DNA of 64,000 bases, from NCBI RefSeq assembly GCF_914271545.1, contig NZ_CAJZAH010000007.1, forward strand, positions 124,001-188,000. Reading direction: 5' to 3'. This DNA comes from Cupriavidus respiraculi (GTDB lineage Bacteria; Pseudomonadota; Gammaproteobacteria; Burkholderiales; Burkholderiaceae). This document shows positions 1 through 64,000 of this stretch, piece by piece. The position numbers and the translations under genes were made by a program. Every line of letters begins with the position of its first letter. Within the stretch, counting starts at the first letter, position 1. The notes under the pieces were generated by a model. That model saw only the letters and a program-made list of their open reading frames with translations. It searched no databases and was not told the DNA's origin.

Positions 1-205
1 CATCTCCAGCGCGCTGGGCGGCTTTCGCCCGATGACAACGGTCAGCCTGACCACCAACTTCATGCGCCCCGTGACCAGCGGCGACATGCTCGTGCAGGCC
101 ATCGTGCGGCGCCTGGGCAAGACCGTCGTGTTCGGCGAGATCGCGCTGCACGGCCCGGACGGCAAGCTCGCCGTGCAGGCCACCACCACGTACGCGCTGC
201 TGTGA
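1..205 (+). CDS. PaaI/hotdog-fold thioesterase, C-terminal fragment
   Basis: The last 67 codons of a gene that begins before the window, read in the frame starting at base 2 and ending in TGA at 203-205. The visible end has the pattern of PaaI-like hotdog-fold thioesterases: a 'TTNFMRP' strand, a second strand with 'IVRRLGKTVVFGEI', and a final strand 'LAVQATTTYALL'. Family members hydrolyse acyl-CoA thioesters in the cytoplasm, often in aromatic-acid or fatty-acid degradation. The catalytic Asp/Glu region lies upstream and cannot be seen, so substrate and activity cannot be judged. The stop overlaps the GTG start of the next gene by 4 bases (GTGA), so the two are probably translationally coupled in one operon. 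Confidence 0.7.
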   Translation, partial: ISSALGGFRPMTTVSLTTNFMRPVTSGDMLVQAIVRRLGKTVVFGEIALHGPDGKLAVQATTTYALL

Positions 206-1131
206 CGGCGGTCCTGGCTACCGACGGTTCCGCGAAGGCCGGGCAGGCGCGCGGTCCGTTCGACCAGATCGTGTTCGCCGGCGGCGGGAACCGCTGCTGG
301 TGGCAGGCCGGCTGGTGGGACGTGGTCGCGCCCGAGCTGGACCTGCGCCCGCGCATCATCACCGGCATCTCGGCCGGCGCCGCCACCGCGTGCATGATCT
401 ATACGCACGATGCGCGCGAGGTCATGTCGTACTACCACGGGGTGCTTGCCAACAATCGCCGCAACGCCTACTGGCGCAATCTGTTCGGCGACCAGCGTGT
501 GTTTCCCCACTACGGCATCTACCGCGCCGCGCTGCTGTCGATCCTGGGCGAGGGGCGGCTGGCGTTCCTGCAGGATGCGCCGGAAATCCGCATCGGCGTG
601 GCGCACATCCCGCGCTGGACCAGTCCGCGGCTGGCGGTGCTGGCCGGCCTGCTGGCCTACAACATCGATAAGCACCTGCTCAAGACGCTGCATCCGCGGT
701 TGGGGCGCCGGCTGGGCTTTCATCCCGAGTTCGTGCGCGCGCAGGATTGCGCCACGCCGGAACAGCTGGCCGACCTGCTGCTGCAGTCGTCCTCCACGCC
801 GCCCTTTACGCCGGTGCTGCGCCGCGATGGCCGCGCGGTGCTCGATGGCGGCCTGGTCGACAACATCCCCGTCGATGCGCTGGACCCGGACCCGGGCGAC
901 GTGCTGGTGCTGGTCACGCGCCGCTATCCGCGGCCGCCGCGCTTCGTGCTGCGCGAGGGCGGCCAGCGCCGGCTGTACCTGCAGCCCTCGCAGCGCGTGC
1001 CCATCTCCAGCTGGGACTACACGCGCCCCGCGGGCATGACCCAGGCGTACGACCTGGGCCGGCGCGACGGCGAGGCGTTCCTGCGCGACTGGCCCGGCAT
1101 CGCGGCACGAGAGCTCGGACCGCCGCCGTAA
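202..1131 (+). CDS. Patatin-like phospholipase family protein
   Basis: A 309-residue protein starting at GTG, overlapping the thioesterase stop by 4 bases. It has the patatin layout: a glycine-rich oxyanion loop (residues 26-37, FAGGGNRCWWQAG), the nucleophile elbow G-I-S-A-G with Ser57, and the catalytic Asp in D-G-G at about residue 215. Patatin-like proteins use this Ser-Asp dyad to hydrolyse acyl chains from lipids. No signal peptide or membrane helix is obvious, so it is probably cytoplasmic or peripherally membrane-bound. Coupling to a thioesterase suggests a role in acyl-chain turnover, but that is inference. The oxyanion loop reads GGGNRCWW rather than the common GGG-x-R/K-G, a slight departure. 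Start choice rests on the overlap. Confidence 0.85.
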   Translation: MTAVLATDGSAKAGQARGPFDQIVFAGGGNRCWWQAGWWDVVAPELDLRPRIITGISAGAATACMIYTHDAREVMSYYHGVLANNRRNAYWRNLFGDQRVFPHYGIYRAALLSILGEGRLAFLQDAPEIRIGVAHIPRWTSPRLAVLAGLLAYNIDKHLLKTLHPRLGRRLGFHPEFVRAQDCATPEQLADLLLQSSSTPPFTPVLRRDGRAVLDGGLVDNIPVDALDPDPGDVLVLVTRRYPRPPRFVLREGGQRRLYLQPSQRVPISSWDYTRPAGMTQAYDLGRRDGEAFLRDWPGIAARELGPPP

Positions 1132-1196
1132 GCACCGCGCGACGGCGGGCGCTTTGTTCGGATAACCCGCGGCGAAGGCCGCGACAGGAGGGACGA

Positions 1197-2651
1197 ATGA
1201 CGAAACGGCAAGCCGGAGTCCAGGGTGCGCGCAAGCGTGCGAGCAAGGTGTCGGCGGCACCGCCGGTGGAGCAGGTGCCGCGCGGCGGCTCGCGGCGCGC
1301 CGCGGGCGCGCCCCGGCAGGCGGACTTCGTCGTGGTCGGCGGCGGCTCGGCCGGCGTGGCCGCCGCGATCCGCGCCGCGTCGCACGGCGCCAGCGTGGCG
1401 CTGGTGGAGCGCGACGCGATCGGCGGCACTTGCGTGCATCGCGGCTGCGTGCCCAAGAAGCTGCTGTCCTATGGCGCCAACTGGGCCGCCGTGCTGTCGG
1501 GCTGCCTGTCGCACACCGGCGGCCGCGAAGACTGGAGCGACGCCATCGTGCGCGTCAACGCCGAGGTCGCGCGGCTTGCCGTGGTCTACCAGGAACGGCT
1601 GCAGCAAGCCGGCGTGCGCATGATCCGCGGCGAGGCGCGGCTGAGCGGCCCCGACACGGTGGCCATCGGCGCGCAGGCCATCCGCGCCCGCCGCATCCTG
1701 GTGGCCACCGGCTCGCGCCCGCGTCCGCTGCCGGTGCCCGGCGGCGAACTGGCGGCGACCTCCGACGACGTGTTCGGCTGGCAGAGCCTGCCGGCGTCGC
1801 TCGCCGTGATCGGCGGCGGCTATATCGCGGTGGAGCAGGCGTCCATCCTGTCGCGCTACGGGGTCAAGGTGGACATGCTGGTGCGCGAGGACCGGCTGCT
1901 GGAGAACTTCGACCGCGACCTGTCCACCGCGCTGGCCGAGGCACTCGCCGCCAAGGGCGTGCGCCTGCATTTCAACGCCGAGGTGGCGCTGCTGGACGAA
2001 GCCAACGGCGCGATCGAGGTCTGTTACCGGCAGGGCGGCGCCGCGCGCACGCACAGCCTGCGCGTGCAGGCGGCGCTGGCCGCCGTCGGCCGCGATCCGC
2101 ACTGGCGGGACCTGGGGCTGGAGGCGCTCGGCGTGCAGCAGGACGAGGAAGGCGGCATCCGCGTGGACCGGAATTTCCGCAGCGACGCGCGCACGGTCTA
2201 CGCCATCGGCGATGTCATCGACGGCCTGCACCTGACGCCCACCGCCATCGCGCAGGGCCGCTGGCTGGCCGACCGCCTGTTCGGCCGGCGCGGCGAGCGC
2301 GCCGATTTCGACCTGGTGCCCACCGCGGTGTTCTGCGATCCCGCCATCGGCACCGTCGGCATGAGCGAGGCGCAGGCGATTGCCGATGCCGGCAAGCCCG
2401 AACGCATCGCCACGCGCGTCAAGCGTTTCGTCTCGCTGGAGAACCGCTTCGCCGGCAGCACGCAGGCCTCGCTGGTCAAGCTGGTCTACAACGCGCGCAG
2501 CGGGCGCATCCTCGGCGCGCACCTGCTGGACAACGCCGCGCCGGAGATCGTGCAGTCGTTCGCGCTGGCGCTGCGGCTGGGGGCGCGCATGTCGCATCTG
2601 CAAACCACGGTGCAGCTGCATCCGACGGTCGCGGAGGAACTGTTCGGCTGA
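1197..2651 (+). CDS. gorA: Glutathione-disulfide reductase family flavoenzyme
   Basis: A 484-residue class I pyridine nucleotide-disulfide oxidoreductase. Visible features in order: FAD-binding GGGSAG at 48-53, redox-active disulfide in C79-V-H-R-G-C84-V-P-K (the pattern that separates glutathione reductase from mercuric or lipoamide relatives), an NADPH-binding GGGYIAVE near 240, the second FAD motif YAIGDV, and the C-terminal HP-T-V-A-E-E that supplies the catalytic His-Glu. It should reduce oxidised glutathione with NADPH in the cytoplasm. The ATG at 1197 is chosen for a strong AGGAGGG just upstream. About 42 Arg/Lys/Ala-rich residues precede the FAD domain, longer than the usual GorA start; there is no second good start, so the extension looks real but its role is unknown. 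Confidence 0.88.
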   Translation: MTKRQAGVQGARKRASKVSAAPPVEQVPRGGSRRAAGAPRQADFVVVGGGSAGVAAAIRAASHGASVALVERDAIGGTCVHRGCVPKKLLSYGANWAAVLSGCLSHTGGREDWSDAIVRVNAEVARLAVVYQERLQQAGVRMIRGEARLSGPDTVAIGAQAIRARRILVATGSRPRPLPVPGGELAATSDDVFGWQSLPASLAVIGGGYIAVEQASILSRYGVKVDMLVREDRLLENFDRDLSTALAEALAAKGVRLHFNAEVALLDEANGAIEVCYRQGGAARTHSLRVQAALAAVGRDPHWRDLGLEALGVQQDEEGGIRVDRNFRSDARTVYAIGDVIDGLHLTPTAIAQGRWLADRLFGRRGERADFDLVPTAVFCDPAIGTVGMSEAQAIADAGKPERIATRVKRFVSLENRFAGSTQASLVKLVYNARSGRILGAHLLDNAAPEIVQSFALALRLGARMSHLQTTVQLHPTVAEELFG

Positions 2652-2689
2652 GCCGGGAAGACGCTGGGGTCCCGCGTTCGCGGCAACGG

Positions 2690-2754
2690 CGGGGATACGG
2701 GGGGATACCGCGCGGGGGATACCGCGCGGGGGATTACCGCACGGGGATTAGCGC
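2690..2754. repeat. Tandem imperfect GGGGATACCGCGC repeats
   Basis: Four to five head-to-tail imperfect copies of a 13-15 base unit (GGGGATACCGCGC with variants GATACGG, GATTACCGCAC, GATTAGCGCG) fill the gap between the convergent gorA and ChaN-like genes. The same 14-mer core recurs at 44312-44325 between HU and the DUF2272 gene. Confidence 0.75.
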
Positions 2755-3590
2755 GTGCGCGGCTTCGCGTCCTTGCAGGGATCGGCGCGCTCGACCGGCC
2801 GCACCAGCACGACCTTGTCGTAGGCGCCGGCTTCGTCCGGCGCCGCCGCTTCGAGATAGCCCACCGAGAACACCTCGGCCGGCTTGGCGCCGAGCCAGTG
2901 CGGCACGCCGATGTCCTCGCGCACATGCCCGTTGCCCGCGAGCAGCACCACGCCGTGCTCGGCATGCGCGCGCAGCGCGGCGGCCATCACGGCATCGCGC
3001 GCCGCCTGCGCGTTCAGCATGCCAGGCAGCATGGCGGCAGGGAAATGCCCGCAGTGGCCGCGCTCGAGCACCGCCGTCTGCGTCGCGGCGAGCGCGGGCG
3101 GCAGCGGCCGCGCCAGCCCCAGCCGTTCGCGCTCGGCCTCGCTGAACACCCCGGCCCCGCGCATTACGCCGCGCGCGTCCTCGCGCGACAGGTTGGCCGC
3201 GACCAGCGGCAGGTCGTGGCGCAGCGCCAGCGCCACCACGGGCCGGTACAGCGACCAGTCCCATCCCTTGGTCCCGGCCTGCGCGATCAGGTAGTCCGCA
3301 TCGCCGGGCCGCTCGCGCCGCGCGCGGTCGATATCGGCCTGCCGTTCGCGGTCGAACTGCTCCATCGCGATGGCCGGACGCCAGCCGGCGTCGATGGCAT
3401 GCGCAAGCGATGCGAGCCGGCGCCGGTGCGCCTCCGGGTTGTCGTGTACCTCGCCAAGCAGCACATAGCGATAGGCGGCGAGCTGGTGGATTTCGCCTTC
3501 GGACTCATGGGGCGCGCCCGCGCACCCGGCCAGCGCAAAAGGCACGGCAAGCGCGGCGGCGAGAGCCGCGGCGCGCGCCGTGGTGAGCAT
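2748..3590 (-). CDS. ChaN-like haem-uptake-family lipoprotein
   Basis: A 280-residue predicted lipoprotein of the ChaN/Tiki-related (haem-binding uptake) family. It begins with a signal peptide ending in the lipobox L-A-G-C23, followed by the family hallmark LLGEVHDN at 44-51, and a later 'LAGNGHVREDIG' segment. ChaN proteins are envelope lipoproteins reported to bind haem; some relatives are metal-dependent peptidases. The ATG at 3590 is preferred because it places the lipoprotein signal correctly and lies just after the stop of the RND pump gene (TGA 3595-3597). Upstream ATG codons overlap the pump gene. It is the third gene of the efflux operon, in the place where an outer-membrane channel gene would be expected. 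The 3' end runs into a tandem repeat. Confidence 0.83.
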   Translation of the reverse strand: MLTTARAAALAAALAVPFALAGCAGAPHESEGEIHQLAAYRYVLLGEVHDNPEAHRRRLASLAHAIDAGWRPAIAMEQFDRERQADIDRARRERPGDADYLIAQAGTKGWDWSLYRPVVALALRHDLPLVAANLSREDARGVMRGAGVFSEAERERLGLARPLPPALAATQTAVLERGHCGHFPAAMLPGMLNAQAARDAVMAAALRAHAEHGVVLLAGNGHVREDIGVPHWLGAKPAEVFSVGYLEAAAPDEAGAYDKVVLVRPVERADPCKDAKPRTR

Positions 3591-3594
3591 GATG

Positions 3595-6500
3595 TCAGCG
3601 GCCCGCATTGGCCTCCACGGTCTGGGGAATCCGGTTGCCATCGGCGTCGATCTGCATCGGGCCGGTGCCCGAAAAGCGGTCCAGCGCGAGATAGATCACC
3701 GGCGTGATGAACAGCGTGATCACCTGGGAGAACAGCAGCCCGCCGACGACCGCCAGGCCCAGCGGCTGGCGCAGCTCGGCGCCCGCGCCCAGCCCCAGCG
3801 CGATGGGCAGCGCGCCCATCACGGCGGCGAGCGTGGTCATCATGATCGGCCGGAAGCGCAGCAGGCACGCCTGGCGGATCGCGCGAGCCGGGGTCATGCC
3901 CTCGTCGCGCTGCGCCGCGAGCGCGAAGTCGATCATCATGATGGCGTTCTTCTTGACGATGCCGATCAGCATCAGCACGCCGATCATCGCGATCAGCGAC
4001 AGCTCGACGCGGAAGATGAACAGCGTCAGCAGCGCGCCGATGGCCGCCGACGGCAGCCCCGCGAGGATGGTCAGCGGGTGGATGTAGCTCTCGTACAGCA
4101 CGCCCAGCAGCACGTAGATCACCGCGATGGCCGCCACCAGCAGCACGATCTGCGTCGCCTGCGACGACTGGAACACCGCGGCATCGCCACCCCAGCTGGT
4201 GAAGATGGCCTGCGGCATGGCGATCTCCTGCTTGAAGCGGTCGATGCGGGCCGAGGCGTCGCCCAGCGCCGCGCCCGGGGCGAGGTTGAACGACACCGTG
4301 ACCGACGGCAGCTGCCCCTGGTGGTTGACCGCGATCGGCCCCACGCGGCGCTCGGTGGTCGCGAACGCCGACAGCGGCACCATCTGGCCGGTGCGGCTGC
4401 GCACATAGAGCTTGGCGAAGGCGGTCTCGTCGATGCGATCGATATCGGCCGCCTGCAGGATCACGTAGTAGCTGTCGATCGGCGTGTAGATCGTCGACAC
4501 CTGGCGCTCGCCGAAGGCGGAATAGAGCGCGGTGCGCACGTCCTGCATCTGCACCCCGAGCGCGTTGGCCTTGTCGCGGTCGATGGCCAGGTGGGCCTCC
4601 AGGCCCGACTGCTGCGAGTCGCTGGTCACGTCGCGGAAGACCGGATCGGCGCGCATCTTCGCCATCAGCTTGTCCGAGCTGTCCTGCAGCGTATCGGCCT
4701 GCACGCTCTGCATGGTGTACTGGTAGCGGCTCTTGCTGACGCGCCCGCCCAACTGCAGGTTCTGCACCGGACGGAAATACACCGCCAGCCCCGGCATGCC
4801 GGAGACATCCTTGCGCAGCGACTCCACCACCTGCGCCATCTTGGGCCGCTCGCCCTGCGGCTTCAGTTCGATGAACATGCGGCCGGTGTTGATGGCGGGC
4901 GACGGGCCGCCGCCGATCGACACCACGATGCTCTTGACCGCCGGGTTGGCCCGCATGCGGTCCGAGGCCTCGCGCATGCGCGCGGCCATGGCGTCGAAGG
5001 AAATATCCTGCGGGCCTTCGGCGTTGACCTGGATCTGCCCGATGTCCTCTTCCGGGAAGAAGCCCTTCGGGATCACGGCGAACAGCACGCCGGTCAGCAC
5101 GAACGTCAGACCCGCCACGCCCAGCACGAACTTGCGGTGCGCCAGGCACCAGTCCAGCCCGCGCGCATAGCGGTGCAGCGTGAATTCGAACAGGTTCTCG
5201 AACCACTGCGTCGAGCGCAGGCCCCAGCTCTGCTTCTGCGGATGGCGCGGCGCGTGGGCGGCATGCGCCGGCGCGTCGCCATAGGCGTGCTGCGACTCGT
5301 CCACCGGCACGTTGTCGGCCGACAGGAAGCGGGCGCACAGCATCGGGATCAGCGTCAGCGACACGATGGCCGACACCAGGATGGCCAGCGACACCACCGC
5401 GGCGAACTCGTGGAACAGCAGCCCGATCACGCCGGGCATGAAGAAGATCGGGATGAACACCGCCACCAGCGAGATCGAGATCGACACAATGGTGAAACCC
5501 ATCTCGCGCGAGCCGACCAGCGCCGCCTTCAGCGGCGGCACGCCGTTCTCGATATGGCGGACGATGTTCTCCAGCATGACGATGGCGTCGTCCACCACCA
5601 GGCCCACGGCCAGCGTGATGGCCAGCAGCGAGACGTTGTCCAGGCTGTAGCCGAAGGCCTTCATCAGCGCGACCGTGCCGATCAGCGAGATCGGCAGCGA
5701 CACGGTGGGAATCAGCGTGGCGGCGGCGCGGCGCAGGAACAGGAAGATCACCATCACCACCAGCGCCGCGGTCAGCGCCAGCGTGAGCTGCACGTCGTGG
5801 ATGGATTCGCGCACCGAGCGCGAGCGGTCGTTGACCACGGTGACGTTGACCGAGCCGGGCATCTGCTGGATTAGCCGCGGCAGCGCCGCGCGCACCGCGT
5901 CGACCACCGCTACCGTATTGGCGTCGGGCTGGCGCTGCACGGCGAGCACGATGGAGCGCTCGCCGTTGAGCCAGCTGCCGGTCTTGAGCGTCTCGACGCT
6001 GTCCTCGACCTCGGCCACGTCCGAGAGCCGCACCAGCGCGCCGTTGGGCTGGCTGGCCACGATGATGTTGCGGAAGGCGTCGGCGTCGGCGAGCTGCCGA
6101 TTGGCCTGGATGGTCAGCGTCTGGCGCTGGCCGTCCAGCGTGCCCACGGGCGTGTTGGTGTTGGCGCGGTTGAGCGCCGCGGCCAGTTCGTCGAGCGTGA
6201 GCCCGCGCGCCGCCAGCGCGTCGGGGTGCGCGCGTACCCGCACCGCGAAGCGCTTCTGCCCGAAGATCTGCACCTGCGCCACGCCGGGCAGGGTGGCGAT
6301 GGTGGGCGAGATCAGGTTGTCGCCGAACGCATTGAGTTCGGCCAGGCTCATCGCCGGCGAGTTGATCGCCAGCAGGATCACCGCCGCGTCGGCCGGATTG
6401 ACCTTGCGGTACGACGGCGGCACCGTCATCTCGGTGGGCAGCTGGCGCTGCGCGCGGAACAGCGCCGACTGCACGTCCACCGCGGCCGCGTCGATGTCGC

Positions 6501-6795
6501 GGTCGTTGTTGAACTCGATCGTGATGCTGGAATTGCCCAGCGTATTGGACGAGCTGATGACCGACACGCCCGGGATGGTGGCGAACTGCTTCTCCAGCGT
6601 GGTCGCCACCGACGCGGCCATGGTCTCGGGGCTCGCCCCGGGCAGCGTCGCGGTGACCTGGATCACCGGCGAGTTGAAGCTGGGCAGCGCCGCGATCGGG
6701 ATGGTCGGGTACAGCACGATGCCGGTCACCACCAGTGCCAGGCACAGCAGCACCGTCATGACCGGACGGCGGATACAGAGTTCGGAGAGCGTCAT
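3595..6795 (-). CDS. RND multidrug efflux permease (MdtB/MdtC-like)
   Basis: A 1066-residue inner-membrane pump of the hydrophobe/amphiphile efflux RND family, the normal length for AcrB/MdtBC proteins. It starts MTLSELCIRRPVMT, the typical N-terminal helix, and has the transmembrane-4 signature with adjacent acidic residues (GLVVDDAIVMLEN) needed for proton coupling, and the second half repeat (GIVKKNAIMMIDFA). It should export drugs, bile-salt-like or organic compounds in exchange for protons, together with the fusion protein encoded 3 bases upstream. The sequence resembles MdtC/MuxB more than AcrB, but there is only one pump gene here instead of the MdtB-MdtC pair. No outer-membrane factor gene is in the operon. 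Substrates cannot be inferred from the sequence. Confidence 0.93.
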   Translation of the reverse strand: MTLSELCIRRPVMTVLLCLALVVTGIVLYPTIPIAALPSFNSPVIQVTATLPGASPETMAASVATTLEKQFATIPGVSVISSSNTLGNSSITIEFNNDRDIDAAAVDVQSALFRAQRQLPTEMTVPPSYRKVNPADAAVILLAINSPAMSLAELNAFGDNLISPTIATLPGVAQVQIFGQKRFAVRVRAHPDALAARGLTLDELAAALNRANTNTPVGTLDGQRQTLTIQANRQLADADAFRNIIVASQPNGALVRLSDVAEVEDSVETLKTGSWLNGERSIVLAVQRQPDANTVAVVDAVRAALPRLIQQMPGSVNVTVVNDRSRSVRESIHDVQLTLALTAALVVMVIFLFLRRAAATLIPTVSLPISLIGTVALMKAFGYSLDNVSLLAITLAVGLVVDDAIVMLENIVRHIENGVPPLKAALVGSREMGFTIVSISISLVAVFIPIFFMPGVIGLLFHEFAAVVSLAILVSAIVSLTLIPMLCARFLSADNVPVDESQHAYGDAPAHAAHAPRHPQKQSWGLRSTQWFENLFEFTLHRYARGLDWCLAHRKFVLGVAGLTFVLTGVLFAVIPKGFFPEEDIGQIQVNAEGPQDISFDAMAARMREASDRMRANPAVKSIVVSIGGGPSPAINTGRMFIELKPQGERPKMAQVVESLRKDVSGMPGLAVYFRPVQNLQLGGRVSKSRYQYTMQSVQADTLQDSSDKLMAKMRADPVFRDVTSDSQQSGLEAHLAIDRDKANALGVQMQDVRTALYSAFGERQVSTIYTPIDSYYVILQAADIDRIDETAFAKLYVRSRTGQMVPLSAFATTERRVGPIAVNHQGQLPSVTVSFNLAPGAALGDASARIDRFKQEIAMPQAIFTSWGGDAAVFQSSQATQIVLLVAAIAVIYVLLGVLYESYIHPLTILAGLPSAAIGALLTLFIFRVELSLIAMIGVLMLIGIVKKNAIMMIDFALAAQRDEGMTPARAIRQACLLRFRPIMMTTLAAVMGALPIALGLGAGAELRQPLGLAVVGGLLFSQVITLFITPVIYLALDRFSGTGPMQIDADGNRIPQTVEANAGR

Positions 6796-6798
6796 GGC

Positions 6799-8028
6799 TC
6801 AGTGCTTCCCGGCTGCGCCCGCGGGGGCGGCCTTGGGCTGCGCGGTCGGCGCCTCGCGCACCGTCACGCCCGGGCGCAGGTTCTGCACGCCCTCGACCAC
6901 CACGCGGGTGCCGGGGCCGATGCCCTCGACCACCGCCGCGGCCGCGGTGCTGGCCAGCAGTTGCACCGGCATCGCGCGGACCGTGTTGTCCGGCTGCACC
7001 GCATAGACGAAGCGGCCTTCGGGTCCGGTGACCACGGCCTGCGGCGGCACCGACAGCGCGCCCTTGAGCGTCTGCACCACGGCCTCGACATTGGCGTAGG
7101 TGCCGGGCCACAGCCGCTGCTCCTCGTTGTCGAACTGAGCCTTCACGCGGATCGTGCCGTACTGCGGATCGACGGTGTTGTCGACGAAGGTGATGCGGCC
7201 CTGCACCGGCTCCTTGCTGCCGTCGTTGGGCAGCGCCGTCACCGGCACGGGTCCGGCCCGCAGCGCGTCGCGCAGCGCGGCCAGCTGGCGCTCGGGCAGG
7301 GTGAAGGTCACGGCGATGGGCTGGATCTGCGCGATGGTGACCATCGGCGTGGCGGTGGTCGGCGTGACCAGCGAGCCGGGGAAGACGTTGATGGCGCCGG
7401 TGCGCCCGGCGATGGTGGCGCGCAGCGCGCCGTAGCTGACCGCCACGCGGCTTGCCTCGATCGCGGCCTGGTCGGCCCGCACGGTGGCGACCAGCGCATC
7501 GACCTTGGCCTGCGCGGTGTCGACCGCGCTCTTCGAGATGAAATTGCGCTCCAGCAGTTCGTTGCTGCGGGACAACGCCCGGCGCGCGTCGGTCAGGTCG
7601 GCCTGGTCGCGCAGCAGCTGGGCCTGCGCGCGCGCCAGGTTGGCCTCGTCCATGCGGGTGTCCAGCGAAAACAGCAGGTCGCCCGGCTTGACCGTCTGCC
7701 CTTCCTTGATATGCACGGTACGGATGGTGCTGGAAACCTGGGGGCGCACTTCGACCGTGGACAGCGCGGTCACGTTGCCGTTGACGCTGACGCGCAGCGG
7801 CACGTCGCCCTGCTGCGCCACCGCGGTGGTGACGACCACGGCCGCCGGTGCCTTGGCCTGCGGCTTGGGGGCGAACCACGCCTTCCAGCCGTACCAGCCG
7901 CCCACCGCCAGCAACAGCACCACCACCACCGTCAGCCATGGCGACACGCGCCTGCTGCCCATGCCCATGGCCGGACTCCAGCTACCGTCGACAAAGCCGC
8001 TGGCCTGGTCGATTCCCTTCGATTTCAT
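6799..8028 (-). CDS. RND efflux membrane fusion protein (MdtA-like)
   Basis: A 409-residue periplasmic adaptor. One membrane anchor lies at about residues 30-50, followed by a barrel-sandwich/lipoyl segment (VEVRPQVSSTIRTVHIKEGQ), an alpha-hairpin (TRMDEANLARAQAQLLRDQ onward), and the beta-barrel and membrane-proximal domains. It links the inner-membrane RND pump (next gene, gap 3 bases) to an outer-membrane channel. I chose ATG 8028 (MKSKGIDQ); an in-frame ATG at 8040 follows a GGAGGGA by only a couple of bases and is the alternative. The 280-base gap upstream is the likely operon promoter region. The protein ends in an Ala/Pro/Lys-rich tail that looks non-essential. Confidence 0.92.
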   Translation of the reverse strand: MKSKGIDQASGFVDGSWSPAMGMGSRRVSPWLTVVVVLLLAVGGWYGWKAWFAPKPQAKAPAAVVVTTAVAQQGDVPLRVSVNGNVTALSTVEVRPQVSSTIRTVHIKEGQTVKPGDLLFSLDTRMDEANLARAQAQLLRDQADLTDARRALSRSNELLERNFISKSAVDTAQAKVDALVATVRADQAAIEASRVAVSYGALRATIAGRTGAINVFPGSLVTPTTATPMVTIAQIQPIAVTFTLPERQLAALRDALRAGPVPVTALPNDGSKEPVQGRITFVDNTVDPQYGTIRVKAQFDNEEQRLWPGTYANVEAVVQTLKGALSVPPQAVVTGPEGRFVYAVQPDNTVRAMPVQLLASTAAAAVVEGIGPGTRVVVEGVQNLRPGVTVREAPTAQPKAAPAGAAGKH

Positions 8029-8196
8029 GATGAACCCCATTCCCTCCGCGCCTCTCGCGCGCCTCCTGCGCTCGTTCCCGCCGCGCTCCCCGTCGTGATT
8101 CCTGCATGCCGGCCCGCCCTCTGAGGAGCGTGGCCGCCGCGGCATCCCCGTGGTAACAGGCGCAAGCCATGGCTGGCAAGCATTGTTTCCATGCCC

Positions 8197-8214
8197 TTGT
8201 TTACAAGCCATTAC
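8197..8214. promoter_or_regulatory. Dyad TTGTTTACAAG-type site upstream of the efflux operon
   Basis: Within the gap between the MFP gene and the MOSC gene there is an interrupted palindrome CTTGTTTACAAG. It lies about 170 bases upstream of the fusion-protein start on the minus strand and could be an operator. No regulator gene is adjacent, so this is only a candidate. Confidence 0.3.
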
Positions 8215-8306
8215 AGAAAGGGGGGCCGCCTTGTATCAGGCACCAAACATTAGCAGAAAGCGCGCCAGGGACGCTACGGGCGTGCACCCCCGCCCCGGCG
8301 CGGAGG

Positions 8307-8999
8307 CTAGCCGAGGCGCTTGTCGCGCTGGCGCTGGTTCAGGCTGTCGATGGCAACCTCGCGCGGGCCGGGCTCCAGGACCACGGTGTCGCCCGCGCGG
8401 ATCTCGCCGGGGCGGACCACGCTGAGGTAGACCCCGGAGTGGCCGGTGCGCACCATGTCCCTGACCGCCTGCGGGTATCCCATCACGGCGTTGAACTTGT
8501 GACAGGGCTTGCGCGGCGACTCCACGCGCAGCGTCACGCGGCCGATCACCAGCCGGTCGCCGACCCACAGGTCGCGCTCCAGCAGCCCTTCGAGCGTCAG
8601 GTTTTCCCCCATCGCGCCGAAGGACAGGGGCCGGCCCGCATCGGGCAGCCCGACCTCGCGCCGGCGCTGGTTCCAGCCCGCGTAGTGTTCGAGAGGATAG
8701 GCGTAGACGGCCTTGAGCGGCCCGCCGTGGACGCTGCGGTCGGCCTGCTCGTCGCCGGACACGCCGGACGGCCGCACCTGCACCCACAGCGGATGGGCCA
8801 GCGTGCTGACCGGATGCTTGCGGATGCCGGACTGCACCACGGCTTCCCGGCCGGCGCCGGCCACCACCAGGGGCACCGGCTTGCCGATGCTGACCGCCAG
8901 CACGCGGCCGGTGGCGGTGGCCGGGCTCGCTTGGCCGTGCCGTTCCCGTTCCGCTTCCTGTTCCGCTTCCCGTTCCACTACCTGCTGATCCCGCATCAT
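8307..8999 (-). CDS. MOSC domain-containing protein (YiiM-like)
   Basis: A 230-residue MOSC-domain protein. Visible are the 'SGIRKHPV' strand, the 'DRSVHGGPLKAVYAYP' region, 'GAMGENLTLEGL', and the conserved Cys166 in SPRKPCHKF, which in MOSC proteins is the proposed sulfur/molybdenum-cofactor ligand. YiiM in E. coli takes part in reductive detoxification of N-hydroxylated compounds using Moco; that function may apply here. The first 25 residues are Glu/Arg/Gln-rich and low in complexity. Two consecutive ATG codons (8999 and 8996) follow a GGGGGAG; either may be used. It is transcribed alone, downstream of an MFS gene on the same strand, with only about 30 bases between them. Confidence 0.88.
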   Translation of the reverse strand: MMRDQQVVEREAEQEAERERHGQASPATATGRVLAVSIGKPVPLVVAGAGREAVVQSGIRKHPVSTLAHPLWVQVRPSGVSGDEQADRSVHGGPLKAVYAYPLEHYAGWNQRRREVGLPDAGRPLSFGAMGENLTLEGLLERDLWVGDRLVIGRVTLRVESPRKPCHKFNAVMGYPQAVRDMVRTGHSGVYLSVVRPGEIRAGDTVVLEPGPREVAIDSLNQRQRDKRLG

Positions 9000-9028
9000 G
9001 GCGCTCCCCCGGTATGGTTGGATGGCCC

Positions 9029-10201
9029 TCAGGCCTCCGATGGCCGCCGGCGGTCATGCGCCTGGCAGCTCAGGGCCCGCGCCCACTGCGAGAGCGCGAG
9101 GCCGGCGAGCATCAATATAGCGGCGCCCCAATGCAGCGCATGTGCGCCGGCCATCGTATAGATCGCCGCGCCCACCAGCGCGCCGATGGCCTGTCCCAGG
9201 TAGATCGACGAGGAATTGAGCGAGATCGACACCGAGGCCCGCTCAGGCGCCAGCGCCACCAGCCGCGCCTGCTGGGCGCTGTTGGTGGCAAACCCCCCGA
9301 TGCCCCACAGCATGAAGATCGGCACCAGCGCCAGCGTGCCCAGCGAGGCGAGCGGCCACAGCACCATCGCCGCCAGCGAGGTGGAAATCGTCACCAGCAC
9401 CACGCGCGAGGGCGTGTAGCGGTCCATCCGCGAGGCGGCCACCACGTTGCCGAGCAGGCCGCAGGCGCCGTAGGCCAGGAACATCAGGCTCAGCGAGCCG
9501 CCGCTGATGCCGTGCACGTCGCGCAGCATCGGCGCGATATAGGTGAACATCGTAAACATGCCGGCCGACACGATCATGGTCGTGGCCACCACCAGCATCA
9601 CCGGCGCATGGCGCAGCACCGCGCCCCAGGCGGCGCGCCCGACCGGCGCCACGGTCAGCCCGCGCGGCAGCGTGCGCCACAGCGCGGCCGCCACCGCCAG
9701 CGACAGCACGCCCACCACCGCCATGCTGACGCGCCAGCCCAGCGTGCTGGCGATCCACGTGCCCATCGGCACGCCCACCACGCTCGCCACGCTCCAGCCG
9801 AGAAACACGAAGCTGATGGCGCGCCCCCGTTCCAGCGGGCCCACCAGCAGCGGCAGCGTGGCCGCGGTCTGCGGCGTGTAGATCGCGGCGCCGATCGCGG
9901 TGAGCAGGCGCAGCGCGAGCAGCACGCCGAAGCTGGGCGCGAACGCCGAGGCCAGGTGGAGCACGCCGTAGAGCACCAGCGAACCGGTCAGCAGCAGGCG
10001 CCTGTCCACGCGCGAGCCCAGCGTGGCGAACACCGGCGCGCCGACGCAGCAGGCCAGCGCGAACACCGAGATCAACTGCCCCGCCGTGGCCGCGCCCAGC
10101 GCGAAGTCGCCGGCGATGTCGTTGAGCATGCCGGTCACCATCATGGCGCCGGAGCCGATGACGAAATTGCCGACGCAGAGCGTCACGAGCCTGGAATCCA
10201 T
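9029..10201 (-). CDS. MFS transporter, AraJ/DHA1-type exporter
   Basis: A 390-residue major facilitator superfamily protein with about twelve hydrophobic helices and the short, loop-poor layout of drug:H+ antiporter family 1. The loop between helices 2 and 3 carries a GSRVDRR variant of the MFS motif A. Similar proteins (AraJ, YdhP, CmlA-like) export sugars, arabinose analogues or chloramphenicol-type drugs, and this one cannot be assigned further. Start ATG 10201 (MDSRLVTL) gives a normal first helix; the upstream DNA has no clear ribosome-binding site. It lies between the MOSC gene and a hydroxyacid dehydrogenase, all on the minus strand, with a 140-base gap on the dehydrogenase side. Confidence 0.88.
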   Translation of the reverse strand: MDSRLVTLCVGNFVIGSGAMMVTGMLNDIAGDFALGAATAGQLISVFALACCVGAPVFATLGSRVDRRLLLTGSLVLYGVLHLASAFAPSFGVLLALRLLTAIGAAIYTPQTAATLPLLVGPLERGRAISFVFLGWSVASVVGVPMGTWIASTLGWRVSMAVVGVLSLAVAAALWRTLPRGLTVAPVGRAAWGAVLRHAPVMLVVATTMIVSAGMFTMFTYIAPMLRDVHGISGGSLSLMFLAYGACGLLGNVVAASRMDRYTPSRVVLVTISTSLAAMVLWPLASLGTLALVPIFMLWGIGGFATNSAQQARLVALAPERASVSISLNSSSIYLGQAIGALVGAAIYTMAGAHALHWGAAILMLAGLALSQWARALSCQAHDRRRPSEA

Positions 10202-10341
10202 GCGGGCGGGAAGGGAGGGTCGGAAGTGCCGCGCCGGCCAGGGGCCGGCGGGATGCCCGCGAGTGTAGCGGGTTTGCGCAGTTCGGGTTTGCCCCGAGGC
10301 GGGGCGGGAGCGGGCCGCACGGGGACGGCCCGCCGGCGCGC

Positions 10342-11364
10342 TCAGCGCGTGAGCACCGGGGCGAGCGCCTGCGGATTGACGATGCTGTCGTGCTTGCCGG
10401 CCAGCACATCGAGGATGTTCTGGAACGCGGTGCGGAAGTACAGCTCGTAGCTGTCGCGCTCGACATAGCCCAGATGCGGCGTGCAGATGCAGTTCTCCAT
10501 GCGCAGCAGCGCGTGGCCCTGCAGGATGGGCTCGGACTCGAACACGTCCACGGCCGCCATGCCGGGGCGCCCGCGATTGAGCGCGGCGAGCAGCGCGCCT
10601 TCCTCCACCAGCTCGGCGCGGCTGGTGTTGACGAACAGCGCGGTTGGCTTCATCCGGCTCAGGTCGGTGAGCTTGACCATGTGGCGCGTCTCGTCGTTCA
10701 GGCGCAGATGCAGCGTCAGCACGTCGCTGTCGGTAAAGAGCTGTTCCACCGAATCCGCCACCGCCAGGCCGTCGGCGCGGGCGCCCTGCTGCGAGGCCTC
10801 GCGGCCCCACACCAGCACGTTCATGCCGAAGGCGCGGCCATAGCCGGCCAGCAACCGGCCGATCTTGCCGTAGCCCCAGATGCCTAGCGTCTGGCCCTGC
10901 AGCTTCTGCCCGAGCCCGAAGTTCGGCGGCATGGTGGTGGACTTGAGCCCCGACTGCTGCCACGCGCCGTGCTTCAGGCTCGCGACATACTGGGGAATGC
11001 GCCGCTGGGCCGCCATGATCAGCGCCCAGGTCAGCTCGGCGGGCGCCACCGGCGAACCCACGCCTTCGAGCACCGCGACACGCCGCTCGGTGCACGCATC
11101 CACGTCGATATGGCCGCCCGGGCCGCCGACGCGGCCGGTCTGGCTGATGATCCGCAGCTTGGGCAGCTTCTCCAGCAGCTGGCGGGTGATGCGGGTGCGC
11201 TCGCGGATCAGCACCACCGCTTCCACGTCGGCCAGCCGCGCGGCCAGCTGGCCCACCCCCTTGACGGTGTTGTTGAACACCTTGACGTCGTGGCCATCGA
11301 GCAGGCGGAAGCAGGGCAGCTTGCGCACGGCGTCCTGGTAATCGTCGAGTACGGCAATCTTCAT
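10342..11364 (-). CDS. D-2-hydroxyacid dehydrogenase family protein
   Basis: A 340-residue NAD-dependent D-2-hydroxyacid dehydrogenase. The Rossmann motif GIWGYGKIG is near residue 155, and the catalytic Arg (NTSRAELV), Glu (DVFESEP) and His (CTPHLGYV) follow in the order expected for phosphoglycerate dehydrogenase, glyoxylate reductase and lactate dehydrogenase relatives. It should interconvert a 2-keto acid and D-2-hydroxy acid, but the substrate is unknown. No C-terminal ACT domain is present, so it is not a classical SerA. I use ATG 11364 (MKIAVLDDYQ); a TTG two codons earlier is less likely. It stands alone at the head of a long regulatory gap shared with pckG. Confidence 0.9.
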   Translation of the reverse strand: MKIAVLDDYQDAVRKLPCFRLLDGHDVKVFNNTVKGVGQLAARLADVEAVVLIRERTRITRQLLEKLPKLRIISQTGRVGGPGGHIDVDACTERRVAVLEGVGSPVAPAELTWALIMAAQRRIPQYVASLKHGAWQQSGLKSTTMPPNFGLGQKLQGQTLGIWGYGKIGRLLAGYGRAFGMNVLVWGREASQQGARADGLAVADSVEQLFTDSDVLTLHLRLNDETRHMVKLTDLSRMKPTALFVNTSRAELVEEGALLAALNRGRPGMAAVDVFESEPILQGHALLRMENCICTPHLGYVERDSYELYFRTAFQNILDVLAGKHDSIVNPQALAPVLTR

Positions 11365-11997
11365 CGGCAAGTTGGCCTCACTGGGGCAAGAGGACTACGG
11401 GGCTAGAGGGCAGGGGAGCGGTACGGGCGCGCAGCGCTGTGTCCGGCTTCGGTACGCGTCCCCACAGAGCGGCACGGGTTCGCACAGTATTGTTGACTAC
11501 CCCGCGGCGAGGCAATGGCGTCTCGTCGCGGAACCCGCGGCCGCTGGCACGAACCCGTCCGGAGCGGCCTGCGCGCGGCCGCCGGCCGCGCCAACCTTGC
11601 TGCAGAGCAAAAAACGGAGACAAGCAGCGATGGTATCCTTGCCGCCTTCGGTATTGCGTCGGACCGCCGGTCGAGCCCCGCTCCCGGGTACCGCGCGACA
11701 CCGGACAAAGCCTGCCTGGCCCCCGCGGCGTAGCGCCCGCGGAAAAACCGCCACTGTAGCGCAGCCACATGGTCCACCGCGGAAATTCCCCGCCAATCGC
11801 CGCCCTGGACTTGTAACGGCATGTGTCGGTCCCGCCCGGCCAGATTCCCGCGGGAGTCGGCCCCGCGCGGAACCGCCTCCGTCGGCAAGTGGTCCCTACA
11901 GCATGCGGCAGCGATCCGCGTCCCCTTCCTTCCGAGGTTTCCGACGCCCTCGCCCAGCCCGGCTTTGCCAGATTTCCTTTCGCTTTGGAGTATCAGC
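11365..11997. other. Long gene-free region upstream of pckG
   Basis: About 630 bases between divergent genes (dehydrogenase on minus, pckG on plus). I see no convincing coding sequence: the open frames here have no family resemblance and overlap each other on both strands. It probably holds the promoters of both genes and perhaps a long pckG leader. A TTGACT hexamer near 11490 has no good -10 partner. Nothing else stands out. Confidence 0.6.
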
Positions 11998-13854
11998 ATG
12001 AACCACCCCACCATGCAGGGCACGCCCGCACTCAACGTTCCCGCCTGGGTCAAGCACCAGAAGCTGGTCGCCTGGGTCGCGGAGATCGCGGCGCTGACCA
12101 AACCCGACAGCATCTACTGGTGCGATGGGTCGCAGGAGGAATACGACCGCCTCTGCGAGCAGATGGTCGCCGCCGGCACCATGAAGCGCCTCAATCCCGC
12201 CAAGCGGAAGAACTCCTTCCTCGCGCTGTCCGATCCGTCGGACGTGGCCCGCGTGGAAGACCGCACCTTCATCTGCTCGCAGAAGCAGGAAGAGGCCGGC
12301 CCCACCAACAACTGGATGCCGCCCGCCGAAATGCGCCAGACGCTCGGCGGCCTGTTCGACGGTTGCATGCGCGGCCGCACCCTGTACGTGGTGCCGTTCT
12401 CGATGGGGCCGCTCGGCTCGCCGATCGCCCACATCGGCGTGGAACTGTCCGACAGCCCCTACGTGGCCGTCAACATGCGCATCATGACCCGCATGGGCCG
12501 CGCGGTGTACGACGTGCTGGGCGCGGACGGCGAGTTCGTGCCGTGCGTGCACACCGTCGGCAAGCCGCTGGCCGCCGGCGAGAAGGACGTGCCGTGGCCG
12601 TGCAACCCCACCAAGTACATCGTCCACTTCCCGGAGACGCGCGAGATCTGGTCGTTCGGCTCGGGCTACGGCGGCAACGCGCTGCTGGGCAAGAAATGCT
12701 TCGCGCTGCGGATCGCCTCGACCATGGGCCGCGACGAAGGCTGGCTGGCCGAGCACATGCTGATCCTGGGCGTGACCTCGCCCGAGGGCAAGAAGTACCA
12801 CGTCGCCGCCGCGTTCCCGTCGGCCTGCGGCAAGACCAACTTCGCGATGCTGATCCCGCCCAAGGGCTTCGAGGGCTGGAAGATCAGCACCATCGGCGAC
12901 GATATCGCGTGGATCAAGCCGGGCCAGGACGGCCGCCTGTACGCGATCAATCCGGAAGCGGGCTACTTCGGCGTGGCGCCGGGCACCAGCGAGAAGACCA
13001 ACTTCAACGCGATGGCTACGCTCAAGGAAAATGTCATCTTCACCAATGTCGCGCTGACCGATGACGGCGACGTGTGGTGGGAAGGCATGACCAAGGAGGC
13101 CCCGGCCCACCTGATCGACTGGCAGGGCAAGGACTGGACGCCCGCCATCGCCAAGGAGACCGGCGCCAAGGCCGCCCACCCGAACGCGCGCTTTACCGCG
13201 CCCGCGGTGCAGTGCCCCTCGATCGACGACAACTGGGACAACCCGGCCGGCGTCGCCATCGACGCCTTCATCTTCGGCGGCCGCCGCTCGACCACGGTGC
13301 CGCTGGTGACCGAGGCGCGCAACTGGACCGAAGGCGTCTACATGGCCGCCACGATGGGCTCGGAAACCACCGCCGCGGCCGCCGGCCAGCAGGGCGTGGT
13401 GCGCCGCGACCCCTTCGCCATGCTGCCGTTCTGCGGCTACAACATGAGCGACTACTTCGGCCACTGGCTCGCGCTGGGCAAGAAGCTCGAGGCATCGGGC
13501 GCCAGGCTGCCCAAGATCTACTGCGTCAACTGGTTCCGCAAGGACGCCGACGGCAACTTCGTGTGGCCGGGCTTCGGCGAGAACATGCGTGTGCTGTCGT
13601 GGATGATCGACCGGATCGAGGGCAAGGGGCAGGGCGAGGAACACGTGTTCGGCACCTCGCCGCGCTACGAGGACATCAGCTGGAACGGCCTGGACTTCTC
13701 GTCCGAGCAGTTCGGCCAGGTGACCTCGACCGACCGCGCCGCCTGGGAACAGGAACTGGCGCTGCACGACGAGCTGTTTACGCAGTTGAAGAACGGGCTG
13801 CCGGAGGCGCTGACCGAGACGCGCCAGGCGCTGGCCAAGCGGCTGGCTGCCTGA
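11998..13854 (+). CDS. pckG: Phosphoenolpyruvate carboxykinase (GTP)
   Basis: A 618-residue GTP-type PEP carboxykinase, the full family length. Recognisable parts are the nucleotide P-loop region [15 protein letters not shown] around residues 273-287 with the GTP-PEPCK hyper-reactive Cys, the metal-binding GDDIAW segment, the [12 protein letters not shown] guanine/substrate region, and the NWFRKDADG segment near the C terminus. It converts oxaloacetate and GTP to PEP and CO2, the first committed step of gluconeogenesis, and is needed for growth on organic acids. ATG 11998 follows a TTGGAGT. It is a single-gene unit with its own terminator at 13917. The large upstream gap suggests regulation by carbon source, but no operator is identifiable. 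Confidence 0.97.
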
Positions 13855-13916
13855 TCGGGGCTCTGCCTCCCGCGTGGCGGGAGGCTCCCGGCTCTTGCCG
13901 GGCGCTCACCACCAAT

Positions 13917-13953
13917 GCAAAACGCCCATCTCACGACGAGATGGGCGTTTTGC
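13917..13953. terminator. Bidirectional intrinsic terminator after pckG
   Basis: A perfect 16-bp stem (13917-13932 with 13938-13953) with a 5-base loop, flanked by A-rich and T-rich arms inside the stem (GCAAAAC...GTTTTGC). It can end pckG on the plus strand and the response-regulator gene on the minus strand. A smaller GC hairpin lies just before it at 13866-13886. Confidence 0.9.
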
Positions 13954-13985
13954 CTTCCGCGGACCGCTACTGGCCGCCCCGGGGC

Positions 13986-14663
13986 TCAGCTACCGCCCCC
14001 CAGCTGCTCCACCGCATACTTCACCAGCCCGGCCCGGCTCTCGATGCCGAGCTTGCGCTTCAGATTGAGCCGGTGCGTCTCCACCGTGCGCACTGACACG
14101 CCCAGCGCGGCGGCGATTTCCTTGTTGGCCTGACCGCGCCCGATACAGGCGAGGATGTCGCGCTCGCGCGGCGTCAGCGCGTCGAGCGGCCCGGGCGCCG
14201 GCATTTCCTCGGCCATGCGCCGCGCGATGCGGGCGCTGTAGAACACCCGGCCCGCCAGCACCGCCTGGATCGCGGCGACGAGCTCGTCCGCCGGGGCGTC
14301 CTTGAGCACGAAGCCCCGCGCGCCGGCCCGCACCGCCTGGCGCACGTATTCCAGGTTGTCGTGCATCGACACGATCAGCACGGCCAGTTCGGGATAGCGC
14401 TCGTGCAGCGCCCCCGCGAGCGCGATGCCGCCCATGCCGCGCATGCCGATATCGGTGATGACCAGATCGGGCATCGTCCGCGCATCGGCGCGCGCAAGCC
14501 ACGCCAGCGCGGCCTCGCCATCGTCGGCTTCGCCGACCACGGCCAGCCCGGGCTGCAACGCCAGATGCATGCGCATGCCATCGCGCACCAGCGCGTGGTC
14601 GTCGATCAGCAGCACCCGCGCGGGGCCGCCGTGGCCGGCGTAGGGGGTCGACATGGAAATCAT
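13986..14663 (-). CDS. LuxR/NarL-family response regulator
   Basis: A 225-residue two-component regulator: a receiver domain with acidic pair D21-D22, phospho-acceptor D71 (DLVITDIG), Thr/Ser and Lys (VLKD), and a C-terminal LuxR-type helix-turn-helix at about 160-220 (LTPRERDILACIGRGQANKEIA, RTVETHRLN). It should be phosphorylated by the kinase encoded immediately upstream; its ATG at 14663 overlaps the kinase stop (ATGA). The pair is divergent from cstA, and a strong CTACG/CGTAG dyad lies between, so regulation of cstA by carbon or pyruvate status is the likely job. This matches the way BtsSR- or CrbSR-type systems control uptake of small organic acids in other proteobacteria, but the input signal is inferred. 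Confidence 0.92.
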   Translation of the reverse strand: MISMSTPYAGHGGPARVLLIDDHALVRDGMRMHLALQPGLAVVGEADDGEAALAWLARADARTMPDLVITDIGMRGMGGIALAGALHERYPELAVLIVSMHDNLEYVRQAVRAGARGFVLKDAPADELVAAIQAVLAGRVFYSARIARRMAEEMPAPGPLDALTPRERDILACIGRGQANKEIAAALGVSVRTVETHRLNLKRKLGIESRAGLVKYAVEQLGGGS

Positions 14664-16096
14664 GATGGCGAGACCTCCGTGGCGGCCGGCCGCGAGCCCG
14701 CGGCGGCGGCGTCGGGCAGGCGCGGCGCGGGCGTGCCGGGCAGCGGCAGCGCGGCCGCCACCAGCGTGCCTTGCGGCCCCGAGGCGATATCGAACCGGCC
14801 GCCCAGGGCCGCCACGCGCTCGCGCAGGTTGCGCAGCCCGATGCCGCGGCGCGGGTCCAGCTGCATGCGCGCCACGTCGAAGCCGCTGCCATCGTCCTGC
14901 ACCGTCAGGCGCACGCTGTCCGGACCATACGCCAGCACCATGCGCACCCGCCGCGCCCTGGCATGGCGCTCCACATTGGTCAGTGCCTCCTGGGCGATGC
15001 GGAACAGCGCGGTGGCGGGCTCGCTGGGCAACTCCCGGGGTTGCCCGCTCGTGGTGACGCGGATCTCCAGCTGGCTGGCCTCCTGCATCTCGCGCGCCAG
15101 GTGCTCCAGCGCGGGAAACAGGCCGAGGTCGTCGAGCAGCGCCGGGCGCAGGTTCCGGGCGACGCGGCGCACCTCGTTGAAGACGGTATCGAGCCGGTTC
15201 AGCGCCATGCCCAGCACCGGCGCCGCCGCCGCGCCGTCGGCCGGCTCGCGCCGCAGGCGGTCCACCGCGGTTTCCAGCACCAGCTTGACCGAGACCAGCA
15301 GCTGGCTGACCCCGTCATGCAGCTCGCGCGCGAGCCGGACGCGCTCCTCCTCCTGCGACTGCACCACGCGCTGCGCAAGCTGGCGCAGCTTGGCGTCGGC
15401 CTCGCGATGCTCGCTGACGTTAAGGGCCAGGCCGCTGGCGGCCACCAGCAGGATGCTGATGCCGGCGATCACGCCGATCCACGCCATCGTCTCGCGGATA
15501 TCCGTCTCGGCGCGCGCGTCCAGCCGGCGCAGCGTCTGCTCGACATCGTCCAGGTAGATGCCCGTGCCCAGCATCCAGGCCCACTCGGGCACCGCCACCA
15601 CGTAGCCCAGCTTGGGCGCGACCTGCTGCGACGACGGCTTGGTCCACAGGTAGCGCACGGCGCCCCCGGCGCTGCCGCTTTGCGCGGCCGCGATCAGCTG
15701 CTGGATGGTGGGCGCGCCCTGCGGATCGCGCATGTCCCACAGGTCGCGTCCGACCAGGTCCGGCTGGCGCGGGTGCATCAGGTTGCGGCCCTGCAGGTCG
15801 TACAGGAAGAAGTAGCCGTCGCGGCCGTAGTCCAGCCGCGCCAGCGCCTGCATGGCCGCCTGCCGCGTGGCGGCGTCGTCGCGGCCGGAACGCACGAAGG
15901 GCGCGATGGTGCTCTGCGCAAGTTCGACATAGTGGCGCAGCTCGGTTTCCTTGCTCTGCAGATAGGCGGCCTCGACCAGCACGCGCTCGTGGCGGGCGAG
16001 CGAGGTGGCCTGGAAATGCACCGCGAGCGCAATGCCCAGCATGGCGAGCGCCAGCGGCGCGACCGCGAGCAGCAGGATTTTCTGGCGGAGTTTCAC
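14660..16096 (-). CDS. Cache-domain sensor histidine kinase (HisKA_3 type)
   Basis: A membrane sensor kinase of about 478 residues from GTG 16096. It has one N-terminal membrane helix, a periplasmic single Cache domain (YGRDGYFFLYDLQGRNLMHP, then GYVVAVPEWAWMLGTGIYLDD), a second helix, and the NarX-type kinase core: HisKA_3 with the phospho-His in RLARELHDGVSQ (about residue 260) and a HATPase segment (DDGSGF, GIGLRNLRERV). Single Cache domains commonly bind small carboxylates. The stop overlaps the regulator start. A TTG at 16168 in the same frame would add 24 Pro/Ala-rich residues; neither start has a good Shine-Dalgarno, so the N terminus is uncertain. Confidence 0.9.
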   Translation of the reverse strand: MKLRQKILLLAVAPLALAMLGIALAVHFQATSLARHERVLVEAAYLQSKETELRHYVELAQSTIAPFVRSGRDDAATRQAAMQALARLDYGRDGYFFLYDLQGRNLMHPRQPDLVGRDLWDMRDPQGAPTIQQLIAAAQSGSAGGAVRYLWTKPSSQQVAPKLGYVVAVPEWAWMLGTGIYLDDVEQTLRRLDARAETDIRETMAWIGVIAGISILLVAASGLALNVSEHREADAKLRQLAQRVVQSQEEERVRLARELHDGVSQLLVSVKLVLETAVDRLRREPADGAAAAPVLGMALNRLDTVFNEVRRVARNLRPALLDDLGLFPALEHLAREMQEASQLEIRVTTSGQPRELPSEPATALFRIAQEALTNVERHARARRVRMVLAYGPDSVRLTVQDDGSGFDVARMQLDPRRGIGLRNLRERVAALGGRFDIASGPQGTLVAAALPLPGTPAPRLPDAAAAGSRPAATEVSPS

Positions 16097-16210
16097 GGCG
16101 GCGGCGTCGGAAGAATCTGTGGCGGGTTCGGGCCGGTCCGGGGCGGATCCGGGGGCCACTTCCGGCAACTACGGGTAAATCCCGACCCCGGCAAGTGGTG
16201 TGTGGCCGTC

Positions 16211-16252
16211 GCGCTACGTAGTACTACGCAGCGGCGCTGCGTAGTTACGCGC
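16211..16252. promoter_or_regulatory. CTACG/CGTAG dyad array between kinase and cstA
   Basis: A compact array of inverted CTACG half-sites, including a perfect 10-bp inverted repeat (ACTACGCAGC, 16223-16232, with GCTGCGTAGT, 16236-16245, 3-base spacer) and an adjacent CTACGTAG palindrome at 16214-16221. LuxR/NarL-type regulators usually bind TAC...GTA dyads, so this is the best candidate operator for the adjacent response regulator. Confidence 0.65.
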
Positions 16253-16572
16253 TTGTGCCGGGGGTGGCGGGTGTCAATACTACACGCCGGACGCGCGGCC
16301 GCTGGCGCAGGGCCACGCGCGACGTCCACCGCAACGGGATGCGGATGTGCCGCGCACGGCCGCATCACCCGCCTGCCACGACAAGATCCGGCGAGACGCC
16401 ACCCGGACGACGGCGGTACGACCGTACCCCGCCCTCGGAGACAACGCACCACGGATGGTCGGCGCGCCGCTCGCTGGCGCGCTATTCGCTTGGCCTGGAG
16501 CCGGGCGCCAGCCGTCGACACCGGACTTGGCCCGCGGGCATTCTCATCAATCGGTCTGAGGAGACCTTCATC
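16253..16572. other. Leader region upstream of cstA
   Basis: About 320 bases without a credible gene between the regulatory dyad and cstA. It ends in a clear ribosome-binding site (TGAGGAGACC) before the cstA ATG. The remainder has no obvious terminator-like or riboswitch-like fold. Confidence 0.5.
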
Positions 16573-18642
16573 ATGAATCGCATCGGGCAACACCTGATGT
16601 GGCTGGCCGTCGCCATTCTCGGCGCCTTCGCCTTCGCCACCGTTGCACTGTCTCGCGGCGAAGCCGTCAGTGCCTTGTGGATCGTGGTCGCCGCGGTCTG
16701 TATCTATCTGATCGCCTACCGCTACTACAGCCGTTTCATCGCCGACAAGGTCATGCAGCTCGATCCGAACCGCATGACGCCCGCCTGGCGCCATAACGAC
16801 GGCCTCGACTACGTGCCGACCAACAAGGCGGTGCTGTTCGGCCACCATTTCGCCGCCATCGCCGGCGCCGGTCCGCTGGTGGGTCCGGTGCTGGCCGCGC
16901 AGATGGGCTACATGCCCGGCATGCTGTGGATCCTGGCCGGCGTGGTGTTCGCCGGCGCCGTGCAGGACTTCATGGTCCTGTTCATCTCCACGCGCCGCGA
17001 CGGCCGCTCGCTGGGCGACCTGATCAAGTCCGAGATGGGCACGGTGCCCGGCATGATCGCGCTGTTCGGCTGCTTCATGATCATGATCATCATCCTCGCG
17101 GTGCTGGCGCTGATCGTGGTCAAGGCGCTGGCCGATTCGCCGTGGGGCACCTTCACGGTGGCCGTGACCATCCCCATCGCGATCTTCATGGGCCTGTACA
17201 CGCGGTATATCCGCCCGGGCCGCATCGGCGAGGTGTCGGTCATCGGCTTCGTGCTGCTGATGCTGGCCATCATCGGCGGCCAGTACGTGCACGAGAGCCC
17301 GACGCTCGCCCCGCTGTTCACCTTCGACGGCCGCGCGCTCACGTGGATGCTGATCGGCTACGGCTTCGTGGCCGCGGTGCTGCCGGTGTGGCTGCTGCTC
17401 GCGCCGCGCGACTACCTGTCCACCTTCCTGAAGATCGGCACCATCATCGCGCTGGCCATCGGCATCCTGATCGTCGCGCCGGACCTGAAGATGCCGGCCT
17501 TCACCCAGTTCGCCGACGGCGGCGGCCCGGTGTGGTCGGGCAACCTGTTCCCGTTCCTGTTCATCACCATCGCCTGCGGCGCCGTGTCCGGCTTCCATGC
17601 GCTGATCTCCTCGGGCACCACGCCCAAGCTGCTGGAGAACGAAACGCATGCGCGCTTCATCGGCTACGGCGCGATGCTGGCCGAATCCTTCGTCGCCATC
17701 ATGGCGCTGGTCGCCGCCTCGGTGATCGAGCCGGGCGTGTACTTCGCCATGAACAGCCCGGCGGCGGTGATCGGCACCACGCCGGAAGCCGTGGCGGCCG
17801 CGGTCTCGAACTGGGGCTTCGTGATCACCCCCGACGTGCTGGTGCAGACGGCCAAGGACGTGGGCGAGAACACCATCATCTCGCGCGCCGGCGGCGCGCC
17901 GACGCTGGCCGTGGGCATCGCCCATATCCTGCACCAGGTGGTGGGCGGCCAGGCCATGATGGCGTTCTGGTACCACTTCGCCATCCTGTTCGAGGCGCTG
18001 TTCATCCTGACCGCGGTGGATGCGGGCACCCGCGCCGGCCGCTTCATGCTGCAGGATCTGCTGGGCAGCTTCGTGCCGGCCCTGCGCCAGACCGATTCGC
18101 TGCCGGCCAACCTGATCGCGACCGCGCTGTGCGTGGCCGCCTGGGGCTACTTCCTGTACCAGGGCGTGGTCGATCCGCTGGGCGGCATCAACACGCTGTG
18201 GCCGCTCTTTGGCATCTCCAACCAGATGCTGGCCGCGGTGGCGCTGGTGCTGGGCACCTGCGTGCTGGTCAAGATGAAGCGCGGCCGCTATGCCTGGGTC
18301 ACCGCCGTGCCGACGGTGTGGCTGCTGATCTGCACGCTCACGGCCGGCTGGCAGAAGCTGTTCGACCCGGATCCCAAGGTCAGCTTCCTGACCCACGCCG
18401 CCAAGTTCAGCGACGCGATCGCGCAGGGCACCGTGCTGGCACCGGCCAAGTCGATGGAGCAGATGCACCGCATCGTCTTCAACGACTACCTGGACGCCGG
18501 CCTGTGCGCGCTGTTCATGTTCGTGGTGCTGTCCATCGTGTTCTACGGCTTCAAGACCGCCTTCCAGGCGCGCGGCATCGCCAGGCGCACGGACCGCGAG
18601 ACGCCGTTCGAGCCGATGCCGGCCGCCGCCGCACAACGCTGA
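16573..18642 (+). CDS. cstA: Carbon starvation protein A / BtsT-family transporter
   Basis: A 689-residue inner-membrane protein of the CstA family with about sixteen to eighteen hydrophobic segments. Family-specific stretches are visible: the YRYYSRFIADKV and NGLDYVPTNK-like opening (here DGLDYVPTNKAVLFGHHFAAIAG), GAGPLVGPVLAAQMGY, GAVSGFHALISSGTTPK, and the C-terminal NQMLAAVAL. CstA and its paralogue BtsT take up pyruvate and peptides under carbon starvation in enterobacteria. ATG 16573 is preceded by GAGGAGACC. The small YbdD-type gene follows after 26 bases, the standard pairing. Control by the divergent two-component system is inferred from position and the dyad array. Confidence 0.94.
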   Translation: MNRIGQHLMWLAVAILGAFAFATVALSRGEAVSALWIVVAAVCIYLIAYRYYSRFIADKVMQLDPNRMTPAWRHNDGLDYVPTNKAVLFGHHFAAIAGAGPLVGPVLAAQMGYMPGMLWILAGVVFAGAVQDFMVLFISTRRDGRSLGDLIKSEMGTVPGMIALFGCFMIMIIILAVLALIVVKALADSPWGTFTVAVTIPIAIFMGLYTRYIRPGRIGEVSVIGFVLLMLAIIGGQYVHESPTLAPLFTFDGRALTWMLIGYGFVAAVLPVWLLLAPRDYLSTFLKIGTIIALAIGILIVAPDLKMPAFTQFADGGGPVWSGNLFPFLFITIACGAVSGFHALISSGTTPKLLENETHARFIGYGAMLAESFVAIMALVAASVIEPGVYFAMNSPAAVIGTTPEAVAAAVSNWGFVITPDVLVQTAKDVGENTIISRAGGAPTLAVGIAHILHQVVGGQAMMAFWYHFAILFEALFILTAVDAGTRAGRFMLQDLLGSFVPALRQTDSLPANLIATALCVAAWGYFLYQGVVDPLGGINTLWPLFGISNQMLAAVALVLGTCVLVKMKRGRYAWVTAVPTVWLLICTLTAGWQKLFDPDPKVSFLTHAAKFSDAIAQGTVLAPAKSMEQMHRIVFNDYLDAGLCALFMFVVLSIVFYGFKTAFQARGIARRTDRETPFEPMPAAAAQR

Positions 18643-18668
18643 ACCGCCAATCCGCAAGGAGACCCGCC

Positions 18669-18863
18669 ATGCTGGAATCGCTCGAGAAAGCCGGACGCTA
18701 TCTGGGCCAGTCGCTGCGCCTGATGGTCGGCCTGCCGGACTACCAGACCTATGTGGCCCATATGGAAAGCACCCATCCGGACCGCGAACCGATGAGCTAC
18801 GAGGCGTTTTTCCGCGAACGCCAGGAGGCGCGCTACGGCGGCGGGCAAGGGAAGTGTTGCTGA
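18669..18863 (+). CDS. YbdD/YjiX family small protein
   Basis: A 64-residue soluble protein of the YbdD/YjiX family (formerly DUF466), recognised by LMVGLPDYQTYVAHMESTHPDREPMSYEAFFRERQEARYGG and a Cys-Cys end. It always or nearly always follows cstA/btsT genes and is thought to assist the transporter, though the mechanism is not known to me. It has its own AAGGAGAC ribosome-binding site and a terminator 55 bases downstream. Confidence 0.93.
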   Translation: MLESLEKAGRYLGQSLRLMVGLPDYQTYVAHMESTHPDREPMSYEAFFRERQEARYGGGQGKCC

Positions 18864-18918
18864 CGGGTGCGCGGTTGTAACAGCCGATTCCGGCCGAAGT
18901 GCCGGAGCCCCCGAAACG

Positions 18919-18947
18919 ACAAGGGCTGCCTGATGGGCAGCCCTTGT
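18919..18947 (+). terminator. Intrinsic terminator after cstA-ybdD
   Basis: A perfect 12-bp GC-rich stem (ACAAGGGCTGCC, 18919-18930, with GGCAGCCCTTGT, 18936-18947) with a 5-base loop, followed by TGCGTTTCTG. Confidence 0.8.
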
Positions 18948-19049
18948 TGCGTTTCTGCAGCAGAAATATGCCCTTACAGGTGGTTACAGCAAAGGCAAGG
19001 ACGCAAAACTACACTTCGATCACAGTTTGGCAAACAGAGGAAAAAACAT

Positions 19050-19526
19050 ATGTCTCGCCACATCGTTCGCAATATGACCCTGGCCCTCGCCCTGGCGGCA
19101 TCGTCTCTGCCAGTTTTCGCGAGCGACATGAACAACGCGCTGGGCGGTGCCCTGGGCGGCGTGGCCGGCGCGGCCGTGGGCGGCGCCCTCGGCGGCTCGA
19201 CCGGCGCCGTGGTCGGCGGCGCGCTGGGCGGTGGTGCCGGCGGCGCCATCACCTCGAACCGCCGCGAGCGCACCGGCGCGATCCTCGGCGGTGCCCTGGG
19301 CGGCGGCGCAGGCACGGCGGCCGGCAACGCGATGGGCGGCCGGGGCGGTGGCCTGATCGGCGCCGCGGTGGGCGGTGGCGCGGGCGCGGCGCTGGGCGGC
19401 AACGTCTCGCGCAGCAACTCCTACGAGAACGACCGTGATCGGTACTACAAGAGCGGCTATTACAAGAACGGTAAGGGCAAGTACAAGCGCAGCAAGCACC
19501 GCCACCGTCACCACGATCACGATTGA
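19050..19526 (+). CDS. Glycine-zipper exported protein with His-rich tail
   Basis: A 158-residue small envelope protein. Residues 1-25 form a signal peptide ending ...VFA-S. The middle (about 30-120) is glycine-zipper sequence: repeated GGALGG, GAAVGG and GTAAGNAMGG, interrupted by a short basic loop TSNRRERTG. The last 25 residues are Lys/His-rich (KYKRSKHRHRHHDHD). Glycine zippers pack helices in membranes and are found in outer-membrane lipoproteins and YMGG-like proteins; here there is no lipobox. The His/Asp tail could bind metal ions, which is inference. ATG 19050 follows AGAGGAAAAA. A terminator follows at 19584. Function is unknown. Confidence 0.85.
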   Translation: MSRHIVRNMTLALALAASSLPVFASDMNNALGGALGGVAGAAVGGALGGSTGAVVGGALGGGAGGAITSNRRERTGAILGGALGGGAGTAAGNAMGGRGGGLIGAAVGGGAGAALGGNVSRSNSYENDRDRYYKSGYYKNGKGKYKRSKHRHRHHDHD

Positions 19527-19583
19527 CGCATCGGGCGCGCGGGATCCCGGGGGATCCCCGACGCACCCGACGCAGCGCCGGGG

Positions 19584-19609
19584 ACGGGCCAGCAATGGCC
19601 CGTTTTTTT
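19584..19609 (+). terminator. Intrinsic terminator after the glycine-zipper gene
   Basis: Stem ACGGGCCA (19584-19591) with TGGCCCGT (19596-19603), GCAA tetraloop, followed by a run of T residues: a textbook rho-independent terminator. Confidence 0.92.
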
Positions 19610-19636
19610 CGTCCGGCCGGCGTCGTCCCAAACGAA

Positions 19637-19670
19637 GACGCCCGTACCTTTCGGTACGGGCGTCCTTGTT
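19637..19670. terminator. Intrinsic terminator downstream of the repeat-protein gene
   Basis: A perfect 12-bp stem GACGCCCGTACC (19637-19648) with GGTACGGGCGTC (19653-19664) around a TTTC loop. It lies just past the minus-strand repeat-protein gene and probably ends it. Confidence 0.75.
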
Positions 19671-19703
19671 GCAGCCGGTGCGGCGGCTCGGCGCCGCCGT
19701 GGC

Positions 19704-19967
19704 TCAGCGCGCTGCGCCGTCGGTGTACGGGTCGAACTTGCCGACCTTGGCACCGTCCGTGTACGGATCAAACTTGCCGACCTTCGCGCCATCGGTGAAC
19801 ACATCGAACTGGCCGATCTTGCCGCCGTTGCTGTAGACCGAGGTTTCGGCGCGGGCGCCGTCCAGGAAGGGATCGAACTTGCCGGCCTTGGCGAAGGCGG
19901 GCGCGGCGACGAGGGTGGCCGCGAGAGTCGCTGCGGCGGTGAACAGGGCGAGACGCGTTGTTTTCAT
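19704..19967 (-). CDS. Small exported protein of 12-residue FDPYTDGA repeats
   Basis: An 87-residue protein with a clear signal peptide (residues 1-26, ending A-F-A). The mature part is built almost entirely of 12-residue units of the form K-V-G-K-F-D-P-Y-T-D-G-A: residues 27-38 (FDPFLDGA), a diverged unit 39-49, then 50-61 (FDVFTDGA), and two near-identical copies at 62-73 and 74-85. I do not recognise a named family or function. The repeated D-x-x-T/L-D-G pattern resembles calcium-binding loops only loosely. ATG 19967 follows AAGGAGCC. It is divergent from the LysR gene at 20157, across an unusually AT-rich gap containing a palindrome, so that regulator may control it. Confidence 0.85.
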   Translation of the reverse strand: MKTTRLALFTAAATLAATLVAAPAFAKAGKFDPFLDGARAETSVYSNGGKIGQFDVFTDGAKVGKFDPYTDGAKVGKFDPYTDGAAR

Positions 19968-20081
19968 GATGAGGCTCCTTTGCTCGGGGGATGTGAGCCT
20001 GCTGGCGTTCTTCGCTGCAGTGCCGCATCCGATGGCTGGATATTAGGCATTTCCCTCATATGAATAAATATTGGCGTCCAC

Positions 20082-20100
20082 AATGATTAGTTCTAATTTC
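20082..20100. promoter_or_regulatory. Candidate LysR operator ATTAG-TT-CTAAT
   Basis: A perfect inverted repeat ATTAG (20086-20090) and CTAAT (20093-20097) in the AT-rich gap between the FDPYTDGA-repeat gene and the divergent LysR gene, where LysR regulators typically bind T-N11-A dyads. Confidence 0.5.
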
Positions 20101-20156
20101 AACAACAAACGTCCCCGTTTTATAAAAAATCGACCGAACGGGAGGGAGACTATGTC

Positions 20157-21059
20157 ATGGACCGGCTTCAATCGATGCGCGTGTTCTCCAAGGTTGTCGA
20201 GCTAGGCAGCTTTGCGCGTGCGGCGCAGCAATTGGAAATGTCGAACGCGGTGGTGACCCGCTACGTCGCCGACCTGGAGAGCCATCTGGGTACGCGGCTG
20301 CTCAATCGCACCACCCGCAGCCTGTCGCTGACCGACGCCGGCGAGACCTATCTGCAGCGCTGCCAACAGATCCTGGACGATGTGGAGGAAGCGGAATCGA
20401 TCGTCACCGCGCGCGGACAATCGCTGTCAGGGACGCTGAGGATCGTCACCCCGGTGATGTTCGGGCTGCACCTGCTGCCGCCGATGCTGGCGAAATTCCA
20501 GGAGACGTATCCCGACGTGGTGTTCGACGTGCAGTTGTCGGACCGCATCATCGATATCGTCGAGGAGGGGCGGGACGTGGGGGTGGTGCTGTCCGACCTG
20601 GGACTGGGTTCGCATCTGGTCGCGCGCCCGCTGCTGTCCGCCGAGATCATCCTGTGCGCGTCACCGGCCTATCTGCGCGACGGCCCGCCGCTGCGCCACG
20701 CGCACGACCTGACGCACCACCGCTGCATCGCGCTGCGCCTGCCCAATGTCGATCATGTATGGACCCTGTCAGGTCCCGAGGGGCAGGTAACCGTGCCGAT
20801 CCGCCCCGGCCTGCTGTGCAGCAACGCGGAACTGGCGCACCAGGCGGCGCTGGCCGACATGGGCGTAGCCATGCTGTCGTCATACCTGGCGCGGCCCGCG
20901 ATCGAATCCGGACGGCTGACGCACATCCTGCCGCAGTACCAATTGCCGCGCCGCGATATCAGCGTGGTCTATCCCAGCCGCAAGTTCCTGCCCACCAAGG
21001 CGCGGGCATTCATCGATTTCCTGCTGGAGGAAGGCCGCGCCAAGAGCGGCACCGGCTAG
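20157..21059 (+). CDS. LysR-family transcriptional regulator
   Basis: A 300-residue LysR-type regulator. The N-terminal winged helix-turn-helix is clear (MDRLQSMRVFSKVVELGSFARAAQQLEMSNAVVTRYVADLESHLG...), followed by the effector-binding domain with the two alpha/beta lobes (LRIVTPVMFGLHLLPPMLAKF; CASPAYLRDG). The pattern is closest to the CrgA/AaeR/PecT-like group. ATG 20157 is preceded by GGGAGGGAGACT. LysR genes often regulate the divergent neighbour, which is the small FDPYTDGA repeat gene, and themselves. No metabolic gene next door suggests the effector. Confidence 0.93.
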   Translation: MDRLQSMRVFSKVVELGSFARAAQQLEMSNAVVTRYVADLESHLGTRLLNRTTRSLSLTDAGETYLQRCQQILDDVEEAESIVTARGQSLSGTLRIVTPVMFGLHLLPPMLAKFQETYPDVVFDVQLSDRIIDIVEEGRDVGVVLSDLGLGSHLVARPLLSAEIILCASPAYLRDGPPLRHAHDLTHHRCIALRLPNVDHVWTLSGPEGQVTVPIRPGLLCSNAELAHQAALADMGVAMLSSYLARPAIESGRLTHILPQYQLPRRDISVVYPSRKFLPTKARAFIDFLLEEGRAKSGTG

Positions 21060-21094
21060 GGCCCGCCGGGCACCTGCCGGCACCGGCTCCGGAC

Positions 21095-23758
21095 TTACTC
21101 CTCGGCGTCGGCCGTGGCCTTGGCCTTGCCGGCCGGCCGCGTCTTCTTCGCGGCCGCCTTGGTGGCGGTTTTGGCCGCCGCCTTGGCCGGAGCCTTCTTC
21201 GCCGCCGCCTTGGCCGGCGCTGCCGCTTCCTCGTCCTTGCCGGCCGTCTTCGCCGCGGCCCGGGCGCCGCCCTTGGCGGCCGTCTTGGCGCCGGCCTTGG
21301 GTTCGCGCGCCTCGAATTCGAAGCCGATCTTGCCGTCGGGCTGCTTGACCAGGTACGCCTTGAAGTTGCGGCCCGTGCGCGACGACTTGAAGCCGGTCAG
21401 CAGGTCGGTGCGGCCATCGGTGAGCAGCTTGCCGATCTGCTCGCGCGAGATCTCCTGCTGCAGGATGATCTTGCCGGTCGTGAAGTCGCAGGTCTTGGGG
21501 TTGGCGACCGTGTTCTCGCAGACGTATTTCATGCCGTGCTCGAACACCGCACCGGCGCACTTCGGGCAGCTGCCCACCGGCTCCTGGCCGCTGAAGTCGA
21601 TCGGCTCGCCGTCGTTGTCGTCGTCGTTCTGGCCGAAGTCGAACTCCATCTTGTAGTGGCCGTCGTCGTCCTTCGCGAGCTTGAGGATGGCGGCGAAGGG
21701 CCGGCCCATCTTGCTGCGGAAGCCCTGCAGCGGCCCGATGGTCTTCTCGCGCAGCAGCTCTTCCACTTCCTCCAGCTCGAACTGGCGGCCGCCGGGAATC
21801 TTGCTGATCGAGAAATCGCACGCGGTGCAGGCAAAGCGGCGGTAGTTCTCGCGCACCTGGCTGCCGCACTCCGGACACGGCGTGGATAGCGTCGCGTAGT
21901 CGCCCGGGATGGTGTCGCTGTCGTACTCCTTGGCCCGCTTGACGATCTGCTGCGTCATCTGCGCGATCTCGCGCATGAACTCGTCGCGCTTGAGGCGCCC
22001 GCGCTCGATCTGCGCCAGCTTGTGCTCCCACTCGCCGGTCAGCTCGGCCTGGGTCAGCTCCTGCACGCCCAGCCCGCGCAGCAGCGTCATCAGCTGGAAC
22101 GCCTTGGCCGTGGGAATCAGTTCGCGGCCCTCGCGCACCAGGTATTTCTCGGTGAGCAGGCCCTCGATGATGGCCGCGCGCGTGGCCGGCGTACCCAGCC
22201 CCTTGCCCGCCATGGCCTCGCGCAGCGCGTCGTCGTCCACCAGCTTGCCGGCGCCTTCCATCGCCGACAGCAGCGACGCTTCGTTGTAGCGCGCCGGCGG
22301 CTTGGTGGTCAGGCCCACCGATTCGACCTTGTCGGTCTTGACCTTCTCGTCCTTGGCCACGGCCACCAGGTTGGCCTCGTCGCCCTGCGCCTCGCGACCA
22401 TAGATCACCAGCCAGCCCGGATTGACCAGCACCTTGCCTTCGGTCTTGAAGTGGTGGCCGGCGACCTCGGTCACACGCGTGGTGACCTGGAATTCGGCCG
22501 CGGGGAAGAACACCGCCAGGAAGCGGCGCACCACCAGGTCGTACAGCTTCTGCTCGGGCTCGGACAGGTTCTTGGGCGCCTGCAGCGTCGGGATGATGGC
22601 GAAGTGGTCGCTGATCTTGCTGTTGTCGAAGATGCGCTTGTTCGGCTTGACCCAGCCGTTGTTGAGCACCTTCTTCGCATGCGGCAGATAGTTCGGCGAG
22701 CTGTCGGCCAGCATCTCCATGGTGTCCTTGACCGTGCCAAGGTAGTCCTCGGGCAGCGCGCGCGAATCGGTACGCGGGTAGGTCAGCACCTTGTGCTTTT
22801 CATACAGCGCCTGCGCCAGGCCCAGCGTGTTCTTGGCCGAGAAGCCGAAGCGGGAATTGGCCTCGCGCTGCAGGCTGGTCAGGTCGAACAGCGCCGGCGA
22901 CTGCTGCGTGGTGGGCTTGGACTCCTCGGTCACCGTGCCGGTCTTGTCGCGGCAGGCGGCGACGATGCTCTTGGCCTCGGCCTCGCTCCACAGCCGCGAC
23001 TCGCGCGCCTCGGGATCGAACTCGTTCTTCTTGAACTTCGGATCGAACCAGCGCCCTTCGTACAGGCCGGCGGCGGCGATGAACTCGGCGCGCACCTCCC
23101 AGTAGTCGCGCGGCACGAAGTGTTTGATCTTCTCCTCGCGCTCCACCACGATCGACAGCGTGGGCGTCTGCACGCGGCCCACCGTGGTCAGGAAAAAGCC
23201 GCCGCCCTTGCTGTTGAACGCGGTCATCGCACGCGTGCCGTTGATGCCCACCAGCCAGTCGGCCTCCGAGCGGCAGCGCGCGGCATCGGCCAGCGGCAGC
23301 ATGTCGGCGTCCTCGCGCAGGCTGGCGAAGCCGTCGCGGATCGCCGCGGGCGTCATGGACTGCAGCCACAGGCGCTGGATCGGCTGCTTGGCCTTGGCCT
23401 GCTGCACGATCAGCCGGAAGATCAGTTCGCCCTCGCGCCCCGCGTCGCAGGCATTGATCAGGCGGGTCACGTCCTTGCGCTTGATCAGCCGGTTCAGCAC
23501 CTTCAGGCGCGACTCGGACTTGGCGATGGGGCGCAGGTCGAAGTGCGGCGGGATCACGGGCAGATTGGCGAAGCTCCACTTGCCACGCTTGACCTCGTAG
23601 TCGTCCGGCGCGGCAATTTCCACGAGGTGGCCCACCGCCGACGACAGCACGTAGTCATCGCTTTCGAAGTACTCGTCGTGCTTGGTAAAGCCCCCGAGGG
23701 CGCGCGCGATATCGGCGGCAACCGATGGCTTTTCCGCGATGATGAGGGCTTTAGACAT
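21095..23758 (-). CDS. topB: DNA topoisomerase III
   Basis: An 887-residue type IA topoisomerase. Toprim motifs are E9 in IIAEKPS and D105 in DAGREGE; the catalytic tyrosine is Y327 in LTYPRTDS; 'GLGTPATRA' marks the later core. After the core come two zinc-finger-like segments (CPECGS...CTAC near 635-660 and CPKC...CEN near 740) and a final 90-residue Ala/Lys-rich tail resembling histone H1 or bacterial HU-like tails. TopB relaxes and decatenates DNA by single-strand passage. The length exceeds that of E. coli TopB (about 650) because of the extra domains. ATG 23758 follows a GGATCC-containing leader with GAAGGG. It lies downstream of LysM, dprA and the thioredoxin gene on the same strand. 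Confidence 0.95.
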   Translation of the reverse strand: MSKALIIAEKPSVAADIARALGGFTKHDEYFESDDYVLSSAVGHLVEIAAPDDYEVKRGKWSFANLPVIPPHFDLRPIAKSESRLKVLNRLIKRKDVTRLINACDAGREGELIFRLIVQQAKAKQPIQRLWLQSMTPAAIRDGFASLREDADMLPLADAARCRSEADWLVGINGTRAMTAFNSKGGGFFLTTVGRVQTPTLSIVVEREEKIKHFVPRDYWEVRAEFIAAAGLYEGRWFDPKFKKNEFDPEARESRLWSEAEAKSIVAACRDKTGTVTEESKPTTQQSPALFDLTSLQREANSRFGFSAKNTLGLAQALYEKHKVLTYPRTDSRALPEDYLGTVKDTMEMLADSSPNYLPHAKKVLNNGWVKPNKRIFDNSKISDHFAIIPTLQAPKNLSEPEQKLYDLVVRRFLAVFFPAAEFQVTTRVTEVAGHHFKTEGKVLVNPGWLVIYGREAQGDEANLVAVAKDEKVKTDKVESVGLTTKPPARYNEASLLSAMEGAGKLVDDDALREAMAGKGLGTPATRAAIIEGLLTEKYLVREGRELIPTAKAFQLMTLLRGLGVQELTQAELTGEWEHKLAQIERGRLKRDEFMREIAQMTQQIVKRAKEYDSDTIPGDYATLSTPCPECGSQVRENYRRFACTACDFSISKIPGGRQFELEEVEELLREKTIGPLQGFRSKMGRPFAAILKLAKDDDGHYKMEFDFGQNDDDNDGEPIDFSGQEPVGSCPKCAGAVFEHGMKYVCENTVANPKTCDFTTGKIILQQEISREQIGKLLTDGRTDLLTGFKSSRTGRNFKAYLVKQPDGKIGFEFEAREPKAGAKTAAKGGARAAAKTAGKDEEAAAPAKAAAKKAPAKAAAKTATKAAAKKTRPAGKAKATADAEE

Positions 23759-23872
23759 GGAAGGGATCCTTGCCGGCCGCCGTCGTGGCGACCCGCGAAT
23801 TGCACTGCACTATATGTAAACAGACGCTTTGAGGCTCCCGGGAGCCACGAGGCGCCAATAATAAGCGGGCTG

Positions 23873-24280
23873 TCAAGGCCGGTGCAAGCCGGCCCCGGGC
23901 GCCAGCCAGCCCAGCACGTCCGGCGCCCCGGCGCCCGCCGCATGCATCGCGCCGCCGCGCGCCAGCATGCGCTCCAGCGTTTCGATATGCGGCAGCAGGG
24001 TGCCATAAAACTGCGGTTCGGCGGCGCCCACGCCCTGCACCAGCACGGTCGGAAAATTCTCGACGTCGATATCGCCAAGCCGGTCGGCATGGGTTTCGAT
24101 ATCGATCCACACAAAGCAATCGTCGGGGCAGCGCTCGGCCAGCCCCCGGAATGCCACCAGATATTCCTTGCACGTGCCGCACCAGTCCGCGCACAGGCAC
24201 GCCACCAGGCGGCCACCGGGGCGTTGCGCCAGCGCCTGCGCCAGTGCGGGCAGATCGTGCTCGGGGAAGTAAACGGTCAT
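23873..24280 (-). CDS. Thioredoxin-like protein
   Basis: A 135-residue thioredoxin-fold protein with the redox motif W-C-G-T-C (LCADWCGTCKEY) and a cis-Pro strand (VENFPTVLVQG). No signal peptide or membrane helix is seen, so it is probably a cytoplasmic thiol-disulfide enzyme. I use the ATG at 24280; a GTG at 24310 would add ten residues and has a slightly better position just after dprA. It sits between dprA and topB on the same strand, and may be part of that operon. Substrate unknown. Confidence 0.85.
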   Translation of the reverse strand: MTVYFPEHDLPALAQALAQRPGGRLVACLCADWCGTCKEYLVAFRGLAERCPDDCFVWIDIETHADRLGDIDVENFPTVLVQGVGAAEPQFYGTLLPHIETLERMLARGGAMHAAGAGAPDVLGWLAPGAGLHRP

Positions 24281-24351
24281 GGGCCAGTAAACATGAGGCT
24301 TTTCAGCCACTCGACATCAGGGGATTGTAGCGGCTTGCCGCGCGAGTCCCC

Positions 24352-25500
24352 TTATTGCGCGGCCAGGCGCCGATACCGGCCGCCCGGCAGGCGTTCCACC
24401 CCTCCGTCCATTTCCAGCCGGAAAAGTTCGGCGACCACGGCCTCCGGGCTCAGCCCGCAACGCTCGCAGATGGCGTCGATCGTCAGGGGATCGTGGGCAA
24501 GGGCGGCGCCGAGCGCATCGGCGGGAACCGCCGTCACGGCGGGGCGCGCCGAACCCTTTGGCGGCGACGCGCGGCGGCCGAGGCCCAGTTCGTCCAGCAC
24601 GTCCTGCGCGCTTTCGACCAGCGCGGCGCCGTCGCGGATCAGCCGGTGGCAGCCGCGCGCAAGCGGCGCGTGGATCGAGCCCGGCATGGCGAAGACATCG
24701 CGCCCGAGTTCGGCCGCCAGCCTCGCCGTGATCAGCGAGCCCGAGCGCAGCGCCGCCTCTACCACCAGCACGCCGCGCGACAGGGCCGCGATGATGCGGT
24801 TGCGCTGGGGGAAGTGGTGCGCCCGCGGCGGCGTGCCGAGCGCGAACTCGCTGACGATGGCGCCCTGTCCCGCGATACGGTCGGCCAGCACCCGATGGCG
24901 GGACGGATAGACCACGTCCACGCCCGTGCCAACCACGGCGACGGTGGCGCCCGCGGCATCGAGCGCGCCCGCATGCGCGGCGGCGTCGATGCCCAGCGCC
25001 ATGCCGGACACCACCGTCACGCCCGAGCCGGACAGCGCCTGGGCGACGGCGCGGGCATCGCGCCCGCCCTGCAACGTGGCATTGCGCGCGCCGACGATGG
25101 CCACCGCCTGGCCGTGCAGTGCGGCCAGGTCGCCGCGCACATGCAGCAACGGCGGCGCATCGGCCAGGTCCAGCAGCGCGCGGGGATAGGCGCCGTCCGC
25201 GAGCGTCACCAGATGGTGACCCGGCTCGCGCAGCCACGCGACGGTGCGCGCGATCAGTGCCGCCATGCGGGCGTCCGGTGGGGCCAGCAGGGCGCGCGCC
25301 GCGGGCGCCGGCAGCACGGTGGCCAAGCGCGCCGCGCCCAGGCGCAACATCCGCTCGGGCAGGCCGAAGAGGGCGAGCAGCCGCCGTACGGTGGCCGGGC
25401 GCAGGCCCGGGGCCATGGTCAGCCGCAACCACGCGGCGACCTCGTCGGGATCGCGCGTGGTGGCGGCGGCCGCGGCCGCCGGGACGAGGGGAACGCTCAA
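24352..25500 (-). CDS. dprA: DNA-processing protein DprA
   Basis: A 382-residue DprA/Smf protein. An N-terminal SAM-like helical domain is followed by the Rossmann DprA core (AIVGARNAT; SGMALGIDAAAHAGAL; VVGTGVDVVYPSRH; GAIVSEFALGTPP; FPQRNRIIAALS) and a C-terminal winged helix of about 60 residues. DprA loads RecA onto incoming single-stranded DNA during natural transformation. The reading frame begins at TTG 25500, 8 bases after the LysM gene stop, with GAGCGG upstream; no better ATG exists until residue 29, inside the domain. It is the second gene of a LysM-dprA-thioredoxin cluster. Confidence 0.93.
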   Translation of the reverse strand: MSVPLVPAAAAAATTRDPDEVAAWLRLTMAPGLRPATVRRLLALFGLPERMLRLGAARLATVLPAPAARALLAPPDARMAALIARTVAWLREPGHHLVTLADGAYPRALLDLADAPPLLHVRGDLAALHGQAVAIVGARNATLQGGRDARAVAQALSGSGVTVVSGMALGIDAAAHAGALDAAGATVAVVGTGVDVVYPSRHRVLADRIAGQGAIVSEFALGTPPRAHHFPQRNRIIAALSRGVLVVEAALRSGSLITARLAAELGRDVFAMPGSIHAPLARGCHRLIRDGAALVESAQDVLDELGLGRRASPPKGSARPAVTAVPADALGAALAHDPLTIDAICERCGLSPEAVVAELFRLEMDGGVERLPGGRYRRLAAQ

Positions 25501-25507
25501 GATCCGC

Positions 25508-26677
25508 TCAACGCGGCGAGGTGACCTGGTCGCCGACCTCGACCGTGTTGGACGCGTCCGTCACCAGCGCATAGGCCAGTCCCGGAAACACGCGGAACAC
25601 GAAGGCGAGGCCATAGCGCTCGTTGGGCAGCGTGATGGGACGCGCGTTGTCGGTGACATCCCTGACCACGCCGCCGGTGCGCGACAGCGCCAGCACCGTG
25701 CCCGGCTCCAGTCCCGCCGCGCTACCCACGTTGAGCACCACCACCTGCTTGGCCCCGCCGTACTTGACGCCGCCGTAGACCGCGGCCACGACGCCGTCCA
25801 CGGCCGACGCCGGCGCATGGGGCACGTAGCGCACGGGCTCGCGCGCCGGCTGCGGCATCAGCAGCGTGCCGGGCCCCATCTCCTGCACCGCCTGCGTGAC
25901 GGTGACGGTGGATACCGCATCGGGTCCCTGCGGTCCCCGCACCAGCCGCACGTTGCCCTGGTATTGCGCCTCGTAGCCAAGCACCTTGCCCGTGCGCGGA
26001 TCGCTGATCGGGCTGACGGGCTTGTACGCCTGCCAGTCGCTGCCCGCCGCGTCGCCGACGATGCCCCGCGCATAGGCGGTATCGCCGCGCCCCATGTAGA
26101 CCCGGGCCTCGGGCAGGGCGACGATGCGGGCCGACGTGTCCAGCGTGCCCTGGTCCACCACCAGCGGGCGGATGAGGAAAGGCTCGATATCGCCGGCCGG
26201 GATGCTGGCGATGGCGCTGGCCTGCGCATCGCCGTCGCGCACACCGGGCGAGAGCCGTACCACGTCGCCGGCGGCGGCTGCGGGCGCGGTGGACAGCCAG
26301 GCGCGCCCGTCGCGCTGGATCAGGTACAGCACCTGGCCGGGATAGATCAGGTGGGGATTGCGGATCTGCTGCCGATTCATGCCCCACAGCTCGGGCCAGC
26401 GCCAGGGCTGGCGCAGGAATTGGGACGAGATGCCCCACAGCGTGTCGCCCTTGCGTACCCGGTACTGCGAGGGCGCACCCGCGGCCAGATCGCTCGCGGG
26501 TATCCCCTGCCGCGCCGCGAGATCGGCCTGGGCGTGCTGTGCTGGAGTGACGGGGAGGTCGGCCGAAACGGCCTGGGAGGAGGGGAAGGTGATGCCGGCG
26601 GCGCCGAGCATCAGGAGTGCGAACGTGGGCAACCCGCGGCCCGACACCGCCTGGTGTTCTTTGGTAAGATCGCGCAT
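25508..26677 (-). CDS. LysM peptidoglycan-binding domain protein
   Basis: A 389-residue exported protein: signal peptide in residues 1-40 (LPTFALLMLGAAGITF...AVSA), then a LysM domain at about 72-120 (YRVRKGDTLWGISSQFL...IYPGQVLYLI) which binds N-acetylglucosamine-containing glycan, followed by a long beta-rich domain of unknown function. It should sit in the periplasm on peptidoglycan. Homologues directly upstream of dprA and divergent from def are common in Burkholderiales. ATG 26677 has TCAGGAA two bases upstream. The def gene starts 160 bases away on the other strand. Confidence 0.92.
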   Translation of the reverse strand: MRDLTKEHQAVSGRGLPTFALLMLGAAGITFPSSQAVSADLPVTPAQHAQADLAARQGIPASDLAAGAPSQYRVRKGDTLWGISSQFLRQPWRWPELWGMNRQQIRNPHLIYPGQVLYLIQRDGRAWLSTAPAAAAGDVVRLSPGVRDGDAQASAIASIPAGDIEPFLIRPLVVDQGTLDTSARIVALPEARVYMGRGDTAYARGIVGDAAGSDWQAYKPVSPISDPRTGKVLGYEAQYQGNVRLVRGPQGPDAVSTVTVTQAVQEMGPGTLLMPQPAREPVRYVPHAPASAVDGVVAAVYGGVKYGGAKQVVVLNVGSAAGLEPGTVLALSRTGGVVRDVTDNARPITLPNERYGLAFVFRVFPGLAYALVTDASNTVEVGDQVTSPR

Positions 26678-26838
26678 TTTCCTGACCGGCCCGTGGCTGG
26701 ACCGGATTGACCCTGGAGAGCGTGCCTGCTTGCGGCGCGCCTTGAATTTTTGTACTTGCGCCCCGATTCTGCATGTAAACCCCTGCCGCCGCAACGCGGC
26801 CCTCACGGGCATCATCGCCGGCGTTGCGCCCCCGCATC

Positions 26839-27345
26839 ATGGCTAAACTGGACATCCTGACCTACCCCGATCCCCGCCTGCATATCGTCGCCAAACCCGT
26901 GGCCGAAGTGGATGACCGCATTCGCCAACTGGTCAAGGACATGGCCGAGACGATGTACGAGGCGCCCGGCATCGGCCTGGCCGCGACGCAGGTCGACGTG
27001 CACGAACAGGTCATCGTCATCGATACCTCGGAGACCCGCGACGAGCTGCGCGTGTTCATCAATCCCGAGATCGTCTGGGCCAGCGACAACCGAAAGGTAT
27101 GGGAAGAGGGCTGCCTGTCGGTGCCCGAGGTCTACGACCGCGTGGAACGCCCCGACCGCGTGCGGGTACGGGCGCTGAACGAAAAGGGCGAGACCTTCGA
27201 GCTCGACGCGGACGACCTGCTCGCCGTCTGCATCCAGCACGAAATGGATCACCTGAAGGGCAAGGTCTTCGTGGAATACCTGTCGCCGCTGAAGGTCAAC
27301 CGCATCAAGTCCAAGCTGCAGAAGCGCTCGCGCAGCCGCATGTAA
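26839..27345 (+). CDS. def: Peptide deformylase
   Basis: A 168-residue peptide deformylase of full length. All three motifs are present: GIGLAATQ (44-51), EGCLS with the metal ligand C92, and QHEMDHL with H134, E135 and H138. It removes the N-terminal formyl group from new proteins, using Fe2+. I use ATG 26839 ([14 protein letters not shown]), the conserved start; an in-frame start 15 bases earlier adds MRPRI. It is followed by fmt after 87 bases, the usual pair linking formylation and deformylation. Confidence 0.97.
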
Positions 27346-27432
27346 GCCGGCGCCCCAACGCTTCGCAAGCACCCGAGCCGGCCGCCCACGCGGCCGGTGC
27401 CGTTTTCCGGACCCCTCTCACGCGAACCGCCG

Positions 27433-28461
27433 ATGTCAGACTCCGCCTTCCCCCTCGACTCCGCCACGCCCGCACCGCATGCCGGCGCCCTGCGCGTGGC
27501 GTTTGCCGGCACGCCGGAATTCGCCCGGGCCGCGCTCGAGGCGATCCACGCGGCCGGCTTTCCGGTGGTGGCGGTGCTGAGCCAGCCGGACCGGCCCGCC
27601 GGTCGCGGCATGCAGTTGCAGGCCAGTCCCGTCAAGCAGTACGCCGTCGCGCAGGGTCTCGCGCCCATCCTGCAGCCGCGTTCGCTGCGCCGGCATGGCA
27701 AGTATCCCGAGGAGGCCGGCGCCGCTGTCGATGCGCTGGCCGCCTGCGCGCCCGACGTGATGGTGGTCGCGGCCTACGGGTTGATCCTGCCGGCCGAGGT
27801 GCTGGCACTGCCGCGCCACGGCTGCCTGAATATCCACGCCTCGCTGCTGCCGCGCTGGCGCGGCGCCGCACCGATCCACCGCGCCATCGAGGCGGGCGAC
27901 GCCGAGACCGGCATCACCCTGATGCAGATGGACGAAGGGCTCGATACCGGCGCCATGATCGCGCGCGAGGCCGTGCCCATCGGGCCGGACACGACCACGG
28001 CGCAACTGCATGACACGCTGGCCGCGCTCGGCGCGCGGATGATCGTCGACGCGCTGCGCCGGCTGCGGGCCGAGGGCGGGTTGGCCGCGACGCCGCAGCC
28101 GGAGGCGGGCGTCACCTATGCCGAGAAGATCGGCAAGGACGAGGCGCGCCTGGATCTGCGCCGGCCCGCCGCCGAGCTGGCGCGCCAGGTGCGCGCCTTC
28201 GATCCGTTTCCGGGCGCGACGGTGCAGGTGGGCGACACCGCCATCAAGTGCTGGCAGGCGCAGGCCATCGAGGCCGGGGGCGAACCCGGCACCGTGCTCG
28301 CGGCCGATGCCGACGGCGTGGTGATCGCCTGCGGCGAGGGCGCGCTGCGCGTCACTCTGCTCCAGAAGCCCGGCGGGCGCCGCCTGCCGGCGCGCGAATT
28401 CCTGCAGGGCATGCCCATGCCGGCCGGCACGCTGTGCGTGCTGCCCCAGCGGGCCGACTAG
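27433..28461 (+). CDS. fmt: Methionyl-tRNA formyltransferase
   Basis: A 342-residue Fmt. The formyltransferase core begins [16 protein letters not shown], contains the folate-binding and catalytic [18 protein letters not shown] (Asn-His-Asp type site with the following D) and the linker to a C-terminal OB-like domain that binds the tRNA acceptor stem ([19 protein letters not shown]). It puts the formyl group on initiator Met-tRNA. ATG 27433 ([16 protein letters not shown]) gives an N-terminal extension of about 18 residues before the conserved start; an upstream GTG at 27397 is less likely. Operon with def. Confidence 0.95.
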
Positions 28462-28539
28462 CCCCCGAAGCGGTCCCGCGCCGCACCTCGCGCCCCCGCC
28501 CGGCACGTTGCGCCACCCCGGGGCCATTCGTCCAAAAAG

Positions 28540-28567
28540 GTTGAATTCACAGGCCGCGGCATCATCT
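28540..28567 (+). promoter_or_regulatory. Sigma-32-like heat-shock promoter of htpX
   Basis: GTTGAAT (28540-28546) and CATCATCT (28560-28567) are separated by 13 bases. The pattern matches the heat-shock consensus CTTGAAA, 11-15 bases, CCCCATNT at most positions. It lies about 90 bases before htpX, a heat-shock gene in other bacteria. Confidence 0.45.
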
Positions 28568-28657
28568 AAGTGACACCGCGCCCCGCTCCGAATTCCGGGC
28601 GGCGTGGCCCGCTACGGGACCACCGCGCGGCACGACGATGTCACGGAGATCACTGCA

Positions 28658-29518
28658 ATGTTCAACTGGGTCAAGACCTTCATGCTGATGGCGGCCATCA
28701 CGGCGCTGTTCATCGTCATCGGCGGCATGATCGGCGGGCGCAGCGGCATGATGTTCGCGCTGGTGATGGCGCTGGGCATGAACTTCTTTTCGTACTGGTT
28801 CTCGGACAAGCTGGTCCTGCGCATGTACAACGCGCGCGAGGTCGATGCCAGCACCGCGCCCCAGTTCTATGCGATGGTGCAGGACCTGGCGCAGCGCGCC
28901 AACCTGCCCATGCCGCGCGTCTACCTGATCGACGAGGACGCGCCCAACGCCTTCGCCACGGGCCGCAATCCCGAGAACGCCGCGGTGGCGGCCACCACGG
29001 GCATCATGCGCGTGCTGTCGGACCGCGAACTGCGCGGCGTGATGGCGCACGAGCTGGCCCACGTGCAGCACCGCGATATCCTGATCTCGACCATCGCCGC
29101 GACCATGGCCGGCGCCATCGCGGCGCTCGCCAACTTCGCCATGTTCTTCGGCGGGCGCGATGCCGAAGGCAACCGGACGAATCCGATCGCCGGCATCGCG
29201 GTGGCCATCCTGGCACCGCTGGCGGCCTCGCTGATCCAGATGGCGATCTCGCGGGCGCGCGAGTTCGAGGCGGACCGCGGCGGCGCACAGATCAGCGGCG
29301 ATCCGCAGGCGCTGGCGATGGCGCTGGACAAGATCCACCGCTATGCGCAGGGCATCCCGTTCCAGGCGGCCGAAGCCAATCCGTCCACGGCGCAGATGAT
29401 GATCATGAACCCGCTGTCGGGCGGCGGCATCGCCAATCTGTTCTCGACGCACCCGTCCACCGAGGAGCGTGTCGCGCGGCTGATGCAGATGGCGCAGACC
29501 GGCACCTATCCACTCTGA
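28658..29518 (+). CDS. htpX: Membrane zinc protease HtpX
   Basis: A 286-residue M48-family membrane metalloprotease. Two N-terminal helices are followed by the zinc motif H131-E132-L-A-H135 ([12 protein letters not shown]), two further helices, and the third ligand Glu in [10 protein letters not shown]. HtpX cleaves misfolded inner-membrane proteins, working with FtsH. ATG 28658 ([10 protein letters not shown]) is the conserved start, with GGAG a few bases upstream; an earlier in-frame ATG adds 18 residues without family resemblance. It stands between fmt and rsmB with its own promoter-like element and terminator. Confidence 0.96.
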
Positions 29519-29592
29519 CGAGGGCGCGGGCGACGCCGCGGTGGCATCGGCAAGCCGCCCCGGGCAGGCGCCATGCGCGCACAGGGTAAACT

Positions 29593-29630
29593 GCCCGCCG
29601 TATTCCGCGTGGAATCGGCGGGCTTTTATT
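29593..29630 (+). terminator. Intrinsic terminator after htpX
   Basis: A 13-bp stem (GCCCGCCG and ATTCC against GGAAT and CGGCGGGC, one bulged base) with a GCGT loop, followed by TTTTATTT. Confidence 0.88.
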
Positions 29631-29734
29631 TGGGCAGCCGTTTTGCCAAGGGGCTCGCCGCCTGCCTGACCTGATTCCGCTCCCGCCGTATTCGTCGTTC
29701 CCGCCGGCCGTGCCGGCATTTCCGTATTGAAGTC

Positions 29735-31129
29735 ATGCGCCTGCCTCGTGAATCCCTAGCTTTCCAAATGCTGGCCGCCGCCGCCGCCGTGCGCGGCGTC
29801 AACGAAGGCAGCGCGCTGCCGCAGGCCATCGAGGCCGCCGCGTCGCAATTCCGGCTGGACCGCCAGGCCGACGCCGCCACGCGCGGCGCGCTGCAGGACC
29901 TGGCCTACCGCACCATGCGGCAGTTCGGCACCGTGCGCCTGCTGGTCACGCGCATGGTGTCGCGCCCGCCGGGCGCACTGGTGGACTCTCTGCTCGCGGT
30001 GGCCCTGACCCTGCTGATCGACAACGAAGGCAAGCGTGGCAGCGACGACAAGGCGAGCGACAACGACCGGGACCGCGGCGGCTACACCGATTTCACGGTG
30101 GTGGACCAAGCAGTGAGCGCCGCCGCCTCCGAACCGAAGACCGCGCATGCGCGCGGCATGGTCAACGCGGTGCTGCGCCGCTTCGTGCGCGAGCGCAATG
30201 CGCTGCTGGCCGATGCGCGCCAGGACGAGGAGGCACGCTGGAACCTGCCGCCGTGGTGGCTGCGCACGCTGCGCGAGGCGTATCCCCAGCAGTGGCAGGC
30301 GCTGGCCGAGCATGCCAACACGCGGCCGCCGATGACGCTGCGCGTCAATACCGCGCGCGTATCCGTGCAGGACTATCTGGGACGCGTGGCCGATGCCGGC
30401 ATGGCGGCGCGCGCCATCGGCCCGCAGGCGGTGCGGCTGGTTCGCCCGTTCCCCGTATCGATGATTCCCGGCTTCGACGCGGGGGACGTGTCGGTGCAGG
30501 ATGCCGGCGCGCAGCTGGCCGCTCCGCTGCTGGAACTGGCCGATGGCATGCGCGTGCTCGATGCCTGCGCGGCGCCCGGCGGCAAGACAGGCCATCTGCT
30601 GGAGCTCGCGCGGGTCCACGTGACCGCGGTGGAGAGCGACGCGGTGCGCGCCGAGCGCATCGAGGAGAACCTGGCGCGGCTGTCGCAGCAGGCCGAGATC
30701 GTGGTCGGCGATGCCAGCCGGCCCCAGACGTGGTGGGACGGCGAGCCCTTCGACCGCATCCTGGCCGACGTGCCGTGCTCGGCCTCGGGCATCGTGCGCC
30801 GCCATCCCGATATCCGCTGGGTGCGGCGCGAAGACGATATCGCGCGCCTCGTGAACGAACAGCGCCGCATCGTTTCGCAGCTGTGGCCCCTGCTCAAGCC
30901 GGGCGGCATCCTGCTCTATGTGACCTGTTCTATTTTCCCAACGGAGGGCGAGGAGCAGGCCCGCTGGTTTGGTGCCCAGCTACCAGATGCGATACGATTG
31001 CAGGCGCCCGGCCAGATGCTGCCCGGCACGCAGACGCGGGATGTGGCTGGTAGCGGGACCGGCGGCCACGCCAGCCTGCCGTCGGATCACGACGGCTTCT
31101 TCTACGCCCGCTTCCAGAAACGCCCCTGA
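29735..31129 (+). CDS. rsmB: 16S rRNA m5C967 methyltransferase
   Basis: A 464-residue RsmB/Sun (Fmu) protein: an N-terminal NusB-like RNA-binding domain followed by a Rossmann methyltransferase with the SAM loop DACAAPGGKTGHL, a DVPCSASG motif and the catalytic-Cys motif VTCSIFPTE. It methylates C967 of 16S rRNA. The ATG at 29735 starts MRLPRESLAFQM, conserved in relatives. Between the N-terminal helices there is a roughly 18-residue charged insert (about 97-115: NEGKRGSDDKASDNDRDRG) not typical of the family. The gene precedes the DUF4390-ntrYX operon by 18 bases, and may be co-transcribed with it. Confidence 0.96.
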   Translation: MRLPRESLAFQMLAAAAAVRGVNEGSALPQAIEAAASQFRLDRQADAATRGALQDLAYRTMRQFGTVRLLVTRMVSRPPGALVDSLLAVALTLLIDNEGKRGSDDKASDNDRDRGGYTDFTVVDQAVSAAASEPKTAHARGMVNAVLRRFVRERNALLADARQDEEARWNLPPWWLRTLREAYPQQWQALAEHANTRPPMTLRVNTARVSVQDYLGRVADAGMAARAIGPQAVRLVRPFPVSMIPGFDAGDVSVQDAGAQLAAPLLELADGMRVLDACAAPGGKTGHLLELARVHVTAVESDAVRAERIEENLARLSQQAEIVVGDASRPQTWWDGEPFDRILADVPCSASGIVRRHPDIRWVRREDDIARLVNEQRRIVSQLWPLLKPGGILLYVTCSIFPTEGEEQARWFGAQLPDAIRLQAPGQMLPGTQTRDVAGSGTGGHASLPSDHDGFFYARFQKRP

Positions 31130-31147
31130 GCACTTACCGCCAGCCCG

Positions 31148-32092
31148 ATGCCGAGATCGCTTCGCTTGTCCGTCTTCCGCGTCCATGACGACAATGCGAC
31201 CCTCCCGTATCCGGCCGGCGCGGCCCGCGCTCCATCCCGGGCCCGGGCTGGGCTGATGCGCTTCCTGCTGTGGGCGGTCCTCGTGGTGGGGGCGCTGCTG
31301 ATGCTGCCGCCCACCGCCAGCGCGCAGGTCATCGAGGTGACGGAGGCCCGCATCGATTACCAGGAGGGCGGCTTCGACCTGAGCGCAAGCTTCGACTTCG
31401 AACTGACCCCGGCCCTGGAAGACGCGCTGCACAAGGGCATCTCGCTGTATTTCGCCATCGACTTCCAGTTGAGCCGTCCGCGCTGGTACTGGTTCGACGA
31501 CAAGCCAGTCAATACGACGCGCAGCGTGCGGCTGTCCTACCATCCGCTCACCCGGCAATACCGCGTGTCCACCGGCGGGCTGCAACTGCCGTTCACGCGG
31601 CTCAAGGGCGCGCTCGACTTTATCCGCCATGTGCGCGGCTGGCGCGTGTTCGAGCGCAATGTGGTCAAGGTGGGCGAGACCTATCAGGCCGAAGTGCGCA
31701 TGCGGCTGGACCTGTCGCAACTGCCCAAGCCGTTCCAGATCAACGCGGTCAACACGCGCGACTGGAATCTGGCCTCCGAATGGCGCCGGTTCGACTACAC
31801 GGTTTCGCTGGAGCCGCGCACGCCGCCACCGCCCCCGCCCACGCCGCCCGCCCCTCCGTTCCCCGCACCGGCCTCGCCACCGCTGCCCGCGCCCGCGCCT
31901 TCGTCCGCCCCCGCGCCGGCGGCCCCTGCGCCCGCGGCACCGGCCAGTGCGCCGCCTTCGCCCGCCTCGCCGCCGGCCGCGACGCCGCCCGCCTCGGCGC
32001 CGGCCGCGCGAGAACAGCGCCCCGGACCCAACCTGCGCGCGCTGGCGTGGAGCCCGATCCCGGGCATGGCCGGCCGCGCGCGGCGATCATGA
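31148..32092 (+). CDS. DUF4390 domain-containing exported protein
   Basis: A 314-residue protein: a basic N-terminal leader, a signal-type helix (about residues 37-58), the DUF4390 beta-rich domain (YRARIDYQEGGFDLSASFDF-like start, RVFERNVVKVGETYQAEVRMRLD), then a 75-residue tail almost wholly Pro/Ala/Ser. The domain function is unknown. Its stop overlaps the ntrY start (ATGA), indicating translational coupling, and this order (rsmB, DUF4390, ntrY, ntrX) is common in betaproteobacteria. It may be exported or anchored and work with the NtrY sensor, but that is inference. A second ATG at 31256 starts right at the hydrophobic helix and is a plausible alternative. Confidence 0.87.
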   Translation: MPRSLRLSVFRVHDDNATLPYPAGAARAPSRARAGLMRFLLWAVLVVGALLMLPPTASAQVIEVTEARIDYQEGGFDLSASFDFELTPALEDALHKGISLYFAIDFQLSRPRWYWFDDKPVNTTRSVRLSYHPLTRQYRVSTGGLQLPFTRLKGALDFIRHVRGWRVFERNVVKVGETYQAEVRMRLDLSQLPKPFQINAVNTRDWNLASEWRRFDYTVSLEPRTPPPPPPTPPAPPFPAPASPPLPAPAPSSAPAPAAPAPAAPASAPPSPASPPAATPPASAPAAREQRPGPNLRALAWSPIPGMAGRARRS

Positions 32093-34566
32093 AACGCAGG
32101 CTCGGCAATTTCCTCGACGGCCGCCTGCGACGGGTGGTCTCGCGCGTGCTGGTCGGCATCATCGTCTTTCTCGCGCTGGTGCTGGTGGGCCTGCTGGCCG
32201 GCGCATCGGCCAATACCGAATTCTTCGACCGCTATTTCACGCTGCTGTACAAGGTGAACCTTGTTATCGGCGTGCTGCTGGTGCTGATCATCGGCGCGCT
32301 GGCGATCACGCTGTGGGTGCGCTACCGACGCGGCAAGTTCGGCGCGCGCCTGATGACCAAGCTCGCGGTGTTCTTCGGCGTGGTCGGCGTGCTGCCGGGC
32401 GTGCTGATCTATCTGGTGTCGCTGCAGTTCGTCTCGCGCAGCATCGAGTCGTGGTTCGACGTGCGCGTGGAAACGGCGCTCGAGGCCGGGCTGAACCTGG
32501 GCCGCTCCATCATCGATAGCGCGCTGGCCGACGTGCAGGGCAAGGCGAGGCAGATGGCCGACCAGATCACCGCGTCTTCCGAGCCCACCAGTTCGCTGCA
32601 GCTGAACCGGCTGCGCGAGCAATACGGCCTGCAGGAAGCGTCCATCTTCACCGGCAGCGGCCGGGTCATCGCCAGCGCATCGAGCAGCTACGTGTCGCTG
32701 GTACCCAGCCTGCCCTCGGCGGTGCTGGCCGAGCAGGCGCGCCTTGCCGGCGGCTACGCGGCAGTCGAGGGCGGCACCGATCCTTCCGCGGGCGACCCCG
32801 ACAATCACGCGCCGGCCGACCGCGCCGACGGCACGCACCTGTACCGGCTGCGCGTGATCATCCCGCTTGGCCCGGCACCGGCCAGCGGCGATGGCGGCGT
32901 GGGTGCGCAGCCCGGGCAAAGCGGCGCGGGCTCGGCGACCTTGCGGGGGCAATGGGCGGGATCGGGCCTGTCGGTCGAGCGCCGTCCCGAGGATTCCGCC
33001 TCGATCGGGTTCGGCCTCCTGGGCGACACCGTCCGCGAGGAGCGTTACCTGCAGATCGTCCATCCGGTGCCCGCGGTGCTGGCGCGCAATGCCGACGAGG
33101 TCCAGCGCGCCTATCAGGAGTACCAGGAAAAGGCGCTGGGCCGCACGGGCCTGCGCAAGATGTATATCGGCACGCTGACGCTCACGCTGTTTCTCGCGGT
33201 GTTCATCGCGGTGATGCTTGCGCTGCTGCTCGGCGGGCAGCTGGCGCGGCCGCTGCTGATGCTGCTGCAGGGAACCAAGGAAGTGGCCGAGGGCGACCTC
33301 TCGCCCAAGCGCGAGCTCAAGAGCCGCGACGAACTTGGCATGCTGACCCAGCAGTTCAACATGATGACGCGGCAGCTGTCCGAGGCTCGCATGGCCGTGG
33401 AGGCCAATCGCGCCGCGCTGGAGCACTCGAAGGCGTTCCTCGAGAGCGTGCTGCAGAACCTGACCGCCGGCGTGCTCGTGTTCGATCGCCAGTTCGAGCT
33501 CGTCACGGCCAACCCCGGCGCCGAACGCATCTTCCGCCGGCCCTTCGGCGACGCTGTCGGGCAGTGCATCGACAGGATCCCGGGCCTGGAGGCCTTTGGC
33601 GACATCGTGCGCCAGGCATTTACCGAGCAGAGCACCAGCAAGATGCTGGGCGGCGCGGAACACTGGCAGAAGCAGATCGAGATCGCGCAGGGCGACGAGG
33701 AACAGCCGCTGACGCTGCTGGTGCGCGGCGCGCGCCTGCCCGGTGGCGACAGCACGCTCACCGACACCGCGGAGCCCGGCTACGTGGTCGTGTTCGACGA
33801 TATTTCGGATGTCATCTCGGCGCAGCGTTCGGTCGCGTGGGGCGAGGTGGCACGCCGGCTGGCGCACGAGATCAAGAACCCGCTCACGCCGATCCAGCTA
33901 TCGGCCGAGCGCCTGCAGATGAAGCTCTCGCCCAAGCTCGATGGTCCCGAGGCCGAGGTGCTCAAGCGCGGCGCCACCACCATCGTCAACCAGGTGGCCG
34001 CGATGAAACGCATGGTCGATGATTTCCGCGACTACGCGCGCACGCCGCCGGCCATGCTGCAATCGCTGCAGCTCAACGGGCTCGTGGCCGAGGTCCTGCA
34101 CCTGTATGGCATCGACGATCCGGCCTCGCAGGAACACGCGGTCATCCATCCGCACCTGGCCGCCTCGCTGCCCGAAATCAAGGGCGATCCCACGCAGTTG
34201 CGCCAGGTCATTCACAACCTGCTGCAGAACGCGCAGGATGCGGTCGCGGAGAACGTCGCGGCGGCCCGGCCGGCGCCCCGTATCGCTCTGCACACCGAGC
34301 CTGTAGAATACAAAGACCCTGCCGGCGAAAATCGGCAGGCTGTCAAGTTAACCATCGCGGACAATGGCCCCGGATTCGCCCCGCGCATTTTGAGCCGCGC
34401 ATTCGAACCATACGTGACCACCAAGGCAAAAGGCACCGGTCTGGGCCTGGCGATGGTAAAGAAGATCATAGACGAGCATGGCGCGCGCATCGAATTGCGC
34501 AATCGCATGGAAGGCTCCGAGATTATCGGGGCGCAGATCTCCATCCTGTTCGTTAAACTGGCATAG
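32089..34566 (+). CDS. ntrY: NtrY-type sensor histidine kinase
   Basis: An 825-residue membrane kinase. Three N-terminal membrane helices (about 20-42, 57-80, 88-110), an extracytoplasmic sensor region, a further helix (near 365-388), HAMP, PAS (LTAGVLVFDRQFELVTANPGAERIFRRPF), then HisKA with the phospho-His in RRLAHEIKNPLTPIQLSAERL and HATPase (NLLQNAQDA, DNGPGF, GTGLGLAMVKKI). NtrY regulates nitrogen metabolism and, in several bacteria, envelope and exopolysaccharide traits. ATG 32089 overlaps the DUF4390 stop by 4 bases. The partner response regulator starts 53 bases downstream. Confidence 0.95.
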   Translation: MKRRLGNFLDGRLRRVVSRVLVGIIVFLALVLVGLLAGASANTEFFDRYFTLLYKVNLVIGVLLVLIIGALAITLWVRYRRGKFGARLMTKLAVFFGVVGVLPGVLIYLVSLQFVSRSIESWFDVRVETALEAGLNLGRSIIDSALADVQGKARQMADQITASSEPTSSLQLNRLREQYGLQEASIFTGSGRVIASASSSYVSLVPSLPSAVLAEQARLAGGYAAVEGGTDPSAGDPDNHAPADRADGTHLYRLRVIIPLGPAPASGDGGVGAQPGQSGAGSATLRGQWAGSGLSVERRPEDSASIGFGLLGDTVREERYLQIVHPVPAVLARNADEVQRAYQEYQEKALGRTGLRKMYIGTLTLTLFLAVFIAVMLALLLGGQLARPLLMLLQGTKEVAEGDLSPKRELKSRDELGMLTQQFNMMTRQLSEARMAVEANRAALEHSKAFLESVLQNLTAGVLVFDRQFELVTANPGAERIFRRPFGDAVGQCIDRIPGLEAFGDIVRQAFTEQSTSKMLGGAEHWQKQIEIAQGDEEQPLTLLVRGARLPGGDSTLTDTAEPGYVVVFDDISDVISAQRSVAWGEVARRLAHEIKNPLTPIQLSAERLQMKLSPKLDGPEAEVLKRGATTIVNQVAAMKRMVDDFRDYARTPPAMLQSLQLNGLVAEVLHLYGIDDPASQEHAVIHPHLAASLPEIKGDPTQLRQVIHNLLQNAQDAVAENVAAARPAPRIALHTEPVEYKDPAGENRQAVKLTIADNGPGFAPRILSRAFEPYVTTKAKGTGLGLAMVKKIIDEHGARIELRNRMEGSEIIGAQISILFVKLA

Positions 34567-34619
34567 TCAAAAAGTAGCGCTCCGTACCGGAACGCCGCGG
34601 TGGGGTTAAGAGGGGAAGT

Positions 34620-35312
34620 ATGGCAACGATCCTCGTAGTCGATGACGAAATGGGTATCCGGGAATTGCTCTCGGAAATTCTCAGCGACGAAGGCCATGTG
34701 GTCGAAGTCGCCGAAAATGCCCAGAAAGCGCGCGAATATCGGTCGGGCAATACGCCGGATCTGGTACTGCTCGATATCTGGATGCCGGATACCGACGGCG
34801 TTACGCTGCTCAAGGAATGGTCCTCGCAGGGCCAGCTCACCATGCCCGTCATCATGATGTCGGGCCACGCGACCATCGACACCGCCGTCGAGGCGACCAA
34901 GATCGGCGCGTTGAATTTCCTCGAAAAACCGATCGCCCTGCAGAAACTGCTGGCGGCGGTGGAGCAGGGACTGGCGCGCGGCCACGAAAAGCCGCGCAGC
35001 ACTCCGGCCACGGCCGCGCCGGCGCTGGACGCGGCGCGCGAACCGGTTCAGGCCGCCGCGCCCGAGGCGGCGCCCAACGGTGCGGCCCAGCGCCTGCCCG
35101 AAGCCGAGATGCATTTCTCGTTCGACATGCCGCTGCGCGAGGCGCGCGACCTGTTCGAGCGGGCCTACTTCGAATATCACCTGCTGCGCGAGCACGGCAG
35201 CATGACGCGCGTGGCCGAGAAGACCGGCCTGGAGCGTACCCACCTGTACCGCAAGCTCAAGCAGCTGGGCGTCGAACTGGGCCGCAACAAGCCCGAGCCC
35301 GCGGAGCAGTAA
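34620..35312 (+). CDS. ntrX: NtrX-type response regulator without the AAA+ domain
   Basis: A 230-residue regulator. The receiver (residues 1-120) has D8/D9, phospho-Asp D52 (VLLDIWMP), and K103 in FLEKPI. A Pro/Ala-rich linker follows, then a Fis-type helix-turn-helix (AYFEYHLLREHGSMTRVAEKTGLERTHLYRKLKQLGV, about 180-220). Classical NtrX has about 460 residues with a central AAA+ domain that contacts sigma-54; here the central domain is missing altogether. It must act as an ordinary DNA-binding response regulator. This short form is, as far as I recall, typical of Burkholderiales. ATG 34620 has AGGGGAAGT upstream. Confidence 0.92.
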   Translation: MATILVVDDEMGIRELLSEILSDEGHVVEVAENAQKAREYRSGNTPDLVLLDIWMPDTDGVTLLKEWSSQGQLTMPVIMMSGHATIDTAVEATKIGALNFLEKPIALQKLLAAVEQGLARGHEKPRSTPATAAPALDAAREPVQAAAPEAAPNGAAQRLPEAEMHFSFDMPLREARDLFERAYFEYHLLREHGSMTRVAEKTGLERTHLYRKLKQLGVELGRNKPEPAEQ

Positions 35313-35359
35313 GGTCAGGCCGGGGCTACCCCTCTCATCGTCAAATGCGTTGCGAAGGG

Positions 35360-35388
35360 TTGACCGTCAAAAAAAGCGCTGCTATAGT
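35360..35388 (+). promoter_or_regulatory. Sigma-70 promoter of tRNA-Phe
   Basis: TTGACC (35360-35365), a 17-base spacer, and TATAGT (35383-35388), with the tRNA starting 12 bases after the -10 box. A near-consensus housekeeping promoter placed exactly for a tRNA gene. Confidence 0.9.
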
Positions 35389-35399
35389 TTCGCTTCTTT

Positions 35400-35475
35400 G
35401 GCCCGGTAGCTCAGTCGGTAGAGCAGAGGATTGAAAATCCTTGTGTCGGCGGTTCGATTCCGTCCCAGGCCACCA
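35400..35475 (+). tRNA. tRNA-Phe (GAA)
   Basis: A 76-nt tRNA with encoded CCA. D arm GCTC/GAGC, anticodon stem GAGGA/TCCTT with loop TTGAAAA (anticodon GAA), T arm GGCGG/CCGTC with loop TTCGATT. The acceptor stem GGCCCGG/CCAGGCC carries one C-A mismatch at the fifth pair (5-68). A strong promoter lies upstream and a strong terminator follows. It sits 87 bases after ntrX. Confidence 0.95.
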
Positions 35476-35480
35476 GGTTG

Positions 35481-35516
35481 AAAAGGAAACGGAGGCTTCG
35501 GCCTCCGTTTCCTTTT
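35481..35516 (+). terminator. Intrinsic terminator after tRNA-Phe
   Basis: A perfect 16-bp stem (35481-35496 with 35501-35516), TTCG tetraloop, with A-rich and T-rich ends (AAAAGG...CCTTTT). Confidence 0.92.
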
Positions 35517-36018
35517 GCAGTCTTCAGTTCGGACGCCGCGTCCGCATCCCGCCGTTTCGGCTTTCCCCGTTTTCGCTTTCCCCTTGCCGAATATCCGCGC
35601 GCTGAATTGGCCCGGGGAGGCCCGGTGCCGTTTTCGCCAACTTGCGCGCCGATTTGGCCAACGTTCCAAAATCGTTGTCCCCACGCCGCCGCGGCCGCGA
35701 AGGAATTGATAGACTGCGACCCGCGCATGGCTGCGGGGTGTTCGATAAAGGTCATGCGCGACTTCGGCGCCGGCCTGGCTACGCGCGCCGTCGATGCAGT
35801 AGACAAACGCACAAAAAAGACAGGACTGCCAGGCGGCGTCTTCACCGTCCGCGGTGAAGACGCCGGTTCTCCGGCCGGCTTGCTTCGCGCATTGGCGCCG
35901 CCTTCCGCGCCGTCCCAGCTTTCCCCCTCTCGCCGATTCCCGCCATTCGCAGCATTGCTGCGAAGCAACGGCATTTCGCGTCCTACACTGGATGGGTCGT
36001 TTTGCCGGGACTGCCGCC
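35517..36018. other. Gene-free region with a 14-bp hairpin
   Basis: About 500 bases between the tRNA terminator and the MoaD-like gene. No frame resembles a protein family. It holds a perfect 14-bp inverted repeat CGGCGTCTTCACCG (35834-35847) with its complement (35852-35865) and a 4-base loop; no T-run follows on the plus strand, and an A-rich stretch lies before it. Confidence 0.6.
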
Positions 36019-36288
36019 ATGCCCCATATCGTCTTTGCCCCTGCCATCCAGCGGCACGTCGCGAGTCCCGATCGCGAAGTGCGGGCGAGCACCGTGAACG
36101 ACGCGCTGCAAGCGGTATTCCAGTTGCAGCCGGAACTGCGCCACTACATCGTCGATGACCAGGGACAGTTGCGCCGGCACGTCGCCGTATTCGTCGACGG
36201 CACGGCCATACGCGATCGCCGACGGATGAGCGACCACGTCGGCGAAGCGAGCCGTGTCTACGTGGTGCAGGCGTTGTCCGGCGGTTGA
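36019..36288 (+). CDS. Ubiquitin-like MoaD/ThiS-family small protein
   Basis: An 89-residue beta-grasp protein. The body resembles MoaD/ThiS sulfur carriers (VRASTVNDALQAVFQLQPELRHYIVDDQGQLRRHVAVFVDGTAIRDR) and it ends with the diagnostic Gly-Gly (VVQALSGG-stop), whose C-terminal carboxylate is adenylated and thiocarboxylated or conjugated in this fold. No activating E1-like enzyme (MoeB/ThiF) or MoaE is nearby. It is followed after 18 bases by an Asp-box propeller gene, most probably in one operon. It could be a sulfur carrier for an unknown pathway or a ubiquitin-like modifier; I cannot choose between these. Confidence 0.85.
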   Translation: MPHIVFAPAIQRHVASPDREVRASTVNDALQAVFQLQPELRHYIVDDQGQLRRHVAVFVDGTAIRDRRRMSDHVGEASRVYVVQALSGG

Positions 36289-36306
36289 ACCACGGAGCCT
36301 GTCGAC

Positions 36307-37440
36307 ATGAGCGATCGCCTTCTCGTTGCCACACGCAAGGGACTGCTGGTGCTGCACCGTCAGCACGAGGGCCGCTGGCACCATGCCGAAACGCATTTCC
36401 TCGGCGAACCCGTCAGCATCGCGCTGGCCGACGCGCGCGACGGCACCTGGTACGCCGCGCTCAATCTCGGCCACTTCGGCGTGAAGCTGTGGCGGCGTCC
36501 GTCCGGGTCCCAGGCCTGGACCGCCTGCGCGGCGCCGGAATATCCGCCGCAGCCCGAGGGCGAGATGGCCGCTGCACCATCCGCTTCGGCCGCGGACCAG
36601 CCCGACCGTCCGCCGCCGGCACCGTGGACGCTGCAGCAGATCTGGTCACTGGAGACGGGCGGCGCCGACGAGCCGGGCGTGCTATGGGCCGGCACCATAC
36701 CGGGGGGCCTTTTCCAGTCCCGCGACGGCGGCGCGAGCTGGGCGCTGAACCGCCCCTTGTGGGACCGGCCGGAGCGCGCCGAATGGTTCGGCGGCGGCTA
36801 CGACTATCCCGGCATCCATTCGATCTGCGTCGATCCGCGCGACAGCCGCCATGTGTCGGTCGCGGTCTCGTGCGGCGGCGTGTGGCAGACCACCGATGGC
36901 GGCGAGAGCTGGCGCGCCACCACGGCCGGCATGAGCGCCGGCTATATGCCACCCGAGCGCAGCGAGGATCCGAATATCCAGGACCCCCACCGCATGGCGC
37001 ACTGCGCGGCGCAGCCCGATGCGCTATGGGTGCAGCATCACGACGGCATCTTCCGCTCCACCGATGGCGGCCGGTCATGGCGCCGCGTGGTGGCCAGCCC
37101 GTCCAGCTTCGGCTTTGCGGTGGCGGTGCATCCGCGCGATCCCGATACCGCCTGGTTCGTGCCGGCGGTCAAGGACGAATGCCGGGTGCCGGTGGACGGG
37201 CGGCTGGTGGTGACGCGCACGCGCGATGGCGGGGGCTCTTTCGAAGCGCTGCATGACGGCCTGCCGCCGCCGCCGGCCTACGATCTGGTCTACCGCCATG
37301 GACTGGCCGTCGATGCCACCGGCGAGCGTCTTGCCATGGGATCGACGACCGGGGCGCTATGGGCGACCGAGGACGGCGGGGACCACTGGCAATGCCTGTC
37401 GGCCCATCTGCCGCCCGTCTACGCGGTGCAGTTCGCCTGA
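36307..37440 (+). CDS. Asp-box (BNR) beta-propeller protein
   Basis: A 377-residue predicted beta-propeller. Four Asp-box motifs S/T-x-D-G-G-x-x-W are visible: SRDGGASW (near residue 138), TTDGGESW (near 196), STDGGRSW (near 253) and TEDGGDHW (near 360). Databases label such proteins exo-sialidase or glycosyl hydrolase-like, but sialidase catalytic residues (Arg triad, Tyr-Glu pair) are not evident and there is no signal peptide, so a cytoplasmic scaffold or enzyme of unknown substrate is more likely. It is paired with the upstream ubiquitin-like gene. ATG 36307 has CGGAGC upstream. Confidence 0.87.
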   Translation: MSDRLLVATRKGLLVLHRQHEGRWHHAETHFLGEPVSIALADARDGTWYAALNLGHFGVKLWRRPSGSQAWTACAAPEYPPQPEGEMAAAPSASAADQPDRPPPAPWTLQQIWSLETGGADEPGVLWAGTIPGGLFQSRDGGASWALNRPLWDRPERAEWFGGGYDYPGIHSICVDPRDSRHVSVAVSCGGVWQTTDGGESWRATTAGMSAGYMPPERSEDPNIQDPHRMAHCAAQPDALWVQHHDGIFRSTDGGRSWRRVVASPSSFGFAVAVHPRDPDTAWFVPAVKDECRVPVDGRLVVTRTRDGGGSFEALHDGLPPPPAYDLVYRHGLAVDATGERLAMGSTTGALWATEDGGDHWQCLSAHLPPVYAVQFA

Positions 37441-37480
37441 ATCGCAGGGACTCTACGGCGGCCGCGGGAGCGCGCGCGCC

Positions 37481-39262
37481 TTACCAGCGCCGGTTGAGCT
37501 GGATGCCGAAGATCGACCCCGAAGCCTGCGAGGCCCAGGCCTCGGCCGGCGCGGCGAAGGAGATGCCCTCGACATCGTTGGAGCGGCTATAGGTGTAGAA
37601 GGCGCGCAGGTTCGCGTTTCCGGCAGACTTGCCCAGCGTGAAGGTCGGCGCCACCGTTAGCGCGGTGCGCTGGCCGCTGGCGCCGAAGCCCGACGAGATC
37701 TGGTCGTGCGCAACCTCGAAGGTCAGCTTGAACTGGTCGCTGGCGACGTAGCTCGGGCGCACCCGGGTCGCCATCCACTGCAGCGTACCCAGCGCCGACT
37801 GGTCGAACTGCATGCTCGATTCCACCGAGCCGCCGAGGCCGGACTGTCCCTTCCATTCCATCGACTCGGCCACGCGCACGCGCGAGAGCGAGGCGCCCAT
37901 GCCGGTATAGCCCGTCATGGCGGTGCGGCTGCCGCTGCCGTACTGCACCCCCAGCCGGTTGGTGCCGGCGAGCACGCCTTTCTGTTCGTGCAGCGCGGAC
38001 GCCCACCAGGCGCTGCCGGCATCCTGCGAGGGATCCTGCGATTCGACGCGCGTAAAGCCCAGCTGCAGCGAGCCGCGGTCGTTGGTGCGGATCGGGCCGG
38101 TGCGCAGCGAATGGTAGCTGGGCAGGTGCTGGCCATTGGTCTCGTCGCGGGCGGTGAACTGGTAGCTCAGGCCGACGCTGCCGACGCGGGCGTTGTCCAC
38201 GCCGAAGCGCATTGCGTTGGACGTCGGCGGCAGCAGGCCGGATGACAGCAGGAAGGGAGACACGTCGCGCCGGCCCATCCACATCGTCGCGCCGTCGAGC
38301 TCGGACAGGCCGCTGACCGCGGTATAGAACTGCGGCACGAGCTGGTACGGATCGACGGCGGCCGGCCGACCGTTGACCGTGGTGGCCTCGGTGCCGCGCG
38401 CCTTGGCCACGACCTGCACCTGGCCGCCGCCGTCCAGCGACAGCAGCGATTCCTTGACGCTCACCTCCCCGGTACTGCGGCACGCCACGCCGGAGCCCAG
38501 GCCGCTGGACAGGCCGGCGCCAGGACAAACCCGGCTCGACGAGCGGCGCTCCTCGTAGGCCGCGCGGCCGCTGTAGCTCAACCGCCATACCGATTCCTCC
38601 GCCGGCTCCATCGCGGGGAGGCTGGAGGCGAAGACAGGCGGCGCGTCCGGCGGCGTCTCGGCGCTGGCCTCGCCCTGCTGCGCCGGCGCCGGCGCAGGGG
38701 GATCGGGAACGAAGACGCCGACGCGCTCGGGGAACAGCACCACCGGCGGCGGGGGCGGCGGCTCCGGCGGGCCGGCCAGTTCGACCGGCTCCTCGGCGGC
38801 AGGCGCCTCGCCGGTGGACGGGTCGACCTGCGCCTGCCCGGGCTCGCCGGCAGCGGCGGGCGCCGCGGGCTGGTCCAGCGGTTGGCCAGGCTGGTCCGGC
38901 GGCGCGGCCTGGGCCGTGGCGGCACCGTCGTTCGCAGGAGCGGGGGCGGGGGCTGAGGCTGAGGCTGAGGCGCCACTGTCCGGCGCCGGCACGGAGGCCC
39001 CAGCGCCGTCCGCGGCCGCATCGAGCAGGGCGCCCAGCGGATCGGCGGCCGGCGCGGCGGATTCGCTCGATGCCGGAGGAACCGCGACCGTGGCCACCGG
39101 CGGCACGGCGGGCGGTGCTCCGAGCTGCGGCGGGGCCAGCAGCGCGCTGTCTGCCGCCTGCTGCACGGGCTGGGCGCACGCAACCATCCCCCAGGCAGCG
39201 AGCACGGCCATGCTCAGGCGGCGGGAGGAAAGGCGGGGAGCGAATGGCACGGACGGCAGCAT
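37481..39262 (-). CDS. Maltoporin-like outer-membrane protein with Pro/Ala-rich N-terminal domain
   Basis: A 593-residue predicted outer-membrane protein. Residues 1-30 are a signal sequence ending near VACAQ. Residues about 31-210 are low-complexity Pro/Ala/Gly/Glu sequence. The remainder (about 215-593) has amphipathic strands and the signatures of the LamB/carbohydrate-porin family: a late KLTFEVAHDQI...LTVAPTFTLGK...NLRAFYTYSRSN block that matches the conserved maltoporin C-terminal strands, and a terminal aromatic (QLNRRW). It may transport sugars or other small solutes; the long N-terminal part could cross the periplasm. No sugar transporter is adjacent. I prefer ATG 39262 to the more distal start at 39289. 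Confidence 0.72.
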   Translation of the reverse strand: MLPSVPFAPRLSSRRLSMAVLAAWGMVACAQPVQQAADSALLAPPQLGAPPAVPPVATVAVPPASSESAAPAADPLGALLDAAADGAGASVPAPDSGASASASAPAPAPANDGAATAQAAPPDQPGQPLDQPAAPAAAGEPGQAQVDPSTGEAPAAEEPVELAGPPEPPPPPPVVLFPERVGVFVPDPPAPAPAQQGEASAETPPDAPPVFASSLPAMEPAEESVWRLSYSGRAAYEERRSSSRVCPGAGLSSGLGSGVACRSTGEVSVKESLLSLDGGGQVQVVAKARGTEATTVNGRPAAVDPYQLVPQFYTAVSGLSELDGATMWMGRRDVSPFLLSSGLLPPTSNAMRFGVDNARVGSVGLSYQFTARDETNGQHLPSYHSLRTGPIRTNDRGSLQLGFTRVESQDPSQDAGSAWWASALHEQKGVLAGTNRLGVQYGSGSRTAMTGYTGMGASLSRVRVAESMEWKGQSGLGGSVESSMQFDQSALGTLQWMATRVRPSYVASDQFKLTFEVAHDQISSGFGASGQRTALTVAPTFTLGKSAGNANLRAFYTYSRSNDVEGISFAAPAEAWASQASGSIFGIQLNRRW

Positions 39263-39535
39263 GGGACCACTGGAGCGAAGGCAATACACGAACCCGGATG
39301 GGTCCGCCGGGGTCAGCCCGGCGGGGCAACTTTTTTATCAGCCGGCCTTTTCGACCGCAAGCGGGGTTACAAAATCCATGCAGATATGACTTTCTTGCGA
39401 TACGAAACCGGGCGCAACTGTTGTTTTACGAGACGTTCGTGACAAAGCCATTCACCTTGCGCATGGTGAAAATCCCGCCGTATTCCTAGCGAAAACCCGC
39501 ACACCATCGCTACCCCGTGCCGAATTGGCCACCGC

Positions 39536-39541
39536 TATAAT
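39536..39541 (+). promoter_or_regulatory. TATAAT -10-like element upstream of the TRAP-binding gene
   Basis: A perfect TATAAT stands out in GC-rich sequence about 165 bases before the gene. No good -35 box is seen at the usual distance, so the promoter may need an activator. Confidence 0.35.
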
Positions 39542-39575
39542 CGGTCAGCCTGTCGGTACGGGTCAGGACGGGCCC

Positions 39576-39627
39576 GAGCCTGTTACCGGCGCACACGCAA
39601 TGACAGGTGTGCGCCGGTAACAGGCTC
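39576..39627. repeat. Perfect 21-bp inverted repeat
   Basis: Left arm 39576-39596 (GAGCCTGTTACCGGCGCACAC) pairs exactly with 39607-39627; loop of 10 bases. No T-run follows, and it lies in the 5' leader of the TRAP-binding gene. It may be a regulatory hairpin or a small palindromic repeat element. Confidence 0.85.
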
Positions 39628-39707
39628 CGTGTTGCTCGGCGGCTCAATATTGCGCGCGGCCTTTCACGGCCTGGCGCCGCATCAAAAATCCATAACGAGG
39701 AGAATTC

Positions 39708-40844
39708 ATGGAACGTCGTTCCTTTTTGTTGAAGGCAGGGGCGGTCGCCGCCACCGGGGCACTGGCCGCATGCGGCAAGGACGAGCAGCCGGCCGCGCCG
39801 GTCGCCGCCAGCGGGCCGGCCGCACCGGCCGTGGTGGGCAGCAACCCCGCGGTGGAATGGCGCCTGGCTTCCAGCTTTCCGAAATCGCTCGACACCATCT
39901 ATGGCGGCGCCGAACTGCTGTCAGCCCGCGTGCGCGAACTGACCGACGGCAAGTTCAACATCAAGGTTTTCGCCGCCGGCGAAATCGTGCCGGGCCTGCA
40001 GGTGCTGGACGCCGTGCAGAACAATACGGTCCAGATCGGCCACACGGCCGGCTACTACTACTTCGGCAAGAACCCCACGCTGTGCTTCGACACCACGGTG
40101 CCGTTCGGCCTGACCGCGCGCCAGCAGACCGCCTGGATGATGCAGGGCAACGGCATGAAGGTCATGCGCGAATTCTTCAAGGAATACAACGTCGTCAACT
40201 TCCTGGGCGGCAACACCAACGCGCAGATGGGCGGCTGGTTCCGCAAGGAAATCAAGACGGTGGCGGACCTGCAGGGCCTGAAGTACCGCGTCGCCGGGTT
40301 CGCCGGCGTGGTGCTGGCGCGCCTGGGCGTGGTGCCGCAGCAGATCGCCGGCGGCGACATCTACCCGGCGCTGGAGAAGGGCACCATCGACGCGGCCGAG
40401 TGGGTTGGCCCCTACGATGACGAAAAGCTCGGCTTCTACAAGGTCGCGCCGTACTACTACTATCCCGGCTGGTGGGAAGGCAGCGCCCAGCTGTCGTTCT
40501 ATGCCTCGGCACCGGAATTCGAGAAGCTGCCGGCGCTGTACAAGCGCGCGCTGGAGACTGCCACGGTCGAGGCCCACACCAACATGATGGCCAAGTACGA
40601 CAACGTGAATCCGCAGGCGCTGGCCCGCCTGCTGGAGAACGGCGTGAAGCTGCGCCCGTTCTCGAAGGAAATCATGGAGGCATGCTTCAAGGCGACCCAG
40701 GACGCCTACGCCGAGGAAGTGGCGAAGAACCCGTCGTTCAAGAAGATCTACGACGACTGGCGCGTCTTCCGCAACAACCAGGCCGCGTGGTTCAACGTGG
40801 CCGAGCAGGCGTTCGCGCAGTTCAGCTTCGCGCGCAAGCTCTGA
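39708..40844 (+). CDS. TRAP transporter substrate-binding protein (DctP-like)
   Basis: A 378-residue periplasmic solute-binding protein. The N terminus has a twin-arginine motif (RRSFLLKAG) and a lipobox-like LAAC, so it is probably a Tat-exported lipoprotein, then an Ala/Pro linker and the DctP fold (VEWRLASSFPKSLDTIYGGAELL..., conserved Arg in FRKEI region, TIDAAEWVGPYDD). Sequence is closest to keto-acid or 2-oxoacid-binding members. No DctQ or DctM membrane genes lie next to it; the neighbour rarD belongs to another family. A strong GAGGAGAATT ribosome-binding site precedes the ATG, and a terminator follows at 40902. Confidence 0.93.
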   Translation: MERRSFLLKAGAVAATGALAACGKDEQPAAPVAASGPAAPAVVGSNPAVEWRLASSFPKSLDTIYGGAELLSARVRELTDGKFNIKVFAAGEIVPGLQVLDAVQNNTVQIGHTAGYYYFGKNPTLCFDTTVPFGLTARQQTAWMMQGNGMKVMREFFKEYNVVNFLGGNTNAQMGGWFRKEIKTVADLQGLKYRVAGFAGVVLARLGVVPQQIAGGDIYPALEKGTIDAAEWVGPYDDEKLGFYKVAPYYYYPGWWEGSAQLSFYASAPEFEKLPALYKRALETATVEAHTNMMAKYDNVNPQALARLLENGVKLRPFSKEIMEACFKATQDAYAEEVAKNPSFKKIYDDWRVFRNNQAAWFNVAEQAFAQFSFARKL

Positions 40845-40901
40845 TCGTCGCTGCGCTGGAGCGGGCGCCGTGCCCGCTCGGCCGCGGTGGCGGCCCCTCC
40901 G

Positions 40902-40926
40902 AGCCCGTGCCTGCACGGGCTTTTTT
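40902..40926 (+). terminator. Intrinsic terminator after the TRAP-binding gene
   Basis: Stem AGCCCGTG (40902-40909) with CACGGGCT (40914-40921), followed by TTTTTT. Confidence 0.9.
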
Positions 40927-40963
40927 GCGCCGGTAGAATCTGCCCCTTCTACAGGGGTGTTCC

Positions 40964-41854
40964 ATGCGGATAGGCATTCTGTACGCGTTGCTGGCGTACA
41001 TCATCTGGGGCGTGCTGCCGCTCTATATCAAGGCGCTGCAGGGCATCGCGCCGTTCGAGATCCTGCTGCACCGGATGGTGTGGTCACTGGTCTTCCTCGG
41101 CCTGATCCTGGCCGTGCGCCGCCACTGGGGCTGGCTGCGGCAGGCCTGGTCCAGTCCCCGCCTGCTGATGGGGTTCGTCGCCAGCGCCTTGCTGTTGTGC
41201 GGCAACTGGTTCCTCTATATCTGGGCGGTGTCCACCAACCGCGTGGTGGACGCGAGCCTGGGCTACTTCATCAATCCGCTGTTCAGCGTGCTGCTGGGCG
41301 TGGTGTTCCTGCACGAGCGGTTGCGACCCGGGCAATGGCTGGCCATCGCGGTAGCCACCGCCGGCGTGGCGTGGCTGACCTTCGCCGCCGGGCAGTTGCC
41401 CTGGATCGCGCTGGCGCTGGCGGCCACCTTCGGCGGCTACGGCCTCATGCGCAAGACCGCAGCACTGGGTACGCTCGAAGGGCTGTCGCTGGAAACGCTG
41501 TTGCTGTTTCCCTTCGCCGCTGGTGCGCTCGCCTGGATGGCCCATACCGGCCGGGCGGATTTTCCCGACGCCAGCCTTGGCACCCAGTTGCTGATCACCA
41601 TGGCCGGGCCGGTCACCGCGGTGCCGCTGCTGTTCTTCGCCGCCGCCGCGCGGCGCATTCCGCTCTCCCTGCTGGGACTGCTGCAGTACACGGGGCCCAC
41701 GCTCCAGTTGCTGCTCGGCGTATGGCTGTGGCACGAGCCGTTCCCGGCCGACAAGCAGATCGGCTATGCCATGATCTGGGTGTCACTGGCCATGTATGCG
41801 GTCGAAGGAATATGGGCGGGACGGCGCCGCGCGCCCGTCACGGTGCCGGAATAG
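40964..41854 (+). CDS. rarD: RarD/EamA-family membrane transporter
   Basis: A 296-residue protein with ten predicted membrane helices in two EamA repeats. RarD-specific sequences include AYIIWGVLPLYIKALQGIAPFEILLHR and the NWFLYIWAVSTNRVVDASLGYFINPLFSVLLG block. RarD was first named for chloramphenicol sensitivity; its transported substrate is not established. ATG 40964 lies directly after the terminator of the preceding gene, with a promoter-like GTAGAATCT upstream. Normal length and intact. Confidence 0.93.
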   Translation: MRIGILYALLAYIIWGVLPLYIKALQGIAPFEILLHRMVWSLVFLGLILAVRRHWGWLRQAWSSPRLLMGFVASALLLCGNWFLYIWAVSTNRVVDASLGYFINPLFSVLLGVVFLHERLRPGQWLAIAVATAGVAWLTFAAGQLPWIALALAATFGGYGLMRKTAALGTLEGLSLETLLLFPFAAGALAWMAHTGRADFPDASLGTQLLITMAGPVTAVPLLFFAAAARRIPLSLLGLLQYTGPTLQLLLGVWLWHEPFPADKQIGYAMIWVSLAMYAVEGIWAGRRRAPVTVPE

Positions 41855-42044
41855 ATCAGCGCCATTTATCGTTAGTTTCTCTTCCTGCTCACTCCGATTC
41901 GTCGCATTGATTAGTCACGTCGGCGGAAGATCTGCTTACCGCAGGTCCCCGCCTTGGTACATTCAGGCCACTAATCAGCGACCGCGCCAGCCGCCAGCCA
42001 AGATTCAACACGCGAATTCCAGAACGCCAGTCCCATCGGCCGAC

Positions 42045-43175
42045 ATGTCCCTGTCTCCCGCCCCTGCCGCCACGCCGCAGCGCAAGATCATCCATTGCGA
42101 TTGCGACTGCTTCTACGCCTCGGTCGAGATGCGCGACGACCCGTCGCTGCGCGGCCGGCCCATGGCGGTCGGCGGGGCGGCGGACCGGCGCGGGGTCATC
42201 GCCACCTGCAACTACGAGGCGCGCGCCTTCGGGGTACGGTCGGCGATGTCGTCGGCCCAGGCGCTCAAGCGCTGTCCCGACCTGCTGATCGTGCGGCCGG
42301 CGATGGACAAGTACCGGGAGGTGTCGCGCCGGATCTTCGCCATCTATCGCGAATACACGGAACTGGTCGAACCGCTGTCGCTCGACGAAGCGTATCTGGA
42401 CGTCAGCGCATGCTCGCGGCATCAGGGCAGTGCCACGCTGATTGCCGACGAGATCCGCCAGCGGGTACGCGAAGAGGTGGGGGTGACGGTGTCCGCCGGC
42501 GTCGGGCCGAACAAGTTCGTGGCCAAGATCGCCAGCGACTGGAACAAGCCCGACGGGCTGTTCGTGGTGCGCCCGGGGGCCCTGGATGCCTTCGTCGCCG
42601 CGCTGCCGGTCGAGCGCATCCATGGCGTCGGCGAGGTCACGGCCGCCAAGCTCAAGCGGCTGGGCGCCACGACGTGCGCCGACCTGCGCGAGTGGTCGCC
42701 CGACATGCTGCACCGGCACTTCGGCGCGTTCGGCGGGCGGCTCTACCATCTGTGCCGCGGGGTGGACACGCGCCAGGTCACCCCGGAGCGCGAGCGCAAG
42801 TCGATCAGCGTCGAGGAAACCTATTCGGACGACCTGCCCGACCTTGCCGCCTGCCTGGCCGAGCTCGATGCGCTGGTGGCCATGCTGGAGGCGCGCATCG
42901 CGCGCGCCCAGGCGCACGGCGCCATCCACAAGCTGACGGTCAAGCTGAAGTTCTCGGACTTCCGGCAGACCACGGTGGAGTGCCGCGGCCACGCGCCGGA
43001 CCGCACCGTCTATGCGCGGTTGCTGACCGAGGGACATGGGCGCCGCGGTCTGCCGGTGCGGCTGCTGGGGGTGGGCGTGGGCACCAGCGATCCCGATACC
43101 GCGCAGCTCGACTGTTCGCGGACCCGCCCGCGGCGATCCTGCCCGAAGCGTCCTGAGGCGCGCGTGCCGGCCTAG
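42045..43175 (+). CDS. dinB: DNA polymerase IV with frameshifted C-terminus
   Basis: A Y-family polymerase, 376 residues as read. The catalytic carboxylates are present (IIHCDCDCFYASVE at the start and LSLDEAYLDVS), together with the thumb helix-hairpin-helix (VERIHGVGEVTAAKL) and little-finger segments. Relatives end ...QLDLFADP..., a beta-clamp-binding motif of the QL[S/D]LF type. Here the frame reads QLDCSRTRPRRSCPKRP...: one base is missing after GAC 43110-43112, and the neighbouring frame continues LFADPPAAILPEAS to a stop at 43156. A lost C in GACCTG would explain this. The polymerase core is intact, but processive clamp-dependent synthesis should be lost if the change is real. A sequencing error is the main alternative. 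Confidence 0.9.
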   Translation: MSLSPAPAATPQRKIIHCDCDCFYASVEMRDDPSLRGRPMAVGGAADRRGVIATCNYEARAFGVRSAMSSAQALKRCPDLLIVRPAMDKYREVSRRIFAIYREYTELVEPLSLDEAYLDVSACSRHQGSATLIADEIRQRVREEVGVTVSAGVGPNKFVAKIASDWNKPDGLFVVRPGALDAFVAALPVERIHGVGEVTAAKLKRLGATTCADLREWSPDMLHRHFGAFGGRLYHLCRGVDTRQVTPERERKSISVEETYSDDLPDLAACLAELDALVAMLEARIARAQAHGAIHKLTVKLKFSDFRQTTVECRGHAPDRTVYARLLTEGHGRRGLPVRLLGVGVGTSDPDTAQLDCSRTRPRRSCPKRPEARVPA

Positions 43176-44176
43176 GGCAGCTGGTTGCGCATCACCAGCA
43201 GCCACGGCATGTGCGAGTTGGTCAGCCCGTCGATGCGGCCGCTGTCGCCCAGCTCGATCACCTCCATCGACACCGATTGCTGCAGATTGCCGCCAATCGA
43301 CTTGACCACGCGCGCGGTGGCGTCGACCTCGACCACGATGTCGCAGTGCATGGGCGTGGTGCCGAAGCCCACCTCCGCCGGCGTGCCGATGTATTTGTCG
43401 CGGCCGCGTCCCGCGCAGACGATATCGCCCGGGCGCGGCATCGCGGGGACGGGTTCGATGCGGAAGGCGGGCGCGGGCAGGATGCCGTCGCGCGCGTCCA
43501 CCACGTACATCGAGTGCGATTCGCCCGTCAGGAACTGGCGCTCGTCCAGGCCTGCCTGGCGCAATACCCACGAGATAAAGACCGCCGACCATGCCCAGCG
43601 GCCCTGCGTGATCTCGTAGCAGTCCGGCGTCTTGCCCACGATGGCCCAGTAGCGCTGGGCCATGGCGCAGCCCTGCACGGTGGCCTCCATGCCGGTGCCA
43701 TCGGGAAAGCCGGGGCAGGTCGCGGCCTGCGGCGCATCGTCGGCGCTGGGCTGGCCGGCGCCGGCCGCGATCCCGTTACCCAGCAGGCCGGCATCGGCGA
43801 GAGGATCGCCGCCCGGCGATGCGCCGGCGGTCGCGACGGCGGGAGCCGGAACCGGCAGCGGACTCGACGTGATGCAGGCCGTATCGTCGCGGCCGATGCG
43901 GATGGTCTGCCCGCCCCAGCGCTGCCACTCCTGCAGCGCGATATCCACGATGCGCTGGCGCGAGGGGGTACCCGCGGCGGGCTGCGCGGGCTCGGCCTGC
44001 GGCAGCGGTCTCGCCTGGGGCCGCGCCGTCGCCGGTGCGCGATCCACGGCCGTGGGACCGGCGCAGCCGGCCAGCAACAGGGCCGCTGCGCACAGGGCGG
44101 CTACCTGTGGAAAGAATTGTGAGAAACGATGTGAATAACGCTGTGGAAATCCGGGCAGGGGCGATCCAGTCGGCAT
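43172..44176 (-). CDS. DUF2272 domain-containing lipoprotein
   Basis: A 334-residue predicted lipoprotein with signal helix and lipobox (ALLLAGC near residue 35), an Ala/Pro-rich linker, then the DUF2272 region (TPSRQRIVDIALQEWQRWGG, GRWAWSAVFISWVLRQAG, and a late CHAP/NlpC-like MPRPGDIVCAGRGRDK...HCDIVVEV). The Cys/His arrangement suggests an NlpC/P60-like fold that could cleave peptidoglycan, but this is inference. The start MPTGSPLPGF (44176) is preceded by GTCATC; several DnaA-box-like sequences lie inside its first codons. It is convergent with dinB, overlapping by 4 bases at the stop codons. Confidence 0.84.
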   Translation of the reverse strand: MPTGSPLPGFPQRYSHRFSQFFPQVAALCAAALLLAGCAGPTAVDRAPATARPQARPLPQAEPAQPAAGTPSRQRIVDIALQEWQRWGGQTIRIGRDDTACITSSPLPVPAPAVATAGASPGGDPLADAGLLGNGIAAGAGQPSADDAPQAATCPGFPDGTGMEATVQGCAMAQRYWAIVGKTPDCYEITQGRWAWSAVFISWVLRQAGLDERQFLTGESHSMYVVDARDGILPAPAFRIEPVPAMPRPGDIVCAGRGRDKYIGTPAEVGFGTTPMHCDIVVEVDATARVVKSIGGNLQQSVSMEVIELGDSGRIDGLTNSHMPWLLVMRNQLP

Positions 44177-44300
44177 GATGGCGTGTGAGTAGCCGGCGCT
44201 ACGCGCGGTCCCCGCAACGCCAGTATTGACAGGGGGTGGCCGCCGATCGAGCGCGCCATCGCGGCCCGGATGGCGAGGGTATTGCACGGTCCACCGCCCC

Positions 44301-44342
44301 GGTGGATAAGCGGGGATACCGCGCGAGGGCGGCTGTGGATAA
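44301..44342. promoter_or_regulatory. DnaA-box pair between HU and DUF2272 genes
   Basis: GGTGGATAA (44301-44309, one mismatch) and TGTGGATAA (44334-44342, perfect reverse of TTATCCACA). Additional weaker copies lie at 44130-44138 (TGTGAATAA) and 44106-44114, 44142-44150. A copy of the GGGGATACCGCGCG repeat lies between them (44312-44325). Confidence 0.6.
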
Positions 44343-44447
44343 CGTGCCCGCCTGGCGCCCGTGCGCCATTGGCGCCAGGGGCGCGGCTGGGCGGGCGGCA
44401 CGGCGGGATCATGAGGGCTGGAGCAGGTCGGAGCCGCCCCGCGCGCT

Positions 44448-44726
44448 TCACTGGTTGACGGCGTCCTTGAACTTCTGGCCGGCCTTGAACTTGATGGTCT
44501 TGGCTGCTTCGACCTTGATTTCCTCGCCGGTGCGCGGATTGCGCGCCATGCGTTCGCCACGCTCGCCCTGGCTGAAGGTACCGAAGCCGATCAGGCTCAG
44601 GCTGTCGCCCTTGGCCACGGCGTCCATGATGGCGTTCAGGGTCACGTTCAGGGTCTGCTCCGCCTTGGCCTTGGTCAGGCCGTCCACACCGGCGGCGATG
44701 GCGTCGATCAGTTCGGTTTTCGTCAT
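44448..44726 (-). CDS. hup: HU-family DNA-binding protein
   Basis: A 92-residue histone-like protein, full length: MTKTELIDAIAAGVDGLTKAKAEQTLNVTL, the beta-arm with RNPRTGEEI, and the C-terminal helix (FKAGQKFKDAVNQ). HU dimers bend and compact DNA and help initiate replication. Good ribosome-binding site (GGAG) before ATG 44726. It is next to a region with DnaA boxes, where HU could assist DNA melting, and near a lysine methyltransferase gene. Confidence 0.96.
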   Translation of the reverse strand: MTKTELIDAIAAGVDGLTKAKAEQTLNVTLNAIMDAVAKGDSLSLIGFGTFSQGERGERMARNPRTGEEIKVEAAKTIKFKAGQKFKDAVNQ

Positions 44727-45048
44727 GCTTCACTCCGTATCGAGTTGGAAAAACACACGCGCTGCCCCTTCGGGACGCGCCGGGCTCAGGCCCCGGCAAA
44801 GGCGCTGCGGGCCACATCATACCGTGTCGGGGTGGGGCTACCGGGATTCCAGTTGTTACAGCGTTTGCCCGCGCGGCCTTGCCAGACCGACAGTCACGGC
44901 ATGTGGAGGGTTCCGGAAGCGGTCGCGCGGAAGCTGGCGGCGGGTGCCATCGTATCGACGCCAGGAGCCTGTGGGACCCGTGGAGGCCACCGCCGCGCGT
45001 ATACGTGGCGCTGGCGCTGCCGGGACGTGCCAGGCGCGCCAGAGCCGT

Positions 45049-45508
45049 GTAAACGCGTCTGGGACGATCCTGCAGGGCGATGCCGATGGTCGGAGGAGGT
45101 CGTCGGACAACCAGGACAGCGCGTCAGCGACCGCCCGAAGACACCACATGCACTATCGTGCATGCCGCGATACCGCTTGCCCGGAGGCATTCACGCGATG
45201 AATGCCTGCTGCCGGACAGGGTTCCAAGGGGTATACGCGGTAAACGCGCGGCTTCCCCAAGGCAAGGTAAGCGATCTCATACTTTTGGCCGAATCCACCG
45301 TTCGGTGGACCACAGAGCTGGCATATCCAAGTGTTTACATAGATCTTTTGATGTATACGGATAGTAGTAGTAGGTAAACGCCGCCGTTTTCTGTGGACAA
45401 GCCGGTAAACCGCTTTGGCATCAACGGGTTATCTCATGCAAAAGGATAGGGACGCCGTGTTGTCCGCGGTGTATGACTCAACCTTTGGGATGAGGCCGGG
45501 CGGTAAAC
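45049..45508. repeat. GGTAAAC iteron-like repeats
   Basis: GTAAAC occurs at 45049, 45240, 45374, 45405 and 45503 and inverted at 45333, mostly as GGTAAACG/C. The copies at 45374 and 45405 are 31 bases apart, about three helical turns. Confidence 0.6.
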
Positions 45509-45603
45509 CCTCCAACTTGTTCCCGAGGCATCCCCAGTCCAGCCCCAGGCAGCCCACATCATTCCAGCCGACTTATCCACAGATTTGGGCGGCTTTGTCC
45601 ACA
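45392..45603. promoter_or_regulatory. DnaA-box cluster upstream of the SET gene
   Basis: TGTGGACAA (45392-45400), TTATCCACA (45573-45581, perfect) and TTGTCCACA (45595-45603). The last two are 13 bases apart in the same orientation. The first has an AT-rich stretch just upstream. Confidence 0.6.
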
Positions 45604-45698
45604 TCGACACGGGTGCGTCTTCGGTGGCGGTTATCATCCTGTCCGCGCCGGCAAAGCCGGCAGGGCATCTCGGCAACCGAACGTATACGGGAACGTCA

Positions 45699-46268
45699 AT
45701 GGCGGAAGACGCACAAGTCAGCAAGGGCAAGAGCAAGGGCAAGACGGTGAAGGCGAAGGCGGCGGAGAAAGCCGGCCAGTCGGCAGGCAACGGCAAGGCA
45801 GGTAAACGCAAGACCGCGTCAGACCGCATCGAGGTTCGCCAGTCCGGCGTGCACGGCAAGGGCGTATACGCCATCGCGCCGCTGGCCGAGGGCGAGCGGA
45901 TCATCGAGTACAAGGGCGAGCATATTTCCTGGAAGGAGGCGCTCAAGCGCCATCCGCACGATCCGGACGATCCCAACCACACCTTCTATTTCAGCCTCGA
46001 AGACGGCGACGTGATCGATGCCAAGTTCGGCGGCAATCGCGCGCGCTGGATCAACCATGCATGCAGCCCCAACTGCGAGGCGCGCGAGAAGAAGGGCCGG
46101 GTGTTCATCCACGCGCTGCGCGACATCGCGGCCGGCGAGGAGCTGTTCTACGACTACGGGCTGGTGATCGACGCCCGGTACACGAAGAAGCTGAAGAAGG
46201 AGTTCGAGTGCCGCTGCGGCAGCCCCGATTGCCGCGGCACGATGCTGGCGCCGAAAGGGCGGAAGTAA
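45699..46268 (+). CDS. SET-domain protein-lysine methyltransferase
   Basis: A 189-residue protein: a Lys/Ala/Gly-rich N-terminal tail of about 40 residues, then a compact SET domain. The start V51-H-G-K-G-V-Y is typical, as are RWINHACSPNCEA (116-128, SAM and substrate site) and the catalytic-Tyr motif ELFYDYG (Y151). The post-SET zinc cluster is complete, combining Cys of SPNC with C171-R-C-G-S-P-D-C178. It should transfer methyl groups to lysines of a protein; bacterial examples act on histone-like or ribosomal proteins. HU, a lysine-rich DNA-binding protein, is encoded 1 kb away and is an obvious candidate substrate. ATG 45699 (MAEDAQVSKGK) is preferred. Confidence 0.93.
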   Translation: MAEDAQVSKGKSKGKTVKAKAAEKAGQSAGNGKAGKRKTASDRIEVRQSGVHGKGVYAIAPLAEGERIIEYKGEHISWKEALKRHPHDPDDPNHTFYFSLEDGDVIDAKFGGNRARWINHACSPNCEAREKKGRVFIHALRDIAAGEELFYDYGLVIDARYTKKLKKEFECRCGSPDCRGTMLAPKGRK

Positions 46269-46289
46269 GAGGCAGGGGCGCCGCGGCGC

Positions 46290-47939
46290 CTATGCCGCCC
46301 CGGGCGCCTCGCAGGGAATGCGGATCACGAAGCGCATCAGGTTGCGGCCGGGGTCCCTGGCGGAGGGCACATCTTCGATGCCGATGGTGCCTTGGTGCAG
46401 CGTGATGATTTCATGCACGATGGCCAGCCCCAGCCCGGCACCGCCGGGCGCGCCGATCTGGGCTTGGCGGCCCGGCGTGTGGTCGCCGCGGAAGAAGCGC
46501 TTGAAGACTTCCTCGCGCCGGCCGGGCGCGATGCCGGGGCCGTTGTCCTCCACCATCACCACCGCCATGCCGCGGTGGCCCAGCGTCTCGCCGCCGGCGC
46601 GCACGGTGATGCGCCCGCCCGCCGGCACGTACTTGACGGCGTTATCGATCAGATTGCTGAGCGCCTCGCGCAGCAGCACGCGGTTGCCCCGCACCGTGGA
46701 CGGCGCCGCGCCGGTGAAGGTCGGGCCCGGCAGCGTCTCGAAGCCCAGGTCGATATGGCGCGCCAGCGCCTGGGGCACCCATTCGGCGCCGGTTTCGAAC
46801 GCCAGCGTGGCGAGGTCGAAATGCTCGACCGGACCCAGCCGTTCCAGCGACAGCCCCGGCTCCGCGCGGGCCAGCGACAGCAGCTGATTGGACAGCCGCA
46901 CCGCCCGGTCGGCCGCCGACTGCAGTTCGCGCAGCGCGTGCCGGGTCACTTCCTCGCTGTGGGAGGCCACCGCGCGATCCGCGTGCAGCTTGACCGCGGT
47001 GAGTGGCGTGCGCAGCTGGTGCGCCGCATCGGCGATGAACTTGCGCTGGGCATCGAGCGCATCGCGCAGCCGCGCCAGCAGCGCATTGAGCGCGCGGATC
47101 AGCGGTTCGACTTCGGCCGGGACCTGGGTCTCGTCGAGCGCGGCGAGCGAACGCGCGGTCTGCCGGTTGAGCTTGTCCGTCAGGATGCGCAGCGGAACGA
47201 GTTCTTCCTTGAGCACGTGCGACAGGATCAGGCTGCCGACCAGCAGCAGCAGGATCAGCGGCACGGACACCGACAGCAGGATCTCGTTGGCCGCCGTCTC
47301 GCGCCGGTCCAGCAGCTCGGCCACCTCCACGATGATGGGACCGCGCAGCGGGCGCTCGCCCAGCGCGGGCGGCGGCGCGGCCTCGCCGCCGGCATCCGCG
47401 CTGGCTTCCACCGGGTTCTGCGCCTCGGGCGGAACCGCCGCGTCCAGATGGACCGGCAGCCGTACCGCCCGCACCTGGCGGCCGCTGAACCACGCGTAGA
47501 ACAGGCGCGCGTCGTGCAGCGTGGTCTGGCCGGTGCCGTAGCCGAGCCAGGTGTCCATGCCGCCGATCAGCCCTTCGGGGCCGTGGATGCGCCAGTAGAT
47601 GCGATCGCTGCCCTCGGCCTCGACCAGCGTCTGCGCGATCATCGGGATGTCCTGCTCCAGGCGCGGTCCGGCGATGCGGATCTGCTGGGCGATATTGTTC
47701 GCTACGCCGTAGAGGGCGCGGTCGAAGACCTGCGTGGTGTAGTGCGCCGCCAGCCAGTACGACAGCGAGCCGCTGGTCAGCACCAGCGCGAACAGCGGCG
47801 TGGCGAGCGCCCGCAGCAGGTGGACCCGCAGGCTCTGCGTGGAGGCGAGGCGGACCTGCTGGCCGCCCGGGGCGGCGGTGCCGGATGCCGGACCGGCCGC
47901 CTGGGATGAGCCCGGTGGGGGCTGGGTGCGCAGCCGCAT
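46290..47939 (-). CDS. Sensor histidine kinase (TctE/QseC-like)
   Basis: A 549-residue two-component kinase. Two membrane helices flank a periplasmic domain (FDRALYGVANNIAQQIRIAGPR..., GQTTLHDARLFYAWFSGRQVRAVRLPV) of the TctE type; HAMP-like linker; HisKA with DAAHQLRTPLTAVKLHAD; HATPase with NLIDNAVKY, DNGPGI and GAGLGLAIV. TctE senses tricarboxylates in related bacteria and QseC senses other signals; here the input is unknown as no transporter is adjacent. It follows its response regulator gene by 33 bases. Near its middle a low-complexity Ala/Glu/Pro-rich insert (about 175-195) enlarges the periplasmic loop. Confidence 0.9.
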   Translation of the reverse strand: MRLRTQPPPGSSQAAGPASGTAAPGGQQVRLASTQSLRVHLLRALATPLFALVLTSGSLSYWLAAHYTTQVFDRALYGVANNIAQQIRIAGPRLEQDIPMIAQTLVEAEGSDRIYWRIHGPEGLIGGMDTWLGYGTGQTTLHDARLFYAWFSGRQVRAVRLPVHLDAAVPPEAQNPVEASADAGGEAAPPPALGERPLRGPIIVEVAELLDRRETAANEILLSVSVPLILLLLVGSLILSHVLKEELVPLRILTDKLNRQTARSLAALDETQVPAEVEPLIRALNALLARLRDALDAQRKFIADAAHQLRTPLTAVKLHADRAVASHSEEVTRHALRELQSAADRAVRLSNQLLSLARAEPGLSLERLGPVEHFDLATLAFETGAEWVPQALARHIDLGFETLPGPTFTGAAPSTVRGNRVLLREALSNLIDNAVKYVPAGGRITVRAGGETLGHRGMAVVMVEDNGPGIAPGRREEVFKRFFRGDHTPGRQAQIGAPGGAGLGLAIVHEIITLHQGTIGIEDVPSARDPGRNLMRFVIRIPCEAPGAA

Positions 47940-47972
47940 CGATCGGTGGAGGTGGGTGGGCGTTGTCCGGCG

Positions 47973-48677
47973 CTACGCGTTCACGCGCATCTGCAGCAGG
48001 TAGCCGAAGCCGCGCACCGTGACGATCTCGACGTCGCTGTCCTCCAGCTTCTTGCGCACGCGGTGCACATAGACTTCGATCGCGGTGTCGCCCACCGTGT
48101 CGCCGCCTTCGCCGGCCGGATGCGCGAAGGTCGCCAGGTGGTCCTGCAACTGCGCCTTGCTGACCACGCGGCCCTGCCGCTGCAGCAGCAGCTCGAGCAC
48201 GGCGAACTCGCGCGGCGACAGGTCCAGCGGCCGGCCATCGATAAAGATGCGCCGGTCGCCGTCGGACAGCCGCAGCCGGCCCAGCCGCACGTCGCGCTCG
48301 GGTGCCGCTTCGCCATGCTGGCTGCGGCGCAGCAGCACGCGCACGCGGGCTTCGAGCTCGGGAAAGGCGAAGGGTTTGACCAGATAGTCGTCGGCGCCGG
48401 CGTTCAGGCCCGAGAGCTTGTCTTCGAGCTCGTCGCGCGCGGTCAGGATCAGCACGGGAGTGGTGCGGTTGCGGGCGCGGTAGCGCGCCAGCAGTGTCAT
48501 GCCGTCGATGCCCGGCAGGCCGAGATCCAGGATGACCAGGTCATGCTGCTCGCGCAGCAGGTGTTCGGTGGCGTAGACCCCGTCGTGCACCACGCGCACC
48601 TGGTGCCCGGCCTGGAACAGGCCGGCTTCGACGCCGCTGGCGATCTGGCGGTCGTCCTCGATCAGCAGGATACGCAT
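47973..48677 (-). CDS. OmpR/TctD-family response regulator
   Basis: A 234-residue regulator: receiver domain (MRILLIEDDRQIASGVEAG, phospho-Asp in LVILDLGLPGIDG at residue 51, Lys in LVKPFAFPEL) and an OmpR-type winged helix (RPLDLSPREFAVLELLLQRQGRVVSKAQLQDHL...VYVHRVRKKL). A 12-residue Gly/Ala/Asp insert (about 185-200) interrupts the DNA-binding domain between the recognition regions. Partner of the kinase encoded next. ATG 48677 follows a GGATAC. Target genes cannot be told from the sequence. Confidence 0.92.
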   Translation of the reverse strand: MRILLIEDDRQIASGVEAGLFQAGHQVRVVHDGVYATEHLLREQHDLVILDLGLPGIDGMTLLARYRARNRTTPVLILTARDELEDKLSGLNAGADDYLVKPFAFPELEARVRVLLRRSQHGEAAPERDVRLGRLRLSDGDRRIFIDGRPLDLSPREFAVLELLLQRQGRVVSKAQLQDHLATFAHPAGEGGDTVGDTAIEVYVHRVRKKLEDSDVEIVTVRGFGYLLQMRVNA

Positions 48678-48769
48678 GAAAAAAGCCCGGGATTTGGAAC
48701 CAGCGGTCGATTGTACAGCGCAGGGCGTCGCCTTTTCTTACGGAATGCCTACAGCGCGGACACCCGGGC

Positions 48770-49075
48770 TCAGCGCTTGCGGGACACGCCGGCGGCCGCG
48801 TTCTCGATGAAGCGGGCCAGGTCGATATCGCGCTGGGTCAGGCCGTTGGCGTCATGGGTGGACAGCGTGATGTCGACCCGGTTGTAGACGTTGAACCACT
48901 CGGGATGGTGGTCGGCCTTCTCGGCCTGCAGCGCCACGCGCGTCATGAAGCCGAAGGCGGCGTTGAAGTCGTCGAAGGTGAAGCGCTTGTGAATGGCATC
49001 GCGGTCCGGCACCGGCGTCCAGCCGGGCAGGCCGGCCAGCAGCGGGGCGCGCGCTTCGGCGGAAAGTGGGGTCAT
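48770..49075 (-). CDS. phhB: 4a-hydroxytetrahydrobiopterin dehydratase
   Basis: A 101-residue pterin-4a-carbinolamine dehydratase. The conserved H-H-P-E-W and the preceding [35 protein letters not shown] block are intact. It dehydrates the 4a-hydroxypterin made by phenylalanine hydroxylase, regenerating the cofactor. ATG 49075 ([13 protein letters not shown]). It is downstream of phhA on the same strand with a 119-base gap, so probably co-transcribed. Confidence 0.94.
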
Positions 49076-49194
49076 GATGGGCTCGATCTGTAGGTGGGGT
49101 TGCAACAGCGGCAGCGAGAACGAAAGCGGCAGGGGCAATCGGCCCGCCCGGCCGCGCGGGCGGCGGGCTTGCCGGCATTGTTCCACAAAGCGCG

Positions 49195-50139
49195 TCAGAT
49201 ATCGTCGCTGTCGGCCCAGCCTTCGCGGCTGCCGGTGTGGATCACGCGGTCGCCCGGCTCGATATCGCCGGCGCCGAGCGTGGGCTGCGTACTCAGTGCT
49301 GCGTACAGCGGCGTGAAGTCCGGGCGGGTGGCGTCGAACAACTGGTCGAAGCTGTCGATGACGAAGTACGTCTTCTGGAAGGTGTCGATGCGATAGCGCG
49401 TGCGCATGATGCGCCGGACGTCGAAGCCGATGCGGTTGGGGCTGGCCGAGTCCAGGCTGTAGATCGATTCGCCCTGGCTGGACAGGATGCCGGCGCCGTA
49501 GATGCGCAGCCCCTGCCCGGTGCGGATCAGGCCGAATTCCACGGTGTACCAGTACAGCCGCGCCAGCATGTCCAGCGCGCCCATGCTGGCCGCCTTCAGG
49601 CCGCCCTTGCCATAGGCCTGCATGTAGTCGGCGAAGACGGGATTGATCAGCAGCGGCACATGGCCGAACACATCGTGGAAGCAGTCGGGCTCCTGCAGGT
49701 AGTCCAGCTGCTCGGGCTTGCGCATCCACCAGCTCGCCGGAAAGCGGCGGTTGGCCAGATGGTCGAAGAACACCTCGTCCGGCACCAGCCCCGGCACCGC
49801 CACCACCTGCCAGCCGGTGGCGCGCATCAGCGTCTCGTTCAGGCGCTCGAAATCGGGTACGCGGTCGGACGCCATGCCCAGTGCCGCCAGTCCTTGCAGG
49901 AATTCGTCGCAGACCCGGCCGCGCAGCATGCCGGCCTGCCGCTCGTACAGACGGGCCCAGACGGCGTGGTCGCTGGCGGTATAACGGTGCAGCGGCTGCT
50001 CGATGGTGAAATCCGGGCGCAGCTGCTGGCCGGACAGCAGCCCGGCTTCGAACTGCTCCCTGAGCTTGTCGGTCAGCGTGCCTTCGAAGCTGTCCTCGAG
50101 CGTGGCGGTGCCTGCGTCGGCGGTAACCAGTGATTCCAT
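49195..50139 (-). CDS. phhA: Phenylalanine 4-monooxygenase
   Basis: A 314-residue pterin-dependent aromatic amino-acid hydroxylase. The non-haem iron ligands are H155, H160 ([13 protein letters not shown]) and E201 (YWYTVEFGL). It converts phenylalanine to tyrosine using tetrahydrobiopterin and O2. ATG 50139 ([10 protein letters not shown]) has GGAGA upstream. It is divergent from an Lrp/AsnC gene with a 131-base gap containing GCATG/CATGC-type dyads, a common pattern for phh regulation. Confidence 0.96.
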
Positions 50140-50221
50140 GAAGCGGTCTCCTGCGGGATTTCTGCACAGTCTAGCCAGTCGCACCCGCAAATGGCTCGCA
50201 TATCCGGCTTGGAATGGCGGC

Positions 50222-50250
50222 GTTATGCATGTAACCTGCATGAAATTAAT
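50222..50250. promoter_or_regulatory. GCATG dyads in the phhA/Lrp intergenic region
   Basis: Between phhA and the Lrp-type gene, ATGCATGTAACCTGCATGAAAT contains inverted GCATG/CATGC-like halves and lies roughly 85-110 bases upstream of phhA and 20-50 upstream of the regulator start. A likely Lrp/AsnC operator controlling both genes. Confidence 0.45.
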
Positions 50251-50270
50251 GATTCGTGCAGGAATCCCGT

Positions 50271-50744
50271 ATGCCGACCCTGGACACCTTCGACCTGGCC
50301 CTGCTGGCGGCGCTGCAGACGGACGGGCGCTCCACCCACCAGCAGCTGGCCGAGCAGGTGCACCTGTCCTCGAGCCAGGTGGGCCGGCGGCTGGCGCGGC
50401 TGGAAGCCGACGGCATCATCACCGGCTACCGCGTGGTGCTGTCGCCGCCGGCACTGGGACTGGGGGTGCTGGTCTTCACCAGCGTCAAGCTGGCCCACCA
50501 CGGCGACACCATCATCGAGCGTTTTCGCGAGGAGATCCTGCTGCTGGAGGAGGTGCAGGAGTGCTATTCGGTGGCGGGCGAAGCCGACTATCTGCTGCGC
50601 ATCGTGGTGGCCGATCTGCCCACGCTGGCCGAATTCACCATGCGCAAGCTGATGCGCGTGCCGGGCGTGGAGAGCGTGCGCTCCAATATCGTGATGACCG
50701 CGCTCAAGCGCGACGGTCCGCTGCCGCTGTCCCATCTGCGCTAG
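50271..50744 (+). CDS. Lrp/AsnC-family transcriptional regulator
   Basis: A 157-residue regulator with an N-terminal helix-turn-helix (LDTFDLALLAALQTDGRSTHQQLAEQVHLSSSQVGRRLARLEADGII) and a C-terminal RAM amino-acid-binding domain (VQECYSVAGEADYLLRIVVADLPTLAEF). Divergent from phhA, so it most likely controls phenylalanine hydroxylase in response to aromatic amino acids. ATG 50271 is preceded by AGGA; a GTG at 50256 is the alternative. Confidence 0.94.
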   Translation: MPTLDTFDLALLAALQTDGRSTHQQLAEQVHLSSSQVGRRLARLEADGIITGYRVVLSPPALGLGVLVFTSVKLAHHGDTIIERFREEILLLEEVQECYSVAGEADYLLRIVVADLPTLAEFTMRKLMRVPGVESVRSNIVMTALKRDGPLPLSHLR

Positions 50745-50841
50745 CCCGGGGCGCGCTTGCGCTCGCCCGCGCCCCATGTCACCCTCGCCCCCGGGTGCAG
50801 CGCAGGGCCCATCGGGAACCCAGAACAACGGAGAAGGATGC

Positions 50842-53800
50842 ATGAGGGAAACGGCCGCCGCCTTGGCGCATGCCTTGCAACGTAGCTGCCGGCGTGTCCT
50901 GCGCGCACGTGCGGGGCGCCGGGACGCGCGGCGGTTGGCGATGGCGTTCGTGCTGGCGCTGGCCGCGCCGGCCGCGCTGGCCGCGCAGATCACGCGCTTC
51001 ACGCCCGAGGGCCAGGTGCCCGGCGTGCGCCAGGTGGCCATCCGCTTCGACGAGGCCATGGTGCCGCTGGGCGATTTGCAGGCCCGCGCGCCCGCCAGCG
51101 TGTCCTGCACCGGCGCGCCAACCCCCGGACAGGCTCGCTGGCTGGACGCGCGCAACTGGGTGTTCGACTTCGAGCGCGACCTGCCACCTGGTGTGGCCTG
51201 CACCGTGCGCATCGCCCCGGGCCTGAAGAGCCAGGCCGGCAACGCCTACACCGGCAAGCCGGAATATCGCTTCGAAACGGGCGGGCCCATCGTGGTGGCG
51301 AGCCGTCCCGCCGGCGGCCAGGTCGACGAGGACCAGATCTTCGCGCTGCGCTTTAACGGCGCGGCCACGCCGGCCTCCGTCCGCGAGCATGCCTGGTGCC
51401 AGGCACAGGGCCTGGGCGAGCGCATTCCGGTGCGGCTGGTCACGGGCAAGGAACGCGAGGCGGTGCTCGACGCCATCGGCTGGAAGCGCCACGCCGCCAC
51501 CGCCGACGCCGTGCACCTGCTGGCCTGCCAGCAGCGCCTGCCGCCCGGCGCGCGCATGCAGCTGGTGCTGGGGCGCGGGGTGGCCACGCCGTCCGGCCTC
51601 GCCGCGCGCGACGAGCGCCGCTTCGACTTCACCGTGCGCGAGCCGTTTACCGCCAGCTTCAGCTGCGAGCGCGAGAACGCGCAGGCGCCCTGTACGCCGC
51701 TGAGGCCGATGGCGCTGTCATTCTCCGCGCCCATCGCGCGCCGCGCCGCCGCGCAGGTGGTGCTGCGCACCCCGGCCGGCCCCGTCGCCCCGAAGCTGGA
51801 CGAGGATCTGGCCCCGGACGCTACCGTGACCGAGCTGCGCTTTCCGGCGCCGTTCGCCGAGAGCGCCTCGTTCACCCTGGAGCTGCCGCGCGACCTGAAG
51901 GACGATGCCGGCCGGGCGCTGGCCAACGCCGACCTGTTCCCGCTGAAGATCGCGACCGCGGCGATGCCGCCGCTGGCCAAGTTCTCCGCGGCGCCGTTCG
52001 GCGTGCTGGAGCGCTTCGGCGAGCTGCCGCGCGGCAAGGCGCCGGCCGACCATCCGCCGCTGTTGCCGGTGACGCTGCGCAATGTCGAAGCGGACCTGGC
52101 GGTCCAGGGCGTGCGCGCGCAGGCCGGCACCGTCAGCCGCGTGAAGGTCGACGAGGACGGGGCGGTGCTGCGCTGGCTGGGCCTGGTGCGCCGCCTGCAC
52201 GAGACGTCGTGGACGCGGCCGGAGCTGGACGCGATCCTGGCCGGCAAGTCGCCGTCGCAGGTGCGCATCCCGCGCGATGCGCCCTCGGTGCAGACCCGCG
52301 AGATCTCGTTGCTGGAGAAGGCGCCCGGCGCGCGCAGGCTGGCGCTGCCGCAGGCGGGCGGACCCGGGGCGCGACCGTTCGAGGTGGTGGGCATTCCCCT
52401 GCCGGAGCCCGGCTTCCATGTGGTGGAAATCGCCTCGCCGCGCCTTGGCGCCGCGCTGCTCGCGCGGCAGGCACCGATGTATGTGCGTACCGCGGTGCTG
52501 GTTACCAACCTGGCCGTGCACTTCAAGTCGGGGCGCGACAACGCGCTGGCGTGGGTGACCACGCTGGACGACGGCAAGCCGGTGCGCGATGCCAGCGTGG
52601 TGGTGCGCGACTGTGCCGGCCGGCAACTGGCGGCAGGCCGCACCGATGCCGCGGGCGTGCTGCGCCTGCCGCAGCTGGAGGACGTGCGCGAGCGGCAGTG
52701 CGCGGACAGCGGGCTGTCCGGCTATTTCGTCTCGGCGCGCATTCCCGCCACGCATCCCGACGCGCGGGGGCAGGCCGACATGGCGTTCGTGATGTCGGAC
52801 TGGAACCGCGGCATCGAGACGTGGCGCTTCAACGTGCCGACCGACACCAGCCCGGCGGCCACGCTGCGCGTGCATACGGTATTCGACCGCACGCTGCTGC
52901 GCGCGGGCGAGACGGTGTCGATGAAACACTTCGTGCGGGCGGAGACCGCCGCCGGGTTTGCGCTGCCCGGCGCGGACCAGCCGCTGCCGGACAAGGCGGT
53001 GATCCGCCACGAGGGCAGCGGGCAGACCTACGAGCTGCCGCTGGCATGGCGGGCCACCGCGACCGGCGGGCGCAGCGCGGAAAGCACGTTCCAGATCCCG
53101 GCCGCGGCACGGCTCGGGCGCTATGCGATCGAGCTGACCGATGCCCGGCAGCGCGGCTACGACAGCGGCGGCTTCCGGGTGGAGGCCTTCCGCCTGCCCG
53201 TGCTGGCGGGCACGCTCAAGGCCGGCGCCGGCAAGCCGCTGGTGGCGCCCGCCGAACTGCCGCTCGATGTCGAGGTGCACTACGTCTCGGGCGGCGGCGC
53301 GGCCGGCCTGCCGGTGCGCGTCTCGGCGCTGCTGCGCGAGAGCCCGGTGCGCTTTCCCGGGTTCGAGCCCTATGCCTTCGGACCGCCCCGGACCGTGGAG
53401 GCCGGCGATGCCGGTGGCGACGAGGACGCCGGCGACGACGAGGACCGCAACCAGACGGATGACGGCGGCCAGAAGCTGGTCGCCGACAAGCTGCCGCTGG
53501 TGCTGGACCGGCAGGGCGGCGGCCGGCTGACGCTGAAGGACATGCCGGCGGTCGACGCGCCGAAGGACCTGCTGCTCGAGGCCGGCTTCGCCGACCCCAA
53601 CGGCGAGATCCAGACGCTGCGCCAGACCGTGCCGCTATGGCCGGCCGCGGTGGTCGCCGGCATCCGCACCGACGACTGGATCTCGGTCCGGCAGAAGACC
53701 ACGGTGCATGGCATCGCGCTGGACACCGCGGGCAAGCCGCAGGCGGGGGTGCCGATGCAGGTGCATGCCCGCGCGCGCATCACCACGTCCGCGCGCAAGC

Positions 53801-56800
53801 GCGTGGTCGGCGGCTTCTACCGCTACGACAACCGCAGCGAATACAAGGACCTCGGTAAGGTCTGCGAGGCGAAGACCGATGCGCGCGGCCAGATGCGCTG
53901 CGATATCGCGCTGGAGCAGGCGGGCCAGGTCGAGCTGATAGCGCGCGCCACGGACGGCGCGGGGCGCGTGTCGCAGGCCGCCACCACGGTATGGGTCACG
54001 CGCCAGGGCGAGCTGTGGTTCGGCGGCGAGAACCATGACCGCATCGACCTGCTGCCCGAGAAGACCTCGTACGCGCCGGGCGAGACCGCCAGCTTCCAGG
54101 TGCGCATGCCGTTCCGCCACGCCACTGCGCTGGTCGCCGTCGAGCGCGAGGGCATCCTGGAGACGCAGGTGGTGCAACTCGACGGCAAGGACCCGACCGT
54201 GCGCGTGAAGGTGCAGCCGCAGTGGGGTCCCAATGTCTACGTGTCGGTGCTGGCGCTGCGCGGCCGGCTGCGCGAAGTGCCCTGGTACTCCTTCTTCAGC
54301 TGGGGCTGGCGCCAGCCGGGCGAATGGTGGCGCGCATTCCGCGGCGAGGGGCGCGAGTACGCCGCGCCGTCGCCGCTGGTCGACCTGTCCAAGCCCGCCT
54401 TCCGGCTGGGGCTGGCCGAAATCCGCGTCGGCAACGAAGCGCACCGGCTCGACGTGAAGGTGGTGCCCGACCGCGCCACCTATCCGGTGCGCGGCAAGGC
54501 GCAGGTGACCGTGCAGGTCAGCCTGCCCGATGGCAAGCCCGCGGCCAACGGCGAGGTGGCGCTGGCCGCGGTGGACCAGGCGCTGCTGGAGCTGATGCCC
54601 AACGCCAGCTGGGACCTGCTCGACGCGATGCTGCAGCGGCGCAGTTACGGCGTGGAGACGGCCACCGCGCAGATGGAGATCGTCGGGCGGCGGCACTATG
54701 GTCGCAAGGCCGTGCCGGCCGGCGGCGGGGGCGGCAAGAGCCCGACCCGCGAACTGTTCGACACGCTGCTGCTGTGGCAGCCGCGGGTGCAGCTCGACGC
54801 GCAGGGCAAGGCGACGCTGACGGTGCCGCTCAACGATGCGCTGACAAGCTTTCGCATCGTCGCGGTGGCCGACCTGGGCGTCGGCCGCTTCGGCACCGGC
54901 AGCGCCACCATCGCCGCGACGCAGGACCTGCAGATCCTGTCCGGGCTGCCGCCGCTGGTGCGCGAGGAGGATCGCTACCGGGCCATGTTCACGCTGCGCA
55001 ATACCACGCAGCGCGCGATGACGGTGACGGTCTCGGCGCGCGCCGCGGTGGCCGGCGCGGCGGGTACGGCGGCAGCCGGCGCCTTGCCCGCACTGACCGT
55101 GCAGGTGAGCGCGGGCGGCGCGCAGGAGATCGGCTGGGACGCCGTCGCGCCGCTGGTGGCCGGCATGGCGCCGTCCGCGCAGGACGGCACGGTGCAGTGG
55201 GAGGTGGAGGCGCGCGAGAGCTCGCAGGCCGCCGGCGCGGCCGCCGCGTCGGACCGCATCAAGGTGTCGCAGCGCGTCGTGCCGGCGGTGCCCGTCACCG
55301 TGCAGCAGGCCACGCTGGCGCAGCTGGCGCCGGGCGTGTCGATGCCGGTGCGGCTGCCGGCCGCGGCCCTGCGCGACGCGGCGGGGCTGCCGCGCGGCGG
55401 CCTGCAGGTGGACCTGCAGTCCTCGCTCGCCGGCGGCTTGCCCGGCGTGCGCAACTGGTTCGCGCAATACCCGTTCACCTGCCTGGAGCAGCGCGCGTCC
55501 AAAGCCGTGGGCCTGCGCGACGCCGCGCTGTGGCAGGCGGTGGCCGCGCAGCTGCCGTCCTATCTCGATGGCAACGGTCTGGCGGCCTATTTCCCGCCGA
55601 GCGGCGACGGCGACGCCAGCAGCGGCGGCAGCGAGGTGCTGACCGCCTACCTGCTGGTGCTGGCCGACGAGGCCGCGCGCGCCGGCCTGCCATTCCGCCT
55701 GCCCGACGAAGCCCGCGCGCAGATGGAGCGGGGCCTGGCCGCGTTCGTCGAAGGCCGCATCCAGCGCAACCGCTGGGCGCCGACGCAGGACCTGGACGTG
55801 CGCAAGCTGGCGGCGCTCGAGGCGCTGTCGCGCAGCGGGCAGGCGCACGCGCGCATGCTCGGCTCCATCCAGATCCTGCCCGAGCAGTGGCCGACCTCCG
55901 CGCTGATCGACTGGGTCGCGCTGCTGGCGCGCGTGCAGGACATCCCGCAGCGCGAGGCGCGGCTCGCGCAGGCGCAGCAGCTGCTGCGGGCGCGGCTGAC
56001 CGTGCAGGGTACGCGCCTGGCCTTCTCCACCGAAGCCAGCGACAACTGGTGGTGGCTGATGGCCGGCGGCGACGTCAACGCGGCGCGGCTGCTGGCGCTG
56101 GCCGTCGATCTGCCCGGCTGGAAGGACGAGGCGCCGCAGCTGGCGGTGGGACTGCTCGGGCGGCAGACGCGCGGCGCGTGGGGCACGACCAATGCCAACG
56201 CGCTGGGCATGCTGGCCGTCGAGCGCTTTGCGCAGGCCTTCGAGAAGACGCCGGTGGCGGGCTCCACGCGCGTGTCGCTCGACGGTGCGGCAGCGGCCGC
56301 CGCAGAGGGCGGCGCCGACGGCGCGCGCACCTTCGACTGGCAGGCTGCCGCCCGGCGCGACGGCGTGGCGGCGGGCAGCCTCGCGCTGCCATGGCCGCGC
56401 ACGGCGGATGGCGCGGGCACGCTGCAGGCCAGCCACGGCGGGCCGGGCAAACCCTGGGCCACGATCCGCGCGCTGGCGGCGGTGCCGCTGACGCAGCCGC
56501 TCGCGGCCGGCTACCGGATCCAGCGCAAGGTCGCGCCGGTGGAACAGGCGGTCGCGGGCAAGTGGTCGCGCGGCGATATCTACCGCGTGACGCTGGCCAT
56601 CGAGGCGCAGGCGGACATGACATGGGTGGTGGTCAACGACCCGGTGCCGGCGGGCGCCACGGTGCTCGGCAGCGGCCTCGGCCGCGACTCGGCGATCGCC
56701 ACGCGCGGGCAGGGCACGGACCGGCGGGTGTGGCCGGCCTTCGTCGAGCGCGCGCAGGACGCCTACCGCGAGTACTACGCCTACGTGCCCAAGGGCGGAC

Positions 56801-56937
56801 TCTCGGTGGAGTACACCGTGCGCCTGAACAACGCGGGCCAGTTTGCGCTGCCGCCCACGCGCGTCGAGGCCCTGTACGCGCCCGACGTGTTCGGCGCCGC
56901 GCCCAACGAGAGGCTGGTGGTGGAGGCGCGGCCGTGA
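50842..56937 (+). CDS. Bacterial alpha-2-macroglobulin (YfhM-like)
   Basis: A 2031-residue giant exported protein. A signal helix is at about 34-48 (MAFVLALAAPAALAAQ) after a long basic n-region. The body is a series of macroglobulin beta-sandwich domains (for example LAVHFKSGRDNALAWVTTLDDGKPV, VKVQPQWGPNVYVSVLALRG), a bait-like region, and the thioester domain with C1547-L-E-Q (YPFTCLEQRASK), so the covalent protease trap is intact. Bacterial A2M proteins guard the periplasm against foreign proteases. It heads an operon with YhhN and PbpC (4-base overlaps), matching the E. coli yfhM-pbpC link. There is no clear lipobox, unlike E. coli YfhM. It is longer than E. coli YfhM (about 1650). ATG 50842 has GGAGAAGG upstream. 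Confidence 0.92.
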   Translation: MRETAAALAHALQRSCRRVLRARAGRRDARRLAMAFVLALAAPAALAAQITRFTPEGQVPGVRQVAIRFDEAMVPLGDLQARAPASVSCTGAPTPGQARWLDARNWVFDFERDLPPGVACTVRIAPGLKSQAGNAYTGKPEYRFETGGPIVVASRPAGGQVDEDQIFALRFNGAATPASVREHAWCQAQGLGERIPVRLVTGKEREAVLDAIGWKRHAATADAVHLLACQQRLPPGARMQLVLGRGVATPSGLAARDERRFDFTVREPFTASFSCERENAQAPCTPLRPMALSFSAPIARRAAAQVVLRTPAGPVAPKLDEDLAPDATVTELRFPAPFAESASFTLELPRDLKDDAGRALANADLFPLKIATAAMPPLAKFSAAPFGVLERFGELPRGKAPADHPPLLPVTLRNVEADLAVQGVRAQAGTVSRVKVDEDGAVLRWLGLVRRLHETSWTRPELDAILAGKSPSQVRIPRDAPSVQTREISLLEKAPGARRLALPQAGGPGARPFEVVGIPLPEPGFHVVEIASPRLGAALLARQAPMYVRTAVLVTNLAVHFKSGRDNALAWVTTLDDGKPVRDASVVVRDCAGRQLAAGRTDAAGVLRLPQLEDVRERQCADSGLSGYFVSARIPATHPDARGQADMAFVMSDWNRGIETWRFNVPTDTSPAATLRVHTVFDRTLLRAGETVSMKHFVRAETAAGFALPGADQPLPDKAVIRHEGSGQTYELPLAWRATATGGRSAESTFQIPAAARLGRYAIELTDARQRGYDSGGFRVEAFRLPVLAGTLKAGAGKPLVAPAELPLDVEVHYVSGGGAAGLPVRVSALLRESPVRFPGFEPYAFGPPRTVEAGDAGGDEDAGDDEDRNQTDDGGQKLVADKLPLVLDRQGGGRLTLKDMPAVDAPKDLLLEAGFADPNGEIQTLRQTVPLWPAAVVAGIRTDDWISVRQKTTVHGIALDTAGKPQAGVPMQVHARARITTSARKRVVGGFYRYDNRSEYKDLGKVCEAKTDARGQMRCDIALEQAGQVELIARATDGAGRVSQAATTVWVTRQGELWFGGENHDRIDLLPEKTSYAPGETASFQVRMPFRHATALVAVEREGILETQVVQLDGKDPTVRVKVQPQWGPNVYVSVLALRGRLREVPWYSFFSWGWRQPGEWWRAFRGEGREYAAPSPLVDLSKPAFRLGLAEIRVGNEAHRLDVKVVPDRATYPVRGKAQVTVQVSLPDGKPAANGEVALAAVDQALLELMPNASWDLLDAMLQRRSYGVETATAQMEIVGRRHYGRKAVPAGGGGGKSPTRELFDTLLLWQPRVQLDAQGKATLTVPLNDALTSFRIVAVADLGVGRFGTGSATIAATQDLQILSGLPPLVREEDRYRAMFTLRNTTQRAMTVTVSARAAVAGAAGTAAAGALPALTVQVSAGGAQEIGWDAVAPLVAGMAPSAQDGTVQWEVEARESSQAAGAAAASDRIKVSQRVVPAVPVTVQQATLAQLAPGVSMPVRLPAAALRDAAGLPRGGLQVDLQSSLAGGLPGVRNWFAQYPFTCLEQRASKAVGLRDAALWQAVAAQLPSYLDGNGLAAYFPPSGDGDASSGGSEVLTAYLLVLADEAARAGLPFRLPDEARAQMERGLAAFVEGRIQRNRWAPTQDLDVRKLAALEALSRSGQAHARMLGSIQILPEQWPTSALIDWVALLARVQDIPQREARLAQAQQLLRARLTVQGTRLAFSTEASDNWWWLMAGGDVNAARLLALAVDLPGWKDEAPQLAVGLLGRQTRGAWGTTNANALGMLAVERFAQAFEKTPVAGSTRVSLDGAAAAAAEGGADGARTFDWQAAARRDGVAAGSLALPWPRTADGAGTLQASHGGPGKPWATIRALAAVPLTQPLAAGYRIQRKVAPVEQAVAGKWSRGDIYRVTLAIEAQADMTWVVVNDPVPAGATVLGSGLGRDSAIATRGQGTDRRVWPAFVERAQDAYREYYAYVPKGGLSVEYTVRLNNAGQFALPPTRVEALYAPDVFGAAPNERLVVEARP

Positions 56938-57647
56938 ACGCGATCGCGCCGATCTCCGCCGGGGCGATGCCGCCGCGCGTGCGCGAGTGGTGGAGCGCGG
57001 GCGTGGTGGCGGGCGTGATCTACGGCGGGCTGCTGCTGTCGGCCTGGCTCGAACTGCCGGCCGGCACGCCGCTCGCCGGGCGCATTCCCTACCAGGCCGC
57101 GTGGAAGACCGCGATGGCGCTGCTGCTGGCGCGCGCGGCGTGCTTTCACACGCTGCGCGGCGAACGGCGCTGGCTGGTGGCGGCGCTGCTGCTGTCCGCG
57201 CTGGGCGACCTGCTGCTGGCGCTGCCGTGGCTGCCGTTCTCGTTCGCCGGCGGCCTTGGCGCCTTCCTGCTGGCGCACCTGGCGTACCTGGCGCTGCTGG
57301 CGCCGCTGGCCGGCGACCTGCGCGCGCATCGCCTCGTCGCCTGCGGTGTGGTGGTCGGCGTGGCCGGCACGCTGCTGGCGCGCTTCTGGCCGAACCTGGG
57401 CACGCTGATGCTGCCGGTATGCCTCTATGTCGGCGCGCTGGCCGCGATGGCCTGCGCCGCGCTGCTCGCCCGCCTGCCCACGCCGCTGGCCGCGGCCGGT
57501 GCGCTGTGCTTCGTCGCCTCGGATGCCCTGATCGGCGTGGCCCGCTTCCTGTCGCCGTTCGAGCGCTTCGAGCTGAGCATCTGGTGGACCTACGCGGCGG
57601 CCCAGGTGCTGCTGGTGGCCGGTATCGTCACGGGGCGCGAACCATGA
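56934..57647 (+). CDS. YhhN/TMEM86-family membrane protein
   Basis: A 237-residue membrane protein with about eight helices, read from GTG 56934, which overlaps the A2M stop. It shows the YhhN/TMEM86 pattern (LLLSALGDLLLALP, LAHLAYLALLAPLAG, LCFVASDALIGVARF, with conserved Asp residues in the membrane). Eukaryotic TMEM86B is a lysoplasmalogenase; bacterial members have no proven function here. Its stop overlaps the pbpC start (ATGA), so all three genes are translationally coupled. Insertion of this gene between A2M and PbpC is unusual. Confidence 0.85.
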   Translation: MNAIAPISAGAMPPRVREWWSAGVVAGVIYGGLLLSAWLELPAGTPLAGRIPYQAAWKTAMALLLARAACFHTLRGERRWLVAALLLSALGDLLLALPWLPFSFAGGLGAFLLAHLAYLALLAPLAGDLRAHRLVACGVVVGVAGTLLARFWPNLGTLMLPVCLYVGALAAMACAALLARLPTPLAAAGALCFVASDALIGVARFLSPFERFELSIWWTYAAAQVLLVAGIVTGREP

Positions 57648-59914
57648 TGCCGCGCCGCGCCGGAATGCGCGCCTTGCCGCTGGCCGTCTGCTGCGCCGCG
57701 CTGTGCGCCCTGCTGGCGGGGCCGGCGCGCGCGGTGCCGTCGTTCGACACGGTGCGCGCCCAATGGCGCAGCGCCGATGTGACCGTGCGCGACCGGCACG
57801 GCGAGACGGTGGTGTCGCTGCGCGAGGACTTCGCGCAGCGCCGCGGCGAATGGGTGTCGCTGACCGATATCTCGCCGGCGGTGCGCACCGCCATCGTGAT
57901 GTCCGAGGACCGGCGCTTCCACGCGCACAGCGGCGTGGACTGGCGCGGCGTGGCCAGCGCCGCCTGGGCCAACCTGTGGAACACGCGCACGCGCGGCGCC
58001 TCCACGCTGACCATGCAGCTGGCGGGGCTGCTCGACGACGACCTGCGCCGCGGCGCCGGCGGGCGCAGCGCGCGCCAGAAGGTGGGGCAGGCATGGCGGG
58101 CCACCGCGCTCGAGCGCGGCTGGAGCAAGAGCGAGATCCTGGAGGCGTATCTGAACCTGGTGCCGCTGCGCGGCGAGCTGGTGGGCATCTCGGCGCTGTC
58201 GCAGGCGCTGTTCGGCAAGTACCCGAGCGGGCTGGACGCGCGCGAGGCGGCGCTGGCGGTGGCGCTGGTGCGCGCGCCCAACGCGCCCGCGGACCAGGTG
58301 GCGCGGCGCGCCTGCGGCATCCTGCGCGAGATGGGCGTGCCGGGCGAGTGCGAGGGGCTGGACGGCTTTGTGCAACTGGCGCTGCTGCGCACCGGCCGCG
58401 GCTCGACGGCGCTGCGCCCGCAGCTCGCCCCGCACTTCGGCCGCATGCTGGTCGCGCGGGAGCGCGCGCACGGGGCGGCGCAGGACGGCAGGCAGGACGG
58501 CAGGCTGCCGGCCACCATCGACTCGACGCTCGATGCCGGCGTGCAGCGCGTGGCGCTGGCCAGCCTCGCACGCCATCTGCGCGAGCTCGCCGGCCGCCAT
58601 GTCGAGGACGGCGCGGTGGTGGTGCTGGATAACGCCAGCGGCGACGTGCTTGCCTATGTGGGCTCGTCCGGCGCGCTGTCCGCGGCGGCGCAGGTCGACC
58701 ACGCCGGCGCGCTGCGCCAGGCCGGCTCCACGCTCAAGCCCTTCCTGTACGCCCAGGCGCTGGAGGAGCGCCGGCTGACCGCCGCCTCGCTGCTGGACGA
58801 CCGCCCGGTCAACCTGCCCACCGGCGGCGGCCTCTACATCCCGCAGAACTACGACGGCCACTATGCCGGCTGGGTCAGCATGCGCGCGGCGCTGGCCGCC
58901 TCGCTGAACGTGCCGGCCGTGCGCACGCTGGTGATGGTCTCGCCCACGCGCTTTCACCGGCGCCTGGTCGCGCTGGGCCTGCCGCTGACCGAGGCGGGCG
59001 ACTACTACGGCTACAGCCTGGCGCTGGGCAGCGCCGACGTGTCGCTGCTGAGCCTGACCAACGCCTACCGGGCGCTGGCCAACGGCGGGCGTCCCGGCGC
59101 GGTGCGCCTGCGCGCGGACGCGCCCCCGGTCCCGGCCGCGCGCCAGGCTCCGGTGCTGGCGCCGGCCGCCGTGCATATCGTCGCCGACGTGCTGTCCGAC
59201 CGCCACGCGCGGGCGCGCACCTTCGGCCTGGACAGTCCGCTCACCACGCGCTTCTGGACCGCGGTCAAGACCGGCACCAGCAAGGACATGCGCGACAACT
59301 GGTGCATCGGCTGGTCCCAGCGCTACACGGTCGGCGTCTGGGTGGGCAATGCCAGCGGCGCCGCCATGCGCGACGTGTCCGGCGTCTCGGGCGCCGCGCC
59401 GGTGTGGCACGACGTGATGGCGTACCTGCACCGCGCCGAGCCGAGTGCGCCTCCCGCGCCGCCACCGGGCGTGGAGCGCCGTACGGTAACGTTCGCCGGC
59501 GCGCTGGAGCCGGCGCGCGAGGAACTGTTCGTCGCCGGCACCGCGCTGGGCCGCGTGCAGGCCGCCAGCGCGGACCATGGCGCCGTCGCGCGCGCCGCCA
59601 ACCCGGCCATCGCCAGCCCCGCGGACGGCACCGTGTTCGCGCTCGATCCCGACATCCCGCCGGCGGTGCAGCGCGTCTGGCTGCAGGCCCAGGGCGTCAA
59701 CGGACAGACCGCCCGCCACGTGAGCTGGCGGCTGGACGGCAAGCCGCTGGGACGCGGCGGCACGGTGGCCTGGCTGCCGTGGCCCGGCCGCCACCGGCTG
59801 GAACTGCTGGACCAGCGCGGCGAGGTGGTCGATCGCGTGCAGATCGAAGTGCGCGGCGCGACCGTGCGCGAGCCCAGGCCGGGGCGCGAGGCGCCGCCGG
59901 CCAGCCGTGGCTGA
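57644..59914 (+). CDS. pbpC: Penicillin-binding protein 1C
   Basis: A 756-residue class A PBP. Signal-anchor residues 10-30, GT51 glycosyltransferase (catalytic Glu in MSEDRRFHAHSGVDWRG, E88, plus GASTLTMQLA), transpeptidase with S362-T-L-K365 (GSTLKPF), SLN, and K542-T-G-T (KTGTSKDMRDNWCIGW), then a C-terminal beta domain (BiPBP_C). It polymerises and may cross-link peptidoglycan; E. coli PBP1C is thought to repair walls with A2M. ATG 57644 overlaps the YhhN stop by 4 bases. Complete. Confidence 0.95.
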   Translation: MMPRRAGMRALPLAVCCAALCALLAGPARAVPSFDTVRAQWRSADVTVRDRHGETVVSLREDFAQRRGEWVSLTDISPAVRTAIVMSEDRRFHAHSGVDWRGVASAAWANLWNTRTRGASTLTMQLAGLLDDDLRRGAGGRSARQKVGQAWRATALERGWSKSEILEAYLNLVPLRGELVGISALSQALFGKYPSGLDAREAALAVALVRAPNAPADQVARRACGILREMGVPGECEGLDGFVQLALLRTGRGSTALRPQLAPHFGRMLVARERAHGAAQDGRQDGRLPATIDSTLDAGVQRVALASLARHLRELAGRHVEDGAVVVLDNASGDVLAYVGSSGALSAAAQVDHAGALRQAGSTLKPFLYAQALEERRLTAASLLDDRPVNLPTGGGLYIPQNYDGHYAGWVSMRAALAASLNVPAVRTLVMVSPTRFHRRLVALGLPLTEAGDYYGYSLALGSADVSLLSLTNAYRALANGGRPGAVRLRADAPPVPAARQAPVLAPAAVHIVADVLSDRHARARTFGLDSPLTTRFWTAVKTGTSKDMRDNWCIGWSQRYTVGVWVGNASGAAMRDVSGVSGAAPVWHDVMAYLHRAEPSAPPAPPPGVERRTVTFAGALEPAREELFVAGTALGRVQAASADHGAVARAANPAIASPADGTVFALDPDIPPAVQRVWLQAQGVNGQTARHVSWRLDGKPLGRGGTVAWLPWPGRHRLELLDQRGEVVDRVQIEVRGATVREPRPGREAPPASRG

Positions 59915-59972
59915 ACATCGACGGTCCGCGCGCACGCCGCCGGTCCACCCTGAATCAACGGAGCCCACTGCC

Positions 59973-60953
59973 TTGTCCACGACCCTGCTCGATGCCGCCG
60001 CCACCGCGGCGCGCCTGCCGTACCCCGAACTGGCGCAAGCCATCGCCGCCATGCTGGCCGAGCTGCGCGCCGGCACCGCGTTTGCCCCGCCGCGGGTGGC
60101 GCTGCCGGTGGGCGACGCGGCGCGGGGGCAGGGCACGCTGCTGGTAATGCCCGCGCGCAATGCCGATCTGGTCATGACCAAGAACATCACCGTGCATGCC
60201 GGCAACCCGGCGCGCGGCCTGCCCGCCATCCTGGGCGAGGTGGTGGTGGCCGACGCCCATACCGGCGAGCGGCTGGCGCTGCTGGATGGGCCCACCGTGA
60301 CCGGCAGGCGCACCGCGGCGGTCTCGCTGCTGGCGGCGCAGACCTTCGCGGCGCGGCCCGATGGCGAACTGCTGATCGTGGGCGCGGGCGTGCAGGCCAT
60401 GACGCATCTGGAGGCCTTTGCCGCCGGCCTGCCGCTGCGCCGCGTGTGGCTGCATTCGCGCACCGCGGACAAGGCCGAGGCGCTGGCCGCCCATGCGCGC
60501 ACGCTGGGCCTGCAGGCCGAGGTGGCCACGTCGGCCGCGGCCGTGCTGCCCCGGGTGTCGATGGTCGTCACGGTGACCTCCAGCCTGCGCCCCGTACTGC
60601 CGGATCTCGATTCCGGGCTGTGGCGTGACGACCACTTCATCGCCGCGGTGGGCGCCTTCCGGCCGGAGATGTGCGAACTGCCGCCCGCGCTGTGCCGCCA
60701 CGCTTCGGCCACCGGCCGGCTGCTGGCCGACACGCTGTTCGGCATCGAGGAGGAGGCGGGCGATCTGCTGCAGGCGGGGGTGGACTGGGCGACGGTGCAG
60801 CCGTTCGAGACGGCTATCCTCGCGGCCGACGCCATCCGCGCGCGCGGCGGCTGCCCGCTGGTGTTCAAGAGCGTCGGCTATGCGCTGTGGGACCTCGCCG
60901 CGTGCGTGCTGGCGGCCTGGGCACAGCCGGGCGGGCCGCCGGTGTGCCGCTAA
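59973..60953 (+). CDS. Ornithine cyclodeaminase/mu-crystallin family reductase
   Basis: A 326-residue NAD(P)-binding protein of the ornithine cyclodeaminase family. A conserved substrate Lys is in VMTKNITVHAGNP, the Rossmann loop is LLIVGAGVQAMTHLEAF, and the later SMVVTVTSS and FIAAVGAFRPEMCEL motifs are present. Many proteobacterial members reduce delta-1-pyrroline- or piperideine-2-carboxylate rather than deaminate ornithine. I use TTG 59973 because it has CGGAGC at the right distance; a GTG at 59907 would overlap pbpC by 8 bases. It is on the same strand as the A2M operon but with an unrelated product. Confidence 0.86.
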   Translation: MSTTLLDAAATAARLPYPELAQAIAAMLAELRAGTAFAPPRVALPVGDAARGQGTLLVMPARNADLVMTKNITVHAGNPARGLPAILGEVVVADAHTGERLALLDGPTVTGRRTAAVSLLAAQTFAARPDGELLIVGAGVQAMTHLEAFAAGLPLRRVWLHSRTADKAEALAAHARTLGLQAEVATSAAAVLPRVSMVVTVTSSLRPVLPDLDSGLWRDDHFIAAVGAFRPEMCELPPALCRHASATGRLLADTLFGIEEEAGDLLQAGVDWATVQPFETAILAADAIRARGGCPLVFKSVGYALWDLAACVLAAWAQPGGPPVCR

Positions 60954-61138
60954 CATTGTCTCTACTTTGATACAGTGTGCCGCCCGAAAGGTAGCGAAAA
61001 CGCCCCTTCTTTGCTGGTAAACCCTCGCTTTAGGCACGCTCCTCTACAAAAAATTTCGCGAACGAAACGGCCGCATCAGTCGTGGCGGGATAATGCCTGC
61101 CTGCTTGCTGTAGAACACTGAAGAGAAGAGGAGTGAAG

Positions 61139-61864
61139 ATGTCCTATAAGAAGATGCTGCCTGCCGTTGCCGCGATGCTGCTGGCCGGTGCCGCGCACGC
61201 CCAGACCGCGGGAAGCAATGTCATCAGCCTCGGCTGGTTCCGCGTGATGCCCAACAGCTCCTCGGACCCGCTGTCGATCGACACGGTGGGCGGCCGCTGG
61301 GTTGGCCAGACGCGCCCGGATACCGGCGCGGAGATCAAGTCGGCCGACACCGTGGGCCTTGCCTTCTCGCACTATTTCACCGACAACATCTCCACCGAGT
61401 TCGTCGCCGGCATCCCGCCCAAGCACGAGGTCGAGGGCGCCGACGGCTACGCCAAGTATGGCAAGCTTGGCACGGTGCGCCAGTGGAGTCCCGCGGTGGT
61501 GGTCAAGTACCACTTCTTCGAAGCCAAGTCGAAGTTCCGCCCCTATGTCGGCCTGGGTATCAACTACACCTGGTTCAGCGACGAAACGATCACCAACCAG
61601 CAGTTCGTGCGCCAGGAGTTCGGCCCGAACGCGACCATGACGGGCAGCGCCAAGAGCTCGTGGAATCCGGTGTTCAACATCGGCGCCAACTACGCGATCA
61701 CCGACAAGTGGTTCCTCGGCCTGTCGGTGTCGTACGTGCCGATCTCGACCACGGCGACCTTCACCACGCGCAACTCGGCGCTGGGCGGCGCGACCATTAC
61801 GTCGCACACGAAGATCAAGATCAACCCGATCGTGACCTTCCTGAACGTCGGCTATCGCTTCTGA
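61139..61864 (+). CDS. ompW: OmpW-family outer-membrane protein
   Basis: A 241-residue eight-stranded barrel protein. Signal peptide 1-22 (MLLAGAAHA-Q). Barrel features: TNNISTEFVAGIPPKHEV-type strand (DNISTEFVAGIPPKHEVEG), VVVKYHFFEAKSKFRPYVGLGINYTWFSDE, ITDKWFLGLSVSYVPI and a C-terminal Phe (NVGYRF) needed for barrel assembly. OmpW-type channels pass small hydrophobic molecules. ATG 61139 follows AGAGGAGTG; a GTG two codons earlier is possible. About 185 bases of leader precede it; a terminator follows. Confidence 0.95.
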   Translation: MSYKKMLPAVAAMLLAGAAHAQTAGSNVISLGWFRVMPNSSSDPLSIDTVGGRWVGQTRPDTGAEIKSADTVGLAFSHYFTDNISTEFVAGIPPKHEVEGADGYAKYGKLGTVRQWSPAVVVKYHFFEAKSKFRPYVGLGINYTWFSDETITNQQFVRQEFGPNATMTGSAKSSWNPVFNIGANYAITDKWFLGLSVSYVPISTTATFTTRNSALGGATITSHTKIKINPIVTFLNVGYRF

Positions 61865-61885
61865 TTCACGCCCGCTTCGGGTATC

Positions 61886-61917
61886 ACGGGCGTCCACAGG
61901 GGCGCCCGTTTTGTTTT
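61886..61917 (+). terminator. Intrinsic terminator after ompW
   Basis: Stem ACGGGCG (61886-61892) with CGCCCGT (61903-61909), followed by TTTGTTTT. Confidence 0.8.
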
Positions 61918-61951
61918 GCGGATGGCCCAGCTGGCCGCCGCGGGCGCCGGT

Positions 61952-62146
61952 TCAGGCGGCGACCGGGTAGCCGGCGGCTTCGATGGCCTGGCGCACCGCC
62001 TGCTCGCCCGCGCTGGTCTGGACCCGCACCTGCTGGGCGGCGATGTCCGCATTCACGCTGGCGCCCGGGTCCAGCGCCTGCACGGCGCGGGTGATGGCGC
62101 CCACGCAGTGGTTGCACGACATGCCTTCGACCTGAAACTGCATCAT
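61952..62146 (-). CDS. copZ: Copper chaperone (CopZ-like HMA protein)
   Basis: A 64-residue heavy-metal-associated protein with the M-S-C-N-H-C metal motif (about residues 9-14) in a betaalphabetabetaalphabeta fold. CopZ carries Cu(I) to the ATPase encoded divergently. ATG 62146 follows AAGGAGAACC; a second ATG lies next to it. A CueR-type promoter with 19-base spacer lies at 62221-62251. Confidence 0.93.
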   Translation of the reverse strand: MMQFQVEGMSCNHCVGAITRAVQALDPGASVNADIAAQQVRVQTSAGEQAVRQAIEAAGYPVAA

Positions 62147-62220
62147 CTCGGTTCTCCTTGCTTGGGGTTGGAAGCTTGGCTGGTGGCCATGCGCGGCTCG
62201 GCCCGCCACCGGTCAGCTGT

Positions 62221-62251
62221 AGTGTGGACCTTCCCACCATGGGAAGCGCAA
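62221..62251 (-). promoter_or_regulatory. CueR-type promoter of copZ
   Basis: Read on the minus strand: TTGCGC (62246-62251), 19-base spacer with the dyad TTCCCATGGTGGGAA, CACACT (62221-62226). The lengthened 19-base spacer and central palindrome are characteristic of MerR/CueR-activated promoters. Confidence 0.85.
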
Positions 62252-62309
62252 GCGCGATCTTCGCATTCACCGGTTGCGCCAGTGGCTTCACCGGAACTCC
62301 CTCCCGGCC

Positions 62310-62340
62310 TTGACCCTCCCATCATGGTAAGGTCCAGGAT
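62310..62340 (+). promoter_or_regulatory. CueR-type promoter of copA
   Basis: TTGACC (62310-62315), 19-base spacer containing CTCCCATCATGGTAAGG, CAGGAT (62335-62340). Same architecture as the copZ promoter, so both should respond to copper through a CueR-like regulator not encoded in this window. Confidence 0.85.
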
Positions 62341-62391
62341 GCTCTCACTGGCAGCCGATTGCCAACGTCAACCGTAGAGGGTATCGCCGTC

Positions 62392-64000
62392 ATGGCCACT
62401 TCCACCTATCCGCTTTCCCCCGCCCCCGCCGACAGCGCCGAGTGGCGCCTGCCGATCGAGGGCATGACCTGCGCCTCGTGCGTGCGCCGCGTCGAAACGG
62501 CGCTCGGCAAGGTGCCCGGCGTGCGCGCCGCCTCGGTCAATCTCGCCACCGAGCAGGCCACGCTGCAGGCCGACAGCCCCGAGGTACTGCCCGCCGCGGC
62601 CGCCGCCGTGGCGGCGGCGGGCTATGCGATTGCGCACGCCACCATCGCGCTGGACATCGCGGACATGACCTGCGCCTCGTGCGTCGGCCGGGTCGAAAAG
62701 GCGCTGCGCGCCGTGCCCGGCGTGGTCGACGCGCAGGTCAACCTCGCCAGCGAACGCGCCGAGGTCACCGTCATGCGCGGCGCGGTGGACGCCGCCGCGC
62801 TGGCCGCCGCCGTGGCGCGCGCGGGCTATGCCGCCACGCCGGTGCGGGACGACGCGGCGGCGCCGGACGCCGCCGCGGGCGCTGATTTCTGGTCCGGCCC
62901 GTGGGCGGTCGCGGTGCCCGCGCTGCTCTCGCTGCCGCTGCTCGCGCCGATGGTGCTGCCCTGGTACGGCCTGCACTGGATGCTGCCGGCCTGGGTGCAG
63001 TGGCTGCTGGCCACGCCGGTGCAGTTCGTGTTCGGCTGGCGCTTCTACCGTGCCGGCTGGAAGGCCGTGCGCGCGGGCGCGGGCAATATGGACCTGCTGG
63101 TGGCGCTGGGCACGTCGGCCGCCTACGGGTTGTCGCTGTGGCTGATGTGGCGCGATCCGACCGGCACGCCGCACCTGTATTTCGAGAGCGCGGCGGTGGT
63201 GATCACGCTGGTGCGGCTGGGCAAGTGGCTGGAGTCGCGCGCCAAGCGGCAGACCGCCGCGGCCATCCGCGCGCTCGCGGCGCTGCGGCCGGAGACGGCC
63301 ACGGTGCGCCGCGGCGGCGCCGAGACCAGCGTGCCGCTGGCCGACGTGCGCGTCGGCGACGAGGTCGTGGTGCGGCCGGGCGAGCGTATTCCGGTGGATG
63401 CAGTGGTGGTGGAGGGCGAGAGCCACGCCGACGAATCGATGCTGACCGGCGAAAGCCTGCCGGTGGCCAAGCATCCCGGCGAGCGGCTGACCGGGGGCGC
63501 GATCAACGGCGAGGGCCGGCTGGTCGCGCGCACCGTCGCGGTGGGCACGGAGACCGTGCTCGCCCGCATCATCCGCATGGTCGAGCACGCGCAGGCGGCC
63601 AAGGCGCCGATCCAGCGCCTGGTGGACCGGGTCAGCGCGGTCTTCGTGCCGGTGGTGCTGGCCATTGCGCTGGCGACGCTGCTGGGCTGGGGCCTGCCCG
63701 GCGGCGACTGGCAGGCGGGCTGGCTCAACGCGGTGGCGGTGCTGGTCATCGCCTGCCCGTGCGCGCTGGGCTTGGCCACGCCCGCGGCGATCATCGCGGG
63801 CACCGGCGTGGGCGCGCGGGCCGGCATCCTGATCAAGGACGCCGAGGCGCTGGAGACGGCGCACCGCGTCAACGTGGTGGCCTTCGACAAGACCGGCACG
63901 CTGACCCAGGGCAGGCCGCGGGTGGTGGCCCTGCATGCGGCGCGCCCCGGGCAAGGGCAGGGCGCCGCGAACCGGAGCGAGGAGGCTGGCGGCGACACGG
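62392..64000 (+). CDS. copA: Copper-exporting P1B-type ATPase, N-terminal part
   Basis: The first 536 codons of a Cu+ ATPase; the gene runs off the window. Two heavy-metal-associated domains carry M-T-C-A-S-C motifs (C27/C30 and C94/C97), followed by membrane helices, the phosphatase motif TGES, the transmembrane metal site C455-P-C457 and the phosphorylation site D499-K-T-G-T. This is the CopA/CadA-type order with CPC diagnostic of Cu+. It exports Cu(I) from the cytoplasm, supplied by CopZ. ATG 62392 lies 52 bases after its CueR-type promoter. The nucleotide-binding domain's later part is outside the window. Confidence 0.95.

Follow-up and report, generated by a model that had tools for sequence, protein, structure and literature searches.

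The dinB gene at this locus ends without the motif by which DNA polymerase IV (Pol IV) binds the sliding clamp, and the question is whether this ending is natural, was produced by a mutation, or arose from an error of sequencing or assembly. We analyzed a stretch of 64,000 nucleotides (the window), identical letter for letter to positions 124001-188000 of contig C7 in a 5.59-Mb, 18-contig assembly, the one genome assembly by which the species is represented.

Organization of the dinB locus

The following features of the window bear on this question.

40964..41854, + strand: rarD-type EamA transporter gene, upstream of dinB (TIGR00688, 215.5 bits; cut-off 130.15)
42045..43175, + strand: dinB, DNA polymerase IV, 376 aa as encoded, with a frameshifted tail (NCBIfam, Pfam, homology)
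42045..43112, + strand: intact polymerase core and little-finger domain, ending ...AQLD (translation, Pfam, structure alignment)
43104..43117, + strand: remnant of the clamp-binding-motif codons, one nucleotide shorter than in 35 aligned loci (3'-end alignment, tails)
43112..43156, + strand: adjacent frame, LFADPPAAILPEAS, stop TGA at 43154-43156 (ORF 42095-43156)
43113..43175, + strand: frameshifted tail of 20 residues, Arg-rich (7 Arg/Lys, 1 Glu), stop TAG at 43173-43175 (translation)
43172..44560, - strand: convergent gene downstream of dinB, longest ORF (homologue beyond the dinB stop in relatives)

The start of dinB at ATG 42045 was set by homology, and the nearest named loci among the best 80 of 573 matches were six, all from Cupriavidus. 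Residues 11-352 of the encoded protein matched the NCBIfam model for DNA polymerase IV (NF002677) with 532.5 bits (cut-off 256), and Pfam identified the IMS (PF00817), IMS_HHH, and IMS_C (PF11799) domains; by PF00817, PF11799, and NF002677, both the Y-family catalytic domain and the little finger are present. Residues 12-352 aligned with the Pol IV structure 4ir1 (chain 4ir1_F), with SLDEAYLDV identical, and the SLDEAYLD stretch, which we take to be catalytic, is unaltered in this alignment. The original prediction of an intact polymerase core is borne out by the NCBIfam and Pfam matches, by the 4ir1 alignment, and by the dN/dS ratio of 0.139 discussed below.

In all 35 loci searched, from 29 distinct genomes, dinB follows rarD and precedes the same convergent gene, demonstrating that its place is orthologous. 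A gene rearrangement at the 3' end of dinB is ruled out by the same conserved neighbors. An NCBIfam search with the convergent ORF (43172..44560) gave no match. In the window, one CTAG (43172-43175) is shared by the stop of the frameshifted dinB and that of the convergent gene, bases 43173-43174 being common to the two stop codons, and the genes now end tail to tail. Directly after dinB, several relatives (L011, L020, L027, and others) carry an AT-rich stretch with short inverted-repeat-like elements (for example ATTATTC and GAATAAT), which the window lacks.

The dinB frame leaves the clamp-binding motif after QLD

From ATG 42045, the dinB frame runs to ...AQLD, with the aspartate codon at 43110-43112, and then reads CSRTRPRRSCPKRPEARVPA before the TAG at 43173-43175. 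Our translations agree with the predicted reading of QLD followed by CSRTRPRRSC... and with an adjacent frame that stops at 43156. Because one nucleotide is missing within 43104..43117, the dinB frame leaves the clamp-binding motif after QLD, and no C-terminal motif of the QLxLF or QLxLxL type is present in the protein as encoded. Codons for the motif's leucine and phenylalanine persist in the adjacent frame, and 43112..43156 is probably the former dinB C-terminus.

The remainder of the motif and a stop close behind it lie in the adjacent frame, as would also be seen with programmed frameshifting or transcript slippage. Ribosomes or RNA polymerase would then slip, and the cell would contain Pol IV of both kinds, docking and non-docking. 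Relatives, however, encode the motif in frame and need no shift. Inspection by eye revealed neither a slippery heptamer nor a homopolymer at the site, and the predicted RNA fold of 43095-43200 was no better than those of shuffled sequences (z 0.26; 117 of 200 shuffles at least as stable). We rejected programmed frameshifting on the absence of a slippery site by eye and of an unusual fold, and consider it extremely improbable.

The clamp-binding tail is conserved in relatives

We searched 60 genomes of the genus with a DinB query. The window-type DinB was found in 35 of these, including the window's own and one (G042) in which the copy is in three pieces; amino-acid identity of the window protein to 33 other same-genus copies, the frameshifted one of G037 among them, was 79-88%. 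Another DinB, 33-39% identical to the window type, occurs in 24 of the 60, and the remaining genome (G047, 54% complete) gave no DinB match, so that 59 of 60 keep one DinB type. The genus thus has two alternative DinBs, with no genome among the 60 listed with both.

With frames read as they stand, and G042 read from its last piece, 33 of the 34 other same-genus copies end in Q(L/G)xLF, the sole exception being G037. The motif is absent from the single window copy and present in all six named Cupriavidus records, which duplicate six of 29 genomes. Outside the genus, the named records taken from the best 80 of 573 matches numbered 74, and a strict pattern recovered the motif in 73 of them; the last, L058, reads QLDFLF by eye, so that all 74 have a motif-like ending. 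Copies of the other DinB were fetched for 15 of the 24 genomes, and each of these copies has the ending Q.[EA][LF].F, taken by resemblance only as a related hexamer. In C. neocaledonicus (L034), which has the same gene and neighbors as the window, the motif is QLALF and is in frame.

A nucleotide alignment of dinB 3' ends contained 36 rows, the window plus 35 loci from 29 distinct genomes (6 rows being duplicates); five further genomes fetched later lie outside it. A gap inside the motif codons occurs only in the window (1 of 36 rows), and all 35 other rows are one base longer, as expected from the earlier claim that one base is missing at the clamp-binding pentapeptide. A QLDCS ending shared by relatives would have argued that nothing had been lost; the alignment of Cupriavidus dinB contains none, nor did any other relative examined. 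Thus, judged by sequence, the window dinB ending is a frameshift relative to every sequence compared and not a natural ending.

Two other copies in the genus are damaged in different ways. The one-base gap of L024 (G037:C1:68884-72959) lies elsewhere, in a G run ~40 columns upstream, and this copy has also lost the clamp-binding tail; a G run is a typical context for errors, and slips of this kind may be present in assemblies of the genus. In L031 (G042:C83:1690-5727), from a genome that is 86% complete, dinB is split over three frames, and its last piece ends QLELFP.

Selection on the polymerase core and age of the frameshift

We compared the window core with 32 other copies, the set of 34 minus L024 and L031, which are frameshifted themselves. 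Median pairwise values for the window were dN 0.081, dS 0.567, and a ratio of 0.139. Six intact copies with median dS of 0.565-0.614 had ratios of 0.085 (L010), 0.108 (L029), and 0.157-0.173 (L014, L017, L021, L023), and the remaining, crowded copies were mostly at 0.06-0.09, with L171 at 0.152 and L174 at 0.203. The window core is under purifying selection, with a ratio inside the intact-copy range of 0.085-0.173, and thus is not visibly decaying. Within this set of six, L010 and L029 are under stronger constraint than the window, whose core may be slightly relaxed. In a 34-row dinB tree, the window stands by itself on a branch (0.12 changes per column) next to a group of 27. The constrained core and the single clean defect rule out an old pseudogene, and we infer that the frameshift is recent.

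Constraint on the core would also suit an Arg-rich tail that had been selected as a replacement, tethering Pol IV to DNA or to another partner independently of the clamp, in the manner of mycobacterial DinB2. The tail contains 7 Arg/Lys and 1 Glu, and DinBs that have no predicted clamp motif exist (PMC10159617). Against such selection, GC-rich DNA read out of frame often gives Arg-rich peptides, many such ORFs occur in the window, and the tail shows no sign of age and is absent from all relatives examined. We regard a selected tail as very unlikely.

Mutation or assembly error

The simplest competing explanation is that a base was lost in sequencing or assembly and that the organism has an intact dinB and a normal Pol IV with its clamp-binding tail. 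Several observations are compatible with such an error: the base is missing at this site in the window alone (1 of 36 rows); the motif is kept almost everywhere else examined; the rest of the gene is undamaged, with a core that is not visibly decaying; a second terminal dinB frameshift lies in the G run of G037; and the species is known from one genome assembly. The leucine and phenylalanine codons that persist in the adjacent frame are expected for an error or for a very young mutation, and on these data the two look alike. Retention of a DinB in 59 of 60 genus genomes would make loss of function unusual and counts against a real mutation.

Two features speak against an error. The site has no homopolymer, and a frameshift census of the 195-kb contig against a two-contig relative, G049, gave 6 raw candidates on the window's contig, of which 0 were upheld on reading frames. 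The census comprised 105 non-overlapping ORF matches (125,397 bp), representing the part of the genome in genes shared with this one relative, and is blind to shifts in short tails such as that of dinB. The six candidates were judged to be adjacent genes, antisense frames, or non-coding stretches, and the reverse comparison gave 5 raw candidates in G049. A wider census of stretches of contigs C1 and C4 covered only 59,260 bp because those contigs match G049 poorly, and its 1 candidate was not upheld by three-frame translations. The absence of upheld candidates in ~125 kb of comparable coding sequence of the contig, together with the absence of a homopolymer, favors a real mutation. Weighing these points, we think it rather probable, with substantial reserve, that a recent single-nucleotide deletion occurred in the last codons of dinB and acts through poor docking in the clamp cleft; an assembly error is the less probable account, a possibility to be taken seriously. 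If real, the mutation probably arose at the strain or species level and is ordinary in kind.

The finding becomes useful if resequencing confirms the frameshift. In that event, the window dinB would be in nature what the Pol IV deltaC5 allele is in the laboratory, a separation of function in which the polymerase is present and clamp docking is gone. How the clamp contact of Pol IV contributes to mutagenesis could then be examined in a strain that needs no engineering. If the frameshift is not confirmed, the case shows that reads are needed before a draft genome's frameshift at the end of a gene is called biology.

Predicted consequences for Pol IV

If the deletion is real, translation would leave the frame just inside the clamp-binding motif, after QLD, and the product would have the Pol IV core and little finger at full length but end in a basic tail of 20 residues where relatives have QLxLF. 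Two laboratory alleles, E. coli Pol IV deltaC5 and mycobacterial DinB1 without QESLF, suggest by analogy that this enzyme would keep its polymerase activity, have little affinity for the sliding-clamp cleft, and mostly be kept out of translesion synthesis and mutagenesis at the fork. As encoded, Pol IV should polymerize and be poorly recruited.

In E. coli, polymerases depend on QLxLF or QLxLxL motifs for their biological activity, and the C-terminal QLVLGL of Pol IV extends to the clamp cleft (PMC4564189). Removal of the last five residues of E. coli Pol IV eliminated cleft binding and left a rim contact of ~one-hundredth the affinity, and a catalytically dead deltaC5 enzyme reportedly still promoted the dissociation of Pol III, which points to a further contact (PMC9522359). 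The original prediction that the enzyme cannot dock properly on the clamp is upheld insofar as the QLxLF position is lost, but is overstated in light of the weak rim contact just described (PMC9522359). Because E. coli Pol IV retains this rim contact, and maybe a Pol III core contact, docking is predicted to be strongly weakened rather than absent, and a Pol IV that does not bind the cleft might nonetheless work by way of the rim or the Pol III core (PMC9522359). When expressed, M. smegmatis DinB1 without QESLF neither inhibited growth nor raised mutagenesis, although its authors allow that the product may be less stable (PMC9346131).

With its motif lost and its core retained, the window dinB matches a deltaC5-like allele on sequence criteria. 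Like E. coli deltaC5, it has the core and little finger and has lost the cleft-binding motif (PMC9522359); unlike that laboratory allele, it occurs in a natural genome and carries 20 frameshifted residues in place of the motif. The laboratory allele of M. smegmatis DinB1 without QESLF likewise has its C-terminal pentapeptide removed (PMC9346131), but is an engineered deletion in a distant DinB. Mycobacterial DinB2 and DinB3 are natural DinBs with no predicted clamp-binding motif, as the window dinB would be, and thus the motif-less state is not unheard of (PMC10159617). DinB2 and DinB3, however, are paralogue families beside a clamp-binding DinB1, whereas the window dinB is the only match to the DinB query in its genome and its change is confined to the tail. 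Judged by its core sequence, the window gene is a Pol IV, and the motif is a docking part absent from some natural DinBs (PMC10159617). Among the titles and abstract openings listed by searches of open-access papers, none described a natural dinB with a lost clamp-binding tail or a Cupriavidus dinB.

A bolder account holds that the sole DinB of a natural bacterium has lost its tail by one nucleotide and kept a functional core, so that its Pol IV works off the clamp or away from the fork, perhaps helped by the basic tail, and that the genus may have lost the tail a second time, independently, in G037. We consider this account unlikely.

Other translesion genes

Matches to LexA boxes, for which we assumed the pattern CTGT-N8-12-ACAG and counted exact matches only, numbered 0 in the window, with 2.26 expected by chance. 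A search of the genome for the IMS family found dinB and one other place, on contig C4 (G000:C4:89213-92524; L002), where imuA (an NCBIfam equivalog) adjoins a Y-family-like ORF with an IMS match. This 690-aa ORF had no hit in NCBIfam, and by its position and IMS match it is probably imuB. A second DinB that might cover the loss was ruled out, the only other IMS match being this gene beside ImuA, called ImuB. With imuA and the probable imuB, the same genome probably contains a second translesion system.
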